Origin: Brachyspira hampsonii
Lineage (GTDB): Bacteria; Spirochaetota; Brachyspiria; Brachyspirales; Brachyspiraceae
DNA length: 64,000 nucleotides
Assembly: GCF_002214805.1 (NCBI RefSeq)
Contig: NZ_CP019914.1
Span: forward strand, 1,302,001 to 1,366,000
Direction of reading: 5' to 3'
Shown here in pieces: positions 1 through 64,000 of this stretch. Each line of letters opens with the position of its first letter. The stretch's first letter is position 1. Position numbers and translations under genes: made by a program. The notes under the pieces were generated by a model. It had not been told where the DNA came from. It searched no databases and saw nothing but the letters and a program-made list of their open reading frames with translations.

Positions 1-23
1 GCAAGTTTTTAAAAAATTAATTA

Positions 24-226
24 CATACCCCGCCCTTTAAAATTTAGAGCTTTATTTTAAATTGTAATATTATATTATCTTTATAGCTTAATTTTAAATT
101 TTAGCACCCGCCCAAGTGTTAATTAAATTTGGAATTTATTTAACGCACGGTAAACTGAATTAAAAATATAATAAAAATTTGAATATCAAATAAGCTGTAT
201 TTTTTAACTTTACTCTGCGTGCGTTA
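24..226. repeat. Composite intergenic repeat R1 (C'-B'-A)
   Basis: The first 246 bases hold no gene and are filled by one copy of the composite repeat. In order: a C' box (CATACCCCGCCCTTTA, 24-39), a B' box (AGCACCCGCCCAAG, 103-116) and an A module (144-223, 80 bp) running from CGCACGGTAAA to CTCTGCGTGCG. A very similar sequence recurs near 17.6-18.0 kb. The copy probably starts outside the window, since the sequence left of 24 also matches the 17.9 kb copy. Confidence 0.85.
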
Positions 227-246
227 TCAATGTGAAATTCTTAGTA

Positions 247-786
247 TTATTTTAATATTTGACTTTTGTATTTCTCAAATAAAGTTCCTGAGAAATCAGT
301 TTTTTGTATTGCTTCTTTTAAGCCTGTAACATCAATAGTATATGCTTGAGCATCAGTATTGGGTTTTATTGATAAAGTTTTGCTGTTTATTAATTTATTC
401 ATAAATTCAATAACTTCTTTTTCCTGTATGATTCCAAAAGCAGGTGATATTGTATATAATATATCAAAATTATCGCTTGAAGACCTCATAAAAGGCTCTA
501 CAGATTTATAAGGAGAATTATTAAAACTATATTCTACTATTGGAGTATTTTCATCTATTTTATCTTTATACCAATTTATACTTACACTAAGCTGATTATT
601 TCTAGCAGCTATATATATTTCCAAACTGTTATTATTTTTTATAGTCATTGTAACAGTTTTTGTATCAGTATTGTTATAGCTTATTCTTCTTATTTTCCAA
701 TTATTATAATGTGTAGTTACAGCAGCAGAGAATGCTTGCATTGATATTATTAATAATGTTATAAATAGAAGTAAAATTTTATTCAT
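247..786 (-). CDS. Secreted protein of unknown function (paralogue of the 62.2 kb gene)
   Basis: The protein has 179 residues. It begins with a clear Sec signal peptide (KILLLFITLLIISMQAFSA, cleavage near residue 20) and is probably periplasmic or surface exposed. The C-terminal segment IDVTGLKEAIQKTDFSGTLF resembles the LKEILLYADLSGTI segment of the secreted protein at 62.2 kb, so the two are likely paralogues. The layout (a Trp soon after the signal peptide, a beta-rich middle, a final LKE helix) recalls VasI/IalB-type periplasmic proteins, but that is a distant impression. The function is unknown. The gene lies directly beside repeat R1 and is probably transcribed alone. Confidence 0.75.
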   Translation of the reverse strand: MNKILLLFITLLIISMQAFSAAVTTHYNNWKIRRISYNNTDTKTVTMTIKNNNSLEIYIAARNNQLSVSINWYKDKIDENTPIVEYSFNNSPYKSVEPFMRSSSDNFDILYTISPAFGIIQEKEVIEFMNKLINSKTLSIKPNTDAQAYTIDVTGLKEAIQKTDFSGTLFEKYKSQILK

Positions 787-912
787 ATATATTTTTATTC
801 TCCTATGTTTATTTATATATTATGTTTACTTAATTATAATTCTCGTTAATTTTTTGTAAAGTATTAGAAATAAAAAAATATCAATTTTTTTTATTGTTGC
901 TAGCGATAAACT

Positions 913-930
913 CGCTAAAAATGTATAGCA
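913..930. repeat. Short match to the 39.4 kb tandem repeat unit
   Basis: The 18-mer CGCTAAAAATGTATAGCA at 913-930 is identical to the core of each 107-bp tandem unit at 39.4-39.8 kb. Here it occurs once, between two genes, preceded by a related GCTAGCGATAAACTCGC stretch. It looks like a single dispersed relic of the same hairpin repeat. Confidence 0.6.
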
Positions 931-954
931 TTAGTACCTTAAAATTATTATTTT

Positions 955-2652
955 TTAATAAATAAGTGATTTTATATCATTATACCATTTATTCATATAA
1001 TTTTTAATCTCTTCATAGCTAATAACAGACTTTTCAAATTTCTCAACATGCCAAGGTGATATTATGTAAGCAATATTTTTAATATTGTTATTTAAATTAT
1101 TTTTATCTATATTTTCGCTATTAATATTTTTTATAAATTCATCTATTTCTTTTAATAGTTTTTCTTTGTCTATATTTTCTTTTAAATATTTTTTAATTTC
1201 TATATTTTTATTATTAGAATTTGAATTGCTATGATTGTATATTTTTACATTTTTTATGAATGCTGATTGAATAGTCAAAGTAAAAATATCTGTAATTTCA
1301 GAAATCTCTTGTATTAAAGATTCAAAATGATTTTTATAACTCAAAAGTGCTGAAGAAGTATTTCTATAAACATTGTCATAGCATTTTACTTTTTGATTAT
1401 CATTAAGTCTTTTATATTTGGAAGATTCAAAAGTTTTTAATTTACTGCTGTTAATATAATCATGGGCAGATGCATTTGAATATTTAGAATGTGTTTTATC
1501 ATCAATATGACAAAAATCACATCCTGCAAGCAATATATATTTAGGATTAAGCATATATGCTATTCTTAAAGCAGGCATTATAACGCTTCCTTCCATATAG
1601 AAGTATATATTATTATTGTTATCATCATTTATAGGATATAGTATCTTTTCAAAACTTTCATCATGTGAAAAATAGAATATTCTTTTATTTTCTATATGAG
1701 TAAGAGGAAAAGGATATGCTGTATGTGTAGTGAATATATTTATGTTTTGATTTTCTTTTTTAAGAAGTTCTTTTAAATGTATTGAAGAATAAAAACCTCC
1801 GTCTGTTGATACAACGGCATCAGGTTTTATATTATTTTTTATTAAAGTATTAAAAGCATGTGATAAAACTATAACAAAATGAGTTTTCGATAGTTCTTTA
1901 ATATTTTCTATATAGTCATCAGCAGAAGCTCCGGCAGATACAAATAAAATAGGTATTTCTTTTTTTAAGATATTGCAGAATGTTTTTATAGAATATCCTT
2001 CATTGAAATGCATATTATACAATATGTTTCTAGTCCATATAGGAGCAAAATAATAATTAGAAGTTAATGACATTAATTTTTCTTTGATAGAGTTTGCAAG
2101 TGATATATTAATATTATCATAATATTCTCTTGTTTCATTATCTATATTTGAAGCTCTTACATGTCTTATATAAACTATTTTTTTTGAATCATTATCATTC
2201 ATATAAAAATTAAAGAATGCCAATATTGTTTCTAAATCTTCATTTAAAATAAGTATTATGTTTTTTAATATATTTTCATTTGAAAGTTTTAAATTTGATA
2301 GAATGAGTTTAACTATTTCTATGTCTTTTTCTATTATGATTGCTTTATTATGTTCATTTAAAGATAAGAAATATTCTATATGAAAGAATGAAGCAATAGA
2401 TAAAAATATTCCTATATGTTCATTATTGTTTGTTATAAATTGCGATATTAATCTTTTAGCTTCTTCCATAGGATTATATAGAGAAGTTAAAGGCTTATTA
2501 TTATATATAACAGCGAATAAATTATTTTTTGCCTGTTTTAATTGGTATTTACTATTTTTGGTATTATATTCTATTAATTTCTTTACAGCTCTGAAATTAT
2601 ATTTATTTTTATTTAAAAGCTCTATATTTTTAGTGAATATAGTATCATTCAT
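955..2652 (-). CDS. DUF115 / MptE-like protein (motility accessory factor family)
   Basis: The protein has 565 residues, is soluble and shows no signal peptide. Residues 234-300 carry the DUF115 core: a glycine-rich turn (SAGASADDYIENI, from about 239), a strand-helix segment (IVLSHAFNTLIKNNIKPDAV) and the STDGG acidic turn near 282-286. Family members resemble the archaeal 6-hydroxymethylpterin diphosphokinase fold, and in flagellated bacteria they are often linked to flagellin glycosylation (Maf proteins). The acceptor is not evident here. The long N- and C-terminal regions are lysine/asparagine rich. It sits 23 bp downstream of the M15 peptidase gene on the same strand, so co-transcription is likely. 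A pterin kinase role is not excluded. Confidence 0.75.
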   Translation of the reverse strand: MNDTIFTKNIELLNKNKYNFRAVKKLIEYNTKNSKYQLKQAKNNLFAVIYNNKPLTSLYNPMEEAKRLISQFITNNNEHIGIFLSIASFFHIEYFLSLNEHNKAIIIEKDIEIVKLILSNLKLSNENILKNIILILNEDLETILAFFNFYMNDNDSKKIVYIRHVRASNIDNETREYYDNINISLANSIKEKLMSLTSNYYFAPIWTRNILYNMHFNEGYSIKTFCNILKKEIPILFVSAGASADDYIENIKELSKTHFVIVLSHAFNTLIKNNIKPDAVVSTDGGFYSSIHLKELLKKENQNINIFTTHTAYPFPLTHIENKRIFYFSHDESFEKILYPINDDNNNNIYFYMEGSVIMPALRIAYMLNPKYILLAGCDFCHIDDKTHSKYSNASAHDYINSSKLKTFESSKYKRLNDNQKVKCYDNVYRNTSSALLSYKNHFESLIQEISEITDIFTLTIQSAFIKNVKIYNHSNSNSNNKNIEIKKYLKENIDKEKLLKEIDEFIKNINSENIDKNNLNNNIKNIAYIISPWHVEKFEKSVISYEEIKNYMNKWYNDIKSLIY

Positions 2653-2675
2653 TTTGTTTCTCTATCAGATTATTT

Positions 2676-3764
2676 TCAGAATATGCCGTACTTCTCTATA
2701 AGTTCGTATGTAGCATCTTCATCATTTTTAATTTTATTGTATATAATGAGTTCAGGTCTGTACTCAAAATGTATTGTATCATAATTATGCCATTTGCCGC
2801 CCCATATAAATCCATACTTTTCAAAAACTTTAACAACTTCTTTTGGCGGATGCCATCTTTTATTATAAGGCACAGCATACCATGCTTTATTATTAACTCT
2901 AGTCCAAGCCCAATATATTTGCTTACCGTTATTTTTCTTAGGTAAAGTATCAAAAGCAACCCCATAACTATGATAGCTTCTGCTTGCACTTTTTGAAATT
3001 ATTTTCCAAACATATCCGCTTACTATTTTTAAAGAATCAAGAAAATTTTCTACTTCCTGATTAGTCTGTGCTATAAGTTTTACTTCTACACTTACATTTG
3101 AAAGCGGTTCATATACATAGTCATGAACTCTTACTTTATAGCCTAATATACTTTTGGTGCTTATATGTTTTACCATACTCCTTTCACTAGTTCCGTCATA
3201 AAGAGTATCTAAGAATTTATTATTAATATATTTAGTATTATTTACCCTTTTTTTATAGTATTCCTGAAGTTCTTTAGTTCTTTCCGGAGTTTCTTTCTGC
3301 ACCTCAGGCATTCCGTCTACAGTATAAGAGTAGAATCCGAAAGGTATATAATTATCCTGATTAGTCATATCTTCATCAGTTAGAAGTTTTCCATTAGCCC
3401 AATTAAACCATATCCCATCTAAATAAAATCCTAATTCTCTATTTTTTATAGTTGGAGGCGATATTCTGTTTGAATATGCTAAATGAAGTGCTATAGTTTC
3501 TATTGCTCCAGGTCTTATTATTATATCTTTTCTTATTCTCTTTTTCTCCTCTTCAAGCTGAATCTGCTTTATATCAGAGCTAGATATTATATCTTTGGTG
3601 TTATTTATATATATGATTCCTACAGCTGATATAGAGGATACAATTATTGTCATAAGTGCTATTGTAAATACCTTATATTTAGATCCTGCTTTTATTATAA
3701 AACTTATTAAGGCAAGTACTACTAGTATTGTTGCTATTACTAAAACATATTGTAAAACGGTCAT
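2676..3764 (-). CDS. Membrane-anchored M15-family peptidase (VanY/LD-carboxypeptidase-like)
   Basis: The protein has 362 residues. Two hydrophobic segments (about 7-27 and 33-53) anchor the N-terminus and a charged linker follows. The C-terminal domain has the zinc peptidase M15 signature: SYHSYGVAFD at 263-272 (His265 and Asp272 as likely zinc ligands) and IHFEYRPE near 331-338 (the usual H-F/E element with the third ligand). M15 enzymes trim peptidoglycan stem peptides or crosslinks, so a role in cell wall remodelling in the periplasm is inferred. Substrate specificity (D,D versus L,D) cannot be told. It is probably the first gene of a two-gene unit with the DUF115 gene. Confidence 0.85.
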   Translation of the reverse strand: MTVLQYVLVIATILVVLALISFIIKAGSKYKVFTIALMTIIVSSISAVGIIYINNTKDIISSSDIKQIQLEEEKKRIRKDIIIRPGAIETIALHLAYSNRISPPTIKNRELGFYLDGIWFNWANGKLLTDEDMTNQDNYIPFGFYSYTVDGMPEVQKETPERTKELQEYYKKRVNNTKYINNKFLDTLYDGTSERSMVKHISTKSILGYKVRVHDYVYEPLSNVSVEVKLIAQTNQEVENFLDSLKIVSGYVWKIISKSASRSYHSYGVAFDTLPKKNNGKQIYWAWTRVNNKAWYAVPYNKRWHPPKEVVKVFEKYGFIWGGKWHNYDTIHFEYRPELIIYNKIKNDEDATYELIEKYGIF

Positions 3765-3910
3765 ATTATTTTATTATTACTCTGTAAAAATTATTTGTTT
3801 ACATAATATTAACATATATTAATATTAAATTCAAATTTATTATCGTTAAAAAAAACATATTTAGTAGGAAGTTTTATCAAAAAAGATTTATTTTCGCGGG
3901 GGTAAAAAAT

Positions 3911-3983
3911 TGGGCGATGACGGGTTCGAACCGCCGACCTAGTGCTTGTAAGGCACCCGCTCTCCCAGCTGAGCTAATCGCCC
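3911..3983 (-). tRNA. tRNA-Val (anticodon UAC)
   Basis: Read on the minus strand, the sequence folds as a complete cloverleaf. The acceptor GGGCGAT (3977-3983) pairs with ATCGCCC (3912-3918). The D arm is TAGCTCAGCTGGGAGAGC, the anticodon loop CTTACAA gives UAC (valine), and the T arm contains GGTTCGAACC. The discriminator base is A at 3911. The 3' CCA is not encoded, so it must be added by a nucleotidyltransferase. The rest of the gap 3765-4177 is AT-rich with no further gene seen. Confidence 0.97.
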
Positions 3984-4177
3984 TTTCTTTTGAAATGTTA
4001 GATTATATTAGCATATCATTAAAAAAAAGTCAAGTATTTTATAAAATTAAAGCATATTAAATTTGTATTTTTACTATTTTGTATGTAAAACTTTATTAAA
4101 TATATATTGCTAAAATAATAAAAAATGTTATTATATTATAATGTAAATATTATAAAATTAAGTAGAATTTTATTAAA

Positions 4178-5473
4178 ATGAATATAGAATTTTTGCTTTC
4201 AGCGGCATTTGATAATAGAAGGGTTATTCCTAACCAAGACAGATTATTTAAAGCGATAGTTTCTTCTTTAAATGAAGTTAATATTAATCCTCTTGTAATG
4301 ATTTCAGAGTTTTCTATAATAGAAGACGGAAACACTCTCATATATTCCTTTCACCCTTCTGCTGATCCTATATATTTTGAGTTTAAAGCAGGCACTTTGT
4401 TTATAACCATTAGTACAGGTTCTTTCGGAGCCGGATATCATAAATTTATAGTTGGTGTATTGGACAGAATAGCAAGAAGACTTGATATAGAGTTTAAAGA
4501 AGATTCAGTTCATAAAGATCCAAGCGGTTATTTTAAAAGCAGAGATTTTGAATCTTTAAAAAGATTTTTTGTTAATTCTTTGGCTGATTATGCTAAAATG
4601 CTTATAGCTCATCATGATAAAGGCTTCAGTAATTTTATGATATCTATGCCTTATGATTATCCTATAATAGAAAAAGAGTATTTTGCTTTATCTTCTTTAG
4701 GATATTGGGGAAAAAATTGGTTTGCTGATTTTATAGATGCCGATGAAGAGGACAGATTAATTTTAGCAGCAGATTTCTTTTTATGGGATACTGAAGATAT
4801 AAATGCTCAATTTTGGTTTAAAAGTTTTATCAGTATGATTTGGCTTTATTTCCCATTCAGAGAGGCTATTGATAATAAAGAAAAAACTATGTACAAAAAA
4901 ATTATGTATGCCTTTCAGGAAGCATATAAAAAAGATTCTTCATTAAAATACCCTTGGGATATACTTATTGATATTGCTCATTATTTAGATGATGAAAATT
5001 TAGCTAAATTTATAGAAAGCAAAAAAACAGTTAATCAGCAGCCGGCTTTTCAGATAGGATTCAGACTTGAAAAGGCTCGTTTTTCTATAGCAGCAGGATT
5101 TACTATCATTCTGCCTATGCGTATGAATGTATTTAAAAATAATAAATCTTTAATAGAATTCAAAGATATTAATGTATATATAGCTATGCAGGTTTATTCT
5201 TTTGCAAATGAAGAGATAGATGTAATAATGGAATATGTGTTAAAACAGATAGACATTGCCGGAGAAGATAAAGGAGAAAAACTTGATATTAAATCTCAAA
5301 GCGGTAAAATAGAAAGTATAGTATATGAAAAAGAATTAGAAGATAATGACCATATTATTACAGTAGCTTGTGCCGCTAAAAAGCTGGCATTGCTTGCTTG
5401 GTTTACTTATTCTGATGCTGAATATAGAAATATCTGTTTAGAAGCTATAAAGTCAATAGACACAGAAAATTAA
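4178..5473 (+). CDS. Hypothetical cytoplasmic protein
   Basis: The protein has 431 residues with no signal peptide or membrane segment. It is acidic and rich in aromatic residues. I do not recognise the family. Visible features are an N-terminal alpha/beta part (1-110) with the repeated theme of strands and turns SIIEDGNTLIYSF and FKAGTLFITISTGSFG, and a mostly helical middle with many Trp/Phe residues (about 180-260). The start at 4178 lacks a strong Shine-Dalgarno. It precedes the FlgN-like gene by about 100 bp on the same strand, which hints at a shared transcript but does not prove it. Confidence 0.7.
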   Translation: MNIEFLLSAAFDNRRVIPNQDRLFKAIVSSLNEVNINPLVMISEFSIIEDGNTLIYSFHPSADPIYFEFKAGTLFITISTGSFGAGYHKFIVGVLDRIARRLDIEFKEDSVHKDPSGYFKSRDFESLKRFFVNSLADYAKMLIAHHDKGFSNFMISMPYDYPIIEKEYFALSSLGYWGKNWFADFIDADEEDRLILAADFFLWDTEDINAQFWFKSFISMIWLYFPFREAIDNKEKTMYKKIMYAFQEAYKKDSSLKYPWDILIDIAHYLDDENLAKFIESKKTVNQQPAFQIGFRLEKARFSIAAGFTIILPMRMNVFKNNKSLIEFKDINVYIAMQVYSFANEEIDVIMEYVLKQIDIAGEDKGEKLDIKSQSGKIESIVYEKELEDNDHIITVACAAKKLALLAWFTYSDAEYRNICLEAIKSIDTEN

Positions 5474-5577
5474 CATAATATTTTTAAAAATTATGTAAAG
5501 TAATCATAATAACTGCCGATAAATTATCACATAGCTGATTAATAAAATTGGTTGGCTTTAACTTAAAGGTGGTATTT

Positions 5578-6087
5578 ATGTTTAACTTATACGAAGAGCT
5601 TACAAAAATCGAAATACTTTTATCAAAAGAAATAGAAGTATATAAAATAATATTAGAGGATGAAGAGAAAAAAGTTAATTCTATAATTAATACAAGATTG
5701 CAGGATATACATTTATACTGTGATCATCAGAATGAGAAAATGACAGAAGCTAATGAGCTTAGAAAAATGAGAGAAAATGTAATAGACTTAATAGTATTGA
5801 ATAAATTCCCTCATTTATCAGAAACAGCAACATTATCTGATATTATTAGAAGAATACCATTAAATAAAACAGCTAGAATATCAGCACTTCGTCTTGAATT
5901 AGTTACTCTAATGGCTAGATTAAAACATTTAAATAAATTAGCTCCTAAACTTTTTGATGAAGCTTTAGATTTATTTGCAAATATGAAAGAAGTGTTGAAT
6001 GAAAGTAAAAAAGTAGGCTATAACAATAAAGGCAAAGAGCATGTTGTTAATAGGAAATTATCAGTATTAGTAAATAAGCAAGTTTAA
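5578..6087 (+). CDS. FlgN-like flagellar export chaperone (putative)
   Basis: The protein has 169 residues from the start chosen here. ATG 5578 follows a good Shine-Dalgarno (AAAGGTGG at 5565-5572), whereas the open frame's upstream start (5548) has none. The protein is almost wholly helical with coiled-coil character (residues 1-60 and 105-140), as in FlgN, the chaperone that keeps the hook-associated proteins FlgK and FlgL soluble for export. The segment LYEELTKIEILLSKEIEVYKII fits the first FlgN helix. Similarity is structural rather than motif based, so the call is tentative. A strong terminator follows. Confidence 0.5.
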   Translation: MFNLYEELTKIEILLSKEIEVYKIILEDEEKKVNSIINTRLQDIHLYCDHQNEKMTEANELRKMRENVIDLIVLNKFPHLSETATLSDIIRRIPLNKTARISALRLELVTLMARLKHLNKLAPKLFDEALDLFANMKEVLNESKKVGYNNKGKEHVVNRKLSVLVNKQV

Positions 6088-6111
6088 TATAGAATATTTA
6101 TATCTTAATTA

Positions 6112-6148
6112 AGCGTATGGCATAGTTTTATGTTATACGTTTTTTTTA
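6112..6148 (+). terminator. Rho-independent terminator after the FlgN-like gene
   Basis: GCGTATGGCATA and TATGTTATACGT form a 12-bp stem with three G-U pairs and a four-base loop. A run of eight T follows. It closes the 4.2-6.1 kb unit and separates it from argF. Confidence 0.85.
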
Positions 6149-6261
6149 TATATTTTATTTTCAAATTGTAAAAATTATAGAAACATAATATTGCAAAATT
6201 ATAAAAACGATATATAGTATTACTCAAAAAAATAATATAAAAATTTAAACGGGAAAAAATT

Positions 6262-7203
6262 ATGAAAAAAGTTAATTTATCTGGAAGACATTTTATTAAT
6301 TTGGAAGATTTTACAAGCGAAGAATTATCAGCATTGATTGATTATACCTTCGAGTTAAAATCAAAAGTTAGGAATAGAGAAGAAATAGATATAATGAAAA
6401 ATAGGACTATGGTGATGTATTTTTCAAAACCTAGTTTGAGGACTCGTTTAAGTTTTGAAATAGGAATGAAAAAATTAGGCGGAGATGCTTTTGTATTAAA
6501 ACAAGATGAGATTATATTAGGACAGAGAGAAAGTATAGAAGATAGTTCTAATGTTATTTCAAGATACTGCGATTTAATTATGATTAGAACTTTTGCTCAT
6601 AGCGATGTTGAGGATTTTGCTAAATATTCAAAGGTTCCTGTTATAAATGCTTTGACAGATCTTTCGCATCCTTGTCAGGTTATGGCTGATTTATTTACTA
6701 TGAAAGAGCATTTCGGTAAATTGAAAGGTTTAACATTATCATATATAGGCGACGGTAATAATGTATGCAATAGTCTTTTAACAGGCTGTACATCTTTAGG
6801 CGTTAATATCAAAGTAGGAGTTCCTAAGGGTTATGAACCTGATGCTAAAACTACAGAAATAGCCAAAAAAATAGCTAAAGAAAATGGCTGTACTGTTGAT
6901 ATTGTTAATGATGTAAAAGAGGCTGTAAGCGGCAGCGATGTAGTTTATACTGATGTATGGGCTTCTATGGGTCAGGAGAGTGAAAAAGAAAAAAGACTTA
7001 ATGTATTTAAAGGCTTTACTCTCACTAAAGAATTATTTGCTCTTGCTAATAAAGGTGCTATAGCTTTACATTGTTTACCTGCTCATAAAGGCGAGGAGAT
7101 TAGCGAAGAAGTATTCAATATGAATTCTCAGTATATTTATGAAGAAGCAGAAAACAGAATGCATACCCAAATGGCTATAATGAGCAGTATAGTAAAAGAA
7201 TAA
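6262..7203 (+). CDS. argF: Ornithine carbamoyltransferase
   Basis: The enzyme makes citrulline from ornithine and carbamoyl phosphate, the sixth step of arginine synthesis, in the cytoplasm. Its length of 313 residues is normal. It shows the carbamoyl-phosphate loop SKPSLRTR (55-62), HPCQ (136-139) and the ornithine-binding HCLPA loop (270-274), which distinguishes it from aspartate carbamoyltransferase. The Ser-Leu-Arg-Thr-Arg form of the loop is a known variant of STRTR. The ribosome site is weak (GGGA). It heads the argF-argG-argH cluster, with 161 bp before argG. Being next to argG and argH supports a biosynthetic rather than catabolic role. Confidence 0.95.
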   Translation: MKKVNLSGRHFINLEDFTSEELSALIDYTFELKSKVRNREEIDIMKNRTMVMYFSKPSLRTRLSFEIGMKKLGGDAFVLKQDEIILGQRESIEDSSNVISRYCDLIMIRTFAHSDVEDFAKYSKVPVINALTDLSHPCQVMADLFTMKEHFGKLKGLTLSYIGDGNNVCNSLLTGCTSLGVNIKVGVPKGYEPDAKTTEIAKKIAKENGCTVDIVNDVKEAVSGSDVVYTDVWASMGQESEKEKRLNVFKGFTLTKELFALANKGAIALHCLPAHKGEEISEEVFNMNSQYIYEEAENRMHTQMAIMSSIVKE

Positions 7204-7364
7204 TAGAAAATTAATATATACTTAAACAATTTTATTTTTGGTAAAATGATTATCAGATTTTTTGCTGAGACTTCTTAAAAGTTTTTATAATTGTATATGT
7301 TTTGCTAAAAATACAAATATAATAATTAAATAAAAACATTTTATAAATAAAGAAAGGATTTATC

Positions 7365-8585
7365 ATGAAAAAAAAATTAGTATTAGCCTATTCAGGCGGT
7401 TTGGACACTACAGTTATAATACCATGGCTTAAAGAAAATTATGATTATGATGTAATAGCTGTTTGTGTGGATGTTGGTCAAGGTACAGAAACTGACGGCT
7501 TAGAAGAAAGAGCTTTAAAAACAGGAGCTGTAAAATACAGATTAGTAAAATGCGAAGATGAGTTCGTTACAGATTATATTTATCCTATAGTTAAAGCTGA
7601 AGCTACTTATGAAGATAAATATTTACTTGGTACTTCTGCTGCAAGACCTTTAATAGCTAAAAAATTAGTAGAAGTTGCTTTAGAAGAAGGTGCTACTGCT
7701 ATAGCACATGGAGCTACAGGAAAAGGTAATGACCAAGTAAGATTTGAATTAACAGTTAAGGCATTAGCTCCTAATTTTGAAATTATTGCTCCTTGGAGAA
7801 AATGGGATATATCTTCAAGAGAAGAAGAAATTAAATATTTGGAAGACAGAAATATAGAAGTTCCTATGAAAAAAGATGATTCTTATTCAAGAGATAAGAA
7901 CCTTTGGCATTTATCACATGAGGGATTAGAGCTTGAAGATCCTGCTAATATGCCTAATTATGAAAGACTTCTTAAATTATCAAATACTATAGAGAATGCT
8001 CCTAATGAAGGACAATTTGTAGAATTAGAATTTGAAAAAGGAATACCTACTAAAGTAGACGGAAAAACTTTCTCTCCTTCTGATTTAGTTAAATATTTAA
8101 ATGAAATAGGCGGAAAGCATGCTGTTGGTATAGTTGATTTATTAGAAAACAGAGTAGTAGGAATAAAATGCCGCGGTGTATATGAAACTCCGGGAGGTAC
8201 TATTCTTTATGCTGCTCATAGAGAAATTGAACATTTATGTTTAGACAGAGAAACATTATATTTTAAACATATAGTTTCTCATAAATTAACTGACCTTGTA
8301 TATAGCGGAAGATGGTTTACTCCTTTAAGAGAGGCTTTAAGTGCATTTATTGACAGCACTCAAGAAACTGTAACAGGTAAAGTAAAATTAAAATTATATA
8401 AAGGAAATATTATACCTGCAGGAGTAACTTCTCCTTATTCTCTTTATAATCAAAGTTTGGCTAGCTTTACTACAGGCGAATTATATGATCATCATGATGC
8501 TCAGGGATTTATTACATTATTCGGTTTGCCTTTAAAAGTTAATGCTTTGATGAAAGAGCAAGTGAAAAAAATGGGGTTAAAATAA
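7365..8585 (+). CDS. argG: Argininosuccinate synthase
   Basis: The enzyme joins citrulline and aspartate, using ATP, to give argininosuccinate. It has 406 residues, a normal length, with the PP-loop AYSGGLDTT at 8-16 and the second family signature [14 protein letters not shown] near 118-131. The start has a good Shine-Dalgarno (AAAGGA). It ends only 6 bp before argH, so argG and argH are translated from the same mRNA. No ARG-type operator was recognised upstream. Confidence 0.97.
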
Positions 8586-8591
8586 TTAATT

Positions 8592-9980
8592 ATGAAAGAA
8601 AAATTATGGGGGGGACGCTTTTCTAAAGAACTTAACAAAGAAGCTAATGATTTTAATTCTTCATTGGCTTTCGACTGTAAGATGTACAGAGAGGATATAC
8701 TTGGAAGCATAGCACATGCAAAAATGCTTGGTGAATGCTCTATTATTCCTCTCGATGAAAGCGTAACTATAATAAATGCTCTAAAGCAAATTTTAGATGA
8801 TATTGATAATAATAAACTTCAATTTGATTTTGAATTAGAAGATATTCACACACAAGTTGAAAGATGGCTTATTGATAGAATAGGTGAAATAGGAAAAAAA
8901 GTTCATACAGGAAGAAGCAGAAATGATCAGGTGGCACTTGATTTAAGAATGTATTTAAAAAACAAAGTAGAAAATATTAAATCTTTGATATTAGATTTAA
9001 TTTCTACATTGGTAAGCATTCAAAAAGAGCATACAAAAACCTATATGAGCGGATATACTCATCTTCAAAGGGCACAGGTTATAACATTTGCTCATTATTT
9101 AGGGGCTTATGTTGAGATGTTTAAAAGAGATTTTGACAGATTGGCCGATGCCTACAAAAGAATAGATGTTATGCCTTTAGGTGCAGGAGCTTTGGCTTGT
9201 TCTACATACAATATAGACAATAAAAAGACTGCTGAAACTCTAAACTTCAAGAATGTTATGCTTAACTCATTAGATGCTGTATCTGACAGGGATTTTGTTA
9301 TTGAAGTAGAATCTGTTTTATCAATAATAATGATGCATTTAAGCCGTTTTTCTGAGGAGCTTATATTATATTCTACTTCTGAGTTTAAATTTGTAGAGTT
9401 TGATGATGAGTTTACCACAGGCTCTAGCCTTATGCCCCAAAAGAAAAATCCAGATATACTCGAGCTTATTCGAGGAAAAACAGGAAGGGTGTATGGTAAT
9501 TTATTTTCTATATTAACAGTGATGAAGTCTTTGCCTTTAGCATACAACAAAGATATGCAGGAGGATAAAGAGGGTATATTTGATTCATTGGATAATGTGA
9601 AAAACTGTTTATCAATACTTCCTAATGTATTAAAAACTATGAAAGTTAATAAAGAAAATATGCTTAATTCTGTTAATGAAGGTTTTTTGAATGCTACTGA
9701 GGTTGCTGATTATCTTGTAAGAAAGGGTATGCCTTTTAGAGATGCACATGGTGTTTCAGGTCGTCTTGTTGTATACTCAATAAAAAACAACAAAAATCTT
9801 TCTACTCTTTCAATAGAAGAATATAAAAAAGAGTCAGATTTATTTGAAGACGATATCTACGCTTGTATAACTCCAGAGGCTCAGGTTTCAAACAAAACAA
9901 TGATTGGAAGTCCTAGTGAGAGTGCTATTATGGAAGTAATAAAGATAAATGAAGAGTGGATCAAATCAAATAGTAAATAA
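8592..9980 (+). CDS. argH: Argininosuccinate lyase
   Basis: The enzyme cleaves argininosuccinate to arginine and fumarate. It has 462 residues of the fumarase/aspartase superfamily. Visible are HTGRSRNDQ (105-113) and the superfamily signature loop GSSLMPQKKNPD (277-288) that holds the catalytic serine. The start lies 6 bp after the argG stop. The GGGG in the last argG codons probably serves as ribosome site. A terminator follows directly, so this is the last gene of the arginine cluster. Confidence 0.97.
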   Translation: MKEKLWGGRFSKELNKEANDFNSSLAFDCKMYREDILGSIAHAKMLGECSIIPLDESVTIINALKQILDDIDNNKLQFDFELEDIHTQVERWLIDRIGEIGKKVHTGRSRNDQVALDLRMYLKNKVENIKSLILDLISTLVSIQKEHTKTYMSGYTHLQRAQVITFAHYLGAYVEMFKRDFDRLADAYKRIDVMPLGAGALACSTYNIDNKKTAETLNFKNVMLNSLDAVSDRDFVIEVESVLSIIMMHLSRFSEELILYSTSEFKFVEFDDEFTTGSSLMPQKKNPDILELIRGKTGRVYGNLFSILTVMKSLPLAYNKDMQEDKEGIFDSLDNVKNCLSILPNVLKTMKVNKENMLNSVNEGFLNATEVADYLVRKGMPFRDAHGVSGRLVVYSIKNNKNLSTLSIEEYKKESDLFEDDIYACITPEAQVSNKTMIGSPSESAIMEVIKINEEWIKSNSK

Positions 9981-10000
9981 AAAATATTTTTTATAATTAT

Positions 10001-10047
10001 AAAAACAAGGGTGCTGCTTAAAAATGGTACTCTTGTTTTTTATTTTT
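10001..10047 (+). terminator. Terminator of the arginine cluster
   Basis: AAAACAAGGGT pairs with ACTCTTGTTTT (one G-U) around a loop of about 17 bases, followed by a T-rich run. It lies about 20 bp after argH. Confidence 0.8.
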
Positions 10048-10068
10048 CTTATTTTTGCACCTATTAAC

Positions 10069-10267
10069 CGCACGCAGAGTTAAATTAAGAAATAAATATA
10101 ATTATCAATTCAATAAAAATTTATTTATTAAAATATCATTTACCGTGCGTTTAGTGAAATTTTTAAATTAAAAAACAACTTGGGCGGGTGCTAATAGATG
10201 TTAATTAAGCAGTAAAAAAGAAAAAGCAGCAATTTAGAATAGACTAAAAAAAGATAGAGGGTGGGGG
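10069..10267. repeat. Composite intergenic repeat R2 (A-B-C)
   Basis: This copy fills most of the 348-bp gap after argH. The A module is 10069-10149 (81 bp, CGCACGCAGAGT to ACCGTGCG), the B box is CTTGGGCGGGTGCT at 10179-10192 and the C box is TAGAGGGTGGGGG at 10255-10267. It is the exact reverse arrangement of R1. Confidence 0.9.
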
Positions 10268-10355
10268 TTATAGTAAAATTCCTTGAAATAAAAATTATTT
10301 AAATTTATAATAAATAACATGTATTAATTTGTTTTTTATTAAAAAGATAGGTATT

Positions 10356-10922
10356 ATGAAAATTAGTGTATTAGCAGTTGTATTAATTATTCTTTCTTTT
10401 ATATTTTATGATGAAATGGCAAAATATCATTATAGTATAGAAGAAAGTAATAATGAAGAAAAAAACATCTATAATGGAAACTATATAGTAAGTGATAATA
10501 ATGTCATTTTAGAAAATAGTTATGATTTTGATAACAGTATAGAAACTAAAGAAATTCGCCGTAACTACCTCAGATGGAGAGATAGAGAGCATCCTAATGT
10601 AGATTTTGAAGAGGATTCAGAAGATTTATTTATTAGATTGGTAATAATATTTTTTGTAGGATGTGCTGTCATAGGCATTTTGGTAGATATGCTTTTTTTT
10701 AAGAATTACTCTTATAAATTTTATCTTATTACATTTGCTGTAATTCTTATAATGAGTTTGGCCATTATTTATAAAATACATGGAAACATGGCTATTTTTA
10801 ATATGAACGGAAGTGTTGAAAGCATGATAGAGTTATTGGCTTTCTTTTCTGGAGGTATACTATCATTTATAGCATTGAGAATTAGTAAATACCTTAGAGA
10901 TAAGGATAAAAAGAATGAATAA
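10356..10922 (+). CDS. Small polytopic membrane protein (10-20 kb family, member 1)
   Basis: The protein has 188 residues from ATG 10356, chosen over an ATG 27 bp upstream because a GATAGG ribosome site precedes it. There is one N-terminal membrane segment, an external charged loop, then three more membrane segments. It shares the layout and local motifs of the gene at 20.0 kb: SFIFYDEM against SYIFYNDL, EIRRNYLRWRD against NIRRRRYRHDLD, and a final hydrophobic IELLAFFSGGI-type segment. Related proteins lie at 11.6, 12.8 and probably 11.0 kb. The function is unknown. Confidence 0.7.
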   Translation: MKISVLAVVLIILSFIFYDEMAKYHYSIEESNNEEKNIYNGNYIVSDNNVILENSYDFDNSIETKEIRRNYLRWRDREHPNVDFEEDSEDLFIRLVIIFFVGCAVIGILVDMLFFKNYSYKFYLITFAVILIMSLAIIYKIHGNMAIFNMNGSVESMIELLAFFSGGILSFIALRISKYLRDKDKKNE

Positions 10923-10983
10923 TTTTATAGTGAAACTATTATAAAAATATAAAAAATAGCAAAATTAAAATTATTAAAATACA

Positions 10984-11616
10984 TTACTTTGATTTTCTCT
11001 TTTCAATTCTTTTAATTATATAAATAATTACAATTGTAGATAAAATTAGAATTAATGATATAATTATATAATCTTTTAATGTAATATCACCAAATAAAAC
11101 CCCAGCAAAAAGATTGTTATATCCTAATAATAAGTAAGTAATATCTCTTTGAGTAGATAAAGTTGATTTCAAATCATTAGTATAATTATTTGTAATGTTT
11201 TGATTATTGATAGCTGTATCATTTATAGTTGAAGGGGCATTAAAAAATGCTGCGTATAAAATAATAAGAAAAAATATAAAAGCAACAAAAAATGTTTTTT
11301 TTATATTTTCATCTTTTATATTAAATAATGCCGTTATAATACCAATTGCTATAAATATATATTCATAAATGTTTTCAATGTATTTTATTATAAAAAATTC
11401 TGATACTCCAAAAAATGCTATTATTAATATTATAACTATACCAGGACCTAAACCATAACTATCACCTAAAAAATCATCAAGATTCAAATCCCCTTTAATC
11501 AATACTAATATTAAGAACACTATTATAAAAGAGCATAAAAATAATGCAGACATTCTAAATAAATCATTTTCTGGTATATTGATTTTGTATATTAAATTAA
11601 AAATCATATCTTTCAT
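10984..11616 (-). CDS. Polytopic membrane protein (probable family member 2)
   Basis: The protein has 210 residues with about five membrane segments and a polar loop near 125-155. The segment IPENDLFRMSALFLCSFIIVFL matches IPESLFFRVTIMFLLSFSSSLF of the neighbour at 11.6 kb, so part of this protein is clearly related to the local family. It lacks the EYLS C-terminal signature and seems rearranged. It ends 61 bp from the convergent 10.4 kb gene and lies 25 bp after the 11.6 kb gene, suggesting co-transcription with that gene. The function is unknown. Confidence 0.65.
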   Translation of the reverse strand: MKDMIFNLIYKINIPENDLFRMSALFLCSFIIVFLILVLIKGDLNLDDFLGDSYGLGPGIVIILIIAFFGVSEFFIIKYIENIYEYIFIAIGIITALFNIKDENIKKTFFVAFIFFLIILYAAFFNAPSTINDTAINNQNITNNYTNDLKSTLSTQRDITYLLLGYNNLFAGVLFGDITLKDYIIISLILILSTIVIIYIIKRIEKRKSK

Positions 11617-11641
11617 AAATATTTTTTATTCTCCTTAATTA

Positions 11642-12184
11642 TTAATACTTGTATTTATAATTTGCAAGTAGTAAACCTAATATAATACCAGCCGCTATAC
11701 TTAAATATTCTTTGGCATTTATAATATTATCTTTTAGCATAAGAAAAGCAAATATAGTAATTAAAATCCATAGTAATGGAAGAAAATTAATTATTAACTC
11801 CTTCTTATTTTTTAATCCTTCTTTTTTTATTTTATGAACTGCTAAAATACCAAACAGTGATGATGAAAAGCTAAGAAGAAACATGATTGTAACTCTAAAA
11901 AATAAACTCTCTGGGATCCATTCAAATCTCCCATAATGAAGTCGTCTAGGATATATAGAATGTATAACTAAATTAAGCAAATCATATTTTTCATTAGTCA
12001 AATCATATTTTTTAGAATATTTAGCAATCGTTTCTGATTTATTATTTACTACATCATACTTATTTAATATTGCAGGGGAATTAATAACAAACAATATCAA
12101 TCCTATAAGTATTGCCATAGTAGATATAATAACAAGAATAGCTCTTATATAAATATTTTCTTCTCTATATTTTCTATTTCTCAT
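11642..12184 (-). CDS. Small polytopic membrane protein (family member 3)
   Basis: The protein has 180 residues. An N-terminal membrane segment (about 12-33) precedes a charged loop containing YPRRLHYGRFEWIPES, followed by three membrane segments. The last, EYLSIAAGIILGLLLANY, is the family's C-terminal signature, compared with EYLSLPIGFIIGFVLARL at 20.0 kb and EYLAFSGVIFGSIAYIII at 12.8 kb. The function is unknown. It is upstream of the 11.0 kb gene on the same strand. A TTGACA box near 12.4 kb could drive it, with no clear -10. Confidence 0.7.
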   Translation of the reverse strand: MRNRKYREENIYIRAILVIISTMAILIGLILFVINSPAILNKYDVVNNKSETIAKYSKKYDLTNEKYDLLNLVIHSIYPRRLHYGRFEWIPESLFFRVTIMFLLSFSSSLFGILAVHKIKKEGLKNKKELIINFLPLLWILITIFAFLMLKDNIINAKEYLSIAAGIILGLLLANYKYKY

Positions 12185-12410
12185 AACTACCTCATATTTT
12201 TTAAATTTATATATTTATGAAGATCTTTTTAGTAAAATATAATGATTAAAAAACAATACTTTTTTATTTATGATAATATAGACTTTTATAATAGAAAATA
12301 AAACTGTATTGTGTAAATTAATAAATGCCTAATTAAATTTAGAAGCATTTTACTTTTTTCATAATCCTAAACTATATTTTATTTATATATGCTTTTTTTG
12401 TCAATAGAGC

Positions 12411-12821
12411 AGACTTGTTTCAAAACTAAATTGACAAACCTAAAAATTTTTAGTATATACCTAAACAATTATAATTAGTCAAATTAAAATATTTGCAGGG
12501 CTTTGCCCCCGCTCTGCGTGCCTTCGGCAACCCCACTTCTTTTGGACGCTGTCCGCCTGCGGCGTGCCACAAAGAAGCAAAAAGGCTATATTTTAGGTTA
12601 AATTTAATAATTTATTCTACATATAAAACATAATTAATATTATTTTTAGGCTTGCACTTTCACGAAGCGTATCCGAGCTTGTCGAGGATATAAGGTTCTT
12701 TTGACGAAGTCCGCCTCGCTCTGCGTGCCGTAGGCAGGTGTGCGGCGGAAAAAAGAACAATAAAAAAATTATAAAGTTAAAAATTTTCAATATATATTTT
12801 TTATAATACTAATAAATTTAA
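12411..12821. repeat. Terminal-inverted-repeat element remnant with GC-rich islands
   Basis: The left end AGACTTGTTTCAAAACTAA (12411) is the same as the ends of the elements at 37.3 and 25.1 kb. The right flank TATAATACTAATAAATTTA (about 12804) matches the sequence just inside the right end of the 37.3 kb element, but the terminal TTTTGAAACAAGTCT is missing where the 12822 gene ends. Inside are two GC-rich islands (about 12496-12586 and 12652-12757), strikingly unlike the surrounding DNA, with hairpins such as GCCTTCGGC and CGCCTGCGGCG. No ORF is seen. This accounts for the 637-bp gap. Confidence 0.65.
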
Positions 12822-13373
12822 TTAAGAAGTTATTTTCCTAATTATAATATAGGCTATAGAACCAAAAATCACTCCGCTGAAAGCTAAATATTCTCTATTA
12901 CTTTCCATTTTTATTACTATTACTATTAAAAGAAATAGAATTCCAGCCAAAGTAGCTAACCCTATTAATGTTGATACTATAGTCTCTCTAATATCTTCTT
13001 TTATTTTTATCTCTTCATTATAATATTTTTGGGCTATAAGTGATGTAATTATAAGCGATAATATATAAGTCATTGCATATACAAGCAATACTCTCACACC
13101 AACAATATTCAAATCCGCTTTTGATCCGCTATATTTAGATGATGAAGTTCCTTTTAATAATAATAATGTTATTATTTTTTGAAGTGTTTCTTCTTTGTCA
13201 AAATTTGCTGCATTATTTTGTTTATTATTATCTATTATTTCTTTTTTTTCTTGTATATTTCTATCAGCCATAGCAAAAATTGTTATTGCAGTAGAAGGTA
13301 TAATTAAAGACAAGAATAGATATAGTATAAAAAATATTACATTATCTTTGCTATCATTTTTTTTAATTTTCAT
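12822..13373 (-). CDS. Small polytopic membrane protein (family member 4)
   Basis: The protein has 183 residues. An N-terminal membrane segment (about 13-35) is followed by a polar loop (40-85) and three membrane segments, ending in the family signature EYLAFSGVIFGSIAYIIIRK. Its stop codon lies at the truncated right edge of a terminal-inverted-repeat element. A good promoter precedes it at 13426-13453. The function is unknown. The number of relatives nearby suggests local duplication and divergence. Confidence 0.7.
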   Translation of the reverse strand: MKIKKNDSKDNVIFFILYLFLSLIIPSTAITIFAMADRNIQEKKEIIDNNKQNNAANFDKEETLQKIITLLLLKGTSSSKYSGSKADLNIVGVRVLLVYAMTYILSLIITSLIAQKYYNEEIKIKEDIRETIVSTLIGLATLAGILFLLIVIVIKMESNREYLAFSGVIFGSIAYIIIRKITS

Positions 13374-13425
13374 TTTTATTTAAGTACTCTTTAATTAAAA
13401 TTATTTTACCGTATATAGTCTTTCA

Positions 13426-13453
13426 ATTTTAATGTATGTAGTTTTTTTGTCAA
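13426..13453 (-). promoter_or_regulatory. Sigma-70-type promoter for the 12.8 kb membrane gene
   Basis: On the minus strand TTGACA (13448-13453) and TAAAAT (13426-13431) are separated by 16 bp. The start codon of the gene lies about 50 bp further on. The same box with its flank (GTTTTTTTGTCAATAC on the plus strand) recurs at 13.97 kb. Confidence 0.6.
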
Positions 13454-13488
13454 TACGCTATAGATGTTTATTTAATTACGCACGGTGT

Positions 13489-13690
13489 AAAATTATTCTA
13501 CATAATAAAAATTATCATTTAAAATAAGCAGATATTTATAATTTTATTATTCGTGCGTTAAATATATTTTTAAACTTAAATAAATCTAGGGTGGGTGCTG
13601 CAATAACAGTTTGAAACTAAAAAGAAAAATAATATAAACATGAATGATAAATATAAAAAGTCTAGAGGGAGGGAATATGCAATTTAAGTT
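13489..13690. repeat. Composite intergenic repeat R3 (short A-B-C)
   Basis: The A module is 13489-13557, only 69 bp, the one clear length outlier. The B box is CTAGGGTGGGTGCT (13586-13599) and the C box CTAGAGGGAGGGAATATG (13662-13679). The sequence between B and C (AATAACAG, then AAACTAAAAAGAAAAATAAT) is shared with the 34.9 and 36.8 kb copies. It occupies part of the 703-bp gap 13374-14077. Confidence 0.85.
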
Positions 13691-13880
13691 TTAAAACTTT
13701 GTTTACATACCTGCATCTTATTATTTTTTATCAATATATTTTGAAATTACAATTTTATTTAAATTAAGTTTAAGTTACAGATTTGATTTTGAATTTACTT
13801 AAGAATTTTATATACAATTTGAATTGATTTTATAATTAATAAAAATATATAATCTTATACTTGCATTAAAATTAATAAAA

Positions 13881-13921
13881 CAAAAATGCAATCACTTATA
13901 ATTAAAGTGATTGCATTTTAC
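13881..13921 (-). terminator. Strong hairpin terminator
   Basis: AAATGCAATCACTT and AAGTGATTGCATTT form a perfect 14-bp stem. Read on the minus strand it is followed by TTTTTGTTTT. It is 157 bp after the end of the 14.1 kb gene and may end that transcript, or a short RNA started at the orphan promoter near 13.96 kb. Confidence 0.75.
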
Positions 13922-13955
13922 TTACTTTTTTTCATATATCTTCTTAGTTTTTATT

Positions 13956-13983
13956 ATTTTATTATATAATAGTTTTTTGTCAA
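13956..13983 (-). promoter_or_regulatory. Orphan sigma-70-type promoter
   Basis: TTGACA (13978-13983) and TAAAAT (13956-13961) are separated by 16 bp on the minus strand, the same layout and flank as the promoter at 13.43 kb. No ORF follows. The next feature downstream is the terminator hairpin at 13881-13921. Confidence 0.4.
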
Positions 13984-14077
13984 TACCCTGTATACCTTTA
14001 TTTTTATTTTTTAATATCTAAAATGCATAAATCTTAGTTTATACTTAATTACTTTAGGAGATACAAAGTGATAAGAG

Positions 14078-14458
14078 TTACGCCATTATTAATTGTCCGT
14101 TATTTCTTATGCATATTTCCAAAGAATTAGTCAATCTTATTTTATAGAATTCTATTCTTTTGCTAACTTCAAAAATATAAGCATTATTATATTTTTTCAT
14201 TATGTTTTTTATTTTACCTGCTATATTTTTCGGAAGTATATTTTCAGATAATTTGTCATCACTGCTTATATAATTCCAAGCTCGGTTTTTATCGAAATTG
14301 ATATAAATTCCATTATTTAATTTAATCTCATATTGTTCTTTTCTTATGTCAATATAAACGATTTTAGCTTTGCTGTAATTAGAAGCGATAAATCTTCTAA
14401 TATTTTCAGGTAATTTGCTAGGTGTAATTTTAATAAAAAGGTTTAAGCTGTTAGTCAT
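14078..14458 (-). CDS. PepSY-like (DUF2874) small protein
   Basis: The protein has 126 residues and no signal peptide. It contains two copies of the PepSY-like pattern. The first is LPENIRRFIASNYSKAKIVYI followed by YEIKLNNGIYINFDKNRAW. The second is LPKNIAGKIKNIMKKYNNAY followed by FYKIRLTNSLEICI. This is how the beta-lactamase-inhibitor-like PepSY family looks, although most relatives are exported and this one seems cytoplasmic. The role is unknown. The start has a good ribosome site (AGGAG) just upstream. Confidence 0.7.
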   Translation of the reverse strand: MTNSLNLFIKITPSKLPENIRRFIASNYSKAKIVYIDIRKEQYEIKLNNGIYINFDKNRAWNYISSDDKLSENILPKNIAGKIKNIMKKYNNAYIFEVSKRIEFYKIRLTNSLEICIRNNGQLIMA

Positions 14459-14776
14459 GATGTATCTCCTTAGGTTTATATTATAAAATCTCTTTACATT
14501 TATAATTATAGCAGAATGTAAAAATTAAGCAATATTTATTTACAAATAATTTACATAAAATTTACAAAATATATAGATATTTATTAGTTATTAATACATA
14601 TAATACATAAATGAGTTATATATAATCAATCAATGTAAAATATATTTACAAATATTAAAAAATTAGCCGCAAATATATAATTTTACTATGAAAATTAGAA
14701 ATAAATTGGAAATTTTGATTAAAATCTATAATTTGTTATAAGACAAAATAAAAAATTTTATTTAGATACCCTAAAT

Positions 14777-15034
14777 TTTTACTCTGCATGCGTCTGAATA
14801 AGTTTTAAATCTAAGTATATTAGGGTGGGAATTAAAAAGTCTAATTTTAATAACAAAGAAATAAAAGATATGAATTCCAGATTTATGTTATAAAGCTAGA
14901 GGGTGGGCAAGTGTGATTAAATTTTAAAAATCATTTACATACCCCGCCCTTTATATTTTTTAATTCATTTAGAAAATAATATTTAAATTTTCTTAAATGT
15001 TTATATAGAATTTTAATATGCCCGCCCAAGTGCT
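14777..15034. repeat. Composite intergenic repeat R4, partly decayed
   Basis: It has a half A module (CTCTGCATGCG, about 14782), a B-like TAGGGTGGG (14821), a C box CTAGAGGGTGGG (14896), then inverted C' (CATACCCCGCCCTTTA, 14938) and B' (TGCCCGCCCAAG, 15019). The left A end is missing. It fills the middle of the gap 14459-15587, ahead of the flaB promoter. Confidence 0.75.
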
Positions 15035-15318
15035 ATTTAAATTTGTAATCTATAAATTTATGGTTTTAATGTGATTAATTTTAAAATTATTTAAAATAAT
15101 TAATAAAACTACTAAAGATTAAAAAATATTTGAAGTTTAGAAGCTAAAAACATAGAAAATAGATATTATTTTCTATAAATTTGATGATTATATTTGATAT
15201 TTTTAAATATAAATTAAGATGATTTTAAATAAATTTGTATTTTATGTATAAAATGTATCACATAATGATTATTTTTAGTTTTCTTTTAGAAAAAAAGGAA
15301 AAAAATGCTAAACCAAAT

Positions 15319-15345
15319 TAAACTTTATTCCGATTAGACCGAAAA
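15319..15345 (+). promoter_or_regulatory. Sigma-28-like flagellar promoter of flaB
   Basis: TAAACTTT (15319-15326), an 11-bp spacer and ACCGAAAA (15338-15345) fit the sigma-28 consensus TAAAGTTT-N11-GCCGATAA at 13 of 16 positions with the exact spacing. Transcription would begin near 15352, leaving a leader of about 235 bases before flaB. Confidence 0.75.
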
Positions 15346-15351
15346 TTATTA

Positions 15352-15587
15352 TATAGCAAAATGAGAGTTCAAGTATTTGGCGGTCTCGAACTCCCTATTT
15401 GCTTAGTTGATACCATATAATTTATTAAGAATATATTTTGGCGTTAATATATTCTATTATAGGATTTAATGGTATTTTGGCAACTTCATATAGTCATTTA
15501 GATTGTCGGAATACCTTAAATTCTCTTTAATATTTTTTGCCAATTAGGCACGGATGCCTTTTTGAATAAATATCATGGAGGATGACG
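15352..15587 (+). promoter_or_regulatory. Structured flaB mRNA leader with CsrA-like sites
   Basis: The leader holds several inverted repeats: GAGTTC/GAACTC (15365-15370 with 15388-15393), and ATACCAT/ATGGTAT (15410-15416 with 15469-15475) enclosing a perfect 10-bp stem AGAATATATT/AATATATTCT (15428-15455). Just before the gene AGGCA-CGGA-TGCCT (15546-15559) places ACGGA at the hairpin loop, and ATGGAGGA (15575-15582) overlaps the Shine-Dalgarno. ANGGA in a loop plus a second site over the ribosome site is the pattern CsrA binds in flagellin leaders of Bacillus. Regulation by CsrA/FliW is an inference here. Confidence 0.55.
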
Positions 15588-16445
15588 ATGATCATCAATA
15601 ATAACATTAGTGCTATAAATGCACAGCGTACTTTAAAATTCAGAAATGTAGACCTTTCTAAAGACATGGCTGCTTTATCTTCTGGATTAAGAATCAACAG
15701 AGCTGGCGACGATGCTTCAGGACTTGCAGTATCTGAAAAAATGAGAACACAAATCCGCGGTTTGCGTCAGGCTGAAAGAAACACTCAAGACGGTATATCT
15801 TTCATTCAAACTACTGAAGGATATCTTCAAGAAAGTCAAGACATCTTACAAAGAATTCGTGAATTAGCTGTGCAATCTGCTAACGGTATCTATACTGATG
15901 CTGACAGAATGCTTATTCAAGTTGAAGTTTCTCAATTAGTTGATGAAGTTAATCGTATAGCTAGCCAAGCTCAGTTCAATACTCTTAACATGTTAACTGG
16001 AAGATTTGCTAATCCTAATGAAGGCGGTTCTCCTGTTGCTTCTATGTGGTTTCATATGGGGGCCAACATGGATGAAAGAAGAAGAGTTTATATAGGAACT
16101 ATGACTGCTGCTGCTTTAGGTTTACAAACTGCTGAAGGTACTGGTATTTCTATTTCTTCTATAGACAAAGCTAATAGTGCTATAGGTATAGTTGATGAAG
16201 CTTTAATGAAAGTTTCTAAACAAAGATCTAACTTAGGTGCTTATCAAAACAGATTAGAGCTTACTGCTCAAGGTTTGATGATTGCTTATGAAAACACTGC
16301 AGCTTCTGAAAGCAGAATCAGAGATACTGATATGGCTGAAACTTCTGTTAAATTTGCTAAAGACCAAATACTTAGTCAAACTAACTTGGCTATGTTGGCT
16401 CAAGCTAATACTATGAACCAAGGTGTTTTACGTTTGGTACAATGA
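15588..16445 (+). CDS. flaB: Periplasmic flagellar filament core protein FlaB (flagellin)
   Basis: The protein has 285 residues. ATG 15588 is chosen over ATG 15582 because it sits 6 bp after GGAGG and gives the canonical N-terminus [14 protein letters not shown]. The N-terminal D0/D1 helices ([20 protein letters not shown]) and the C-terminal domain ([17 protein letters not shown] to the end) are the conserved flagellin parts. The middle is short, as in spirochaete core flagellins, which build the periplasmic filament. It is single in this window and flanked by its own promoter and terminator. Which FlaB paralogue (1-3) it is cannot be decided here. Confidence 0.97.
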
Positions 16446-16472
16446 TTTAGTGCGTTTATAGCAGACTAATTT

Positions 16473-16518
16473 AAAAATAGCTGGTCTCATTAATTTTAAT
16501 GGGACTGGCTATTTTTTT
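16473..16518 (+). terminator. Terminator of flaB
   Basis: AAATAGCTGGTCTCATT pairs with AATGGGACTGGCTATTT (a few G-U or mismatches), followed by seven T. It lies about 30 bp after the flaB stop. Confidence 0.85.
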
Positions 16519-16571
16519 ATAATACCATTACATACAACTCCATTTTAAATTAGATGTTTTAATTATAAAAG

Positions 16572-16885
16572 GCATACCACCCAAATATTGATTAGATTAA
16601 TAATATTGATTATAATTTCATATTTTTGTTTAATTATAAATAATGATATATTATAAATTTAGCTTTGCGTGCATAGTGATGATTTAAAATATAAAAAAGC
16701 TGATTAATTTTTAATTAATTATTTTTAAACATATAATAACTTACCGTTTTTCTACATTGTGCAGATTGTAAAATTAAAAATACTTGTATTAGTGCTGTAA
16801 TAACAGATGAATTTATGAATGTAATGAGTATTAAAATTGCAGTATGAATGATAAATCTTTAAGTGTTTGGAGTTAAAATAATATT
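16572..16885. repeat. Decayed copy of the composite repeat
   Basis: Between flaB and the LUD gene are eroded pieces: CATACCACCCAAAT (16573, B'/C'-like), TTTGCGTGC (16664) and TTACCGTTTTT (16741) as A ends, and TTAGTGCTGTAATAACAGATGA (16788), which matches the start of the B-C interval of intact copies. No gene is seen in 16519-16944. Confidence 0.5.
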
Positions 16886-16944
16886 GAAAAAAATATAAGT
16901 TCTATTTATACTAGTTTAATAAATATAATAAATGAGGGATTTTT

Positions 16945-17577
16945 ATGACAGTTCAGGAAGAATATTTTCAAAAATTATCTTTAGTTTTAAAAGAAAAGTT
17001 TAATAAAAAAGGCTTTGCTTTTGATAGTTTTAGTAATAAGGAAGAGGCAAAAAAGTTTGTATTATCTCTTATAAAAGAAAATGATACTATAACATTTGGA
17101 GGAAGTACTTCTGTTAATCAAATGGGTATATTGGAAGATTTAAAAGGATATAAAAATTTTATTGACAGAAACAATAAAGAATTAAAATCAGAAGCAGAGA
17201 TAAAAGCATTTACAAGCGATGTTTATTTATGTTCTGCCAATGCAATAACAAAAAATGGTGATATTGTATCTACAGACGGAGGCGGAAACAGAGTTGCTGC
17301 CACTATTTACGGACCTAAAAAAGTATTTTTGATTGTTGGAAGGAATAAAGTTTGTAATACTGTTGAAGATGCTATAAAAAGAGTAAGAAGTATTGCCGCA
17401 GGTGAAAATTCTGTTAGATTTAAAGTAGATAATCCTTGCTGTACAGGTGATATGATATGTGATGAGGAAAACTGCGATATAGAAAATAGATTATGTGCGT
17501 ATACTATTATAGTTAATAAATGCCATATAAAGAATAGAATACATATAATATTTATAGATGAAGAATTAGGATTTTAA
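16945..17577 (+). CDS. LUD-domain protein (LutC/DUF162 family)
   Basis: The protein has 210 residues covering one LUD domain: FGGSTSVNQMGILEDL near 52-67, DVYLCSANAITKNGDIVSTDGGGNR near 93-116 and GPKKVFLIVGRNKV near 124-137. Family members include LutC of the lactate oxidation complex and many stand-alone cytoplasmic proteins of unclear role. No lutA or lutB lies nearby, so lactate use is not supported by context. The C-terminal stretch has several cysteines (DNPCCTGDMICDEENCDI, then C in RLCAY and NKCH), which could bind metal. It is flanked on both sides by composite repeats. Confidence 0.85.
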   Translation: MTVQEEYFQKLSLVLKEKFNKKGFAFDSFSNKEEAKKFVLSLIKENDTITFGGSTSVNQMGILEDLKGYKNFIDRNNKELKSEAEIKAFTSDVYLCSANAITKNGDIVSTDGGGNRVAATIYGPKKVFLIVGRNKVCNTVEDAIKRVRSIAAGENSVRFKVDNPCCTGDMICDEENCDIENRLCAYTIIVNKCHIKNRIHIIFIDEELGF

Positions 17578-17629
17578 TTTTTATTTAAGAAAGTTATATA
17601 TATTATCTTTATAGCTTAATTCTAAATTT

Positions 17630-18066
17630 TAGCACCCACAAGAGTTAATTAAATTTAGAATTTATATAACGCACGGTGAACTAAATTAAATATATAACAA
17701 AAATTTTAATATCAAATAAGCTGTATTTTTTAACTCATTCTGCGTGCGATAAAATTAGTACGAAATTTTAAAAAAATTGGGTGGGCAGCTAAAATGACTA
17801 TTTAGATTTAAAAGAAAAATAGTTTATAAAAGTCTTAAAGAACTGAAAGCCTATAGGGTGGGATTTTGGGTAAGTTTTTAAAAAATTAATTACATACCCC
17901 GCCCTTTAAATTTTTAATCTTTATTTTAAATTGTAATATTAATTATCTTTAGAACTTAATTCTAAATTTCATAACCCACCCAAAGCGTTATTAAAAAATA
18001 AACATATATATAACTCATGTATAGTTAAAAATATATTTTTTATATCTATATAAAATACTCACCGCA
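17630..18066. repeat. Composite intergenic repeat R5 (B'-A-B-C-C'-B')
   Basis: Parts in order: a B' remnant (17630), an A module at 17670-17748 (79 bp), a B box TTGGGTGGGCAGCT (about 17786), a C box ATAGGGTGGG (about 17852), a C' box CATACCCCGCCCTTTA (about 17893), a B' box ATAACCCACCC (about 17982) and an eroded second A. The A module and the C'-onward part are close to those of R1, so R1 and R5 share a recent ancestor. It fills the 17578-18300 gap. Confidence 0.85.
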
Positions 18067-18314
18067 TGAATAATAAAACTAAAAAATGAAGTTTTTAAAT
18101 TAAATTATAATTTACAATATTATAAATGCTTGACAACAATTAAATATTATATTACCATAAATACATGGTTATGTTAGTTTTTTTGAAAAAATCTTGTGAC
18201 AGTCTACAGTAATTAATTCATTATCTATAAAATTTATATTATCAAATTTACTTTTATCACTAAACAAATATTTTATTTTGTTGTTGCATAAATTAATATC
18301 TAGTTACAAGGTAA

Positions 18315-19526
18315 AAAGTTAAATCTTTTAGTAATGAAAAAGTTTTTGTTATTTTAACTACAAAAAGAATTATATTTACTGAAAGATTAATTTTTAAATC
18401 TATTATAAATGAAAAATTTTCAATACCTTTAAAAACAATAGATAAAGTTGAATTGTTAGATACCTTAATCACAATAAATTATAATGAAAATTTATGTGAA
18501 TATATAAATGGATTAACTAATGATAAAAAAACTCTTAATTTGTTTATATATAAAATCAATAAAGAATTAGAAAAATATCCTGAAAAAGAATACATTGAAA
18601 TAGAAAAAACATCATATAATAAAACAGATAATTTAGAATACAGGTATATAGGAAAAAATAATGCGAAAGCCTTAGGAGAATATGAACAATATATTGCAGC
18701 ATTTTTGTGTATAACAGGAGAATTAGATGATAATAAAAATAGAGAGATAGGCAGTTATGCAACTTTATTTAAATTCTATGATACTAAACCAAATGTAATT
18801 AAATATCTATTTAAAAAACCTAATTTTTCATTAGGAAGTTTTTTACCAATGGCAGATTACTATTATTACGGAATGAATGGATATGCTTTTTTATCATCAT
18901 TAATATATGCTGCATTTATCATTTTAGCATGTATCACAGCTCATTATTTTGAGTCAATTTTTATAGGAGTTGCTATAAATTACATAATAAGCAATAGCGG
19001 AGCTTTTTATAGAACATTTAAAAAAAGAGTAAAAATTGCCAAAACTGAAAAAGATACTGAAAGCAGAGTAGAAAAATTTAAAAGTATACATAAATTTCCT
19101 TCTGATTATAAAAAAATTTTAATAATATCAGCTTGTTCAGTTATTGCATTTTTCATTATTTCTTTTCTTATAATACCTAAAGCAGCTGCACGAGATGGAA
19201 AATATATTCAATTAGTAAAAAACTCAACATTTAATTCTTTGCCAAATATAACCGTAGAAGAGTTAATAAATGGATCAATAGATAATCCTAAATGGGAACA
19301 AATAGTAGCTAATGATGGAAAAAATTATGTTAATATTTATGGTGATTTATTTGGATTTAATGTAATAATACAGTTTAGAATAAATGATGAAGAAAATGGT
19401 TGGCGTGTACATGCTTTAGAAGTAGATGGAAAACCTGAACCTGTGGGAAATATAGCTCAGGATTTATATAATATATATTTAGGTAAGGATGAAATAGATA
19501 ATATAGAAGAATATTTTGAGTATTAA
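18315..19526 (+). pseudogene. Membrane protein with eroded PH-like N-terminus
   Basis: The first standard start is TTG 18453 (357 codons), but coding-like sequence in the same frame continues back to 18315 with no ATG, GTG or TTG. It reads FSNEKVFVILTTKRIIFTER, the typical end of a bacterial PH (YdbS/YokE-like) strand pattern. An A5 run and stop at 18312-18317 separate it from an open stretch in another frame (LNKYFILLLHKLISSYKVKS). The rest has a soluble part, two or three membrane segments (about 130-180 and 222-245) and a C-terminal domain with PKWEQIVANDGKNYVNIYGD. I infer loss of the 5' end by frameshift. Translation from TTG is possible. Confidence 0.6.
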
Positions 19527-19607
19527 TTTAAAATTACTTAAGTTAATATTGTAAATTTATGATTTATAATGTTACTTAACTTTGTATTAAATAAAGTTAA
19601 CTTAAAA

Positions 19608-19972
19608 AACAAGGGTGGATAGAATAAAATAAGTTTTAAAACTTAATTACATTTGCCCACCCTTTAGGCTTTTTATTATAACTGCAATTTTTGTGTTATA
19701 TTTCTTTTTAATATAACATGTTATTTCAGCTGCCCGCCCAAATTTTTTAAATTTGTTAGTTATTTAAACGCACGCAGAGTGAAGCTAAAAAAATAAAGCT
19801 GTTTAATATTATAATTTAAATATTTCCTATTAATCAATTTACCGTGCGTTGAATAAATTGCAAATATTAATAAACACTTGGGCGGGTGCTCAAAAATATA
19901 AATGAAGCTTTTAAATGTAAGTAATATTTATTAAAAAAAAATAGGCTTACAAATCTTAAAGGGCGGGAATGA
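19608..19972. repeat. Composite intergenic repeat R6 (C-C'-B'-A-B-C)
   Basis: A C-like ACAAGGGTGGAT (19610) and inverted C' (TTTGCCCACCCTTTAG, about 19647) begin the copy. Then come B' (AGCTGCCCGCCCAAA, about 19729), an A module (19769-19848, 80 bp), a B box CTTGGGCGGGTGCT (about 19877) and a C box TTAAAGGGCGGGAATG (about 19956). It fills the 19527-20005 gap between the 19.5 kb gene and the convergent 20.0 kb gene. Confidence 0.9.
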
Positions 19973-20005
19973 AAATCAAGTTTAATTTAAGTAAATATAT
20001 TATTT

Positions 20006-20482
20006 TCATTTAAATATTAATCTTGCCAATACAAAGCCTATTATAAAGCCTATAGGTAAAGATAAATACTCCAATATGTTTTTTATATTCTCATAATTTA
20101 TAAAAATAATTATCCCTGTAATTATAATAGATAAAATGAGTATTATTTTGGCAGGAATTAATTCTTTTTTATAGAATTTATTTTTTGATAATAATATAAA
20201 ACTAAGTAAAAAACCTATAATAAGAGAGCCTGTGAACATAATAAATACTCTGTCTTCTTTAAGGTCAAGATCATGTCTGTATCTTCTTCTTCTTATATTT
20301 TGATATTCAATTTCAGAGTCTGTATTATAATTATTTTCTATAATATAGTTATTTTCTATATAGTTTAATTTATGAATATTGTTTTCTAAGTTTTTATTAT
20401 TATTTTTTATCAAATCATTATAAAAGATGTAAGAAATTATAATGAGTATTAATATAATATATATTTTTTTCAAGAATTTCAT
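20006..20482 (-). CDS. Small polytopic membrane protein (family member 5)
   Basis: The protein has 158 residues with an N-terminal membrane segment (IYIILILIIISYIFYNDL), an Asn/Glu-rich loop ending in NIRRRRYRHDLD, and three membrane segments ending in EYLSLPIGFIIGFVLARLIFK. The layout and end signature match the genes at 10.4, 11.6 and 12.8 kb. The start has a good ribosome site (AGGAAG). The gene is separated from the others by about 7 kb and immediately follows composite repeat R6. The function is unknown. Confidence 0.75.
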   Translation of the reverse strand: MKFLKKIYIILILIIISYIFYNDLIKNNNKNLENNIHKLNYIENNYIIENNYNTDSEIEYQNIRRRRYRHDLDLKEDRVFIMFTGSLIIGFLLSFILLSKNKFYKKELIPAKIILILSIIITGIIIFINYENIKNILEYLSLPIGFIIGFVLARLIFK

Positions 20483-20796
20483 TTTACTTCCTAAATATGT
20501 CTTCTAAATATAATTATACTATAATTTAAAACTTATTTTATTTCAATATAAAATAGGTTTTACATTCTTGAATAATAAGCGATTTTATTATATAATAGTA
20601 ATTTCTATAGTTGAATTATTTAAAAAATTATATTATTATGTAAAGTTATATAAACTAATAGATAATAAGTATTTGCACTTTTTGGTACTTTTTGCGGCGG
20701 GAAAAAGTACAAAATAACTTCATTGCCGCATATATCCAAAATACAATAACAATCGAAAACTATTGAATATATAATAAAATAAGAGGTAAATAATTA
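20483..20796. other. Intergenic region with an isolated hairpin
   Basis: This 314-bp gap holds no gene. A small GC-richer island at about 20672-20735 contains a perfect inverted repeat GTACTTTTT (20685-20693) and AAAAAGTAC (20702-20710) around TGCGGCGG-type sequence, similar in style to the islands at 12.5 and 37.45 kb. The rest is AT-rich. AGAGG at about 20782 serves as ribosome site for the next gene. Confidence 0.6.
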
Positions 20797-23700
20797 ATGG
20801 CAAAACTTTCACATCTGGAAAAAGAGTATATCAAAGCTAATTACAAAAATAAAAGCATTGATGAGCTTACAAAAAAGCTAGAAAAAGACAGAGAGTTAAT
20901 AGAAGAATATATTAATAATCTGCAAAATAATCAAAAAACTAGTACAAAAAATAACGGCAAAAAAGAAAAAGCTAATAAAGAAAACAGCGGAAATATACTT
21001 TCAAAATTATTCTCAAAAAAAGATAATCAAGAGCCTATTTTTAAAAGGTATGAAATAAAACCATATCATCTTTCAAAAATAGACGCTGTATTTGCTGCTA
21101 TAGCTTTTCTTTTCACATTCTTTTTGTATCTGTTTACACTCACTCCTTCACTTTCAGCAGGAGATAACGGAGAGCTTACAACGGCTGCTTACTTCTTGGG
21201 TGTAGGGCATGCCCCGGGATATCCTTTTTATACTTTAATGTCCAAATTATTTACTTATATACCTTTTGGAAATATAGCTTGGAGAACCAATTTATTTTCT
21301 GGTACTTGTGCTGCTATTGCTATGATTTTCTTCTATCTTATTATGGTAAAAGTGCTTGGACAAAACAGAGTTGAAAGAGGATTTTCTCCAATAGTACAAA
21401 TACCAGCACTTTTTGCAAGTATTGCATTCGCTATATCTGATAATATGTGGGCACAGGCTACTATGGCTGAAGTTTACAGTTTGAACATACTTCAAATAGC
21501 TTCTATGCTTTTAATACTTGTTTATTGGTTTGAAAATGTATGGAAACATGCCGATGATGAAGTGCCTTATTATGGAAACAAATATTTAATGGCTTTTGGA
21601 TTTCTTTATGGTGTAGCACTTGCAAATCACCATGTAACTTTACCTTTTGCTTTTGCTCCGCTTTTGTTTATAGCAATAGTTTTATTTTTGGTTCATAAAG
21701 ACAGATACATTAATCATATAGAAACTTCTTTTATATCAATATTCGTATTTTTGGTATTATTATTTATAGGAGGATTTGGGTACTATAGATTCATTATGAA
21801 TTATGAGGCTTATTTGTATTTCCCTCCGGGAGTAGCTTCTAATGATTCAATATTCTCTATAATATTTAAGCCTTTCGCTGATATGAATATAATGAGCGAT
21901 ATATTTACAGCACTTGCAAACGGTTCTTATTTAAGACCAGATATGATACAGAATCTTAAAGCTCCATTCTACCCTACTCTATACAAGGGAATGTTTTTAG
22001 TATTCTGGCCTTTATTTTTAGTAGTTGTTTGGTGCTTAGTATATAGATATTTCTTGTGCAAAATAGATAAATTTAATAATGATAATGATTTTATAACAGG
22101 CATATCAATATCATATTATAAAATGCTTTTAATGCTTGCAGTAGGCGTTATGATATATGCGTACATGCCTATAAGAGCAAGAGCTTTGCCTCCTCTAAAC
22201 TGGGGACAATTAAATGAACCTTCAGGCTGGGAGAATTTAAGCTATTTATTTAGTATGATACATAGAAAACAGTACGGTACTTCCGGAAACGATGTTGCTG
22301 CAGCATTCATACTTCACCCAGAACAGGTATCTGCTTTGATAAATATCTTTAAAACTCAATTGACAGTATTAGGATTACTGTTCTTAATACCGGGACTATT
22401 TCAAATATTTAAGAAAAATAAATTTATAGGTATATTTTCAGTATTCGGGCTTTTAAGTTTTGCCGTATCGCTTATGGCATATACTAATCCGCCTCCAAGT
22501 GTTAGAACTTTATCATTTGTAGAAGTATTCTTCCTTCCAGCAACTTTATATATGCTTGTGATAATAGGCTTTGGTTTTCAATGGTATATGGAATATTTTA
22601 ATACTAATATAAAAAATGTATTAAAACCTGCTAAAGAAGAAAGTGCAGATACCACATTAAAACCTTATCATGCAATATCACTTATAGCAATATTTGCAAT
22701 AATGATTCCTATATTTGTAATGAATCTAAGCCGTAATAATAACTCAAAAGATTTTAGCAACCATGACTATTCATACAATATGATGAACTCTCTTACAGAT
22801 AATGCAATATTTGCTACAGAAGGAGGAGACAACCAAGTATTCGGACTTGTATATTACACTATGGTTGAAAGAAGAAGACCAGATTTAAAAATATATGACC
22901 AAAAGGGTAATGTATTTGAAAGAATATACGGAAACCTTATGAAAACAGACGGCAGATGGCTAGGAGATATAAGCGATGCCGTTGATAAAGACTTTATAGA
23001 GTCTGGAAGACCTTATTATATGGCTTGGAGACGAGACGGACTTTACAGGCTTGGTGATTACTACTTCAAGGCTTATGGTTTAGTATTCAAAGTTCAGCCT
23101 ATTAAATATGCTTTAGTTGATGAATTAGAGTTCTTTAAGGTACTTACTGTTAATGACTATAAAGATATTGCTAAAGAGCATTTAAAAAGAGATTATGAGA
23201 ATGAAAAAATAGCAGCAGATTTAAATGCATTATTAGATGAAGGCTTAATTTCAGCAGCAAGAAAAAATATTTATGACGGAAACGAAGAGATAACTTTCGT
23301 AAAAATGTATGAGCTTCCTTTCCCAGAGTTTAAAACGGAAGAAGATTATTGGAACAGCTATACTATGCAGGGAACTGCTGAAGAGATTTCTCATTATGAT
23401 TTCTTAACAAGAGAGATATTTGTAAGTTCATATTCTCTTGCCAAAATAGATTTATACAATAGAAGAATAAAAACATATCAGAAACTTTTAGGCTTTATGG
23501 GTAATGGGGACATTGCTAAAAATGGCATTACAAGAGATGAAGCTAATCAAAAAATAGCAGAGTTTCAGGATTTGAAAAAGCAGGAAGAAGAGAGAATGCT
23601 TACTATAGGCTTTGATATGTCTAATGTATACTTTGCTGTGGGCAATCAGGCTATTATGGACGGAAACTATGAAAGAGCTGCTATAATGTTTGAAGAGCTT

Positions 23701-24534
23701 ATAAAACTAGAAAAACTTATTTATCCTGCTTACTTTAATTTGGCCGCTTCTTATGAATATTTGGCACGTTCTAAAGACACTCCTTATGATAAAGAGGCAG
23801 AGTATTTAAATAAAGCTAAAGAAACTCTTTCAAGAGCAGAAAGAACTTTCCATAGAGGAAAAGACATGGGAGATGCAGCAAGAGAGCAAAATCAAACTTA
23901 TCAGCAAATAAAACAATTTATTGCTAGAATAGATGCACAGCTTAAAACTACAAGACAGCAGGCTGATAATCTTAAAGCTCAGGCTATGAAAGAAGATACT
24001 TTTGAAAGCTATTCTTCCTATGCTAATTATATATATCAAAACAGACAGGATATAGAAGAAACTCTATGGGCAAAATTAGAAGCTAAAAAAAGAGCAAGAA
24101 GCAAAGAACATTTAATAGGTGTTAATAAAGATATATCAATACTTTATGCTAATTTAGGCGATACAGCAAGTTCTATAAGCATATTAAACGACACTTTAAA
24201 AATGCCGGACTTAACTAGAGATGAAAGAAGAGGACTTGAATTTGATTTAGCTAATATTTATCTTAATAATAAAATGTATAATGAAGCTATAAGTACATAT
24301 TCAAAATATACTAATGAGCTTACTCAGGACGGTGCATTTGCTTTGTATGCTATAGGTCATATATATATAGAACAAAATAAAATAATAGAAGCTTTAAATA
24401 TATATAATGACTTTAAAAGAATAATGTCGCCTTTAGCTGCTAGTAATGATGTTATAGCAAATTTAGATAAAGATGTTGAAAGCAGAAGAATTCAAATTTA
24501 TCAGTATTTAGGAAGTGTCGGACAGAATCAATAA
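20797..24534 (+). CDS. DUF2723 (GT-C-like) membrane protein with C-terminal TPR
   Basis: The protein has 1245 residues. A charged helical N-terminus (1-85) precedes a DUF2723 domain whose signature SLSAGDNGELTTAAYFLGVG begins near residue 120, and HAPGYPFY follows. There are about a dozen membrane segments to about residue 640. The soluble remainder ends in TPR-like helices (about 930-1235). DUF2723 belongs to the GT-C superfamily of polyprenyl-sugar-dependent glycosyltransferases (O-mannosyltransferase-like). The conserved acidic pair in GDNGE is the usual catalytic type. Protein or lipid glycosylation at the membrane is inferred; the substrate is unknown. It has its own terminator. Confidence 0.85.
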   Translation: MAKLSHLEKEYIKANYKNKSIDELTKKLEKDRELIEEYINNLQNNQKTSTKNNGKKEKANKENSGNILSKLFSKKDNQEPIFKRYEIKPYHLSKIDAVFAAIAFLFTFFLYLFTLTPSLSAGDNGELTTAAYFLGVGHAPGYPFYTLMSKLFTYIPFGNIAWRTNLFSGTCAAIAMIFFYLIMVKVLGQNRVERGFSPIVQIPALFASIAFAISDNMWAQATMAEVYSLNILQIASMLLILVYWFENVWKHADDEVPYYGNKYLMAFGFLYGVALANHHVTLPFAFAPLLFIAIVLFLVHKDRYINHIETSFISIFVFLVLLFIGGFGYYRFIMNYEAYLYFPPGVASNDSIFSIIFKPFADMNIMSDIFTALANGSYLRPDMIQNLKAPFYPTLYKGMFLVFWPLFLVVVWCLVYRYFLCKIDKFNNDNDFITGISISYYKMLLMLAVGVMIYAYMPIRARALPPLNWGQLNEPSGWENLSYLFSMIHRKQYGTSGNDVAAAFILHPEQVSALINIFKTQLTVLGLLFLIPGLFQIFKKNKFIGIFSVFGLLSFAVSLMAYTNPPPSVRTLSFVEVFFLPATLYMLVIIGFGFQWYMEYFNTNIKNVLKPAKEESADTTLKPYHAISLIAIFAIMIPIFVMNLSRNNNSKDFSNHDYSYNMMNSLTDNAIFATEGGDNQVFGLVYYTMVERRRPDLKIYDQKGNVFERIYGNLMKTDGRWLGDISDAVDKDFIESGRPYYMAWRRDGLYRLGDYYFKAYGLVFKVQPIKYALVDELEFFKVLTVNDYKDIAKEHLKRDYENEKIAADLNALLDEGLISAARKNIYDGNEEITFVKMYELPFPEFKTEEDYWNSYTMQGTAEEISHYDFLTREIFVSSYSLAKIDLYNRRIKTYQKLLGFMGNGDIAKNGITRDEANQKIAEFQDLKKQEEERMLTIGFDMSNVYFAVGNQAIMDGNYERAAIMFEELIKLEKLIYPAYFNLAASYEYLARSKDTPYDKEAEYLNKAKETLSRAERTFHRGKDMGDAAREQNQTYQQIKQFIARIDAQLKTTRQQADNLKAQAMKEDTFESYSSYANYIYQNRQDIEETLWAKLEAKKRARSKEHLIGVNKDISILYANLGDTASSISILNDTLKMPDLTRDERRGLEFDLANIYLNNKMYNEAISTYSKYTNELTQDGAFALYAIGHIYIEQNKIIEALNIYNDFKRIMSPLAASNDVIANLDKDVESRRIQIYQYLGSVGQNQ

Positions 24535-24550
24535 AAAATATATGTAATAA

Positions 24551-24586
24551 AAAAGGCTTGCTATTAAATTAGTAAGCTTTTTTTTA
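24551..24586 (+). terminator. Terminator after the DUF2723 gene
   Basis: AAAAGGCTTGCTA and TAGTAAGCTTTTTT pair around TTAAAT with G-U pairs, and the 3' arm continues into a T run. It lies about 17 bp after the stop. Confidence 0.8.
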
Positions 24587-24687
24587 TTATATTGATTTTT
24601 AAAAAAGAAAATGAATTATATATTGTTTATTTTAGTATAAAATAAAATATCATAAATATCATCAAACTTAAAAAGGAGTGCATATTT

Positions 24688-25053
24688 ATGAATAATAATC
24701 AATGGTTTTTATTTTCTGGAATAGAACATAAAGAAATTAAAACAGCATCATATTGTCTAGATTATATTACTTGGGATAATACTAATTGGACTGCTATTTT
24801 TCATGATGGATATTTTGTACATTATAGAAATGGTGAAAAAAATAATTGTCATACCGAAGATTATTTATACTACAAAGATGTAAATTTTAATAATTTTAGA
24901 TTAGATATAAAAGGAGATAAAATATTTATATCTCCGAATGGGGATCTATCTAAATCCAGAGAGGTTGATTGTATAGAATATATTGGTTGGGATGGAAAAA
25001 AATGGAGAGCTGAATTGCTTAGACTAATAAATAATTTACATCCAGATCTATAA
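24688..25053 (+). CDS. Small hypothetical cytoplasmic protein
   Basis: The protein has 121 residues and a strong ribosome site (AAAGGAG) 10 bases before ATG. No signal peptide or membrane segment is seen. It contains two similar stretches, DYITWDNTNWTAIFHDGYF (29-47) and EYIGWDGKKWRAELLRL (98-114), which suggests an internal duplication of a short beta unit. I do not recognise the family. A weak hairpin terminator follows, so it is probably monocistronic. Confidence 0.65.
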   Translation: MNNNQWFLFSGIEHKEIKTASYCLDYITWDNTNWTAIFHDGYFVHYRNGEKNNCHTEDYLYYKDVNFNNFRLDIKGDKIFISPNGDLSKSREVDCIEYIGWDGKKWRAELLRLINNLHPDL

Positions 25054-25076
25054 ATAATAACTATTTTAGGCTTACT

Positions 25077-25100
25077 AATTAAATTTAATAGGCCTTTTTA
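25077..25100 (+). terminator. Weak terminator after the 24.7 kb gene
   Basis: TTAGGCTTA pairs with TAGGCCT (one G-U) around an AT loop, followed by TTTTTA. The stem is short. Confidence 0.5.
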
Positions 25101-25127
25101 TTTGCTAAAAATTACAAAGTTTATATC

Positions 25128-25354
25128 AGACTTATTTCAAAACTTAATTTATTAATATTTATAGTTTTTTAGTTCAGTATTTTTTATTATATTTGGTGCT
25201 TTACCTAAAACTTAAACCACCGCTTATTTTGCAGCCGTAGTCAGATAAAAGATGGCATATTCATATACTAAAATAGAGTTTAAAACATTATTTTTATAAT
25301 TAACAAATTACTATTTTTTATATATAATCTTGTTAAGTCTTTTGAAACAAGGCT
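25128..25354. repeat. Terminal-inverted-repeat element (227 bp)
   Basis: The left end AGACTTATTTCAAAAC (25128) and right end TTTTGAAACAAGGCT (25340-25354) are imperfect inverted copies of the sequence that bounds the 37.3 kb element. The interior is AT-rich with no ORF. The right end lies directly beside the metX stop codon (25356). Size and ends suggest a non-autonomous MITE-like element. Confidence 0.65.
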
Positions 25355-25355
25355 A

Positions 25356-26447
25356 TTAATTATTTAAAAAATTTTTTATATATTTAGTCTGTTCTGTATT
25401 CTTAAGTAAAAAAGCATCATGTCCGTAATTAGATTCTATTTCATGAAATATAGTATTTATATTAGAATGCTGATAAGCAGATACTATCTCTGCTGACTGT
25501 GTACTTGGATAAAGCCAATCCGATATAAAAGATATAACAAGAACTTTTTCTAAATTAATATTCTTTTTATGTTTTATTTTTTTTATTTCATCTTTAACAT
25601 CAAAAAAATCCATAGCTTTGGTAAGATATAAAAAACTATTAGCATCAAATCTTGCGGTAAATTTTTCTCCGTTATAATGAAGATAATTTTCTACTTCAAA
25701 AGAAGGAGTGAAATATTTAACGGCTCTCTTTCTCTTCCTTCCAAATTTCTTTCTCATATACTCTTCGCTCATATATGTAATATGTCCTAGCATTCTAGCC
25801 AAAGCAAGACCTCTGTCAGGAGTAGACATACCATAATATTTTCCGCCGTACCATTCAGTATCTTCGGTTATTGCCTGTCTTGCTATTTCATTCAAAGCTA
25901 TCTGCATAGGCGAATGACTCATAGAGCTCGCTATTACTATTGCTTTTTCCATCATTTGAGGATAAGAAGCTGACCATTGTAATACCTGCATACCGCCCAT
26001 AGAACCACCTGCAACGCAATAGAGTTTATTTATCCCTAAACTATCAATTAATATTTTTTGCACTTTCACCATATCTTTGATTGTGAAAGTAGGGAAATCT
26101 GTACCATAATATGAATTGCTATTCGGTTTTTTAGAAGAAGGTCCTGTTGTTCCGCTGCAGCCTCCTAAAACATTTGAACATATTACAAAATATTTATCTG
26201 TATCTATTGCCTTTTTCTTACCCACAAAATTCTCCCACCAAGAAAGAACATCAGCATCTCCTGTAAAAGCATGGCATACTAGAATAGCATTATCTTTATT
26301 AACATTTAAATGTCCGTTTACAGTATACGCTATAGTCAATTCATTTATTGAAGCTCCATTTTCAAATTTGAAAGGTTTATCATAATTAAAATATTTAATA
26401 TCATTATTTTCATGTTCATTGTTTTTATGTTCTTTTATATTCTTCAT
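25356..26447 (-). CDS. metX: Homoserine O-acetyltransferase
   Basis: The enzyme acetylates homoserine with acetyl-CoA, giving the substrate for MetY. It has 363 residues of alpha/beta-hydrolase fold, with the nucleophile elbow GGSMGG (147-152, Ser149), a catalytic Asp near 310 (FISDW) and His343 (YGHDAF). The first 20 residues are a hydrophilic His/Asn/Lys-rich extension. Specificity for acetyl rather than succinyl donor is presumed from the pairing with metY. It is 61 bp downstream of metY on the same strand, under the same leader control unless the hairpin between them stops transcription. Confidence 0.93.
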   Translation of the reverse strand: MKNIKEHKNNEHENNDIKYFNYDKPFKFENGASINELTIAYTVNGHLNVNKDNAILVCHAFTGDADVLSWWENFVGKKKAIDTDKYFVICSNVLGGCSGTTGPSSKKPNSNSYYGTDFPTFTIKDMVKVQKILIDSLGINKLYCVAGGSMGGMQVLQWSASYPQMMEKAIVIASSMSHSPMQIALNEIARQAITEDTEWYGGKYYGMSTPDRGLALARMLGHITYMSEEYMRKKFGRKRKRAVKYFTPSFEVENYLHYNGEKFTARFDANSFLYLTKAMDFFDVKDEIKKIKHKKNINLEKVLVISFISDWLYPSTQSAEIVSAYQHSNINTIFHEIESNYGHDAFLLKNTEQTKYIKNFLNN

Positions 26448-26462
26448 AAAATAATCCTCTTA

Positions 26463-26498
26463 TTAAAACAGGAGTAAATATTTATACCCCTGTTTTTT
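26463..26498 (-). terminator. Hairpin between metY and metX
   Basis: AAAACAGG (26465-26472) pairs with CCCTGTTTT, and AGTAAATATTTATAC lies inside. The stem is flanked by T or A on both sides. On the minus strand the tail is only TTTTAATA, so it may be a partial terminator or an RNA-stability element between metY and metX. Confidence 0.55.
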
Positions 26499-26508
26499 AT
26501 AGTTTCAA

Positions 26509-27804
26509 TTATTTATTTGCTATAGTTAAAGCCTCATCTAAATAATAAAGTATATCATCAATATGTTCTATACCTATTGAAAGCCTGATGAAGTTTTTAC
26601 TTATTCCTCCCTTTTTCAATTCTTCTTCAGATAATTGAGAATGCGTAGTAGAAGCAGGATGTGCAACTAAACTTTTAACATCTCCGACATTCACCAAATG
26701 GGAGAATAATTTTATATTATCTATAAATTTAACTGCAGCTTCATATCCGCCTTTTATACCAAATACAACCATTCCTCCAAATTTATCTTTTAAATATTTA
26801 CTTGCTATATTATATGAAGGATCATTTTTAAGTCCAGGATATCTCACCCATTCAACTCTATCATCTTTTTCTAAAAACTCAGCAACTTTTAAAGCATTAG
26901 AGCAATGTCTGTCCATTCTTACTGCTAAAGACTCTGTTCCCTGAATGAATACCCAAGAGTTATCAGGAGAAAGACAAGCACCTAAATTTCTAAGCGGTAC
27001 AGTTCTTACTCTCAAAGTAAATGCTATATTTTTAAGCTCATCTGGTAAATCATAAGCCCATCTTAATCCATGATAATTTGAATCAGGTTGTGAAAATAGA
27101 GGGAATTTATCGCTTTGCCAATTAAAATTGCCGCTGTCAGTGATTATTCCTCCTATAGCACTTCCATGTCCGCCTATCCATTTTGTAAGTGAGTTGATTA
27201 CAATATCTGCACCATGTTTGATAGTCTGCAAAAGATAAGGGGTTGTAAAAGTAGCATCTATAACTAGAGGTATTCCCGCATCATGTGCTATTTTTGCAAC
27301 TGCTTCAATATCTGTAAAATCTAATGAAGGGTTTGAAATTGTTTCTATAAATATTAATTTAGTTTTATCAGTGATAGCCTTAGCAAAATTAGCAGGATCT
27401 TTAGCATCTACAAATTTTGTATTAATTCCAAGTTTAGGAAGTATTGCTGCAAATTGTGAATATGTACCTCCATATACATTGAATGCTGAAACTATTTCAT
27501 CTCCTGCCTCACATATAGTGATTATAGTATAGAATATTGCATTTGTTCCAGATGATACCGCAATGGATGCTTTACCGCCTTCCATAGCAGTGATTCTTTT
27601 TTCTAATACATCTGCGGTAGGATCTCCAAGTCTTGTATAAATATAACCAAGTTCTTTTAAACCAAATAAATCAGCAGCATGTTTTGAATCTCTAAATAAA
27701 TATGAAGTAGTTTTGTATACCGGAACTCCTCTGCTTCCGAATATATCATTAGAATCCTGTCCTGCATGTGCTGCTAATGTTTCAAATTTTAATTCTCTTG
27801 ACAT
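26509..27804 (-). CDS. metY: O-acetylhomoserine sulfhydrylase
   Basis: The PLP enzyme makes homocysteine from O-acetylhomoserine and sulfide. It has 431 residues, typical of MetY and longer than cystathionine gamma-synthase. The PLP lysine is in INSLTKWIGGHG (Lys208), preceded by VIDATFTTPYLL and the GSRGVPVYKTTSYLF N-terminal arm. The ribosome site is AAGGAG. It is preceded by a terminator hairpin and a Met/Cys-rich leader ORF (27831-27965), so it is probably controlled by attenuation. metX follows. Confidence 0.95.
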   Translation of the reverse strand: MSRELKFETLAAHAGQDSNDIFGSRGVPVYKTTSYLFRDSKHAADLFGLKELGYIYTRLGDPTADVLEKRITAMEGGKASIAVSSGTNAIFYTIITICEAGDEIVSAFNVYGGTYSQFAAILPKLGINTKFVDAKDPANFAKAITDKTKLIFIETISNPSLDFTDIEAVAKIAHDAGIPLVIDATFTTPYLLQTIKHGADIVINSLTKWIGGHGSAIGGIITDSGNFNWQSDKFPLFSQPDSNYHGLRWAYDLPDELKNIAFTLRVRTVPLRNLGACLSPDNSWVFIQGTESLAVRMDRHCSNALKVAEFLEKDDRVEWVRYPGLKNDPSYNIASKYLKDKFGGMVVFGIKGGYEAAVKFIDNIKLFSHLVNVGDVKSLVAHPASTTHSQLSEEELKKGGISKNFIRLSIGIEHIDDILYYLDEALTIANK

Positions 27805-27830
27805 CTTTATAATACTCCTTAATAATAAAA

Positions 27831-27863
27831 TAAAAAAGCCGCCAAATAAATTTGACGGCTTTA
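27831..27863 (-). terminator. metY: metY attenuator terminator
   Basis: On the minus strand AAAGCCGTCAAA and TTTGGCGGCTTT form a 12-bp stem (one G-U) with a short AT loop, running into TTTTTTATTTT. It lies between the leader ORF and metY, 27 bp before the metY start. Its 5' arm AGCCGTC (27854-27860) can instead pair with GATGGCT (27896-27902) in the last codons of the leader ORF, giving a mutually exclusive antiterminator. Confidence 0.85.
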
Positions 27864-27887
27864 AAGTACAAAATAAAAAATAAATTG

Positions 27888-27965
27888 TTATTGACAGCCA
27901 TCATTATTAAACATACACATTTGCATGAGGCAAAACATTTTGTTCATAACGATGATTGTTTTCAT
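27888..27965 (-). CDS. Met/Cys-rich leader peptide of metY
   Basis: This is a 25-codon ORF with 6 Met and 3 Cys codons, including the run MFCLMQMCM at codons 10-18. AGGA lies about 10 bases upstream of its ATG (27963-27965). A shorter start at codon 7 is possible. The ORF ends 25 bp before the attenuator stem. If ribosomes stall at the Met/Cys run for lack of charged tRNA, GATGGCT (codons 22-24) stays free to pair with the 5' arm of the terminator and metY is read. If they reach the stop, that segment is covered and the terminator forms. The mechanism is inferred from this geometry. Confidence 0.75.
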   Translation of the reverse strand: MKTIIVMNKMFCLMQMCMFNNDGCQ

Positions 27966-28180
27966 TTACAATATTTCCTAAAATATTTATTTAATAATTA
28001 ACTACAGATTATACAGCAATATAAAATTATTGTCAACAGTAATTAGTTTTATTTTTTTAAGTATTACAATAATTTTAAATAAAACTTGAATTATAATTAA
28101 GATAATTAAATATTCGAGTTAAAACAATAAATATAATATTCAATACATTAAAATCTTATTTAAATTATCATTTCATTTAA

Positions 28181-28384
28181 CGCACGCTAAATCGATTTAT
28201 ATAATAAATTCAAATTGAATTAATAACTAAATTATATTTCTTTAACTACTATGCGTGCGTGTTAATTGCACCATAAATTTAAATAAAACTAGGGTGGGTG
28301 CTTTAAATTTATAATTCGATTAACAAAATAATTGAAGTTAGATTTTAAAAAGAAATTACTAAATATAAAGGGCGGGGTATGTAA
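28181..28384. repeat. Composite intergenic repeat R7 (A-B-C)
   Basis: The A module is 28181-28259 (79 bp, CGCACGCTAAA to TGCGTGCG), the B box is CTAGGGTGGGTGCT (28289-28302) and the C box is AAAGGGCGGGGTATG (28367-28381). It occupies the middle of the gap 27966-28658. The rest of the gap is AT-rich apart from the Rrf2 promoter. Confidence 0.9.
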
Positions 28385-28593
28385 TTAAAATTGTTTTATA
28401 ATAAAAAATCTATTTTAACTTTTAAAAATCAAACTTCATTTACTATAATTAATTATTATTTTTTATATAATCGTAAAGAAGTTTGTTTTTTATTAAAAAA
28501 CATTTTATCTACTGCATTTATATTTTATTTGATATTACACCCTATAATGACAAAAACTTGCCATAAAAAAACAAAAATATTTTCTTATCACTA

Positions 28594-28627
28594 TTGACAA
28601 AAAACTAATTTGGTATTATAGTACCAA
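28594..28627 (+). promoter_or_regulatory. Promoter and probable Rrf2 operator
   Basis: TTGACA (28594-28599) and TATAGT (28617-28622) are 17 bp apart. The inverted repeat TTGGTA (28610-28615) and TACCAA (28622-28627), with six bases between the arms, overlaps the -10. This is a typical position for autorepression by the Rrf2 regulator encoded 31 bp downstream, which would also control hcp. Confidence 0.6.
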
Positions 28628-28658
28628 TACACTAAATTGCTAATGGCAGGAATAAAAA

Positions 28659-29108
28659 ATGATCCCAATATCTGAAGCTTCAGCTATAGCTCTTCACTCT
28701 GCAGTGTATATATCTATTAAAGAGTTTGCATCTCTTAAAGATATAGCAGAAAGATTTGATGTTTCGTCCAATCATTTATCTAAAGTTCTTCAGGCACTTG
28801 TAAAGGCTGGGTATCTTACTTCATCTAAAGGACCTGCAGGAGGATTTAAAATTGCTGAAGGTAAAGAAAATACTTCTTTTTTGGATATATACGAAACTAT
28901 AGAGGGTAAAAATTGGCAGAGAAGCTGTTTATTTCATTCTAAATGCGGTAAATACTGTTCAAACTGTATAATGGGTGATTTAGTTAATGATATAAACAGA
29001 AAATTTAAAAACTATATGGAAAGCCATACAATAAAAGATCATTATCTATTAGATAAGGATTTCAAGATAAATAAAACAGATGATAAAAAATCAAAACAAA
29101 AAAGATAA
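28659..29108 (+). CDS. Rrf2-family regulator (likely NO/redox-sensing, controls hcp)
   Basis: The protein has 149 residues. The N-terminal winged helix has SLKDIAERFDVSSNHLSKVLQ (helix-turn-helix, about 26-46) and the wing KGPAGGFKIA. The C-terminal half carries a cysteine cluster SCLFHSKCGKYCSNC (about 90-104), more cysteines than the three needed for a [2Fe-2S] or [4Fe-4S] cluster in NsrR/IscR. It lies 12 bp before hcp, which encodes an enzyme of NO detoxification, so NO or redox sensing is inferred. The palindrome over its own -10 suggests autoregulation. Confidence 0.88.
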   Translation: MIPISEASAIALHSAVYISIKEFASLKDIAERFDVSSNHLSKVLQALVKAGYLTSSKGPAGGFKIAEGKENTSFLDIYETIEGKNWQRSCLFHSKCGKYCSNCIMGDLVNDINRKFKNYMESHTIKDHYLLDKDFKINKTDDKKSKQKR

Positions 29109-29120
29109 ATGGAGGATTAA

Positions 29121-30770
29121 ATGGATAATAAAATGTTTTGTTATCAATGTCAGGAAACAATGAATAATACTGGCTGTGTTACTTCTGGAGTATGCGGTAA
29201 AAAACCGGATTTAGCCTATTTAGAAGACTTACTAGTTCATGTAACTAAAGGGCTTTCTAATATAACAACTGCTATAAGAAAAGAGGGCGGTAAAGTAGAT
29301 AAAAAAGTTAATCATGATGTAACATTCAATTTATTTACTACTATAACAAATGCCAACTTTGATAAAGAAGTTTTTTATAAGAGAATAGAATACACTGCAA
29401 AACTTTGCAATGAATTAGCAAATCAGGTAAAAGACAAATCACTTATACTTGAAGAATCTCTATGGACTCCTAAAAGCAAAGAGGATATGGACGCTAAATC
29501 AAAAACAGTAGGCGTATTAGAAGAGAAAAACGAAGATATAAGAAGCCTTAAAGAAACAGTTATATACGGAGTTAAGGGATTAAGTGCTTATATGAGACAT
29601 GCTAATATGCTTGATTATGAGAATGAAGAGGTTGATGCTTTTATACAGAGAGCTTTAAATGAAACATTAAGAAATGATATAAATGCCGATGAACTTTTAT
29701 CTTTGGTGCTTGAAACAGGTAAAAACGGTGTTGATGGAATGGCACTTCTTGATAAGGCTAATACTTCTACTTACGGTAACCCAGAAATTACAAAAGTTAA
29801 TATAGGTGTAGGAAAAAATCCGGGAATATTAGTATCTGGTCATGATTTAAAGGACATAGAAATATTATTAAAACAAACAGAAGGCACAGGAGTAGATGTA
29901 TATACTCACTCTGAAATGCTTCCTGCTCACTACTACCCAGAATTAAAAAAATATAAACATTTTGTAGGCAATTACGGCGGAGCTTGGTGGGATCAAAGAA
30001 AAGATTTTGAAAGTTTTAACGGACCTATACTAATGACTACAAACTGCATAGTAACTCCTTTAGCAAGTTATAAAGACAGAGTATACACAACAGGAGCCGC
30101 AGGTTTTGAAGGCTTAAAACATATAGAAAGCCATACTGGTAAAGAAAGCGATAAAGATTTTACTCCTATAATAGAGCATGCCAAAAAATGCGAAGCTCCT
30201 AAAGAAATAGAAAGCGGTTTTATAGTTGGAGGATTTGCTCATAATCAGGTATTATCTCTTAAAGACAAAATTGCTGAAGCTGTAAAATCCGGAGCTATAA
30301 AAAGATTTATTGTAATGGGCGGATGCGATGGAAGACATAAAGAGAGAGAATATTATACTGAGTTTGCAAAAAAACTTCCTAAAGATACTGTAATATTAAC
30401 TGCAGGCTGTGCTAAATACAGATACAATAAATTAGATTTAGGAGATATTAACGGTATCCCTAGAGTGTTAGATGCAGGACAATGTAATGACTCATACTCA
30501 TTAGCTGTTATTGCTTTGGAACTTAAAGACTTATTTGGTTTAGATGATGTTAATGACTTGCCTATAGTTTATAATATAGCTTGGTATGAACAGAAGGCTG
30601 TTATAGTTTTACTTTCATTATTATATTTGGGGGTAAAAAATATACATTTAGGACCTACAGTTCCAGGATTCTTATCACCTAATGTAGTTAATATATTAGT
30701 TTCAAAATTTGGAATATCTGGAATAAGAAATGTTGATGAAGATTTGAAAAAATTCAACTTGATAGCATAA
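29121..30770 (+). CDS. hcp: Hybrid-cluster protein (hydroxylamine/NO reductase)
   Basis: The protein has 549 residues, normal for the clostridial type. The N-terminal [20 protein letters not shown] holds the four cysteines of the cubane cluster (Cys7, 10, 19 and 25). Ligands of the hybrid cluster lie in the later [13 protein letters not shown] and [10 protein letters not shown] segments and the C-terminal Glu/Lys region. Hcp reduces NO to N2O or hydroxylamine to ammonia, and is a nitrosative stress enzyme of anaerobes. It has a good ribosome site (GGAGG) and follows the Rrf2 gene by 12 bp in one operon. A strong terminator closes it. No Hcr reductase is nearby. Confidence 0.96.
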
Positions 30771-30784
30771 TACTCCAAATACTA

Positions 30785-30821
30785 GAAGAGCTTAACTTTT
30801 CTAAGTTAGGCTCTTTTTTTA
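30785..30821 (+). terminator. Terminator of the Rrf2-hcp operon
   Basis: AAGAGCTTAACTT and AAGTTAGGCTCTT pair around TTCT with one mismatch, followed by seven T. Confidence 0.9.
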
Positions 30822-30825
30822 TTAT

Positions 30826-31382
30826 ACTTGTTTCAAAATAAATGAAAAAACTAAAAATATTAATTAATTTAGTTTAAAATATATATGATTTTTATTTATT
30901 TTTCTTTTTTCAAAGGGTAAAATAAAAAGCAATTACAATAGTAAGATAATACTTTTATTTTATCGTATACTGCATTATTATCATGTATCTTTTTTACACA
31001 TGATTACCTCTTGATTCTGATATTGCTTTTTCTTATATATTTATCTTTTTTGAAACTTTAACTAAGTCCGCTTCTTTATTGATAGTTATGTTTTCATAAA
31101 ATAATTAAAACAAAAAATACAAATTCTTACAAACTTAAAAGTTTTTAAAATAAGCATATTATTGTTGACATTCATAGCATTATTATATACTATATTATCA
31201 TATACAATAGTGTTATCAAATATTCTTTAGGAGTTTATTATTATATTAAATCTAATTCAAATATAACTATAGAAATATATAAAAAATAATTCTTTTTAAT
31301 AATTCTCTAATAACTAAAATTAATTTTCTATTAAAAAATTATTAATAGACCTTAAAAACAAATAAAATAAATAGGATATAAT
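30826..31382. other. AT-rich intergenic region with a possible decayed inverted-repeat element
   Basis: There is no gene in this stretch. ATACTTGTTTCAAAATAAAT at 30824-30843 resembles the left end of the terminal-inverted-repeat elements, and TTTTTTGAAAC (31046-31056) followed by CTAAGTCC resembles a broken right end, about 235 bp apart. AAAAAGCAAT (30927-30936) and ATTGCTTTTT (31021-31030) form another inverted pair. A TTGACA box (31165) without a good -10 may be part of the promoter of the GH32 gene. Confidence 0.4.
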
Positions 31383-32834
31383 ATGAAATCAATCAGCAAA
31401 AAAATAATATCAGTTATTTTTATAGTATTGGCAATAATTGTAACCGGTATTTTAATTTATAATAATAAAATGTTTAATAAAAAAAATTTTAATGCAGACC
31501 TAAGACCCAAATATCATTTTACACCAAAGTCCAATTGGCTCAATGACCCTAACGGACTATGCTATTATAAAGGAACATTCCATTTATATTATCAATATAA
31601 TCCTTTTGCTCCTTGTTGGGGTGCTATTCATTGGGGACATGCTACAAGTAAGGATATGTTAAATTGGAAGTATGAAGATATAGCCTTAAAATATGATAAT
31701 GAATACGATAAGGATGGGTGTTTCTCCGGAAGTGCAATAGAAAAAGACGGTGAACTGCATATATTTTATACGGGAGTTCAATATCATAAAATAAAATACA
31801 ATGAATATAATATACCTATTCAGGAAGACCCTAACGGATTTACTCCTTCTCAAATACATGCCATTTCAGAAGACGGAGGATATTCATTTAAAAAAATACT
31901 TCCGCCTTCAATAATACCAATAAAAGATAATCAAATGCGAGATCCTAAAGTTTTTAAAACTAAAGAAGGTTTTTACAGAATAGTGCTAGGCGATACGGAA
32001 GATTATAAAAAAGGAAGTATTGTATTTTATAAAAGCGAGGATCTTAATAAATGGGAATTTGAAGGTAAATGGACTAGCGATAAATTCGGCTGGGGTTGGG
32101 AATGTCCTGATTTTTTTGATTTAAATAATAATGATGTTTTAATATTTTCTCCTATGGGAGCTGGAACTAAAGAATATCCTAATATTGCTATGTATTTAAC
32201 AGGACGAATGGATTTTAGTAATTTTAATTTTAATATAGAAAGTAAAGAATTACTAGATGAAGCATCAGAAATGTATGCTCCGCAGACTTTTAATTATTAT
32301 GATGAAAAAAAACAAAGAGAGAGAAGAATTATGATAGGCTGGATAAGAATGTCAAAGCCTTTTAATAATAATAATAATTTCTGCGGAATGATGACTATAC
32401 CTAGAGAATGCTTTATGGAAAATGGAATATTTAAAACTTATCCTATAGAAGAATTTAACAGTAAAAGAAAAGGAAGATTAAAAGATTTAAAAAATACTAA
32501 AAATCTTTATGATATTGAGTTTAAAATAAAAGATAATTTTAATATGACATTATTTGCTGACAGCAGTAAAAAAGGACTTTATTTAAATTATGATAAGAAT
32601 AAGACTATATTAACCATAGATAGAAAAGATGTAAAATTTGAAGGAATATCAGGGGCTGAAAAAATAAAGATAAAAATAGATTTATCATCTGATATTAGAA
32701 TAATAGCTGATGTGTCCGTTATTGAAATATTTATTAATAAAGGAGAAAAATCATGTTCATTTACTGTTTATCCCTTAGGAGAAAATATTTTTATTGAAAA
32801 TGATAAAGATATAAATATATACAATGTATACTAA
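31383..32834 (+). CDS. Membrane-anchored GH32 beta-fructosidase
   Basis: The protein has 483 residues. A single N-terminal hydrophobic segment (7-26) marks export, probably as a membrane-anchored enzyme. The five-blade GH32 domain shows the nucleophile motif WLNDPNG (52-58, Asp55), RDP (186-188) and the acid/base motif WECPDFF (Glu240), all intact. The enzyme should release fructose from sucrose, levan or inulin outside the cytoplasm. The anchor argues against a phosphotransferase-linked sucrose-6-phosphate hydrolase. The fruK gene at the far end of the window could use the fructose. It appears monocistronic. Confidence 0.9.
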   Translation: MKSISKKIISVIFIVLAIIVTGILIYNNKMFNKKNFNADLRPKYHFTPKSNWLNDPNGLCYYKGTFHLYYQYNPFAPCWGAIHWGHATSKDMLNWKYEDIALKYDNEYDKDGCFSGSAIEKDGELHIFYTGVQYHKIKYNEYNIPIQEDPNGFTPSQIHAISEDGGYSFKKILPPSIIPIKDNQMRDPKVFKTKEGFYRIVLGDTEDYKKGSIVFYKSEDLNKWEFEGKWTSDKFGWGWECPDFFDLNNNDVLIFSPMGAGTKEYPNIAMYLTGRMDFSNFNFNIESKELLDEASEMYAPQTFNYYDEKKQRERRIMIGWIRMSKPFNNNNNFCGMMTIPRECFMENGIFKTYPIEEFNSKRKGRLKDLKNTKNLYDIEFKIKDNFNMTLFADSSKKGLYLNYDKNKTILTIDRKDVKFEGISGAEKIKIKIDLSSDIRIIADVSVIEIFINKGEKSCSFTVYPLGENIFIENDKDINIYNVY

Positions 32835-32960
32835 AAACAAAAAAATTTTCATTAAAAATGATTTTTTGAATTTAAAATATTTGAAGGGATTGTTATAGAA
32901 AATACTAATATTAAAAACAAAATATAGTTATTTAGTCATATACTAAAACATTTTAAATAA

Positions 32961-33887
32961 TTATCTATTTTCGGCTCTAAATTTAGCAGGATCTGTAAAT
33001 GGACGCCTTCCTTGAAACTTTGATAAATAAACTATATTGCTTGCTATATTTATAAAGCCGTTATCTCCGTATTTCATTATAGTTTCTTTTGCCTGCTTAT
33101 CTTTCATCATATAATATGCTAAAGGCACATCATCTATAAATAAATGACATAATATACGCCCGAAAACATCATAAGAGGATACAAGCATACTCACATTTGA
33201 GGCATTATTAATTTTTTCTATAACATAGTTTTTTACATTAGTTCCATAATTTTGCTTTAATTCTGGGGCATCAACTCCTATGAATCTGTAATAATTATCT
33301 TTATATCTTATAGTGTCTCCATCTACCACTCTTATAGAATTTTTATCTAAGGCTGCTAAATATTTTGAGTTAATATTATTGGTGTCTATTTCTCTAAAGT
33401 CTTTATTTGTAATTGAAAGAAAGAGTTTTATATTATTACTGTCTCTTAGAGTTAAATATTCTTCTCTGTTTATATCATCAATATTCAAAACCACATGTAT
33501 ATAATGAATTTTAAAAAATCTAAGTTTATCAATTAGCTTATCATCACTAGCATAAACAATAATATTATTCTTAAAAAATAAACTATAAAAAATTAGTTTA
33601 AACTTGCCAATAAATTTTATACTAGGAAAATATTTGCTTATATATTTTTTATCTTCATCATTTTCAGCATATAGAACATAAACTTTATCTCTGTTTTTTA
33701 TATAATCATATATAATGCTTGTTTTATTATTTTCTATCATGCTCACTATTGATTTTAAGTCTATAATTAAATCTTTGCTTTCTTTAAGATTAGAAGTCTT
33801 TATTATAAAAATAAAAACGAATATTATTATTACAGTATAAATACAAGATTTTATAATCTTTTCATTTTTTTGATTAGAAGTTCGCAT
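32961..33887 (-). CDS. Membrane-anchored thermonuclease (SNase-like) protein
   Basis: The protein has 308 residues. The N-terminal membrane segment is at about 14-30, followed by a region of unknown function (35-180) and a C-terminal staphylococcal-nuclease-like domain with VVDGDTI (187-193), FIGVDAPE (202-209) and FGRILCH. These hold the calcium-binding Asp, the catalytic Arg/Glu region and the second Arg. It probably cuts nucleic acid outside the cytoplasmic membrane. Its start overlaps the 3' end of thiE by 37 bp, so the two genes are translationally linked. The odd N-terminal half makes it longer than usual nucleases. Confidence 0.85.
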   Translation of the reverse strand: MRTSNQKNEKIIKSCIYTVIIIFVFIFIIKTSNLKESKDLIIDLKSIVSMIENNKTSIIYDYIKNRDKVYVLYAENDEDKKYISKYFPSIKFIGKFKLIFYSLFFKNNIIVYASDDKLIDKLRFFKIHYIHVVLNIDDINREEYLTLRDSNNIKLFLSITNKDFREIDTNNINSKYLAALDKNSIRVVDGDTIRYKDNYYRFIGVDAPELKQNYGTNVKNYVIEKINNASNVSMLVSSYDVFGRILCHLFIDDVPLAYYMMKDKQAKETIMKYGDNGFINIASNIVYLSKFQGRRPFTDPAKFRAENR

Positions 33888-34542
33888 TTAGCTTTTATAT
33901 CCTCAGAAGATACTATCTCTGTAAGCATACATAAACTCATAGCTTTATGCTCTATAAGTAAATCCATATTATTTAATTTTATACCGCCTATACAGACAAA
34001 AGGAATATCCAAATTATTAACCACATAATCAAGATAATTGATTCCTGTAGCTTCATTAGCATCAGGTTTTGTATTAGTTGAAAAAATAGGACCTATTCCT
34101 ATATAATCAGCAGAAGTATTAACTGACTCTTCAGCCTGTTTTTCATTAGTAGTAGAAAGTCCTATAATTTTTTCAAATCCTACAATTTTTCTCACAACTT
34201 CAATAGGCATGTCTTTTTGTCCTATATGTACTCCGTCAGCTTCAACAGCAATAGCCAAATCAGCATAATCATCTATTATAAATAAAGCATCGTATTCTTT
34301 TGTAAGCTCTCTAATTTTTAAGCATTCCTCATATTTTTCACGCATATATTTATTAGGATTATCTTTTTCTCTGTACTGTATAATTTTTATTCCAGCTTCT
34401 AACATAGATTTTACAACTTCTACATTATTTCTGCCGTTAGAAAAATCTTCTGCCGTTACACAGTATATACTGTCTTTAAAATATCTGTCTTTTAATATTT
34501 CTCTTCTTTTTTTATGTCAGTTAAATTTTTAATATCTTTCAT
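33851..34542 (-). pseudogene. thiE: Thiamine-phosphate synthase with a frameshift
   Basis: The main frame (from ATG 34405, 184 residues) has IIQYREKDN, FIIDDYADLA, ADGVHIGQKDMP and YIGIGPIFSTNTKP, all typical of ThiE, which couples the thiazole and pyrimidine of thiamine. The first strand of the barrel (DSIYCVTAEDF) lies upstream in the same frame. Before it is a good start: ATG 34542 with AGGAA, but this frame meets a stop after 17 codons. Adding one A to the A7 run (T7 on the plus strand, 34507-34513) restores one continuous frame. This is therefore a pseudogene, a phase-variable gene or a sequence error. No other thi genes are seen. Confidence 0.85.
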
Positions 34543-34613
34543 AAAATGATTCCTAAAATTTATTTGTTACATTTTAGTATAACTTAATATTTTTTTCAAA
34601 TTATAAAATTATT

Positions 34614-35036
34614 CGCACGCAGAGTAAAATAATAAATATTAATAAATTAACATTCATACTTTTTTAATAGACAAAAATAAATTAACCGTGCGTTAAATAA
34701 AATTCTAAAACTAATAAAAACTTGGGTGGGGGCTAAAAATTCTAATTTAAGCAGCAAAATAAATTAAAACTAAAATATGAAAGTAAAATAATGAGTAATA
34801 AAGGGCGGGGAATGAAAATTAAATTTTTTGCTTTATTTTCATTCCCACCCTCTAGACTTTCTAAACTCACTGTTATTTTTGTATTATTTTTCTTTTTAGT
34901 TTTATCTGTTATTTTAACTGCCCGCCCAAGATTTTTTTAAATTTAATGCATATTCACCGCACGCAGAATAAAATTATAAATATAAATTCATTAATAATAA
35001 CATAATAATTAAATATAAGATTTCATTTACCGTGCG
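34614..35036. repeat. Composite intergenic repeat R8 (A-B-C-C'-B'-A)
   Basis: Two A modules (34614-34692 and 34958-35036, 79 bp each) enclose B (CTTGGGTGGGGGCT, 34721), C (AAGGGCGGGGAATG, 34801), C' (CATTCCCACCCTCTAG, 34840) and B' (AACTGCCCGCCCAAG, 34916). The C/C' junction is a strong stem-loop. The right A module ends at the base before the melA stop codon. Positions 34840-35036 are repeated almost exactly at 36758-36955. Confidence 0.92.
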
Positions 35037-36353
35037 TTATTTATATTTAGGAAGCCAATTACCATGCTCTTTTATCAAATCATCGCATAATGAAACTATA
35101 TCATCTATCGATAATTCTGAAGATGTATGAGGATCCATCATAGCCGCATGATATATATGTTCCAGCTTTTTAGTTACATGGGCTTCTATTGTAATGAGCT
35201 GAACATTTATACTAGTCATATTCATAGCAGCTAATTGAACAGGTAATTTACCAACATAAGTAGGCTGTACTCCGTTAGAATCAACAAGACAAGGTACTTC
35301 TACACATGCATTTCTATCTAAATTTTCTATAACTCCATTATTAAGAATATTACCTCCTATTTTATAAGGTTCATTAGTCAATATTGCATTCATTATAAAT
35401 GAGCCGTATTCTTTTGAATGTTTATGGTTTAAAAACTCTCCGTCTAAAAGGTTCTGACTATCTCTCTTCCAATCTTCTATCTGTTTAATACATCTTCTTG
35501 GATATTCATCTAAAGGGATATTAAATTTATCAATTAATTCAGGATATTTACTTTTTATAAAGAAAGGATTATATTCTGCATTATGTTCGCTTGATTCTGT
35601 ACAATAGTATCCAAGCCTTTTTATATATTCAAATCTTACCATATCATTATGCTTTTCATTTTTTTCGTAAACTCTTTTTTTAATTTCAGGATATAAATCA
35701 TTTCCATTTTTATCTCTTATATCAAGAAGCCAAGCCATATGATTTATTCCAGCTATAAAATCTTTTCTGCCTTCTAGTTTATCTTCCATACCAAGGCTTT
35801 CTAATAAATCTTTTGAACATACCTGTACACTATGACATAAGCCTACAGTCTTAACACCTGTATATCTTAACATAAACCCTGTAATCATAGCCATAGGGTT
35901 AACATAGTTTAGAAGCCAAGCATTAGGAGCATATTCCTCTATATCTCTTGCGATATCTTCAAAAACGGGCAATGTTCTTAAAGTTCTGAATATTCCTCCT
36001 ATTCCTAAAGTATCCGCAATAGTTTGTCTAAGTCCGTATTTTTTAGGTATTTCAAAATCTGTTACAGTACAAGGTTCATATCCTCCAACCTGTATTGCAG
36101 TAACTATAAAATCAGCATTCTTTATAGCCTCTTTTCTATTTTCAATGCCGCAGTATGATTTAATTTTAGCTCTTCCATTATTTATCCTTTTATTCATAGC
36201 TTCAAGCATATCCCCTGATTCTTTTAATCTCATAGGATCTATATCATATAAAGCTATTTCACTGTCCAAAAGACTTTCTGTAAGCATGCAATCCCCTAAA
36301 ACATTCTTTGCAAATATAGTGCTTCCTGCACCTATAAATGTTATTTTTGACAT
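35037..36353 (-). CDS. melA: GH4 alpha-galactosidase (MelA type)
   Basis: The enzyme is 438 residues and cytoplasmic. It has the N-terminal NAD-binding GAGSTIFA (8-15), NP (152-153) and CHSVQ (173-177), where Cys174 and a later His bind Mn2+. Cys-His-Ser in place of the Cys-Asn of 6-phosphoglycosidases favours alpha-galactosidase, acting on unphosphorylated melibiose or raffinose. GH4 enzymes use NAD+ and Mn2+ in an elimination/addition mechanism. The start has AAAGGATT. The stop codon directly abuts composite repeat R8, and near-identical repeat copies flank the gene on both sides. No transporter is adjacent. Confidence 0.93.
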   Translation of the reverse strand: MSKITFIGAGSTIFAKNVLGDCMLTESLLDSEIALYDIDPMRLKESGDMLEAMNKRINNGRAKIKSYCGIENRKEAIKNADFIVTAIQVGGYEPCTVTDFEIPKKYGLRQTIADTLGIGGIFRTLRTLPVFEDIARDIEEYAPNAWLLNYVNPMAMITGFMLRYTGVKTVGLCHSVQVCSKDLLESLGMEDKLEGRKDFIAGINHMAWLLDIRDKNGNDLYPEIKKRVYEKNEKHNDMVRFEYIKRLGYYCTESSEHNAEYNPFFIKSKYPELIDKFNIPLDEYPRRCIKQIEDWKRDSQNLLDGEFLNHKHSKEYGSFIMNAILTNEPYKIGGNILNNGVIENLDRNACVEVPCLVDSNGVQPTYVGKLPVQLAAMNMTSINVQLITIEAHVTKKLEHIYHAAMMDPHTSSELSIDDIVSLCDDLIKEHGNWLPKYK

Positions 36354-36429
36354 AATTTAATCCTTTTTATTTATAAACTTTTATATTTACTCAGTATCAT
36401 AATTTTATAACTTTATAATTTTATTTTAA

Positions 36430-36955
36430 ATCCCCACCCTTTAATTTTTTTAATTTATTTTGAATTTTTTATTCTTCATTTCTTTATTGTTTAATCAGTA
36501 TTCATAGCCCCCACCCTATTTTTTATTAGACTGAAAACTTATACTACGCACGGTAAACTTATTCTTATTTATAGTTTCAATTACAATTCAAAACTTTTTC
36601 ACATAATAAATTTTATTCTGCGTGTGGTAAAATTTAACTAGCTTGGGAGTGGCTAATATATATAATGAAATAGAAAAAACAGTATAAGTATAAAATTCAA
36701 AGCAAAGTGATGAAATATAGAGGGCAGGAAGTTAGAATAAAATTTTTGCTTTATTTTCATTCCCACCCTCTAGGCTTTCTAAACTCACTGTCATTTTTGT
36801 ATCGTTTTTCTTTTTAGTTTCATCTGTTATTTTAACTGCCCGCCCAAGATTTTTTTAAATTTAGTGCATATTCACCGCACGCAGAATAAAGTTTATCAAT
36901 ATGAATCAATTAATAATAGCATAATGATTATATAAAAGATTTCGTTCACCGTGCG
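36430..36955. repeat. Composite intergenic repeat R9 (C'-B'-A-B-C-C'-B'-A)
   Basis: C' (CCCCACCCTTTA, 36432), B' (AGCCCCCACCC, about 36506), an A module (36547-36626, 80 bp), a degraded B (CTTGGGAGTGGCT, about 36641) and C (AGAGGGCAGGAAG, about 36718) are followed by C' (36758), B' and a second A (36876-36955, 80 bp). The latter part repeats 34840-35036. It occupies most of the gap 36354-37038. Confidence 0.9.
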
Positions 36956-37038
36956 TTAGATAAAATCTTATTAACAAATTTATATTTTTTTAGATATATA
37001 AAAACAAGCAGTTTTTGCGACATTTTTTGTCATTTTGA

Positions 37039-37239
37039 TTACTTACAATTATAAAAATATATGAAGAAAATATAACAGATGATGAAGATAGTATATTTTA
37101 TTTAAAATCCATTGCAAAGCTTTATATAAAATTAAATCAAAAAGATAATGCTTTAAAAACATATAAAAGAATTTTAGAAATAGATAAATATAATAATAAT
37201 GCAAAAGAAAAAATAAAATATATAGAATCAGGAAAATAA
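37039..37239 (+). pseudogene. Fragment of a TPR protein gene
   Basis: A 66-codon open stretch, without a start codon (a TGA stop lies just before it), reads as a tetratricopeptide unit: YLKSIAKLYIKLNQKDNAL followed by TYKRILEIDKYNNNA and a terminal KYIESGK. This is how the C-terminus of a TPR protein ends. The rest of the gene is missing. It is probably a deletion remnant, between repeat R9 and the terminal-inverted-repeat element at 37308. Confidence 0.7.
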
Positions 37240-37307
37240 GTAGAAACAGCATGTATATTCGGATTATCTTATAATAGATACAAATAGCATAACAGTATTT
37301 AAATAAT

Positions 37308-37559
37308 AGACTTGTTTCAAAAGTACTTGACAAACAATTTTACGAGTTTATTATTTTATGCTTAATTCAATAATATTAATTATGATTTAATTAAATGTTT
37401 TACATGTTGTATAAATTGTATGTTTAAGTTATAAAATGCAGTTCTTTTGGTTCTTTTATACCAATAAAAGAACTGGGGTTTGGGGCAAAGCCCCAACTAT
37501 AATTGAAAAATATTAAATAAAATTTATAATATTAATAAATTTAGTTTTGAAACAAGTCT
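37308..37559. repeat. Terminal-inverted-repeat element (252 bp)
   Basis: AGACTTGTTTCAAAA (37308-37322) and TTTTGAAACAAGTCT (37545-37559) are perfect 15-bp inverted ends. Inside are two perfect hairpins: GTTCTTTTAT/ATAAAAGAAC (37450-37473) and TTGGGGC/GCCCCAA (37480-37496). There is no ORF. It looks like a non-autonomous element. The same ends occur at 25.1 kb and, altered, at 12.4, 30.8 and 47.2 kb. Confidence 0.75.
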
Positions 37560-37580
37560 AGTAATTAATTCTTTATTAAA

Positions 37581-38522
37581 TTATTTCTTTTTATTCTTTT
37601 TTACTTCTTTTGTATTTACTTCAAGTGATGCATTATTATCTTTTCTTGTGTAAATATATATAAGCATTATAAGAGCTATTATAAACATTAACATAGAATA
37701 AATGGCCCCTGCCGTAATTGGTCCTAAAGTCCATTCTGTAATATCTCGTGCAAACTGTTCTATTAAAGTTCTGAAAAGTCCGTAAAGCAAAATCCATACC
37801 CAAAGTCTTGTACCGGGTCTTATTTTTTTATTTTTCTCACTTAAATAACCTATTAAAAAAGATACTAAAGCAAGAATAATACCTTCAAGAAAAGCCTCAT
37901 ATAACTGAGAAGGGTGTCTTAATTCCGTATAAGGTCTTATTGCCGGAAACATTGCTGCCCATCTATCATAACCGCCTACTGCATCATACAAAGGAAATTT
38001 CATGCCTAAAAAAGAATCTGTAACGCGTCCGTAAAGTTCGGCATTCATGAAGTTACCAATTCTTCCGAAAAATAGACAGAAACTAGAAGGAAGTGTGGCA
38101 TTATCTGCTATAGTATAGAAATCATATTTATATCTTTTACTAAATATGAATTCAGCTATAAACATACCTATAAGCCCCCCATGAAATGACATTCCTGCAA
38201 AACCTGTAAAACTAAATCCATTATCAAGATTAATACCTATTATTTCCCAAGGAGTTAAAAAGCTCTGAGGAGAATAAAAAAGAAAATAACCTATTCTAGC
38301 TCCTACTATAGCACCAACAGCAGCATAAAATACCATATCATATATACCACCGTTTTTTTCATTAATATTTAATTTTATCCACCCTCTTTTTTGAACAAAA
38401 TACAATATTATGCATGATACTAAAATACCTACTATATACATAAGTCCGTACCATCTTACTGCACTTAGTATTGGTATATTAGGAGGAAACACATAAGGCG
38501 TGAAAAATTCTGGATAAGTCAT
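37581..38522 (-). CDS. lgt: Prolipoprotein diacylglyceryl transferase
   Basis: The enzyme moves diacylglycerol from phosphatidylglycerol to the lipobox cysteine of prolipoproteins in the inner membrane. It has 313 residues and seven membrane segments, with the Lgt signature GRIGNFMNAELYGR beginning at residue 153 and the conserved FHGGLIG motif near 113-119. It ends in a lysine-rich tail. It is needed for the lipoproteins of this window, including the three OppA proteins. It may be co-transcribed with the HEAT gene 92 bp upstream. Confidence 0.96.
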   Translation of the reverse strand: MTYPEFFTPYVFPPNIPILSAVRWYGLMYIVGILVSCIILYFVQKRGWIKLNINEKNGGIYDMVFYAAVGAIVGARIGYFLFYSPQSFLTPWEIIGINLDNGFSFTGFAGMSFHGGLIGMFIAEFIFSKRYKYDFYTIADNATLPSSFCLFFGRIGNFMNAELYGRVTDSFLGMKFPLYDAVGGYDRWAAMFPAIRPYTELRHPSQLYEAFLEGIILALVSFLIGYLSEKNKKIRPGTRLWVWILLYGLFRTLIEQFARDITEWTLGPITAGAIYSMLMFIIALIMLIYIYTRKDNNASLEVNTKEVKKNKKK

Positions 38523-38614
38523 ATATTTTCCTTAAAAATTTATTAATTATTTTTATAACAAAATAAGATTTTTAATATAAGATAATACATCGAAATTATT
38601 AATCTATCAAGTGT

Positions 38615-39346
38615 TTATATATCAGATAATTTTAATATAGATAATGATCTTTTAGCCTCTAATGATAAAATATCCTCATCATCTTCTTTTATAAAAGTGT
38701 TTAATATATCTCTACTTCTTTCTAAATTAAATGCTGATAAACAAGTTAAGCATTTCCATATAAGAAGTTTATCATCTTTATATTTGTTCATTAGGTTAAT
38801 TATATAATTAAGATTTTTTTCACTTTGAAGACTTTTGTTATGAAATACAATATATCCAAAAGCATCTATTGCCTCATAAATTTTACTCAAATCATCACTT
38901 GTTAAAATTTCTATTAATACAGGAAAAATTTCAGTGTTCATCTTTGCTAGAGTTCTTGCTATTATATCTCTAGGCAAAGGATATGACTTTTTTGATGATA
39001 CTTTTTTTGGTAATTTTTTATATTGATTATTTCCTATGATTCCAAGATACTCCTTCATTTTTTTGGCAGTATCAATGTCGCCGCATTGCAAAGTTTCACA
39101 TATTGCAATCTTAGTATAAAGGCTTTTTTCTTTAGATAATTGCAATAATAATTTATTCTGTACATTATCTTCATATATGTAATATTTCAAATTCATAGAA
39201 GCAGATGTTCTTATTACAGCATTATCACTATTCAGACAATCGATGATATCTTCCAAAGATTTATATTTAATAGCATCGACATCTTCTTCTAATGCCATTC
39301 CTCTATTTGCTAATTTATCTAAATCATATTTTAAATTATGTTTCAT
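38615..39346 (-). CDS. HEAT-repeat protein
   Basis: The protein has 243 residues, cytoplasmic and fully helical. Repeated units such as DIIDCLNSDNAVIRTSASMN (about 33-52), ARTLAKMNTEIFPVLIEILTS and LSIYEAI-type segments are HEAT-like. HEAT proteins are scaffolds that bind proteins or nucleic acid. No enzymatic motif is seen and the partner is unknown. It is divergent from the 39.9 kb gene, with the 107-bp tandem repeat array in the shared upstream region. Confidence 0.7.
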   Translation of the reverse strand: MKHNLKYDLDKLANRGMALEEDVDAIKYKSLEDIIDCLNSDNAVIRTSASMNLKYYIYEDNVQNKLLLQLSKEKSLYTKIAICETLQCGDIDTAKKMKEYLGIIGNNQYKKLPKKVSSKKSYPLPRDIIARTLAKMNTEIFPVLIEILTSDDLSKIYEAIDAFGYIVFHNKSLQSEKNLNYIINLMNKYKDDKLLIWKCLTCLSAFNLERSRDILNTFIKEDDEDILSLEAKRSLSILKLSDI

Positions 39347-39382
39347 ATATTAATAATATTATTTTTTTTCATATTATGCAAC

Positions 39383-39823
39383 AATTATTCTTTATTATTG
39401 CTAATAAAAATTGTTCGCTAAAAATGTATAGCAAACGAATTTGCTATACGCTCACAATTTTTATATTTAGCTCTTTAGTGATTAAAAATTATTATTCTTT
39501 ATTATTGCTAATAAAAATTGTTCGCTAAAAATGTATAGCAAACGAATTTGCTATACGCTCACAATTTTTATGTTTAGCTCTTTAGTAATTAAAAATTATT
39601 ATTCTTTATTATTGCTAATAAAAATTGTTCGCTAAAAATGTATAGCAAACGAATTTGCTATACGCTCACAATTTTTATGTTTAGCTCTTTAGTGATTAAA
39701 AATTATTATTCTTTATTATTGCTAATAAAAATTGTTCGCTAAAAATGTATAGCAAACGAATTTGCTATACACTCACAATTTTTATATTTAGCCATTTAGT
39801 GATTAAAAATTATTATTCTTTAT
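39383..39823. repeat. Tandem repeat: four 107-bp hairpin units (VNTR)
   Basis: The motif TTCGCT recurs at 39414, 39521, 39628 and 39735, an exact 107-bp period, and units differ by only a few bases. Each unit contains a long hairpin: an outer stem AAAAATTGT/ACAATTTTT and an inner perfect stem TATAGCAAA/TTTGCTATA with loop CGAA. The array fills the divergent promoter region between the HEAT gene and the 39.9 kb gene (gap 39347-39945). Copy number is likely to vary between strains. Confidence 0.95.
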
Positions 39824-39960
39824 TTAAAATTATACAAATATGATTATTTTTATACTAAACATTTATTTCAATCATACGATAAGTTTTAACTGCATTTTAT
39901 GAATAAATTCATTGCAATTTTTTTACTATATTTTATAATTTAGCTATGGGATATAAATTA

Positions 39961-40245
39961 ATGCTTGAAAAAGTAAAAGATTTTTATAAAACAAAAAAGA
40001 TCTTATTTTTTATAATTCTATTTGTTTGGATATTATTAACAGTACTCTCTGGAATATTAATAGGCTCTTGTTCAAAACCTAAAGTTATACCATTAACGCC
40101 AGAAGAAGAAAACTCAAAAGCTATTAATATTCTTAAAGAAGATGAAGAAAAAATTATAAAAGGTGAAATGCTTTCTACAAAAGATAATCTAAGTTTTGAA
40201 GATTTAGAGTACTCAAGAAATTTTGTAGAAAGCCGAAAAAAATAA
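39961..40245 (+). CDS. Small membrane-anchored or lipoprotein-like protein
   Basis: The protein has 94 residues from the second Met (39961). The open frame's first ATG is 39946, and neither start has a clear ribosome site. After a short basic N-terminus there is one hydrophobic segment ending in ILIGSC, which could be a relaxed spirochaete lipobox, then a short acidic tail. The protein is probably anchored with the tail in the periplasm. It lies 22 bp before the TPR gene, so the two likely form an operon. The function is unknown. Confidence 0.6.
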   Translation: MLEKVKDFYKTKKILFFIILFVWILLTVLSGILIGSCSKPKVIPLTPEEENSKAINILKEDEEKIIKGEMLSTKDNLSFEDLEYSRNFVESRKK

Positions 40246-40267
40246 TACTAACTTTTAGGAGAGAATT

Positions 40268-41569
40268 ATGCGTGTTTTTTTATGTTCTTCTGTTATAGCA
40301 ATGTTCATTATAATTAATGCCGTATTTGCTCAGGAAACAATCACTGTACAGCCAGATGACAAAGTAGTAACTAATGCATCTTCCGGCCGTATAAAAAGCG
40401 GACCATTAGAAGATGATTTGATTAAATCTGTAGATTTAGCTGAAAATACTCTTTTCTCAATAAAATTGAATGCTACTAATTTTGACAGATATATTCGTAT
40501 AACAAGCTATTCTACTAACCTTGATTTTGTAAGATTTACAAGAGATAAAACTAATGCTTTCCTTACTTTCAGAACATTAACAGCTGGTATAGGAAAACTT
40601 AATTTCCAAGTTGATAATGAAGAAAGCATAATAAGAAAATACTTCTATACTATAACTGTAACTAATAGTCAAGGTGTAGCTTCTATGGAAACTAATGCTA
40701 TATTAGATCCAGATAATGAAACTAACAGTATGCCTACTAATAACATGATGACTAATGATGTTATGACTAATGATATGATGAGTACTAATAACATTACTAC
40801 TAATACAGTTAATACAAATGGATCAGTACCTAATAATAATGCAAATCAAACTAATCAGACAGCAGCTACTAATAATGCTCAAAGTTCAATAATAAAAAAA
40901 GAAGCTGAAAAACCTGCTAAAGCAATTGAAACTAATCCTGAAATAATAGCATTATTTAATTCAGCAGAAGAATTAAAAAATATTAAAGATTACAACAATG
41001 CTGTTAATGCTTACAGTAATATTATAACTTCATATCCAAATTCTAAATATTCTGTATACAGTCATTTTAGAATAGGAGATATTTATAATCAAAAGAAAGA
41101 TTATAACAATGCTTTTAACATGTATAATGAAGCTTCCAAATTAAAAAATGCTGATAATAATGAAAAAGCTGCAGCTATATATTCTATGGGCATTATGAAA
41201 AAATCTGAAAATAAACATGATGAAGCTATAGTATACTTTAATGATGTAATGAACAATTATTCTCAAACTCCTTTATACGGCAATGCTGTTTATGAAATAG
41301 CTGATAGTTTAAAACAGCTTGGAAGAATATCTGAGGGTGCTGATATATTAGAAAAATCTTTAGAAAAAAATGTGAAATTTTCTAAAAGAGGAGATTCTAT
41401 ACTCCTTCTAGCTGAAATATATGAAAAAGGAAATAACAATATAAGAGATTTTGAAAAAGCTTATAAAACTTATAATCAATATTTAGCTGAATACCCTACT
41501 TCTTCTAAAGCTAAATATGCTAATGACAGAAAAAATTTCTTATCTCGTAATGCTGTTCACCTACAATAG
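40268..41569 (+). CDS. Secreted TPR protein (YbgF/BamD-like repeats)
   Basis: The protein has 433 residues. The signal peptide spans 1-20 (AMFIIINAVFAQ). A beta-rich N-terminal domain (about 25-135) is followed by a Thr/Asn/Met-rich linker (about 145-205) and at least four TPR units with the spacing of YbgF/BamD-type proteins, such as NAVNAYSNIITSYPNSKYSV and EAIVYFNDVMNNYSQTPLYG. Envelope location, perhaps with a role in cell-envelope assembly, is inferred. It has a good ribosome site (AGGAGAG) and a strong terminator after it. Confidence 0.8.
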   Translation: MRVFLCSSVIAMFIIINAVFAQETITVQPDDKVVTNASSGRIKSGPLEDDLIKSVDLAENTLFSIKLNATNFDRYIRITSYSTNLDFVRFTRDKTNAFLTFRTLTAGIGKLNFQVDNEESIIRKYFYTITVTNSQGVASMETNAILDPDNETNSMPTNNMMTNDVMTNDMMSTNNITTNTVNTNGSVPNNNANQTNQTAATNNAQSSIIKKEAEKPAKAIETNPEIIALFNSAEELKNIKDYNNAVNAYSNIITSYPNSKYSVYSHFRIGDIYNQKKDYNNAFNMYNEASKLKNADNNEKAAAIYSMGIMKKSENKHDEAIVYFNDVMNNYSQTPLYGNAVYEIADSLKQLGRISEGADILEKSLEKNVKFSKRGDSILLLAEIYEKGNNNIRDFEKAYKTYNQYLAEYPTSSKAKYANDRKNFLSRNAVHLQ

Positions 41570-41603
41570 AATAATAAAAATAATTAAATAAGAAATAATA
41601 ATC

Positions 41604-41643
41604 ACCCTTTTAGAAATATAGTTTTTCTAAAAGGGTTTTTTTA
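41604..41643 (+). terminator. Terminator after the TPR gene
   Basis: ACCCTTTTAGAAA and TTTCTAAAAGGGT form a perfect 13-bp stem, followed by seven T. Confidence 0.92.
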
Positions 41644-41740
41644 TAAAATAATTCTCTAAAACGCTTCCATAAAATAAATTCTAATAGCATTTTTATTTTT
41701 ATCGATAATTTAAACGATAGATAATACTCCGGAGTGAACA

Positions 41741-43600
41741 GTGCCAAGATACGAGCAGCTTAAATCTAAATCTAAAAGTATATCATATACAAGACAAATT
41801 AGAAATGAAAGTAAAGAAATAAATCTAAAAAAACCATTTATAATTTCAATAGCTTTTATTATAGCCGCAGCTTTGATATTTACTATTGTAAAAAAATATT
41901 CTCCTATGGTAGATATAGCAATAAAAGATTTCTTTTCTATAAATCATAAAGAAGCCTTAGTATTAGAAAGTGATGGAATTACAGAAGATCAAAATAAAAT
42001 GAGCTTCTTAAACAATATACCATTATTCAATTTCTTTATCAAAACAGATACAAATGAAACTCTATCTGTAATGGCTTATGAAACAAATTCCAAAATAGAA
42101 ACATCTTTGGATACGATGTCTGAAAATATTACAAATTCTAGTATAATAACAAAGGAATCTTTACTTCCTTTTTTCAATAATAGCGGAAGCAATAATTCTA
42201 TACTTTATGACAGCGGATATATCGATTATGGTAATAATCATGAATCAGTAATATTGTCAAACAAAATGAATACATTAAATAGAATACCTGAAAATAATAC
42301 TACAAATAATAGTGAAGAAAATATTATTGTTTCAGATATGGAAAATCCGCCTGAAGAAGAAAAAACACATAATTATCTAGAGCAAATGATATTAGAAAAC
42401 AGACAGAATAATAATACTCAGGATACTAAAAAAAATACAAATGCTGCTAATAAACAAAATAATACTGAAACTAAAAAAAGTATATTTGATGATATCCTAA
42501 AACCAAAAGATAATACTGCTAAAAGAGAAACTACAACTATGAAGCCGGCATCTACTACTACTTTCAGCACAAGAGCTCCTGCAAGCTATATAGAAAATAC
42601 TAAAAAAAATAATTCAAATACAAATGAAAATTTTAATATTGATAAATATTTAAATAATAATAATAAAGAAATAACTGCTAATAATCAAGTTAATAATACT
42701 AAAGAAAATCTAAATTCTGATAAAAACAATAATACGGTAAATAATAATAATACAATACCAAATAGAAAAGATATAATACAAACTTCTATTTATACTATCA
42801 ATAATTCTTTGGATAAATCTAATATTGATTATAACAGAGTAATAAATGATATGGTTAATCCTAATAATAATGTTGTAAGAGAAAATAATAATAATACAGT
42901 TAATAACAACAGCGGAAATAATAATATTAGAGATGTAATAAATAAACCTTCAGAGGAAAAAAATAATATAAGAGAAAGTAAAGAAGGCATAATAAAAAAT
43001 AATGAATTAAAAGATAATATAAAAGAAACTGCTGAATTAAAAAATAATAATATCATAAAGAATAATAATGCAGAATATAAAAAAGAAATTATTAAAAAAG
43101 CTCAGAATGATATTGATAATTATAATATAAAAAAGGCTAATAATAATATAACTAGAGATTTAAAAGAGAGAAAACTCAAAGAAAATAGTAATGAAGGAAT
43201 ATATTTAGTAGAATACAGTGAATCAACAGGTGCTATTACATTGATATTTAGAGAAAGAAAATTTAATAATAAATCTTCTGTGGAGGAAGCTATAAAAGAA
43301 TTATTGATAGGGGCTACTGATGAAGAGAATAATAGAAATATAATAAGCTGCATACCTAAAGATACTAAATTGCTTGATATATTCATTGAAAATAATACAG
43401 TATATTTAAACTTCAATGAAAATTTTGAATTTAATCCTCTTGGAAATGAAGGAACCATGGTACAGATTTATCAGCTTGTATATACAGCTACTCAATTTGA
43501 AGGTATAGACAATGTTATATTCCTTATTAATGGACAATTAAATGAAACTATAGGTGCAGAAGGTGCTATAGAGAATATGCCTTTCAGCAGATTTCAGTAA
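41741..43600 (+). CDS. Membrane protein with Asn-rich region and C-terminal GerMN domain
   Basis: The protein has 619 residues. GTG 41741 is preceded by CGGAG, with no better ATG near. There is one membrane segment (about 33-50), then a very long Asn/Lys/Glu/Thr-rich disordered region (about 60-480, coded largely by AAT/AAA) and a C-terminal GerMN domain: VEEAIKELLIGATDEENNRN, VYLNFNENFEFNPLG and QIYQLVYTATQFEGIDNVIFL. GerMN domains occur in spore germination proteins and in many non-sporing bacteria, in envelope roles. Here it would lie in the periplasm on a flexible tether. Confidence 0.8.
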   Translation: MPRYEQLKSKSKSISYTRQIRNESKEINLKKPFIISIAFIIAAALIFTIVKKYSPMVDIAIKDFFSINHKEALVLESDGITEDQNKMSFLNNIPLFNFFIKTDTNETLSVMAYETNSKIETSLDTMSENITNSSIITKESLLPFFNNSGSNNSILYDSGYIDYGNNHESVILSNKMNTLNRIPENNTTNNSEENIIVSDMENPPEEEKTHNYLEQMILENRQNNNTQDTKKNTNAANKQNNTETKKSIFDDILKPKDNTAKRETTTMKPASTTTFSTRAPASYIENTKKNNSNTNENFNIDKYLNNNNKEITANNQVNNTKENLNSDKNNNTVNNNNTIPNRKDIIQTSIYTINNSLDKSNIDYNRVINDMVNPNNNVVRENNNNTVNNNSGNNNIRDVINKPSEEKNNIRESKEGIIKNNELKDNIKETAELKNNNIIKNNNAEYKKEIIKKAQNDIDNYNIKKANNNITRDLKERKLKENSNEGIYLVEYSESTGAITLIFRERKFNNKSSVEEAIKELLIGATDEENNRNIISCIPKDTKLLDIFIENNTVYLNFNENFEFNPLGNEGTMVQIYQLVYTATQFEGIDNVIFLINGQLNETIGAEGAIENMPFSRFQ

Positions 43601-43684
43601 TTTAATAAAAATATAATCTTGATTTTATATATATTCATGTTATTATATACCCATAATATGTATATATAAAAAGTAGGTGTTATA

Positions 43685-44005
43685 ATGTTAAAATCTTTAA
43701 ATGCAAAAGAGGCTGCTGATTTGATAAAGTCTAATGATGATATAAAATTATTAGATGTAAGAAGCGAAATGGAAGTTAATATGACAGGTACTATAGAAGG
43801 AAGCCTATTAATAGATTTAAATGATCCTAAAGCTGAAAATTTAGTTAATAGCTTAGATAAATCAGGAAAGTATCTTATCTATTGTGCTACAGGTGCAAGA
43901 GCCGAAGCTGTAGCTCATTATATGGATAAAAAAGGATTTAAAGAAATCTATAATCTAATTCACGGCGGATATAGTCAATTAGCAATAGCCTTGAAAAATA
44001 ATTAA
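43685..44005 (+). CDS. Single-domain rhodanese-like sulfurtransferase
   Basis: The protein has 106 residues, one rhodanese domain and is cytoplasmic. LLDVRSEMEVNMTGTIEGS is the first half. YCATGARAE (around 65-73) is the active-site loop, with Cys in place to carry persulfide. GGY near the end is the usual C-terminal turn. The substrate is unknown. Small rhodaneses supply sulfur or act on cyanide. A bidirectional terminator separates it from the convergent oligopeptide-binding gene. Confidence 0.9.
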   Translation: MLKSLNAKEAADLIKSNDDIKLLDVRSEMEVNMTGTIEGSLLIDLNDPKAENLVNSLDKSGKYLIYCATGARAEAVAHYMDKKGFKEIYNLIHGGYSQLAIALKNN

Positions 44006-44008
44006 TAA

Positions 44009-44047
44009 TAAAAGTTAGTATTCAAAAAAATTAAATACTAACTTTTT
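44009..44047 (+). terminator. Bidirectional terminator
   Basis: AAAGTTAGTATT and AATACTAACTTT form a 12-bp perfect stem around an A-rich loop. T runs flank it on both strands, so it can end the rhodanese gene and the convergent 44.1 kb gene. Confidence 0.88.
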
Positions 44048-44073
44048 TATTATTGATACTCTAAAGTATAATT

Positions 44074-45666
44074 TTATTCTATATACGAATAGAAAAATCT
44101 TCTTATTTCTAAAGTATCTACTAAAACATTTTTCAATTTAGGACTTTGCATTGAAGAAGAAGTATAATGATAAAGCGGTATAAAAGCCATATCCTCACCT
44201 ATAAGTTTGTCCTCAGCCTTATGCATATTAGCCATTCTTATTTTATTATCAATAGTATTTTTAGCCTCTAATATAAGCCGGTCGTATTCCGGATTATTAT
44301 ATCCCACTCTATTTCCTGCACTTGTACTTACAAATAGATCTGCAAAAGTCATAGGATCCAGATAATCTCCAAGCCAATCCGCACGGCATACTACATAATG
44401 TCTTGTCTGCCTATTTCTTTGAAATACTGACCATTCCTCCTGAGTGATAGTCATATCTATATTGAGATTTTCTTTCCACATCTGCTGAACTGCTTCTGCT
44501 ATAGTAACTCCCGTTCCCGGATTAGTTTTAAACTCTAATACAGGAAAGTTTTCTCCATTAGTGTAGCCTGCTTCTTCTAAAAGTTTTCTAGCTTCTTCAA
44601 TATTTGCTTTATAATCTTCTTTTTTAATGCTGTAATATCCGCCGCCGTTTTCTCTGAAATCACCATTTACATCTTTTAAACCATAAGGTATAAAAGCAGC
44701 TGCCGGTATTTCTCCAGCTTTAGTAATATTTTCTACTATATAGTTTCTATCTATTGCAAGAGATAAAGCTCTTCTTACTCTTTTATCTTTTAACACTTCA
44801 TTTGTATTGTTCAAAGCATAGTATGCTGTTCCTAAAGAAGGTGTTGTAACTAAATATCCTTCCTCTCTTAGTAAATCTATATCGGCAGTAGGTATCTTAT
44901 ATGAATATAATATAGAGCCTTCCCTTAAAGCAGCATAAGCTGTTGATACATCAGAGAACATAATAAAATCTATTCTCTTAGCTGTTATGGCATCTTTATT
45001 CCAATAATTAGTATTTAATTCTAAAGATATTATCTCATCAGGTTTTCTATCTATCATTCTGTAAGGACCATTACCTATATATGTGTCAGGAGAATAAGTC
45101 CAATTATCACTTATAACTTCTTTTCTAAGAGGAGAAAATATAGGAACGGCTGCTAATTCCAAAAAGTACGCTGTAGGACTTTCAAAATATACCGCAAAAG
45201 TTTTATCATCTAATGCCTCTACTCCAAGTTCTTCTACAGGCAGTTCGCCTTTTAGAATCTTATCAGCATTTTTTACAGATGATATTAAAAAACTGTATGA
45301 AGATGCTGTTTTAGGATCGGCAAGCCTTCTAAATGAATACACAAACTCATCAGCAGTAACATTTTTACCGTCAGACCATTTAGCGTTTTCTCTTAAATGA
45401 AATGTAATAGTAAGTCCGCCTTCAGATATATCCCAACTTTCAGCGGCTCCTCCTATTATGTTACCGTCCTTATCTTTTGATGTAAGTCCTTCAAATACAT
45501 GAACTGCATAAATCATACTGTCTATTGCAGATAAAAATGATGGGTCTATACTTTGAGGTTCAGCTCCTATGCTTACTCTTATGCTTTCATTATATAAATC
45601 TTTATTTTTACAGGAATTTAATAATAATAAAATAATGATAATTAATAAGTATATTATTTTTTTCAT
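44074..45666 (-). CDS. Oligopeptide-binding lipoprotein (SBP family 5), copy 1
   Basis: The protein has 530 residues. The start at 45666 is chosen because it gives a proper lipoprotein signal (KKIIYLLIIIILLLLNSC) and because the longer frame would run through the promoter. The SBP_bac_5 domain has IGAEPQSIDPSF, HVFEGLTSKDKDGNI and WDISEGGLTITFHLRENAKWSDG, characteristic of OppA. It captures peptides for an ABC importer whose permease genes are not in this window. It is more diverged than the tandem pair at 47.4-50.6 kb. Confidence 0.92.
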   Translation of the reverse strand: MKKIIYLLIIIILLLLNSCKNKDLYNESIRVSIGAEPQSIDPSFLSAIDSMIYAVHVFEGLTSKDKDGNIIGGAAESWDISEGGLTITFHLRENAKWSDGKNVTADEFVYSFRRLADPKTASSYSFLISSVKNADKILKGELPVEELGVEALDDKTFAVYFESPTAYFLELAAVPIFSPLRKEVISDNWTYSPDTYIGNGPYRMIDRKPDEIISLELNTNYWNKDAITAKRIDFIMFSDVSTAYAALREGSILYSYKIPTADIDLLREEGYLVTTPSLGTAYYALNNTNEVLKDKRVRRALSLAIDRNYIVENITKAGEIPAAAFIPYGLKDVNGDFRENGGGYYSIKKEDYKANIEEARKLLEEAGYTNGENFPVLEFKTNPGTGVTIAEAVQQMWKENLNIDMTITQEEWSVFQRNRQTRHYVVCRADWLGDYLDPMTFADLFVSTSAGNRVGYNNPEYDRLILEAKNTIDNKIRMANMHKAEDKLIGEDMAFIPLYHYTSSSMQSPKLKNVLVDTLEIRRFFYSYIE

Positions 45667-45706
45667 AGCTTTATCCAAATACAAAAATATTATGTTAATA
45701 ATACAA

Positions 45707-45735
45707 TTTATATACATAATATTAATATTTGTCAA
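45707..45735 (-). promoter_or_regulatory. Promoter of the first oligopeptide-binding gene
   Basis: TTGACA (45730-45735) and TATAAA (45707-45712) are 17 bp apart on the minus strand, placing transcription start about 30 bp before the lipoprotein start at 45666. Confidence 0.65.
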
Positions 45736-45888
45736 TAAGATAAATTTATATTTTATAATTCATAATGAATTTACTATATATTAATTATTATAAAAAATTA
45801 TAAAATTCAATTATTGATAATTTATATATTATTAGTATACTTTAAGGTAATTTAATTTATAAAAATAATGATTAGTAAGGAGATTAGT

Positions 45889-47193
45889 ATGGAAGAAGAA
45901 AACAAAGGAAGTTTTTTAGGATTAATACCATTAATAATTTTTTTGGTCGTTTATATGTTTTCAGGATTATACACCGGCAGCTTTGAAAATATGCCTCTTA
46001 TGGTTGGTATTTTAATATCATCTGGTGCTGCATTATTATTAAATAAAAAATCTGATAAGAAAAAATTTGAAACTAAAGTTGATATGTACTGTGAAGGCGG
46101 CGGAGAAAAAACATTAATTTTAATGGTTTTGATATTTATTTTAGCAGGGGCTTTTTCCGGGGCTGCTTCAAAAATGGGGGCTGTATCTTCTATAGTTAAT
46201 ATGGGATTAAGTATCATACCTGCCAATTTAATATTACCCGGTATATTCGTTATAGGCTGTATACTTAGCTTTTCTATGGGAACTTCAATGGGTACTGTAT
46301 CTGCCTTGATGCCCATTGCTATAGATTTAGCTAATAAAACAAATATAAATATGCCTTTGATAGCCGGTGTAGTTGTTGGAAGTGCCATGTTTGGTGATAA
46401 CCTATCTTTTATTTCCGACACAACAATAGCAGCTACTAGAACACAAGAAGTCAGCATGAAATCAAAATTTCAAGAGAATATATTTATGGTTTTACCTGCT
46501 ATTATAGTAAATATAATATTATTAATGTTCCAGCCTGTAGGTACTATAGATATTGGTAATCATAGCAATTTTTCAATAATTAATATTATACCATATATTG
46601 CTGTTATAGGCTTATCATTATCAGGTATAAATGTTGTTATCACAATGAGTATAAGTATTATAATAGCTATTATTATAGGAATATTCAATGGAAGTTTTAC
46701 ACTTGTAGAGTCATTTAAAATAGTGCATGATGGAATGATGGGTATGGAGGATATGGCAATAATAGCTGTATTTGTAGGCGGACTTGTAGCGCTTATGAAA
46801 CACTTGGGCGGTATAGATTGGATTTTACATACTTTGTCTAAAAATACAAAAACTTCTAAAGGAGGGGAATTGAGTATAGCTGCTTTAGTTAGTCTTATAG
46901 ATATATCTACTACTAATAATACAGTTTCAATAATAGCAGCAGGACCTATAGCTGCAAATATAGCAGATAAATTTGGAATATCAAGAAAAAGAACCGCTAG
47001 CATACTAGATTTATTTTCATCAGCATTTAATGGTATATCACCATTTGCAGGTCAATTATTAGTTGCAGGAGGCTTAGCAAAAATATCTCCAATATCTATT
47101 GTACCTTATGTATGGTATTGCATACTTATGATAATTTTTGGCATTATAGAAATAATAATAGGCTATCCTCATTTTATAAAAAAAGATAAATAG
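45889..47193 (+). CDS. NhaC-family Na+/H+ antiporter
   Basis: The protein has 434 residues. ATG 45889 is chosen: AAGGAG at 45877-45882 lies 6 bases before it, and the upstream in-frame ATG (45868) would place that site inside the gene. It has about eleven membrane segments with GASGAASK-like SGAASKMGAVSS, SFSMGTSMGTVSALMPI and FGDNLSFISDTTIAATR, which contains conserved NhaC acidic residues. It exchanges sodium for protons across the inner membrane. Some NhaC relatives carry other ions or malate/lactate, so the exact substrate is open. It stands between divergent and convergent peptide-binding genes. Confidence 0.88.
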   Translation: MEEENKGSFLGLIPLIIFLVVYMFSGLYTGSFENMPLMVGILISSGAALLLNKKSDKKKFETKVDMYCEGGGEKTLILMVLIFILAGAFSGAASKMGAVSSIVNMGLSIIPANLILPGIFVIGCILSFSMGTSMGTVSALMPIAIDLANKTNINMPLIAGVVVGSAMFGDNLSFISDTTIAATRTQEVSMKSKFQENIFMVLPAIIVNIILLMFQPVGTIDIGNHSNFSIINIIPYIAVIGLSLSGINVVITMSISIIIAIIIGIFNGSFTLVESFKIVHDGMMGMEDMAIIAVFVGGLVALMKHLGGIDWILHTLSKNTKTSKGGELSIAALVSLIDISTTNNTVSIIAAGPIAANIADKFGISRKRTASILDLFSSAFNGISPFAGQLLVAGGLAKISPISIVPYVWYCILMIIFGIIEIIIGYPHFIKKDK

Positions 47194-47237
47194 AATTGTA
47201 TATATAAAGATAAAAATTTTAATAATCATTTTTATAT

Positions 47238-47300
47238 TGTACTTGTTGCAAAACTAAATTTGTAATTAAATAATTTTATCAAGTAGTTTTAAGCAAGTAT
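47238..47300. repeat. Short inverted repeat related to the terminal-inverted-repeat elements
   Basis: TACTTGTTGCAAAACTA (47239) and TAGTTTTAAGCAAGTA (47284) form an inverted pair with about 25 bp between. The ends resemble AGACTTGTTTCAAAAC of the 37.3 kb element and may be an internally deleted relic. Confidence 0.4.
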
Positions 47301-47327
47301 AATTATATAATCATAAAACATATATAA

Positions 47328-47361
47328 TAAAAAAACGAGGGATATCATATACCCCTCGTTA
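47328..47361 (-). terminator. Terminator of the tandem oligopeptide-binding genes
   Basis: AACGAGGG and CCCTCGTT pair around ATATCATATAC. On the minus strand the stem is followed by seven T. Confidence 0.85.
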
Positions 47362-47383
47362 ACAAATTCAATTATTAATTAAC

Positions 47384-48985
47384 CTATTCAATATAGCAGT
47401 AATTAAATTTATGTTTTCCCAAAGTATTATATACTACGCCTTTCAATTTAGGACTAACCATTAAAGTAAATGCTCTATGATAAAGCGGAATAAAAGGCAT
47501 ATCATCTATTAATATTTTTTCTGCATCCATCATATATTTCATTCTCACAGAAGCATCAGCAGTTTTTCTAGCACTATTAACCAAAACATCATAACTAGGA
47601 TTAGAATATAGTCCGTAATTGAATGAATTTCCTGTAAGCATTATTTCAAGCATAGTCATAGGATCTCTGTAATCTGCATTCCAAGCCATAGAACCAATAT
47701 CAAAATTTTTCTCTAATAAATACTGAAGTACAAGAGGATACTCATCATTTTTCAATGTTACATCAATATTTAAATTAGCTTTCCACATCTGCTGTATAGC
47801 CTCAGCAACTATTATATGAAGACCAGGAGAAACTCTTATCTCTAATACAGGAAAACCTTCTCCGTTAGGATATCCAGCCTCAGCCATTAAAGCCTTAGCT
47901 TTTTCTACATTTGAAGCATAATTATCAGTGTCTATTAATATGCCTGCTTCAGCCCTGTATGAATTACTAATACCATCTATTGTAGGCGGTACAAATCCCT
48001 GAGCTGGTGCCTGTCCGCCCATAGTAACATTAGATACTATATAATTTCTGTCAATAGCAAGAGATAAAGCCTGCCTTACTTTTTTATCTTTCAAAGCATT
48101 GTTCGTAATATTAAGAGATAAGTAGAAAGTGCCTGCTCCATCTCTAAGAGCAATATAATTTTCAGCTTTTAATTTTTCTATTTCACTAGAAGGAGGCTCT
48201 AATGCAGAAAAATGTATAGTTCCTCCTCTGATTCCGGCAATAGCCGTATTAGGATCTGCCATAGAAAGGAATTTTAATTTTTTAGCAACAGTCTCTTCAG
48301 CATTATAATAATTAGTTCTAGCCTCAAAAATTATATATTCATCCATAACTCTTTCTGCCATTTGGTAAGGACCATTACATACATAAGTTTCAGGCGATAA
48401 AGTCCAATCATCTCCATACTGCTCTATGATATCCTTTCTTATAGGAGCAAAAACTCCTACTGTAGTCATAAACTCTAAAAAGTAAGCTGCAGGATCAACT
48501 AACTCCACTTCAAATGTATAATCATCTATAGCTTTCACTCCAAGTTCATTATAATCCATAGTACCAGCATTAATCTCTTTAGCATTTTTAATTATTTCTA
48601 ATAAAGAAGCATATTGAGCTGCCACATCAGGATTAACAACTCTTTTCCAGCCGTATTCAAAATCATGTGCTGTTACAGGCTTACCGTCAGACCATAATGC
48701 ATTAGTTCTTAAATGAAAAGTATAGACTTTTCCATCTTCTGATATATCCCAGCTTTCTGCCATACCATTTGTAAGTTTTCCGTCAGGACCTATTCTTGTC
48801 AAACTTTCAAATGCATGAAATAACATAGCAGAAACAACATTTAAACTGTTTAAGCTAGGATCTATAGTTCTAGGCTCTGCCCCCATATTAATAACTATAG
48901 TATCATTTTTATTTCCGCCGCCCCCTGAGCATGACAGAAGAAATAAGAAACTTAACATTAAAAATACAGCAATTACTTTTTTCAT
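47384..48985 (-). CDS. Oligopeptide-binding lipoprotein (SBP family 5), copy 2
   Basis: The protein has 533 residues. The signal KKVIAVFLMLSFLFLLSC is followed by GGGG, typical of lipoproteins. It has full-length OppA-type domains (MGAEPRTIDPSLNSLNV near the N-terminus, and the HRAF/KLKGVVYNTLGKHKFNYCYIE end). It is closely similar to the gene upstream (49.0 kb), with shared stretches such as TYTFEVELVDPAAYF/TFEVQLENPAIYF, so the two are a tandem duplication. The gap between them is 18 bp. It captures peptides for an ABC importer encoded elsewhere. Confidence 0.93.
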   Translation of the reverse strand: MKKVIAVFLMLSFLFLLSCSGGGGNKNDTIVINMGAEPRTIDPSLNSLNVVSAMLFHAFESLTRIGPDGKLTNGMAESWDISEDGKVYTFHLRTNALWSDGKPVTAHDFEYGWKRVVNPDVAAQYASLLEIIKNAKEINAGTMDYNELGVKAIDDYTFEVELVDPAAYFLEFMTTVGVFAPIRKDIIEQYGDDWTLSPETYVCNGPYQMAERVMDEYIIFEARTNYYNAEETVAKKLKFLSMADPNTAIAGIRGGTIHFSALEPPSSEIEKLKAENYIALRDGAGTFYLSLNITNNALKDKKVRQALSLAIDRNYIVSNVTMGGQAPAQGFVPPTIDGISNSYRAEAGILIDTDNYASNVEKAKALMAEAGYPNGEGFPVLEIRVSPGLHIIVAEAIQQMWKANLNIDVTLKNDEYPLVLQYLLEKNFDIGSMAWNADYRDPMTMLEIMLTGNSFNYGLYSNPSYDVLVNSARKTADASVRMKYMMDAEKILIDDMPFIPLYHRAFTLMVSPKLKGVVYNTLGKHKFNYCYIE

Positions 48986-49003
48986 ATTTTTTCTCCTAAC
49001 ATT

Positions 49004-50611
49004 TTATTTTATATATGAGTAATTAAATTTATGTCTTCCCAAAGGATTTAATACAACACCTTCTAATTTAGGATTTTTTATAAAAGAATCAGCTCTATAA
49101 TATAAAGGTATAATAGGCATCTCATCCATAAGTATATTTTCAGCTTCAGCCATAGCAGCCATTCTTATTTTATTATCTTCGCTTTGTTTCGCTGTTAATA
49201 TTTTATCATCATATTCTTTGTTTGCAAATCCTGTGTGATTTACTCCGCCGCCGCTTACCATAACATCAAGCATAGTCATAGGATCATTATAATCTCCTGT
49301 CCAGCCCATTCTAGCCATTTGATAATCTTTTTCTATTAAAGTCTGAAGTGTTATAGGAAACTCTTCCTGTACTAAAGATACATTAACATTTAATGTCTCT
49401 TTCCACATCTGCTGCAAAGCCTCTCCAATTAATACATAAATACCAGGAGACACTTTTAATTCTATTACAGGATAATTCGCACCATCAGGATAACCTGCTT
49501 CAGCCATCAGTGATTTTGCCTTTTTTACATTATTCTCATAATCATTAACATCTATATATTCTTTATTTTCTTTTCTAAATGTAGTATTTAATCCTCTAAT
49601 TTCAGTAGGCACAAAAGCACCGGCAGGAATCTGTCCTCCTTTAGTAACATTTGATACTATATAATTTCTATCTATGGCAAGTGATAAAGCCTGTCTTACT
49701 CTTTTATCTGCAAAAGCCTTATTCGTAATATTTAATTCTATATAATAAGTACCTAAAGCATTATTTGCCACTATATAACCTTCATTTTTTAATGTTTCTA
49801 TTTCAGCTGCAGGAGGTTCTAATGCAGAAAAATCTATAGTTCCGCCTCTGATTCCGGCAATAGCTGTATTAGGATCGCTCATAAGTACAAAATTAATCTG
49901 TTTAGCCACTTGCTTATCAGCATCATAATAATTAGTATTAATATCAAAAACTATTCTCTCATCTATTACCCTTTCTTTCATTTTATAAGGACCATTTCCT
50001 ATATATGTTTCAGGAGACAATGTCCATTCATCTCCATATTGCTCTATAATATCTCTTCTAATAGGCATAAACACTACTGTAGAAGCTATAAAGTCTATAA
50101 AATAAATAGCCGGATTTTCAAGCTGTACTTCAAATGTATAATCATCAATAGCTCTCACTCCTAAACTATTATAATCCATATTGCCTGCATTAATCTCTTT
50201 AGCATTTTTTACTATTTCCATCATATATGAATATTCAGCTGCTGTATTAGGATCAACTGCCCTTTTCCATGCATATTCAAAATCCTGTGCTGTTACAGGC
50301 TTACCGTCAGACCATTTTGCATTCTTTCTTATATGAAATGTATATACCAAACCATCATCTGATATTTCCCAAGTTTCTGCCATACCGGGTCTTACATTAT
50401 TATTTGAATCTATCTTTGTTAATCCTTCAAAAGCATGAAGTATATAAGATGATACAACATTGATAGAATTTAATGTAGGATCCATAGTCTTAGGTTCAGG
50501 TCCCAAATTTATTGATACAGATGAAACCGCTCCATTACTTGTTTCTGATTTTTTAGTGCATGATATTACAATCAAAAACATCATCAAAAAAACAATCAAT
50601 ATCTTTTTCAT
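49004..50611 (-). CDS. Oligopeptide-binding lipoprotein (SBP family 5), copy 3
   Basis: The protein has 535 residues, first gene of the tandem pair. The lipobox signal is KKILIVFLMMFLIVISC. The N-terminal LGPEPKTMDPTLNSINVVSS and C-terminal GVVLNPLGRHKFNYSYIK match copy 2 closely, while copy 1 is more distant. Promoter boxes lie at 50.68-50.71 kb. Different copies probably bind different peptide lengths or sequences, a common pattern in asaccharolytic or peptide-scavenging gut bacteria. Confidence 0.93.
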   Translation of the reverse strand: MKKILIVFLMMFLIVISCTKKSETSNGAVSSVSINLGPEPKTMDPTLNSINVVSSYILHAFEGLTKIDSNNNVRPGMAETWEISDDGLVYTFHIRKNAKWSDGKPVTAQDFEYAWKRAVDPNTAAEYSYMMEIVKNAKEINAGNMDYNSLGVRAIDDYTFEVQLENPAIYFIDFIASTVVFMPIRRDIIEQYGDEWTLSPETYIGNGPYKMKERVIDERIVFDINTNYYDADKQVAKQINFVLMSDPNTAIAGIRGGTIDFSALEPPAAEIETLKNEGYIVANNALGTYYIELNITNKAFADKRVRQALSLAIDRNYIVSNVTKGGQIPAGAFVPTEIRGLNTTFRKENKEYIDVNDYENNVKKAKSLMAEAGYPDGANYPVIELKVSPGIYVLIGEALQQMWKETLNVNVSLVQEEFPITLQTLIEKDYQMARMGWTGDYNDPMTMLDVMVSGGGVNHTGFANKEYDDKILTAKQSEDNKIRMAAMAEAENILMDEMPIIPLYYRADSFIKNPKLEGVVLNPLGRHKFNYSYIK

Positions 50612-50677
50612 AATACAGCCCCTATGTGTAAATATGTATAAAATTGTAAAATTATAAAGTTATAAAATATTAATTAT

Positions 50678-50705
50678 GTTATATCATAAACTTTTATAAT
50701 GTCAA
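50678..50705 (-). promoter_or_regulatory. Promoter of the tandem oligopeptide-binding genes
   Basis: TTGACA (50700-50705) and TATAAC (50678-50683) are 16 bp apart on the minus strand. Confidence 0.55.
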
Positions 50706-50739
50706 TAAAAAATTTCTCTATATAGTAATATTTTTCATA

Positions 50740-50768
50740 TTGACAAAAACACTAATATAAAATATTAT
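50740..50768 (+). promoter_or_regulatory. Promoter of the DUF3298 lipoprotein gene
   Basis: TTGACA (50740-50745) and TATTAT (50763-50768) are 17 bp apart, about 35 bp before the start codon. It is divergent from the promoter at 50.69 kb. Confidence 0.7.
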
Positions 50769-50804
50769 GTTTACTAGATTTTTTTAAAATTTAGGAAAAC
50801 AATT

Positions 50805-52040
50805 ATGATTAGAAATATTATTACATTATCTTTTATACTTTTAATAATATCATGTTCAAATAATAAAAATAATAACATTAATAATAATCAAACCAATACT
50901 AATGCAATAGAAACTCAAACTAATAAATTAAAACAAGCCGAAGAATCAAACAATAATAATACAAAAAATGATACTTCTTATACACCAAAAAATATAGAAT
51001 GGATATCTCATCACTATTATATAAAAAATGATGAAGGGGATTTCTTTTCTGTATATTTAAATGACAGATGGCCTGAAAATAACTCTGAATTAATGCCTAA
51101 TTATGAAAAAATAAAGGCAGCTTTTAATTATAAAAATTTAAATGATATATATCAATTCTATGATAAAAACAGCATTCTTGATATAACAAATAATAGAATA
51201 TATGCAGAAGCTGAAAACGGTGACAGTATAGAAAGTACATATTCAAATATTACATCATTTAAAATGACTTCCAAATCATTAAATAGTTCATCAAAAGAAA
51301 TAAATACAACTTCATCATTAAAAGCAGCAGTATATAACTATGCATATTCAGATGTTTCTGAAACTAATGAATATGGAAGTGCATCAACATTCTCATATAA
51401 AGATTCTATATTTTTGCTTATACCTGATGATACTAACAAATTAGAAGTATATGATAAAATTTCTTTTGATATAAATGAAGGTTTCAATCTAAATAATCTA
51501 AAAAGAAATGAAAATTTAGAATTTGAGGATAAAAAGGGAAGCATATCAAAATTATTTGAAAACGATATGAGTGATCCTTATGATGAATGGATAACAAATT
51601 CAACTGACAGCTATGAATCAAGTAAATCTATCAACATAACTTATTTTAATGATAAAACTATATCTATAACAAGAACTTCAACATTATATTTAGGCGGAGC
51701 ACATGGAGTGTACAATAATTACAATTTAGTATATTCATTAGAAACAGGTGAAAAAATAGAAGTTACTAATTTTATAAAAGATTTTGATGATGATGAATTA
51801 AGAAGCATTATGAGAGATAAACTTTTATCAATAGATAATAGAACAGAAGAAGATTATTTAGTTCCATTAGATGAAATAACTTTAGCTGATACATCTTTTT
51901 ACATCTATGCTGACGGTGTGCATTTTGTATGGCCTATATATACTATAACTGCTTATGTTTTAGGTGAAACAGAAATAGTTTTGAGCTTTGATGAAATTAG
52001 ACCGTTCATAAAAAATGAATATCTATACATAATAGAATAA
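50805..52040 (+). CDS. DUF3298-domain lipoprotein
   Basis: The protein has 411 residues. The lipoprotein signal is RNIITLSFILLIISC (Cys near 17), followed by an Asn-rich linker. The C-terminal half is a DUF3298 (RsiV-like) domain: TLYLGGAHGVYNNYNLVYSL with GGAH, the ETGEKIEVTNFI turn and FVWPIYTITAYVLGETEI near the end. Such domains in RsiV bind lysozyme, but most relatives are of unknown role, and no ECF sigma factor is nearby. It is likely to lie in the periplasm or on the outer membrane. It appears monocistronic. Confidence 0.82.
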   Translation: MIRNIITLSFILLIISCSNNKNNNINNNQTNTNAIETQTNKLKQAEESNNNNTKNDTSYTPKNIEWISHHYYIKNDEGDFFSVYLNDRWPENNSELMPNYEKIKAAFNYKNLNDIYQFYDKNSILDITNNRIYAEAENGDSIESTYSNITSFKMTSKSLNSSSKEINTTSSLKAAVYNYAYSDVSETNEYGSASTFSYKDSIFLLIPDDTNKLEVYDKISFDINEGFNLNNLKRNENLEFEDKKGSISKLFENDMSDPYDEWITNSTDSYESSKSINITYFNDKTISITRTSTLYLGGAHGVYNNYNLVYSLETGEKIEVTNFIKDFDDDELRSIMRDKLLSIDNRTEEDYLVPLDEITLADTSFYIYADGVHFVWPIYTITAYVLGETEIVLSFDEIRPFIKNEYLYIIE

Positions 52041-52060
52041 TCTGTTTTTTGATTTATTTT

Positions 52061-52374
52061 GAACCCCACCCTTTAGGTTTATTATCTATTTTAAATTTAT
52101 AATCATTTTAGTTTTAGTATCTTTACTGAAATTTTAACCCCCACCCAAGTTGTGTTTAATTTATTGTTTCCCTATCGCACGCAGAGCTGAACTATAAATA
52201 TAAATTGATTAATAAAAACAATTTAATTATATATAAAGTTTTGCTAACCGTGCGTTAAAGAGATTAAAAACTTAATAAAACCTAGGGTGGGCAGCTTTAA
52301 TTTCTCTATAGATAATAAAGAAAATAAAAATGAATTTGTACATAAAAACGGTAAAGAAAAAGGGTGGGCAAGTG
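52061..52374. repeat. Composite intergenic repeat R10 (C'-B'-A-B-C)
   Basis: C' (CCCCACCCTTTAGG, about 52064), B' (AACCCCCACCCAAG, about 52136), an A module (52176-52254, 79 bp), B (CTAGGGTGGGCAGCT, about 52283) and C (AAAAGGGTGGGCAAG, about 52358). It fills most of the 444-bp gap before the Fe-ADH-like gene. Confidence 0.9.
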
Positions 52375-52484
52375 TAAATATGATAAAATGTATAAAATTA
52401 ATTGAATGTTAAATTAAAAATTAAGGTTAATATTTCCGAATATATATAATAAGAAATATAAAAATACATATATAGAAGAAGACT

Positions 52485-53636
52485 ATGGCTATAATAGAAT
52501 TTAATATACCAACAAAAATCACATTCGGCGTTGATTCTCTTGACTGCTTATCTGATACAATAAAGAAATACGGCGGAAGAACTGTATTAGTTACAGATGG
52601 AGCATCATTTAATCAAACCGGATTAATAGATCAAATAGTAAATAAACTTAATGATAACTTCATCAATGTAATGGTTTATTCTGATGTAAATTCTACAAGT
52701 ACAAGCGATGCTGCCGACATTATTGCCAATTTGGTAAGATACAGCAGAGCCGAATCCATAGTAGCAGTAGGAGGCTTCAAAATACAAAATACTGCTAAAG
52801 GTGCCGCCATTGTAGTAACAAACAGCGGCGAAGCTTCAGATTACATTAATGGTCAGCCTGTATATCATAAACCTTTACCTATTATAGCAGTGCCTACAAT
52901 ATTAGGCTCTTTATCTGAAATAGCCACAGGAGTATGTCTATATGATAAATATGATGAGGTAAATAAACAAAATAATGAATCTAATATATACTCATCTAAT
53001 TGTATTATAGATCCTACTTTGTATGCCACTGTACCTGTAAAATATACTATAAGCAGTGCTTTGTCAGTATTTGCATTATCATTTGACATATATATGAGCA
53101 ATACTCTTACAAGCATAACAGAACCTTTAATAGTACATGCTATGAAAGTAAGTATGCAGGGATTAAAAAAACTTATATCTGAAAGTAATAATATAGATAA
53201 TATAACAACTTTAGCCACCGCTAATATGTTATGTTCTACTTCTGCATGCCATAGCAGTTTAGGTGCTATAAGAGCTTTATCTATTGCTATAAATAGTGTA
53301 TATGCAGTTAATAAATCTATGGTATGTTCTATATTGCTTCCTCATATTATGGAATATTATATTACTGTAGCACCTGATAAATATGTTGTACTTTCAAATG
53401 TTATAGATGGAATAGATCCGGAAATGACACCTTTTGAAATTGCTAACCAATCAGCACAACATATAAAACAATTTCTTCATAATATAAACTTGCCTACAAG
53501 ACTTAATGAAATAAATATAGACAGAAGTAAATTTGATAAAGTTGCAGAATTAGCATTAAAATATCCGGGTATGGATCAGCTTCCTAGAACTATGAATTTT
53601 GATTCAATAATGACAATATTGGAGCAGGCATATTAA
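52485..53636 (+). CDS. Iron-ADH-fold protein lacking metal and cofactor motifs
   Basis: The protein has 383 residues with the overall pattern of group III (iron-containing) alcohol dehydrogenases. IEFNIPTKITFGVDSLDCL is the N-terminal strand region and IDPTLYATVPVKYTISSALSVFALSFDIYMS the helical domain. Family features are replaced, however: the GGGSxxDxAK loop reads GGFKIQNTAK, PTTAGTGSE reads PTILGSLSE, and D-x3-H reads DIYMS. One His remains in SACHSSLGAI but HG-type residues are missing (NKSMVCSILLP). It is probably not a normal metal-dependent dehydrogenase. The function is unknown. It ends 4 bp into the convergent exonuclease gene. Confidence 0.75.
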   Translation: MAIIEFNIPTKITFGVDSLDCLSDTIKKYGGRTVLVTDGASFNQTGLIDQIVNKLNDNFINVMVYSDVNSTSTSDAADIIANLVRYSRAESIVAVGGFKIQNTAKGAAIVVTNSGEASDYINGQPVYHKPLPIIAVPTILGSLSEIATGVCLYDKYDEVNKQNNESNIYSSNCIIDPTLYATVPVKYTISSALSVFALSFDIYMSNTLTSITEPLIVHAMKVSMQGLKKLISESNNIDNITTLATANMLCSTSACHSSLGAIRALSIAINSVYAVNKSMVCSILLPHIMEYYITVAPDKYVVLSNVIDGIDPEMTPFEIANQSAQHIKQFLHNINLPTRLNEINIDRSKFDKVAELALKYPGMDQLPRTMNFDSIMTILEQAY

Positions 53637-54496
53637 TCTTCACTTTTAGGAGCATATTTATAAGGCTTCTTATGTAAAGCATCTATTAATTTTTTATTAG
53701 GCTTGTAATGCTCAACAGAAGGTAAATTTTTATATTCTAAAAGTTGACAGTTAGAGCTTTCTGCATATCTATTGTATGCCAAGCAAAGAAGATGTTCCAA
53801 ATTAATAGTATCAAGCAGATTATAATGTATCAAAGAATCTATAGCTGTTTCATCTTTAGTATCTTGATAATAATTCCATAATAAAACCGCAGTATATCCA
53901 TTAACTCCTTCCATATCGTCGCCTCTGGAAATACCTACATCCTGCTCTATTTTCTTTAATCCGCCTGTGTATCCTAAATCTTTAAGTAGAAAACGCAAAT
54001 CTATCTGAGCACATTTTATGGTTGTAGCAAAATATCTCTCCAAAAATGGTATATCAAAACAAGATCCATTGAATGTAACTATTATAGAATAATTCTTTAT
54101 ATAATCCAAAAATTCATGCTCATTTCTGCCATGCACAAAAACTTTCATTTCCTTGCCGTCATAACAGCCTATAACAGTTATATGAGCTTTAGCAGGTTTT
54201 ATTCCTGTAGTTTCTATATCTAGGAAAACAGTTTTATCCATGAGTATAGGATAAAGTCTATATACTATAGAAGAAGGAAATTTTTTCAAAAAATAATTAT
54301 AGTTTTTATTTTTTAAATTATATATGCTTCTTGGAAGTTCATCTTTCAAAGATTCCCTAATACTTGCAGGCATAGCATAATAATTTATATTTTTTAAAGT
54401 ATCTTCCCAATCAACAGCACCTTCTTCCCATAAAAGACTTTCTTTTTTTGGTCCTATACCTTCTATATGCTGAAATGTTTTTTTTATTAAATCCAC
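53633..54496 (-). CDS. YprB-like RNase H-fold (DEDD) exonuclease
   Basis: The protein has 287 residues. The N-terminus contains a helix-hairpin-helix-like IEGIGPKKESLLWEEG (11-26), and the central RNase_H_2 domain has FLDIETTG (91-98), FNGSCFDIPFLERYF and the later DTINLEHLL, supplying the D-E-D-D residues. It fits the YprB family of putative nucleic acid exonucleases, cytoplasmic, of unclear target. It overlaps the convergent 52.5 kb gene by 4 bp and lies 24 bp downstream of cysS on the same strand. Confidence 0.85.
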   Translation of the reverse strand: MDLIKKTFQHIEGIGPKKESLLWEEGAVDWEDTLKNINYYAMPASIRESLKDELPRSIYNLKNKNYNYFLKKFPSSIVYRLYPILMDKTVFLDIETTGIKPAKAHITVIGCYDGKEMKVFVHGRNEHEFLDYIKNYSIIVTFNGSCFDIPFLERYFATTIKCAQIDLRFLLKDLGYTGGLKKIEQDVGISRGDDMEGVNGYTAVLLWNYYQDTKDETAIDSLIHYNLLDTINLEHLLCLAYNRYAESSNCQLLEYKNLPSVEHYKPNKKLIDALHKKPYKYAPKSED

Positions 54497-54520
54497 ATCA
54501 TTCCTTTATATTTTTCTTTT

Positions 54521-55939
54521 TTATTTTCTTTTCCACTTAACACCCTGAGGCGTATCCATTATCTCTATTCCCATAGACAATAACTGATTTCTTATCTCAT
54601 CTGCTTTTTGATAATTTTTTTCTTTTTTGGCTAGAGTTCTCTCTTCTATTAGTTTATTAATTTCTTCTTCATTGTCTTCTTTTTTATCAGTATCGCCTAT
54701 ATTAAAACAATTTATGATATTGTTTACTCTCTCTATAAATTTTAATACAGCATCTCTTGTATTAACATTAATAGAGCTAAAAGATGTATTTACAGTTTTT
54801 ACCAAAGTAAATAATATACCAAGTGCCTCGGATATATTTAAATCATTATAAATAGAATCAGAAAACTTTTCATTAGAAACCTCTAACTCTTTTAATAAAT
54901 TTTCATTAACTTCATTAGATTCAGTATTGCTTATATCTTTCAATCTGAATATAAGATCATTAACTCTGTCAATAGCACTTTGAGACTGTTTAATTCCTTC
55001 TATAGTGAAATTTAACTGCTTTCTGTAATGAGAGTTTATAAGCGAATATCTTATAGCTTCGGGAGAAAGTCCTTTATCAAGCAAATCTCTTAAAGTATAA
55101 AAATTTCCTTTAGATTTGGACATTTTCTCACCATCAACTATCAAATGCTCGCAGTGAAGCCAATAATTTACAAATTTCTCATTAAATGCACCCTCATTTT
55201 GTGCTATTTCATTTTCATGATGAGGGAATTTATTATCAATTCCTCCTGTATGTATATCAAAATGCTTACCTAAATATTTACAGCTCATTGCCGAACACTC
55301 TATATGCCATCCCGGTCTGCCCTTTCCGAAAGGAGAATCCCAATAAACATCTCCGTCTTCTTCAGTATATGCTTTCCAAAGTACAAAATCGCTTGCATTT
55401 TCTTTATCATACTCATCATTAAGAACGCGTCCTGAAGCTCCTTCAAGAAGCTCCTGCTTATCTAAATTGGCAAGCTCTCCATATTCTGGAAAAGTACTTA
55501 TTTTAAAATATACAGAACCGTCTGCCTCATAAGTATGACCATTTTTTTTGAGCAGTTCTATAATATCTATCATCTCTTTTATATGATCAGTGGCAGCAGG
55601 ATTTACTGAAGCCTTTTTTATTCCTAATGTCTCTATATCTTCAAAAAATGCTTCTTTATATTTTTTTGTATAATCATTAAGAGATATATGATTCTCTTTA
55701 GAATTTTTTATAGTTTTGTCATCGACATCAGTTAAATTCATTACAAGTTTAACCTTATAACCATAATCTTCTAATACTCTTCTAAGCAAGTCGCTGAATA
55801 TATATGCTCTAAAATTTCCTATATGTGCATAATTATATACTGTAGGTCCGCATGAATACATACCAACTTCATCAGCATTAATAGGTTTAAATACCTCTTT
55901 TTCTCTGGTAAGTGAATTATAAAATACTATATCTTTCAT
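54521..55939 (-). CDS. cysS: Cysteinyl-tRNA synthetase
   Basis: The class I synthetase has 472 residues, a normal length. It shows YSCGPTVYNYAHIGN with the zinc Cys30 and HIGN at 39-42, the further zinc ligands WHIECSAMS and HHENE, and the KMSKSKGN loop. It charges tRNA-Cys with cysteine in the cytoplasm. A promoter lies 30 bp upstream. The YprB-like gene 24 bp downstream is probably transcribed with it. Confidence 0.97.
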   Translation of the reverse strand: MKDIVFYNSLTREKEVFKPINADEVGMYSCGPTVYNYAHIGNFRAYIFSDLLRRVLEDYGYKVKLVMNLTDVDDKTIKNSKENHISLNDYTKKYKEAFFEDIETLGIKKASVNPAATDHIKEMIDIIELLKKNGHTYEADGSVYFKISTFPEYGELANLDKQELLEGASGRVLNDEYDKENASDFVLWKAYTEEDGDVYWDSPFGKGRPGWHIECSAMSCKYLGKHFDIHTGGIDNKFPHHENEIAQNEGAFNEKFVNYWLHCEHLIVDGEKMSKSKGNFYTLRDLLDKGLSPEAIRYSLINSHYRKQLNFTIEGIKQSQSAIDRVNDLIFRLKDISNTESNEVNENLLKELEVSNEKFSDSIYNDLNISEALGILFTLVKTVNTSFSSINVNTRDAVLKFIERVNNIINCFNIGDTDKKEDNEEEINKLIEERTLAKKEKNYQKADEIRNQLLSMGIEIMDTPQGVKWKRK

Positions 55940-55970
55940 ATCAAATTATATTCCTTAAAATATAATTAAC

Positions 55971-55998
55971 ATTGTACTTAAAAGACTTTATTTGTCAA
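55971..55998 (-). promoter_or_regulatory. cysS: Promoter of cysS
   Basis: TTGACA (55993-55998) and TACAAT (55971-55976) are 16 bp apart on the minus strand. Confidence 0.65.
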
Positions 55999-56044
55999 GG
56001 TATTATTATTCATTTTTTACAAATGTTTTTTATACAGTATCAAT

Positions 56045-56079
56045 AAAAAAATCCCTCCTAAAAATTTTAGGAAGGATTC
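56045..56079 (-). terminator. Terminator of the 56.1-56.9 kb unit
   Basis: AATCCTTCCTAAAA and TTTTAGGAGGGATT pair with one G-U, followed on the minus strand by seven T. It is about 60 bp after the small 33-codon gene. Confidence 0.88.
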
Positions 56080-56140
56080 TCAAATTTTATTTATTAAAAT
56101 AAATAAAATAATTTTCTAAATATAAACTAAAATAATAAAA

Positions 56141-56242
56141 TCAAACAGCCTTGCTTTTTTTTATTACCACAGTAGCCTGCTCCTTATATTTAGATATTAG
56201 GCTTTTAAGGTCTTGTTTTACCTTATCTTCTGTTTGTGCCAT
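56141..56242 (-). CDS. Small 33-residue basic protein (previously easy to miss)
   Basis: A 33-codon ORF starts with ATG at 56242 behind a very strong ribosome site (AAGGAGG, 7 bases upstream). The protein begins MAQTEDKVKQDLKSLISKYK and ends VIKKSKAV: one amphipathic helix with net positive charge, not a signal peptide. It lies 34 bp downstream of the secreted-protein gene and ahead of a strong terminator, so it is probably translated as the last gene of that transcript. The function is unknown. Confidence 0.65.
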   Translation of the reverse strand: MAQTEDKVKQDLKSLISKYKEQATVVIKKSKAV

Positions 56243-56276
56243 TATTTAATTCCTCCTTGAATAATGAATAATGCTT

Positions 56277-56852
56277 TTAGAAGCTGCCGTCTCTCCAAAC
56301 TTTAAAGTCCGGATAGTCTAATTTCTTAGATTTATCTTCATACCATTTGCATACAGCTGCTGACATATTAATAACATAAAAATTAAATTCTGTCTTCCAA
56401 CCGTCATTTTTAAATTCGGCAAATGATGGTATAAATTTATTATTAATAGAATTATATATACTATTCTGGGCTGATTCTGTAGGAATATTATTATCTTTTA
56501 TTGCTATTCTTAATATCAAATGTATAGACATACATGATAAAGTGGATGTGATTCTGCTGTATTCATTAAACATTTCATCTTTTGTGTAATTATTTGATAA
56601 AGTATCCATCCATAATTTAATTATACTTCCCAATGCCTCTAATTGTTCAGGTGAGGCATTTTTGTTCATTATAATATCTGCATAATTTTCTGCTAATTGC
56701 TGAAATGTCATAGTTGAGTTTTCATCGGATATATATATATCTGCAACTTCTTCTATTTGCATAGATTTCACCATAGATGCAGCATTATCCTGACTATAAA
56801 CATTAATAGATATAAAAATAAATAAAACTAATAGCAAATAAATTTTTTTCAT
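56277..56852 (-). CDS. Secreted hypothetical protein
   Basis: The protein has 191 residues. A signal peptide (KKIYLLLVLFIFISINVYSQ, cleaved near residue 20) is followed by a mostly helical mature protein with no recognised domain. A late Cys (CKWYEDKSKKLDYPDF) is present. A promoter lies 32 bp upstream, and the 33-codon gene follows on the same strand. The function is unknown. Confidence 0.7.
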   Translation of the reverse strand: MKKIYLLLVLFIFISINVYSQDNAASMVKSMQIEEVADIYISDENSTMTFQQLAENYADIIMNKNASPEQLEALGSIIKLWMDTLSNNYTKDEMFNEYSRITSTLSCMSIHLILRIAIKDNNIPTESAQNSIYNSINNKFIPSFAEFKNDGWKTEFNFYVINMSAAVCKWYEDKSKKLDYPDFKVWRDGSF

Positions 56853-56883
56853 AAAATATATCCAATTTATAATTTAGTTTTAT

Positions 56884-56911
56884 TTATTATCGTCATCAAT
56901 TAATTTGTCAA
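56884..56911 (-). promoter_or_regulatory. Promoter of the 56.3-56.9 kb unit
   Basis: TTGACA (56906-56911) and TAATAA (56884-56889) are 16 bp apart on the minus strand. Confidence 0.55.
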
Positions 56912-56961
56912 TACACTTTTATTTTGTTTTAAATGATAAAGAAAACTCAAAAACTGAATAT

Positions 56962-57918
56962 TTAACTATCAATTCTTTCAATCCATTTAAATACTTTATC
57001 TAATATATGTTCGCTGTCCATAGCTTCAAAGAATATGCCATTAACTAAATTATTATGATAAATATTTTTATTATCAAATACAATACAATCAGCTAAACCA
57101 TTATGAAAACTATTAACTTTATTAGAAAAATTAATAGAATTCTTAACATCGCAAATAGGATCCAATTCTGAATGAACACATAATACCTTTGTTTTTTCAC
57201 TTCCGTCTATATGATTATACGGATTAGCTTCTTCTCTATTATAGCTTTCCTCAAATAATTGATTAAGCATAGGAGTAATTATATCATTAGTACATACATT
57301 TAAATCAGTAGGACCGCCAAGTGATACATAACCTTTAAAAATATTAGAATCTACATTATACTTTTTATGCATTTCTTTATAATATACAAGCAAAGCTCCT
57401 AAATGTGCACCGGCTGATGAACCTATTACTACAATATCAGAATAATCAATATTTTTATTTTTTAAAACTTCTAATGCCTTATTAAACCCTGAAAATACAT
57501 CTTCTATTTGAGCTGGATATTTATATTTTTTACTAAGTCTGTACCCAAGCAAAATAGTATAAAATTTTTCTTTTGCAAATCTTCTTCCTACGAATCTGTA
57601 TAAATTGGCATTACCCTCTCTCCAGCCGCCTCCATAAAGATAAACTATAACCTGCTTCTTAGGGCTTTCATTTTCTTTTAATTGAGGAGAAAAATATAAT
57701 ATATATTGTGCTTTATCCTTATCAAATTGATACTTTTCAGGTTTTATTCTCTTGTCAGACCTTATGAAATTTAAAGCCATACTTGGATAACTTAAATATT
57801 CTCCAAGTAAATTTTTTCTTCTTATCTTTTCTTCTATTTTTTTATTCTTTATCTCTAACTTATCTTTTTCTTTCTCAAGTTTTATCTGCTCTTTTTCAGC
57901 ATTTTTTTTATCTTCCAT
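56962..57918 (-). CDS. Alpha/beta hydrolase (HSL-like esterase/lipase)
   Basis: The protein has 318 residues. A charged coiled-coil-like N-terminus (1-35) precedes an alpha/beta-hydrolase domain with YLYGGGWREGN (oxyanion-hole region, 88-98), the nucleophile GSSAGAH (about 167-173), Asp in VHSELDPICDV and a late His in IYHNN. These fit carboxylesterases of the HSL/BD-FAE type. It is probably cytoplasmic. It forms the last gene of an operon with the DUF6320 and acyltransferase genes, a combination known from other gut bacteria. Ester metabolism is inferred. Confidence 0.85.
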   Translation of the reverse strand: MEDKKNAEKEQIKLEKEKDKLEIKNKKIEEKIRRKNLLGEYLSYPSMALNFIRSDKRIKPEKYQFDKDKAQYILYFSPQLKENESPKKQVIVYLYGGGWREGNANLYRFVGRRFAKEKFYTILLGYRLSKKYKYPAQIEDVFSGFNKALEVLKNKNIDYSDIVVIGSSAGAHLGALLVYYKEMHKKYNVDSNIFKGYVSLGGPTDLNVCTNDIITPMLNQLFEESYNREEANPYNHIDGSEKTKVLCVHSELDPICDVKNSINFSNKVNSFHNGLADCIVFDNKNIYHNNLVNGIFFEAMDSEHILDKVFKWIERIDS

Positions 57919-57952
57919 AAAAATACTCCTTAACTATTTTAATACATATTTT

Positions 57953-58621
57953 TTATATATGAAAAATTTTTATTATAGATGAAATAAAATCAATTCTAAA
58001 TAATATAAGCATAGCTAAAATAATTATAATACCTCCTCCCAATGCCGATAAACTGCTCCAAAGTACAAAATGAAATAACGGCAGAATTATAATCATTATT
58101 GATATAAAGGAAGCAGACACTATATAAGAAACATATTCATTAAAATATTTTCTATCTATAACAGCAATTAAAAACATAGCTATATTTAATCCAAGAGCTA
58201 AAAATGGAATAACATAATTAAATGACCATTTATGAAAACCGGTAAATATATCTACCACAATAACAAGAGGCATAAGTATAAAAAACTCTATAATCAATTT
58301 CTGCCTTAAATATAAAGTATTTGCTGTAAAACATATAAATGTAAAATATGCACATAATATGGATATAACAGATATTACAGCCCAATTATATTTTGAATTA
58401 GTTGAAATATTTACTATTATCAAAATTATTATCATCGTTAATGATGAAAGCAAAACTATTTTTTTAGAATTAATTTTTTTCTGCATTTTATAAAACCATT
58501 CATAAGAATGATATTCTTCATTTATTATCATATTATCATTATTATTTAATTCTTTCAGACATAAAGGACATATATTTCTATTAGTTTTTATTTTCAATCT
58601 GCAGTTATTACAATATGACAT
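57953..58621 (-). CDS. DUF6320-like zinc-ribbon membrane protein
   Basis: The protein has 222 residues. The N-terminal zinc ribbon CNNCRLKIKTNRNICPLC (4-21) has four cysteines, followed by about six membrane segments. This layout fits DUF6320 proteins, which occur between an acyltransferase and an esterase. Its role may be as a membrane partner of the acyltransferase. It is separated by 34 bp from the hydrolase and 5 bp from the acyltransferase, so the three are one operon. Confidence 0.75.
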   Translation of the reverse strand: MSYCNNCRLKIKTNRNICPLCLKELNNNDNMIINEEYHSYEWFYKMQKKINSKKIVLLSSLTMIIILIIVNISTNSKYNWAVISVISILCAYFTFICFTANTLYLRQKLIIEFFILMPLVIVVDIFTGFHKWSFNYVIPFLALGLNIAMFLIAVIDRKYFNEYVSYIVSASFISIMIIILPLFHFVLWSSLSALGGGIIIILAMLILFRIDFISSIIKIFHI

Positions 58622-58626
58622 ATTAT

Positions 58627-59901
58627 TTACACCCCAAAATCATTAGAATAAATTTCAACTTCTGTAATATTGGATATATAATTAAAAAAATATTTTATTA
58701 TATCTGTTTCTATCACAGTTCTATTGAATGTAATTGACAATTTATCTTCAAAACTGCATAAACCGCAATTTAAAGGACTGTTTATTGTAGGATATACAAT
58801 TGCTTCAAAATGTTTTATATAATCTTTCATATCATCAGGCAATGATATATTACTGAAATTGGATACTGTCATAGTTTTCAATTTATCTTCAAAAAGTTCA
58901 AAGGCTAAATTAACTGCAAAGTTTTTAATAACTAATGGTATAAATTTCGCAAATATATTATTTTCTAATTTTGTATTTTCATATATAAAATTCTGAAGCT
59001 TTTCCTTACTAACTTTTTCTTTCATCTCTTTATTTGTTATTATTATAATATCATCAAAAGTTAATTCTTTATCTGTAGGAATAACTACATTAGCAATACC
59101 GAAGAAATTTTTTAACGATATTGAAGGAAATATATTCCTCAAATTAACAGGCACGCACATAACTATATTTTTTCCATCAAATCTGTTTTTTATTCTAGTT
59201 TCATAAATAGAATAAACCAAAACTGATATTATATAAGATGTAATTGTGGTATTATATTTTTTGCTCTCTTCCTTTATCCTTTTCAAACTTAATATGCCAT
59301 GCACAACATTATCACCATAAAATTTTAAAGGCTTTCCCTTAATCAAATAAATATTTTTTATTTTTTTTTCTTTTTTAGTTTTTATTTTATTTTTTGTATG
59401 AACATAAAAGCTGTCATCATAGTCGGCTGTAATCGGAACAGTATCTTTAAATATATCATCATTCTTGTCATCAATATTTTTTCCTGATAAAACAAAATAA
59501 TGATACAGCAAAGATTTAAAAAAACTTATTAAAGACGAAGCATCTGCAAGAGAATGATAAACTTCTGTAAATATTCTGTATTTATAATATCCCACTCTTA
59601 AAAGATAGCCATTATTTAATTTACTGTTTATATTATAGCAAGGATAATATTTATCTTCTGCTACAATTAATTTTCTATGATTTTCTTCAAAGTAATTCCA
59701 AAACAGACCCTTTTTTATCATAAGCGAAAGAGTCGGAAATCTTTTTATAGTGATATCCAATGCCTGCTGAAGTATATTAGGATTAACTTCTTCATTATTA
59801 AGAACCGCTGAGACTCTAAATATTGGTATATTTTTTTTATTCTTTATAGAAACAAAAAGTTTAGCTGCATTATCTAATTTATAAAGATGTTTCATACTCA
59901 T
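58627..59901 (-). CDS. Condensation/alcohol-acetyltransferase-like acyltransferase
   Basis: The protein has 424 residues. The HxxxD-type active site is in VYHSLADASSLISFFKSL (about 114-131, His and Asp as usual). RNIFPSISLKNFFGIANVVI and the KTMTVSNFSNISLPDDMK stretch fit the second half of this CoA-dependent acyltransferase fold (WS/DGAT, alcohol acetyltransferase). It likely transfers an acyl group to an alcohol or lipid. It is the first gene of the operon with DUF6320 and esterase genes, and begins just downstream (relative to transcription) of repeat R11. Confidence 0.75.
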   Translation of the reverse strand: MSMKHLYKLDNAAKLFVSIKNKKNIPIFRVSAVLNNEEVNPNILQQALDITIKRFPTLSLMIKKGLFWNYFEENHRKLIVAEDKYYPCYNINSKLNNGYLLRVGYYKYRIFTEVYHSLADASSLISFFKSLLYHYFVLSGKNIDDKNDDIFKDTVPITADYDDSFYVHTKNKIKTKKEKKIKNIYLIKGKPLKFYGDNVVHGILSLKRIKEESKKYNTTITSYIISVLVYSIYETRIKNRFDGKNIVMCVPVNLRNIFPSISLKNFFGIANVVIPTDKELTFDDIIIITNKEMKEKVSKEKLQNFIYENTKLENNIFAKFIPLVIKNFAVNLAFELFEDKLKTMTVSNFSNISLPDDMKDYIKHFEAIVYPTINSPLNCGLCSFEDKLSITFNRTVIETDIIKYFFNYISNITEVEIYSNDFGV

Positions 59902-60062
59902 AGCACCATAATTTTATATTAATATTTTAAATCATCTTTTTTATTTTGCAATGATTAAAAATAACTAAATTTTTATAAAAAGAGTATTTAGTAATATATA
60001 GTTCTTAATACTCAAATTTTCAAAACCAGCCAAAGTATTATTCAAATACGCAATTTATTCAA

Positions 60063-60762
60063 CGCACGGTTAATCGATTTATCAATATAATAAAATTTGA
60101 ATTGTCAATAAAATCTTTATATTTAGTGTTTCTCAGCGTGCGGTAAAAACACAATAAATTTTCAAAAACACTTGGGCGGGCAGCAGAAATGACAGAATAA
60201 AATAAAAAAGAAAAACTATACAAAAATGACATTAAGTTTAAAAAACCTAGAGGGCGGGGAATGAGAATAAATTCAAAAAACATAATTCTATTAAAAATAG
60301 TTTAAAATAAAAAATTAAGTTTTAAAATTCTATTAACGCACGGTGAACAGATTATTGACATTTAATTTAAACTATATTTTTAATAAATCTATATTTGAAA
60401 TTATGCTCTGCGTGCGGTGTATATGCTTAAATTTAAATAAATCTTGGGTGGGCAGCTAAAAAATCTAATTCGATAATAATAAAAGATTAATTTTATATTA
60501 CATATTAAAAACTGTAATCCTAAAGGGCGGGTAAATGTAATTAAATTTTAAAACTTATATTACATACCCCTCCCTTTAATATTTATTGCTAAAATTTAAA
60601 TTTTAGTATTTTTTTATTTTTAAAGCCAAATAAAAAATTATAGCACCCACCCAAATGTTATTTAAATATATAATCTACTTAACGCACGTTTAATACATAT
60701 TTATTAATTATTTAAATTATAATTAATAATCAGCTTATATTTTCAATTTCATTCTGCGTGCG
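60063..60762. repeat. Composite intergenic repeat R11 (A-B-C, A-B-C-C'-B'-A)
   Basis: Three A modules of exactly 80 bp: 60063-60142, 60337-60416 and 60683-60762. B boxes: CTTGGGCGGGCAGC (about 60171) and CTTGGGTGGGCAGC (about 60443). C boxes: CTAGAGGGCGGGGAATG (about 60248) and TAAAGGGCGGG (about 60520). C' is CATACCCCTCCCTTTA (about 60564) and B' AGCACCCACCCAA (about 60642). This is the longest array in the window and fills the gap 59902-60918. Confidence 0.93.
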
Positions 60763-60836
60763 GAAAGATAATAATAAAATAATTAGGAATATAAAATTTT
60801 CAAATATTTATAATTAATCAAAATATATATTATAAG

Positions 60837-60865
60837 TTGACAATAGTTATATTTTAATATATAAT
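60837..60865 (+). promoter_or_regulatory. Promoter of yebC-ruvC
   Basis: TTGACA (60837-60842) and TATAAT (60860-60865) are 17 bp apart, a perfect consensus sigma-70 promoter. The start codon of yebC follows about 53 bp downstream with a GAGGTG ribosome site. Confidence 0.85.
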
Positions 60866-60918
60866 TACAGCGAATAAATAATCTATAAATAAAAAAATCT
60901 AATAAATAGAGGTGTAAT

Positions 60919-61662
60919 ATGTCAGGACACTCCAAGTGGGCTAGTATTAAACATAAAAAAGCCGCAAATGATTCAAAAAAAGGTAAAATTTGGTCAAAAA
61001 TAGCAAAAGAAATCACAATCGCAGTAAAAGAAGGCGGAAGCCCAGATCCAGATCAGAATGCTAGATTAAGAATGGTTATAGTTAAAGCTAAAGGTACTAA
61101 CATGCCTAATGATAATATAGACAGAGCCATAAAAAGAGGAGCTGGTGCAGGCGAAGGTGCTAATATCGAAGAAATGTCTTATGAAGGTTATGCTCCGGGC
61201 GGAGTTGCTATCATAGTAGATGTTGCTACAGATAACAAAAACAGAACAGCTGCTGAAATAAGATCTATATTCAGCAAAAACGGCGGAAACTTAGCAGAAA
61301 ACGGTGCAGTTTCTTGGCAGTTTAAGAAAAAAGCTGTTGTTATTATACCTGCAGCAGGAAACACTGAAGAGAGCTTAATGGATATAGTGCTTGATGCAGG
61401 TGCTGAAGATATAGAACAAGATGAAGAAGTATTTACTATCACTGGTCCTATGGAAGCTTTATCTTCTATAGTTGATGCTCTAAAAGCAAAAGGCATTGAA
61501 CCTGAAAGTGCTGAAATAGTACGCGTTGCTGATAATACTATGACTATAGCCGAAAGTGATGCTAAAAAAGTTATGAAAATTATAGGACTTTTTGAAGATC
61601 ATGATGATGTTTCAGCAGTTGCTACTAACTTAGAAATTACTGATAACTTAATTGAAGAATAA
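60919..61662 (+). CDS. yebC: YebC/PmpR-family protein
   Basis: The protein has 247 residues of normal length, cytoplasmic. The N-terminal MSGHSKWASIKHKKAANDSK is the family hallmark, and GGSPDPDQNARLRMVIVKA, IDRAIKRGAG and YEGYAPGGVAIIVD follow. YebC proteins have been described as DNA-binding regulators (PmpR) and also as factors that help translation of proline-rich stretches, so the role is uncertain. Its position directly upstream of ruvC is conserved in many bacteria. It is driven by the consensus promoter at 60837. Confidence 0.97.
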   Translation: MSGHSKWASIKHKKAANDSKKGKIWSKIAKEITIAVKEGGSPDPDQNARLRMVIVKAKGTNMPNDNIDRAIKRGAGAGEGANIEEMSYEGYAPGGVAIIVDVATDNKNRTAAEIRSIFSKNGGNLAENGAVSWQFKKKAVVIIPAAGNTEESLMDIVLDAGAEDIEQDEEVFTITGPMEALSSIVDALKAKGIEPESAEIVRVADNTMTIAESDAKKVMKIIGLFEDHDDVSAVATNLEITDNLIEE

Positions 61663-61694
61663 TAATATTTTATCACAAAGCAATTAATATCTTT

Positions 61695-62177
61695 ATGATA
61701 ACTTTAGGAATAGACCCGGGATTTGCTAGATGCGGTTATGCTTTTATAGAATCAAAAAATTCGGCATACAAAATAGTGAATTCCGGTCTTATTGAAACCT
61801 TTCAAAATCAAGAATATAATCAAAGACTTTCATTTATATATACTCAATTAGATGCTCTTATTAAAAAGTACAATCCAAGCAATGCCGCAATAGAAGAATT
61901 ATTTTTTTCAAAGAATACTAAAACTGCAATAAAAGTTGCTGAAGCTAGAGGTGTTATTATATTAGCTCTCACTTTAAATAATATTGAATTTCAGGAATAC
62001 AAACCGAAAGAGGTTAAATCACAAATAACAGGTAATGGCAATGCAAATAAAGATGCTATGATGAAAATGGTTAATCTTTTTACAGGCTCCAATATTATTC
62101 AAGATGATACTGCTGATGCTGTAGCTATAGCTTTAGCCCATGCTTCAAGAAATAGAATATTTAATAGTATCAAATAA
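61695..62177 (+). CDS. ruvC: Crossover junction endodeoxyribonuclease RuvC
   Basis: The enzyme resolves Holliday junctions together with RuvAB. It has 160 residues. Catalytic acidic residues are in GIDPGFARCGYA (Asp7), the AAIEELFF segment (Glu) and QDDTADAVAIALAHA near the end (Asp pair). RuvAB is not in the window. It lies 32 bp after yebC, in one transcript. Its last 8 bp overlap the convergent secreted-protein gene. Confidence 0.96.
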   Translation: MITLGIDPGFARCGYAFIESKNSAYKIVNSGLIETFQNQEYNQRLSFIYTQLDALIKKYNPSNAAIEELFFSKNTKTAIKVAEARGVIILALTLNNIEFQEYKPKEVKSQITGNGNANKDAMMKMVNLFTGSNIIQDDTADAVAIALAHASRNRIFNSIK

Positions 62178-62862
62178 TTGGTTTTTCGTAGTTAACATCA
62201 TCTATCATATATATATTATCTTTATGATTAGTTTTAGGAGTTTCTAAAGTTTCTGAATCTTTAGAGCTTTTATCTTCAGATATTTGACTTTCAAGTATAG
62301 ATTCAAATTCTGATTGATAATTTTCTAATATAGTACCGCTTAAATCAGCATATAATAATATCTCTTTTAATTTTTGCAAATCGTAGACATAGGTGTATGT
62401 ATATTTTGCACTGCCTATAGTTTCTGCAGCCCTAACAGCTAAAGAGTTATTGTATAATAATTCTTTAAGCAAAATTATACTTTGCTGACTTGCAGTTTGA
62501 GAATTAGTTAATGAATAAAATTCACTTTCACCATATTTATTTAATGATGTATTTCTAGGCTCATTCTTACCTAATCTGTATATAATATCTATTTTATCAT
62601 TGTCATTCAAACGCTGTTTAAAAAGTAAAGAAGGGGTATATAAGTTCATATTAATGGAATTGCTGTTTATTTTTATCATTAATGTATTGAAGTTTAAACT
62701 ATTTTCTTCTTGTTTTTTTATAAAAATAGAAATTTCTTTTTCATCTGTTATAGGATCTATTTTTTCAACTAAATGCCATTCACCTATTGCATAATACTCT
62801 GAATACAATATAGAAGAACTAATAAAAATCATAACAATAATAATTTGTTTTACTATTTTCAT
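62170..62862 (-). CDS. Secreted protein of unknown function (paralogue of the 0.2 kb gene)
   Basis: The protein has 230 residues from ATG 62862, chosen over 62874 because GGAG (62869-62872) sits 6 bases upstream. The signal peptide spans 1-20 (IIIVMIFISSSILYS). The mature part has a Trp near the start (GEWHLVEKID), a beta-rich middle and LQKLKEILLYADLSGTI, which resembles the C-terminal end of the 0.2 kb protein, then an acidic low-complexity tail. The pattern recalls VasI/IalB-like periplasmic proteins, but only weakly. The function is unknown. Confidence 0.75.
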   Translation of the reverse strand: MKIVKQIIIVMIFISSSILYSEYYAIGEWHLVEKIDPITDEKEISIFIKKQEENSLNFNTLMIKINSNSINMNLYTPSLLFKQRLNDNDKIDIIYRLGKNEPRNTSLNKYGESEFYSLTNSQTASQQSIILLKELLYNNSLAVRAAETIGSAKYTYTYVYDLQKLKEILLYADLSGTILENYQSEFESILESQISEDKSSKDSETLETPKTNHKDNIYMIDDVNYEKPII

Positions 62863-62974
62863 AAAAAGCTCCATTTACTTTTCTATAATTATATTATGAT
62901 AGTTTTATCAATTAAAATCAATAATAAATACAAAATTAAAAAAAATTTTTAACGATTTTAGTTTACATATTAAA

Positions 62975-63018
62975 ATAAAAACAGCAGAAAACTAAAAAAC
63001 TAAGCCTTCTGCTGCAAT
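62975..63018 (-). terminator. Terminator of fruK
   Basis: CAGCAGAA and TTCTGCTG pair around a loop of about 20 bases. On the minus strand the stem is followed by TTTTTATTTT. Confidence 0.75.
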
Positions 63019-63042
63019 AAAATGATAAAATAAATAATGTTG

Positions 63043-63972
63043 TTATTTTAAATTAATCTCTTTTATTTCAACTTTATCCAATAAATTATTCATATTTTCA
63101 AATGTAGTAAGCCCCTCGCTAAAAGCAGTAGCAGTTCCTGAAGCTATAGCATATCTATACGAATCAAGTATATTTAAATTTTGACTTATACCATATACAA
63201 TACCAGCTACCATAGCATCTCCTGCCCCAACAGAACTTACAAGATTTCCTTCGGGAGCATTTCCTATATAAGAGCCGTCTTTATTAACTAAAGCAGAACC
63301 CTCTTTACCTAATGATACTATAACATTTTCACTTCCGTCTTCTACTAATTTCTTGGCATAAGTTATGATATCATATACAGTTTTTATATCCTTTCCAAAA
63401 TATTCAGATAATTCTTTTCTATTTGGTTTCGTAAGAAAAACATTTTCCTTCACCGCTATTTTAAAAGCATTCTCTCTTGAATCCAATATTACTTTTACAT
63501 TATTTTTTGATTTTGTTTTTTGTATAATGTCTTTGTAAATATCTTCTTTAACAGAACTAGGCACACTTCCGGAAAGAACTAATATATCATTATCCTGAAT
63601 ATTATTATCTATAATATTCAGCATCTGATCTATATTCTCCTGCAATATTTTAGGAGATTTACCCATTATTTCAGTTTCTTTTTTTTCTGTTTTTATTTTC
63701 ACATTGATTCTAGTATCTTCGGCAAGAGAAATAAAATTATCTTTTATTCCATATTTATTTAAATCTGCTTTTATATAATCACCTGTAAAGCCTCCGCAAA
63801 ATCCTAAAGCAGAAGATTCTATTCCAAAATTTTTTAATACTTTAGAAACATTTATCCCTTTTCCACCTGCTAAAGTGTATGAATTATTTACTTTATTTAA
63901 TTCTCCTTCTTCAAATTTATTCATATCCATATAATAATCTACTGCAGGATTTAGTGTTAAAGTATAAATCAT
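63043..63972 (-). CDS. fruK: 1-phosphofructokinase (PfkB family)
   Basis: The enzyme phosphorylates fructose-1-phosphate to fructose-1,6-bisphosphate. It has 309 residues of the PfkB fold, with the N-terminal LTLNPAVDYYMDM, the GGKGINVSKVL turn (about 37-47) and the catalytic GAGDAMVAG (about 249-257). LacC (tagatose-6-phosphate kinase) is closely related and cannot be excluded without neighbours. The start has GGGAG upstream. A fruA/fruR neighbour may lie outside the window. The GH32 enzyme at 31.4 kb would supply fructose. Confidence 0.9.
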   Translation of the reverse strand: MIYTLTLNPAVDYYMDMNKFEEGELNKVNNSYTLAGGKGINVSKVLKNFGIESSALGFCGGFTGDYIKADLNKYGIKDNFISLAEDTRINVKIKTEKKETEIMGKSPKILQENIDQMLNIIDNNIQDNDILVLSGSVPSSVKEDIYKDIIQKTKSKNNVKVILDSRENAFKIAVKENVFLTKPNRKELSEYFGKDIKTVYDIITYAKKLVEDGSENVIVSLGKEGSALVNKDGSYIGNAPEGNLVSSVGAGDAMVAGIVYGISQNLNILDSYRYAIASGTATAFSEGLTTFENMNNLLDKVEIKEINLK

Positions 63973-64000
63973 ATAAACTCCCTTATCTTTATTGTTTATT

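Follow-up and report, generated by a model that had tools for sequence, protein, structure and literature searches.

A putative methionine-specific leader-peptide attenuator upstream of metY-metX in Brachyspira

The metY-metX leader in the window

The DNA analyzed here, which we call the window, is a stretch of 64,000 nucleotides from Brachyspira hampsonii (contig NZ_CP019914.1, positions 1,302,001 to 1,366,000). Its minus strand carries, in the order of transcription, a candidate promoter, a Shine-Dalgarno-like site, a short leader ORF (uORF), an intrinsic terminator, metY, and metX (Table 1), the last of which is presumed to be the second gene of a metY-metX operon. The span 27831-27965, singled out in a first-pass annotation, corresponds to the leader without its promoter. 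We number the pairing segments of the leader RNA 1 to 4, the terminator being formed by 3 and 4.

Table 1. Features of the metY-metX locus, in window coordinates
Feature	Position	Strand	Remark
Candidate promoter, TTGACA-17-TATAAT	28008..28036	-	12/12 consensus matches
Shine-Dalgarno-like site of leader ORF, TTTAGGAAAT	27973..27982	-	contains AGGA
Leader ORF, 25 codons, MKTIIVMNKMFCLMQMCMFNNDGCQ	27888..27965	-	open in 22/22 metY and 5 metX/metN leaders
Region 1, protector arm, pairs with region 2	27942..27959	-	1:2 helix predicted in 22 metY leaders
ATGCAAATG = Met-Gln-Met, leader peptide core	27918..27926	-	ATGCAAA in all aligned leaders, including metX and metN
Region 2, antiterminator segment TGATGGCT, last uORF codons	27896..27903	-	GGCTG invariant
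Region 3, AGCCGTCA, 5' arm of the terminator, can also pair with region 2	27853..27860	-	invariant in all aligned leaders
Intrinsic terminator (3:4)	27825..27862	-	12-bp stem, 4-nt loop, T-rich tail
metY, O-acetylhomoserine sulfhydrylase	26509..27804	-	TIGR01326, 602 bits, cut-off 495
metX, homoserine O-acetyltransferase	25356..26447	-	NF001209, 444 bits, cut-off 331

The composition of the leader ORF is as first annotated: 25 codons that include 6 Met (counting the start) and 3 Cys. The window holds 331 ORFs that start with ATG and run to 15-45 codons, and no other one of them has at least 9 Met plus Cys codons, a comparison made post hoc; the binomial probability of at least 5 Met among 24 codons is 4e-4 for this leader. 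The terminator had been called a perfect 12-bp stem; the 12 pairs are there (27862..27835, stem and loop), with 5 G-C and one G-U among them, so that the stem is not perfect, and they are followed by TTTATTTTAT. Our terminator search returned one terminator-like site, versus 0.1 expected in shuffles. Upstream of the other metY leaders we likewise find TTGACA- or TTGAAA-type -35 and TATAAT-like -10 elements, and nearly all leaders have AGGA or GGA 5' of the uORF start.

Conservation and reuse of the leader within Brachyspira

MetY-like matches occur in all 26 Brachyspira genomes, 22 of which hold close full-length orthologues (84-100% identity). We found the leader upstream of every one of these 22 intact metY genes, each with a metX motif downstream on the same strand, and both the ORF and its alternative pairing with the terminator are retained in all 22; the conservation that had been proposed as a check is thus borne out, and it extends to further genes, metX and metN (below). 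One genome (locus L078, G017:C19:43500-48000) holds a metY remnant with internal stops, whose leader and terminator have decayed too. The metY leader peptides have the core C-L-M-Q in common and vary by clade in the remainder, as in the pilosicoli-like group, exemplified by MNNAVIMNMLCLMQMQKIVTAA.

The geometry of the ORF points indirectly to its translation. Every leader measured contains 2-6 Met codons past the start and before region 2, and the stretch from the start to Met-Gln, which measures 36, 39, 42, 54, or 57 nt, is free of in-frame stops; as the in-frame copy of the motif was picked for this measurement, what is informative is the lack of stops and the 3-nt steps. The distance from Met-Gln to GGCTG (17-30 nt) is not bound to the frame, and the stop codon lies 7, 9, or 12 nt past the start of GGCTG in every leader measured. 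In three leaders (L012, L014, and L016), one nucleotide is missing downstream of MQM, and the peptide ends in MMAV, not NDGC; despite this frameshift, the RNA of their antiterminator segment, ATGATGGCTG, is intact. The codon-position signal of the uORF is weak, with 10, 4, and 11 extra states at positions 1, 2, and 3 (p = 0.15). From the geometry we infer that the leader ORF is translated.

We sought further copies in the genus by pattern search and with a covariance model built from the metY leaders. A leader with a different Met-rich peptide (VNFIMIVINMLCNSMQMTMVCSIDGCEV and relatives) precedes metN-metI-ldh-metQ in three genomes, and another precedes a lone metX in two genomes without this metY (LNKTAFVNNRISRNHFSMMQMRFEDGCIV and a relative, with a TTG start). 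The genes are named by NCBIfam matches (metN, metI, L-lactate dehydrogenase, metQ, and metX), those of metN, metI, and metQ falling below the curated cut-offs. Inspection of the regions upstream of metN in the remaining Brachyspira genomes revealed no such leader. Across the three gene contexts, Met-rich peptides are kept and little other sequence is shared: Met-Gln (ATGCAAA) occurs unchanged in each of the 27 intact leaders, embedded in CLMQM before metY, NSMQM or KSMQM before metN, and SMMQM before metX, and one metY leader (L018) has MQK instead of MQM. Another 11 weak model matches (E about 0.005-0.1) were set aside, as they resemble ordinary terminators or unrelated DNA.

In the three metN loci (L073, L075, and L077), the gene between metI and metQ belongs to the L-lactate dehydrogenase family, with TIGR01771 over its cut-off for L073. 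Separately, short runs rich in C or in G (such as CACCCGCCC, GGGTGGG, and GGGCGGGG) recur in AT-rich intergenic DNA, both at window positions 28280-28380 and, in several genomes, before metN (L158, L159, L162, and L165).

Three predicted competing helices in the leader RNA

The end of the uORF had been proposed to pair with the 5' arm of the terminator, and we find this pairing between TGATGGCT (27903..27896) and AGCCGTCA (27860..27853), with 8 pairs including one G-U. For the window leader, 2 of 1,000 shuffles of the upstream sequence could pair as stably with the terminator arm; of the 13 leaders put to this test, 12 gave 0-16 such shuffles per 1,000 and one, N77, gave 82. The attenuation logic suggested earlier is upheld by comparison and folding, with the addition of a third element that had been missed, the protector arm of the 1:2 helix.

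We folded the leaders in manually defined states, in which the ribosome was represented by a mask of 15 nt beginning at the stalled codon or of 12 nt beginning at the stop. The naked full-length leader is predicted to adopt 1:2 and 3:4 in 21 of the 22 metY leaders (the exception is L018). For a ribosome that has stalled at the Met core before arm 4 is made, 2:3 is predicted in all 22, as well as in the five metN and metX leaders, and with the ribosome at the stop codon 3:4 is predicted in all 22. Once arm 4 is present, the minimum-energy fold of the stalled state is the terminator in 21 of 22, so read-through must be kinetic, with 2:3 forming before its competitor. In the trp attenuator, the antiterminator is generally held to form first. 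The folding also indicates that, without translation, many transcripts favor 2:3 over 1:2 until arm 4 emerges.

The 5' part of every one of the 22 metY leaders is predicted to fold into the 1:2 helix. The aligned cells of this helix are paired in 88.1% of cases, versus at most 57.3% when the register is slid, and two pairs are changed on both sides, a two-sided cell number reached in 7 of 500 shuffles. In the five pilosicoli-like leaders, the 1:2 register is shifted by three columns to give 8 bp of different sequence; the helix is also predicted in metX leaders, and its arm is poorly defined in metN leaders. In most leaders, ATGCAAATG is predicted to pair in the inner hairpin of 1:2. The 3:4 helix is paired in 94.1% of cells, versus at most 56.6% slid, with no two-sided changes among the 22 metY leaders. 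For 2:3, the figures are 92.6% versus at most 61.9% in the metY leaders and 91.4% when the metN and metX leaders are added. Covariation of this antiterminator pairing, named earlier as something to look for, did not emerge: we sought two-sided changes in the metY, metN, and metX leaders and found none, the changes being one-sided, from U-G to C-G. On the aligned sequences, the support for 2:3 is its invariance and its position, and region 3 is apparently constrained by the terminator as well.

Probable methionine sensing, rival readings, and known leaders

We consider it likely that the leader is a ribosome-controlled transcription attenuator that senses the supply of methionine for translation, and that the leaders form a methionine-specific leader-peptide attenuator family, which is kept in Brachyspira and very probably functional. 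RNA polymerase would start at the consensus promoter and a ribosome would translate the Met-rich leader. With ample Met-tRNA, the ribosome would reach the stop, 7-12 nt past the start of GGCTG, and cover region 2, leaving 3:4 to pair and transcription to stop before metY. When Met-tRNA is scarce, the ribosome would stall in the Met cluster (M-Q-M) and break the 1:2 protector helix, and the freed region 2 would bind region 3 while region 4 has yet to emerge, allowing the polymerase to continue into metY-metX. Without translation, 1:2 would re-form and the terminator would act. Uncharged tRNA-Met is the presumable cause of the stall, and read-through would be expected to rise on methionine limitation.

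The signal had been read as methionine together with cysteine. Methionine stands, as the codon common to the leaders, and cysteine as a general joint signal is rejected because the lone-metX leaders have a single Cys, in region 2, and the peptide proper contains one in the pilosicoli-like metY leaders; of the Cys codons in the window leader, one lies inside region 2 and the others are not conserved throughout. Plain codon starvation does not explain the invariant Gln of Met-Gln. In addition, the Leu codon 5' of Met-Gln is CTC in 20 of 22 metY leaders, a codon that makes up 1.3% of Leu codons in the window. CTC and Met-Gln may be held constant by base pairing of the RNA within or close to the inner hairpin, by the slow reading of a codon, or by arrest through the nascent chain.

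The last of these leads to a reading that we regard as unlikely, namely that the Met-Gln-Met nascent chain stalls the ribosome through a small molecule or a state of the exit tunnel and drives the same RNA switch. Such an arrest peptide would account for a Met-Gln that never changes while the flanking residues differ among the metY, metN, and metX leaders and the remaining Met codons come and go. However, the pairing of ATGCAAATG in the inner hairpin could conserve it as RNA, L018 departs from the motif with its MQK, and nearly all leaders have several extra Met codons beside the core, as control by tRNA charging predicts. We give a similarly low probability to a genus-specific methionine regulon in which Met-Gln-Met arrest senses methionine or a derivative, alongside tRNA-Met charging or in its place.

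It is quite improbable that a trans-acting factor or a ligand-binding RNA (a riboswitch or a protein site) governs the terminator, with the uORF incidental or serving to keep the RNA open. The strong constraint on the RNA (invariant GGCTG and AGCCGTCA), the rare CTC in the core, and the weak codon-position signal would agree with it, but no Rfam leader or riboswitch family matches at its gathering score (only sub-threshold matches were obtained, such as Phe_leader with 17.8 bits versus 55), the start and frame to Met-Gln are kept over length changes in multiples of 3 nt, the stop keeps its place after GGCTG, and Met-rich peptides recur in three gene contexts with little other shared sequence. 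A constitutive partial terminator next to a chance Met-rich ORF, without regulation, would fit the many short ORFs that AT-rich DNA gives (331 in the window); we hold this to be highly improbable given the conservation in 22 of 22 loci, the predicted 1:2 and 2:3 alternatives, the shuffle tests, and the recurrence at three kinds of methionine operon.

In our judgement, the attenuator favored here would be a methionine-specific variant of classical leader-peptide attenuation. The classical trp, his, leu, thr, ilv, and phe attenuators of Proteobacteria comprise a leader peptide with codons for the amino acid that the pathway makes, alternative 1:2, 2:3, and 3:4 pairings, and an intrinsic terminator. 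Like trp-type attenuators, the Brachyspira leader has a promoter, an ORF with pathway codons, alternative helices, and a terminator before the first gene; unlike them, it uses Met codons with an invariant Met-Gln and resides in a spirochaete. S-box (SAM-I) and T-box RNAs likewise control methionine genes by termination at the RNA level in other bacteria, but bind a ligand or tRNA without a translated ORF. We detected no SAM-I riboswitch (RF00162) in the 26 Brachyspira genomes, the window included, and no T-box (RF00230) in the same genomes; positive controls were detected for both.

Another related case is the predicted metL leader before metNIQ in Streptomyces lividans (PMC8079986), a short ORF with Met and Cys codons that also precedes a methionine ABC importer; its transcription is reported to be leaderless and to lack a typical intrinsic terminator, and its peptide, MSTTSDRTPATEATTTPGARCMCRRMCAF, has no evident likeness to those of Brachyspira. 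A survey of Actinobacteria (PMC1262725) noted methionine operons without conserved RNA structure upstream. The Cys leader peptides of Actinobacteria (PMC1262725) and the cysS uORF motif of Rhodobacterales (PMC8632094) likewise use codons of sulfur amino acids, but Cys leader systems have runs of Cys, not Met, and the mycobacterial ones lack conserved terminator hairpins. According to a 2010 survey (PMC2965389), leader-peptide systems had, to its authors' knowledge, been shown only in Proteobacteria and Actinobacteria, to which it added Firmicutes. We found no relevant report on attenuators of Brachyspira or other spirochaetes in a literature search that covered a minority of subscription papers.

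The core pattern, searched in 393 genomes of the phylum, gave true matches in Brachyspira only; the other matches look like chance, and the rate outside the genus is of the same order of magnitude as that of a reversed control pattern. Of 32 loci with metY-like genes, almost all from other lineages, none showed a Met-rich uORF in the upstream region scanned. The leader covariance models were run within Brachyspira only.

If the attenuation reading is correct, the range of classical leader-peptide attenuation would grow by an amino acid, methionine, and by a bacterial group, the spirochaetes. The regulon would be small (metYX, metX, and metNIQ) and lie within one genus, with the switch at different operons in different species, so that its evolution could be traced. 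As a signal, methionine poses a difficulty, since ATG also serves as the initiator codon, and the leader raises the question of how a shortage of elongator tRNA is separated from one of initiator tRNA.

A different uORF, with a strong Shine-Dalgarno sequence, lies before a second MetY-like gene at two loci (L023 and L024; G003:C187 and G001:C1:2205163). Its last residues are SMMMRVCAR or SMMMRVVAR, and a GCGCG hairpin spans its stop. When 31 genomes of the order were searched by pattern, it was returned from those two loci only; it is possibly a second leader type.
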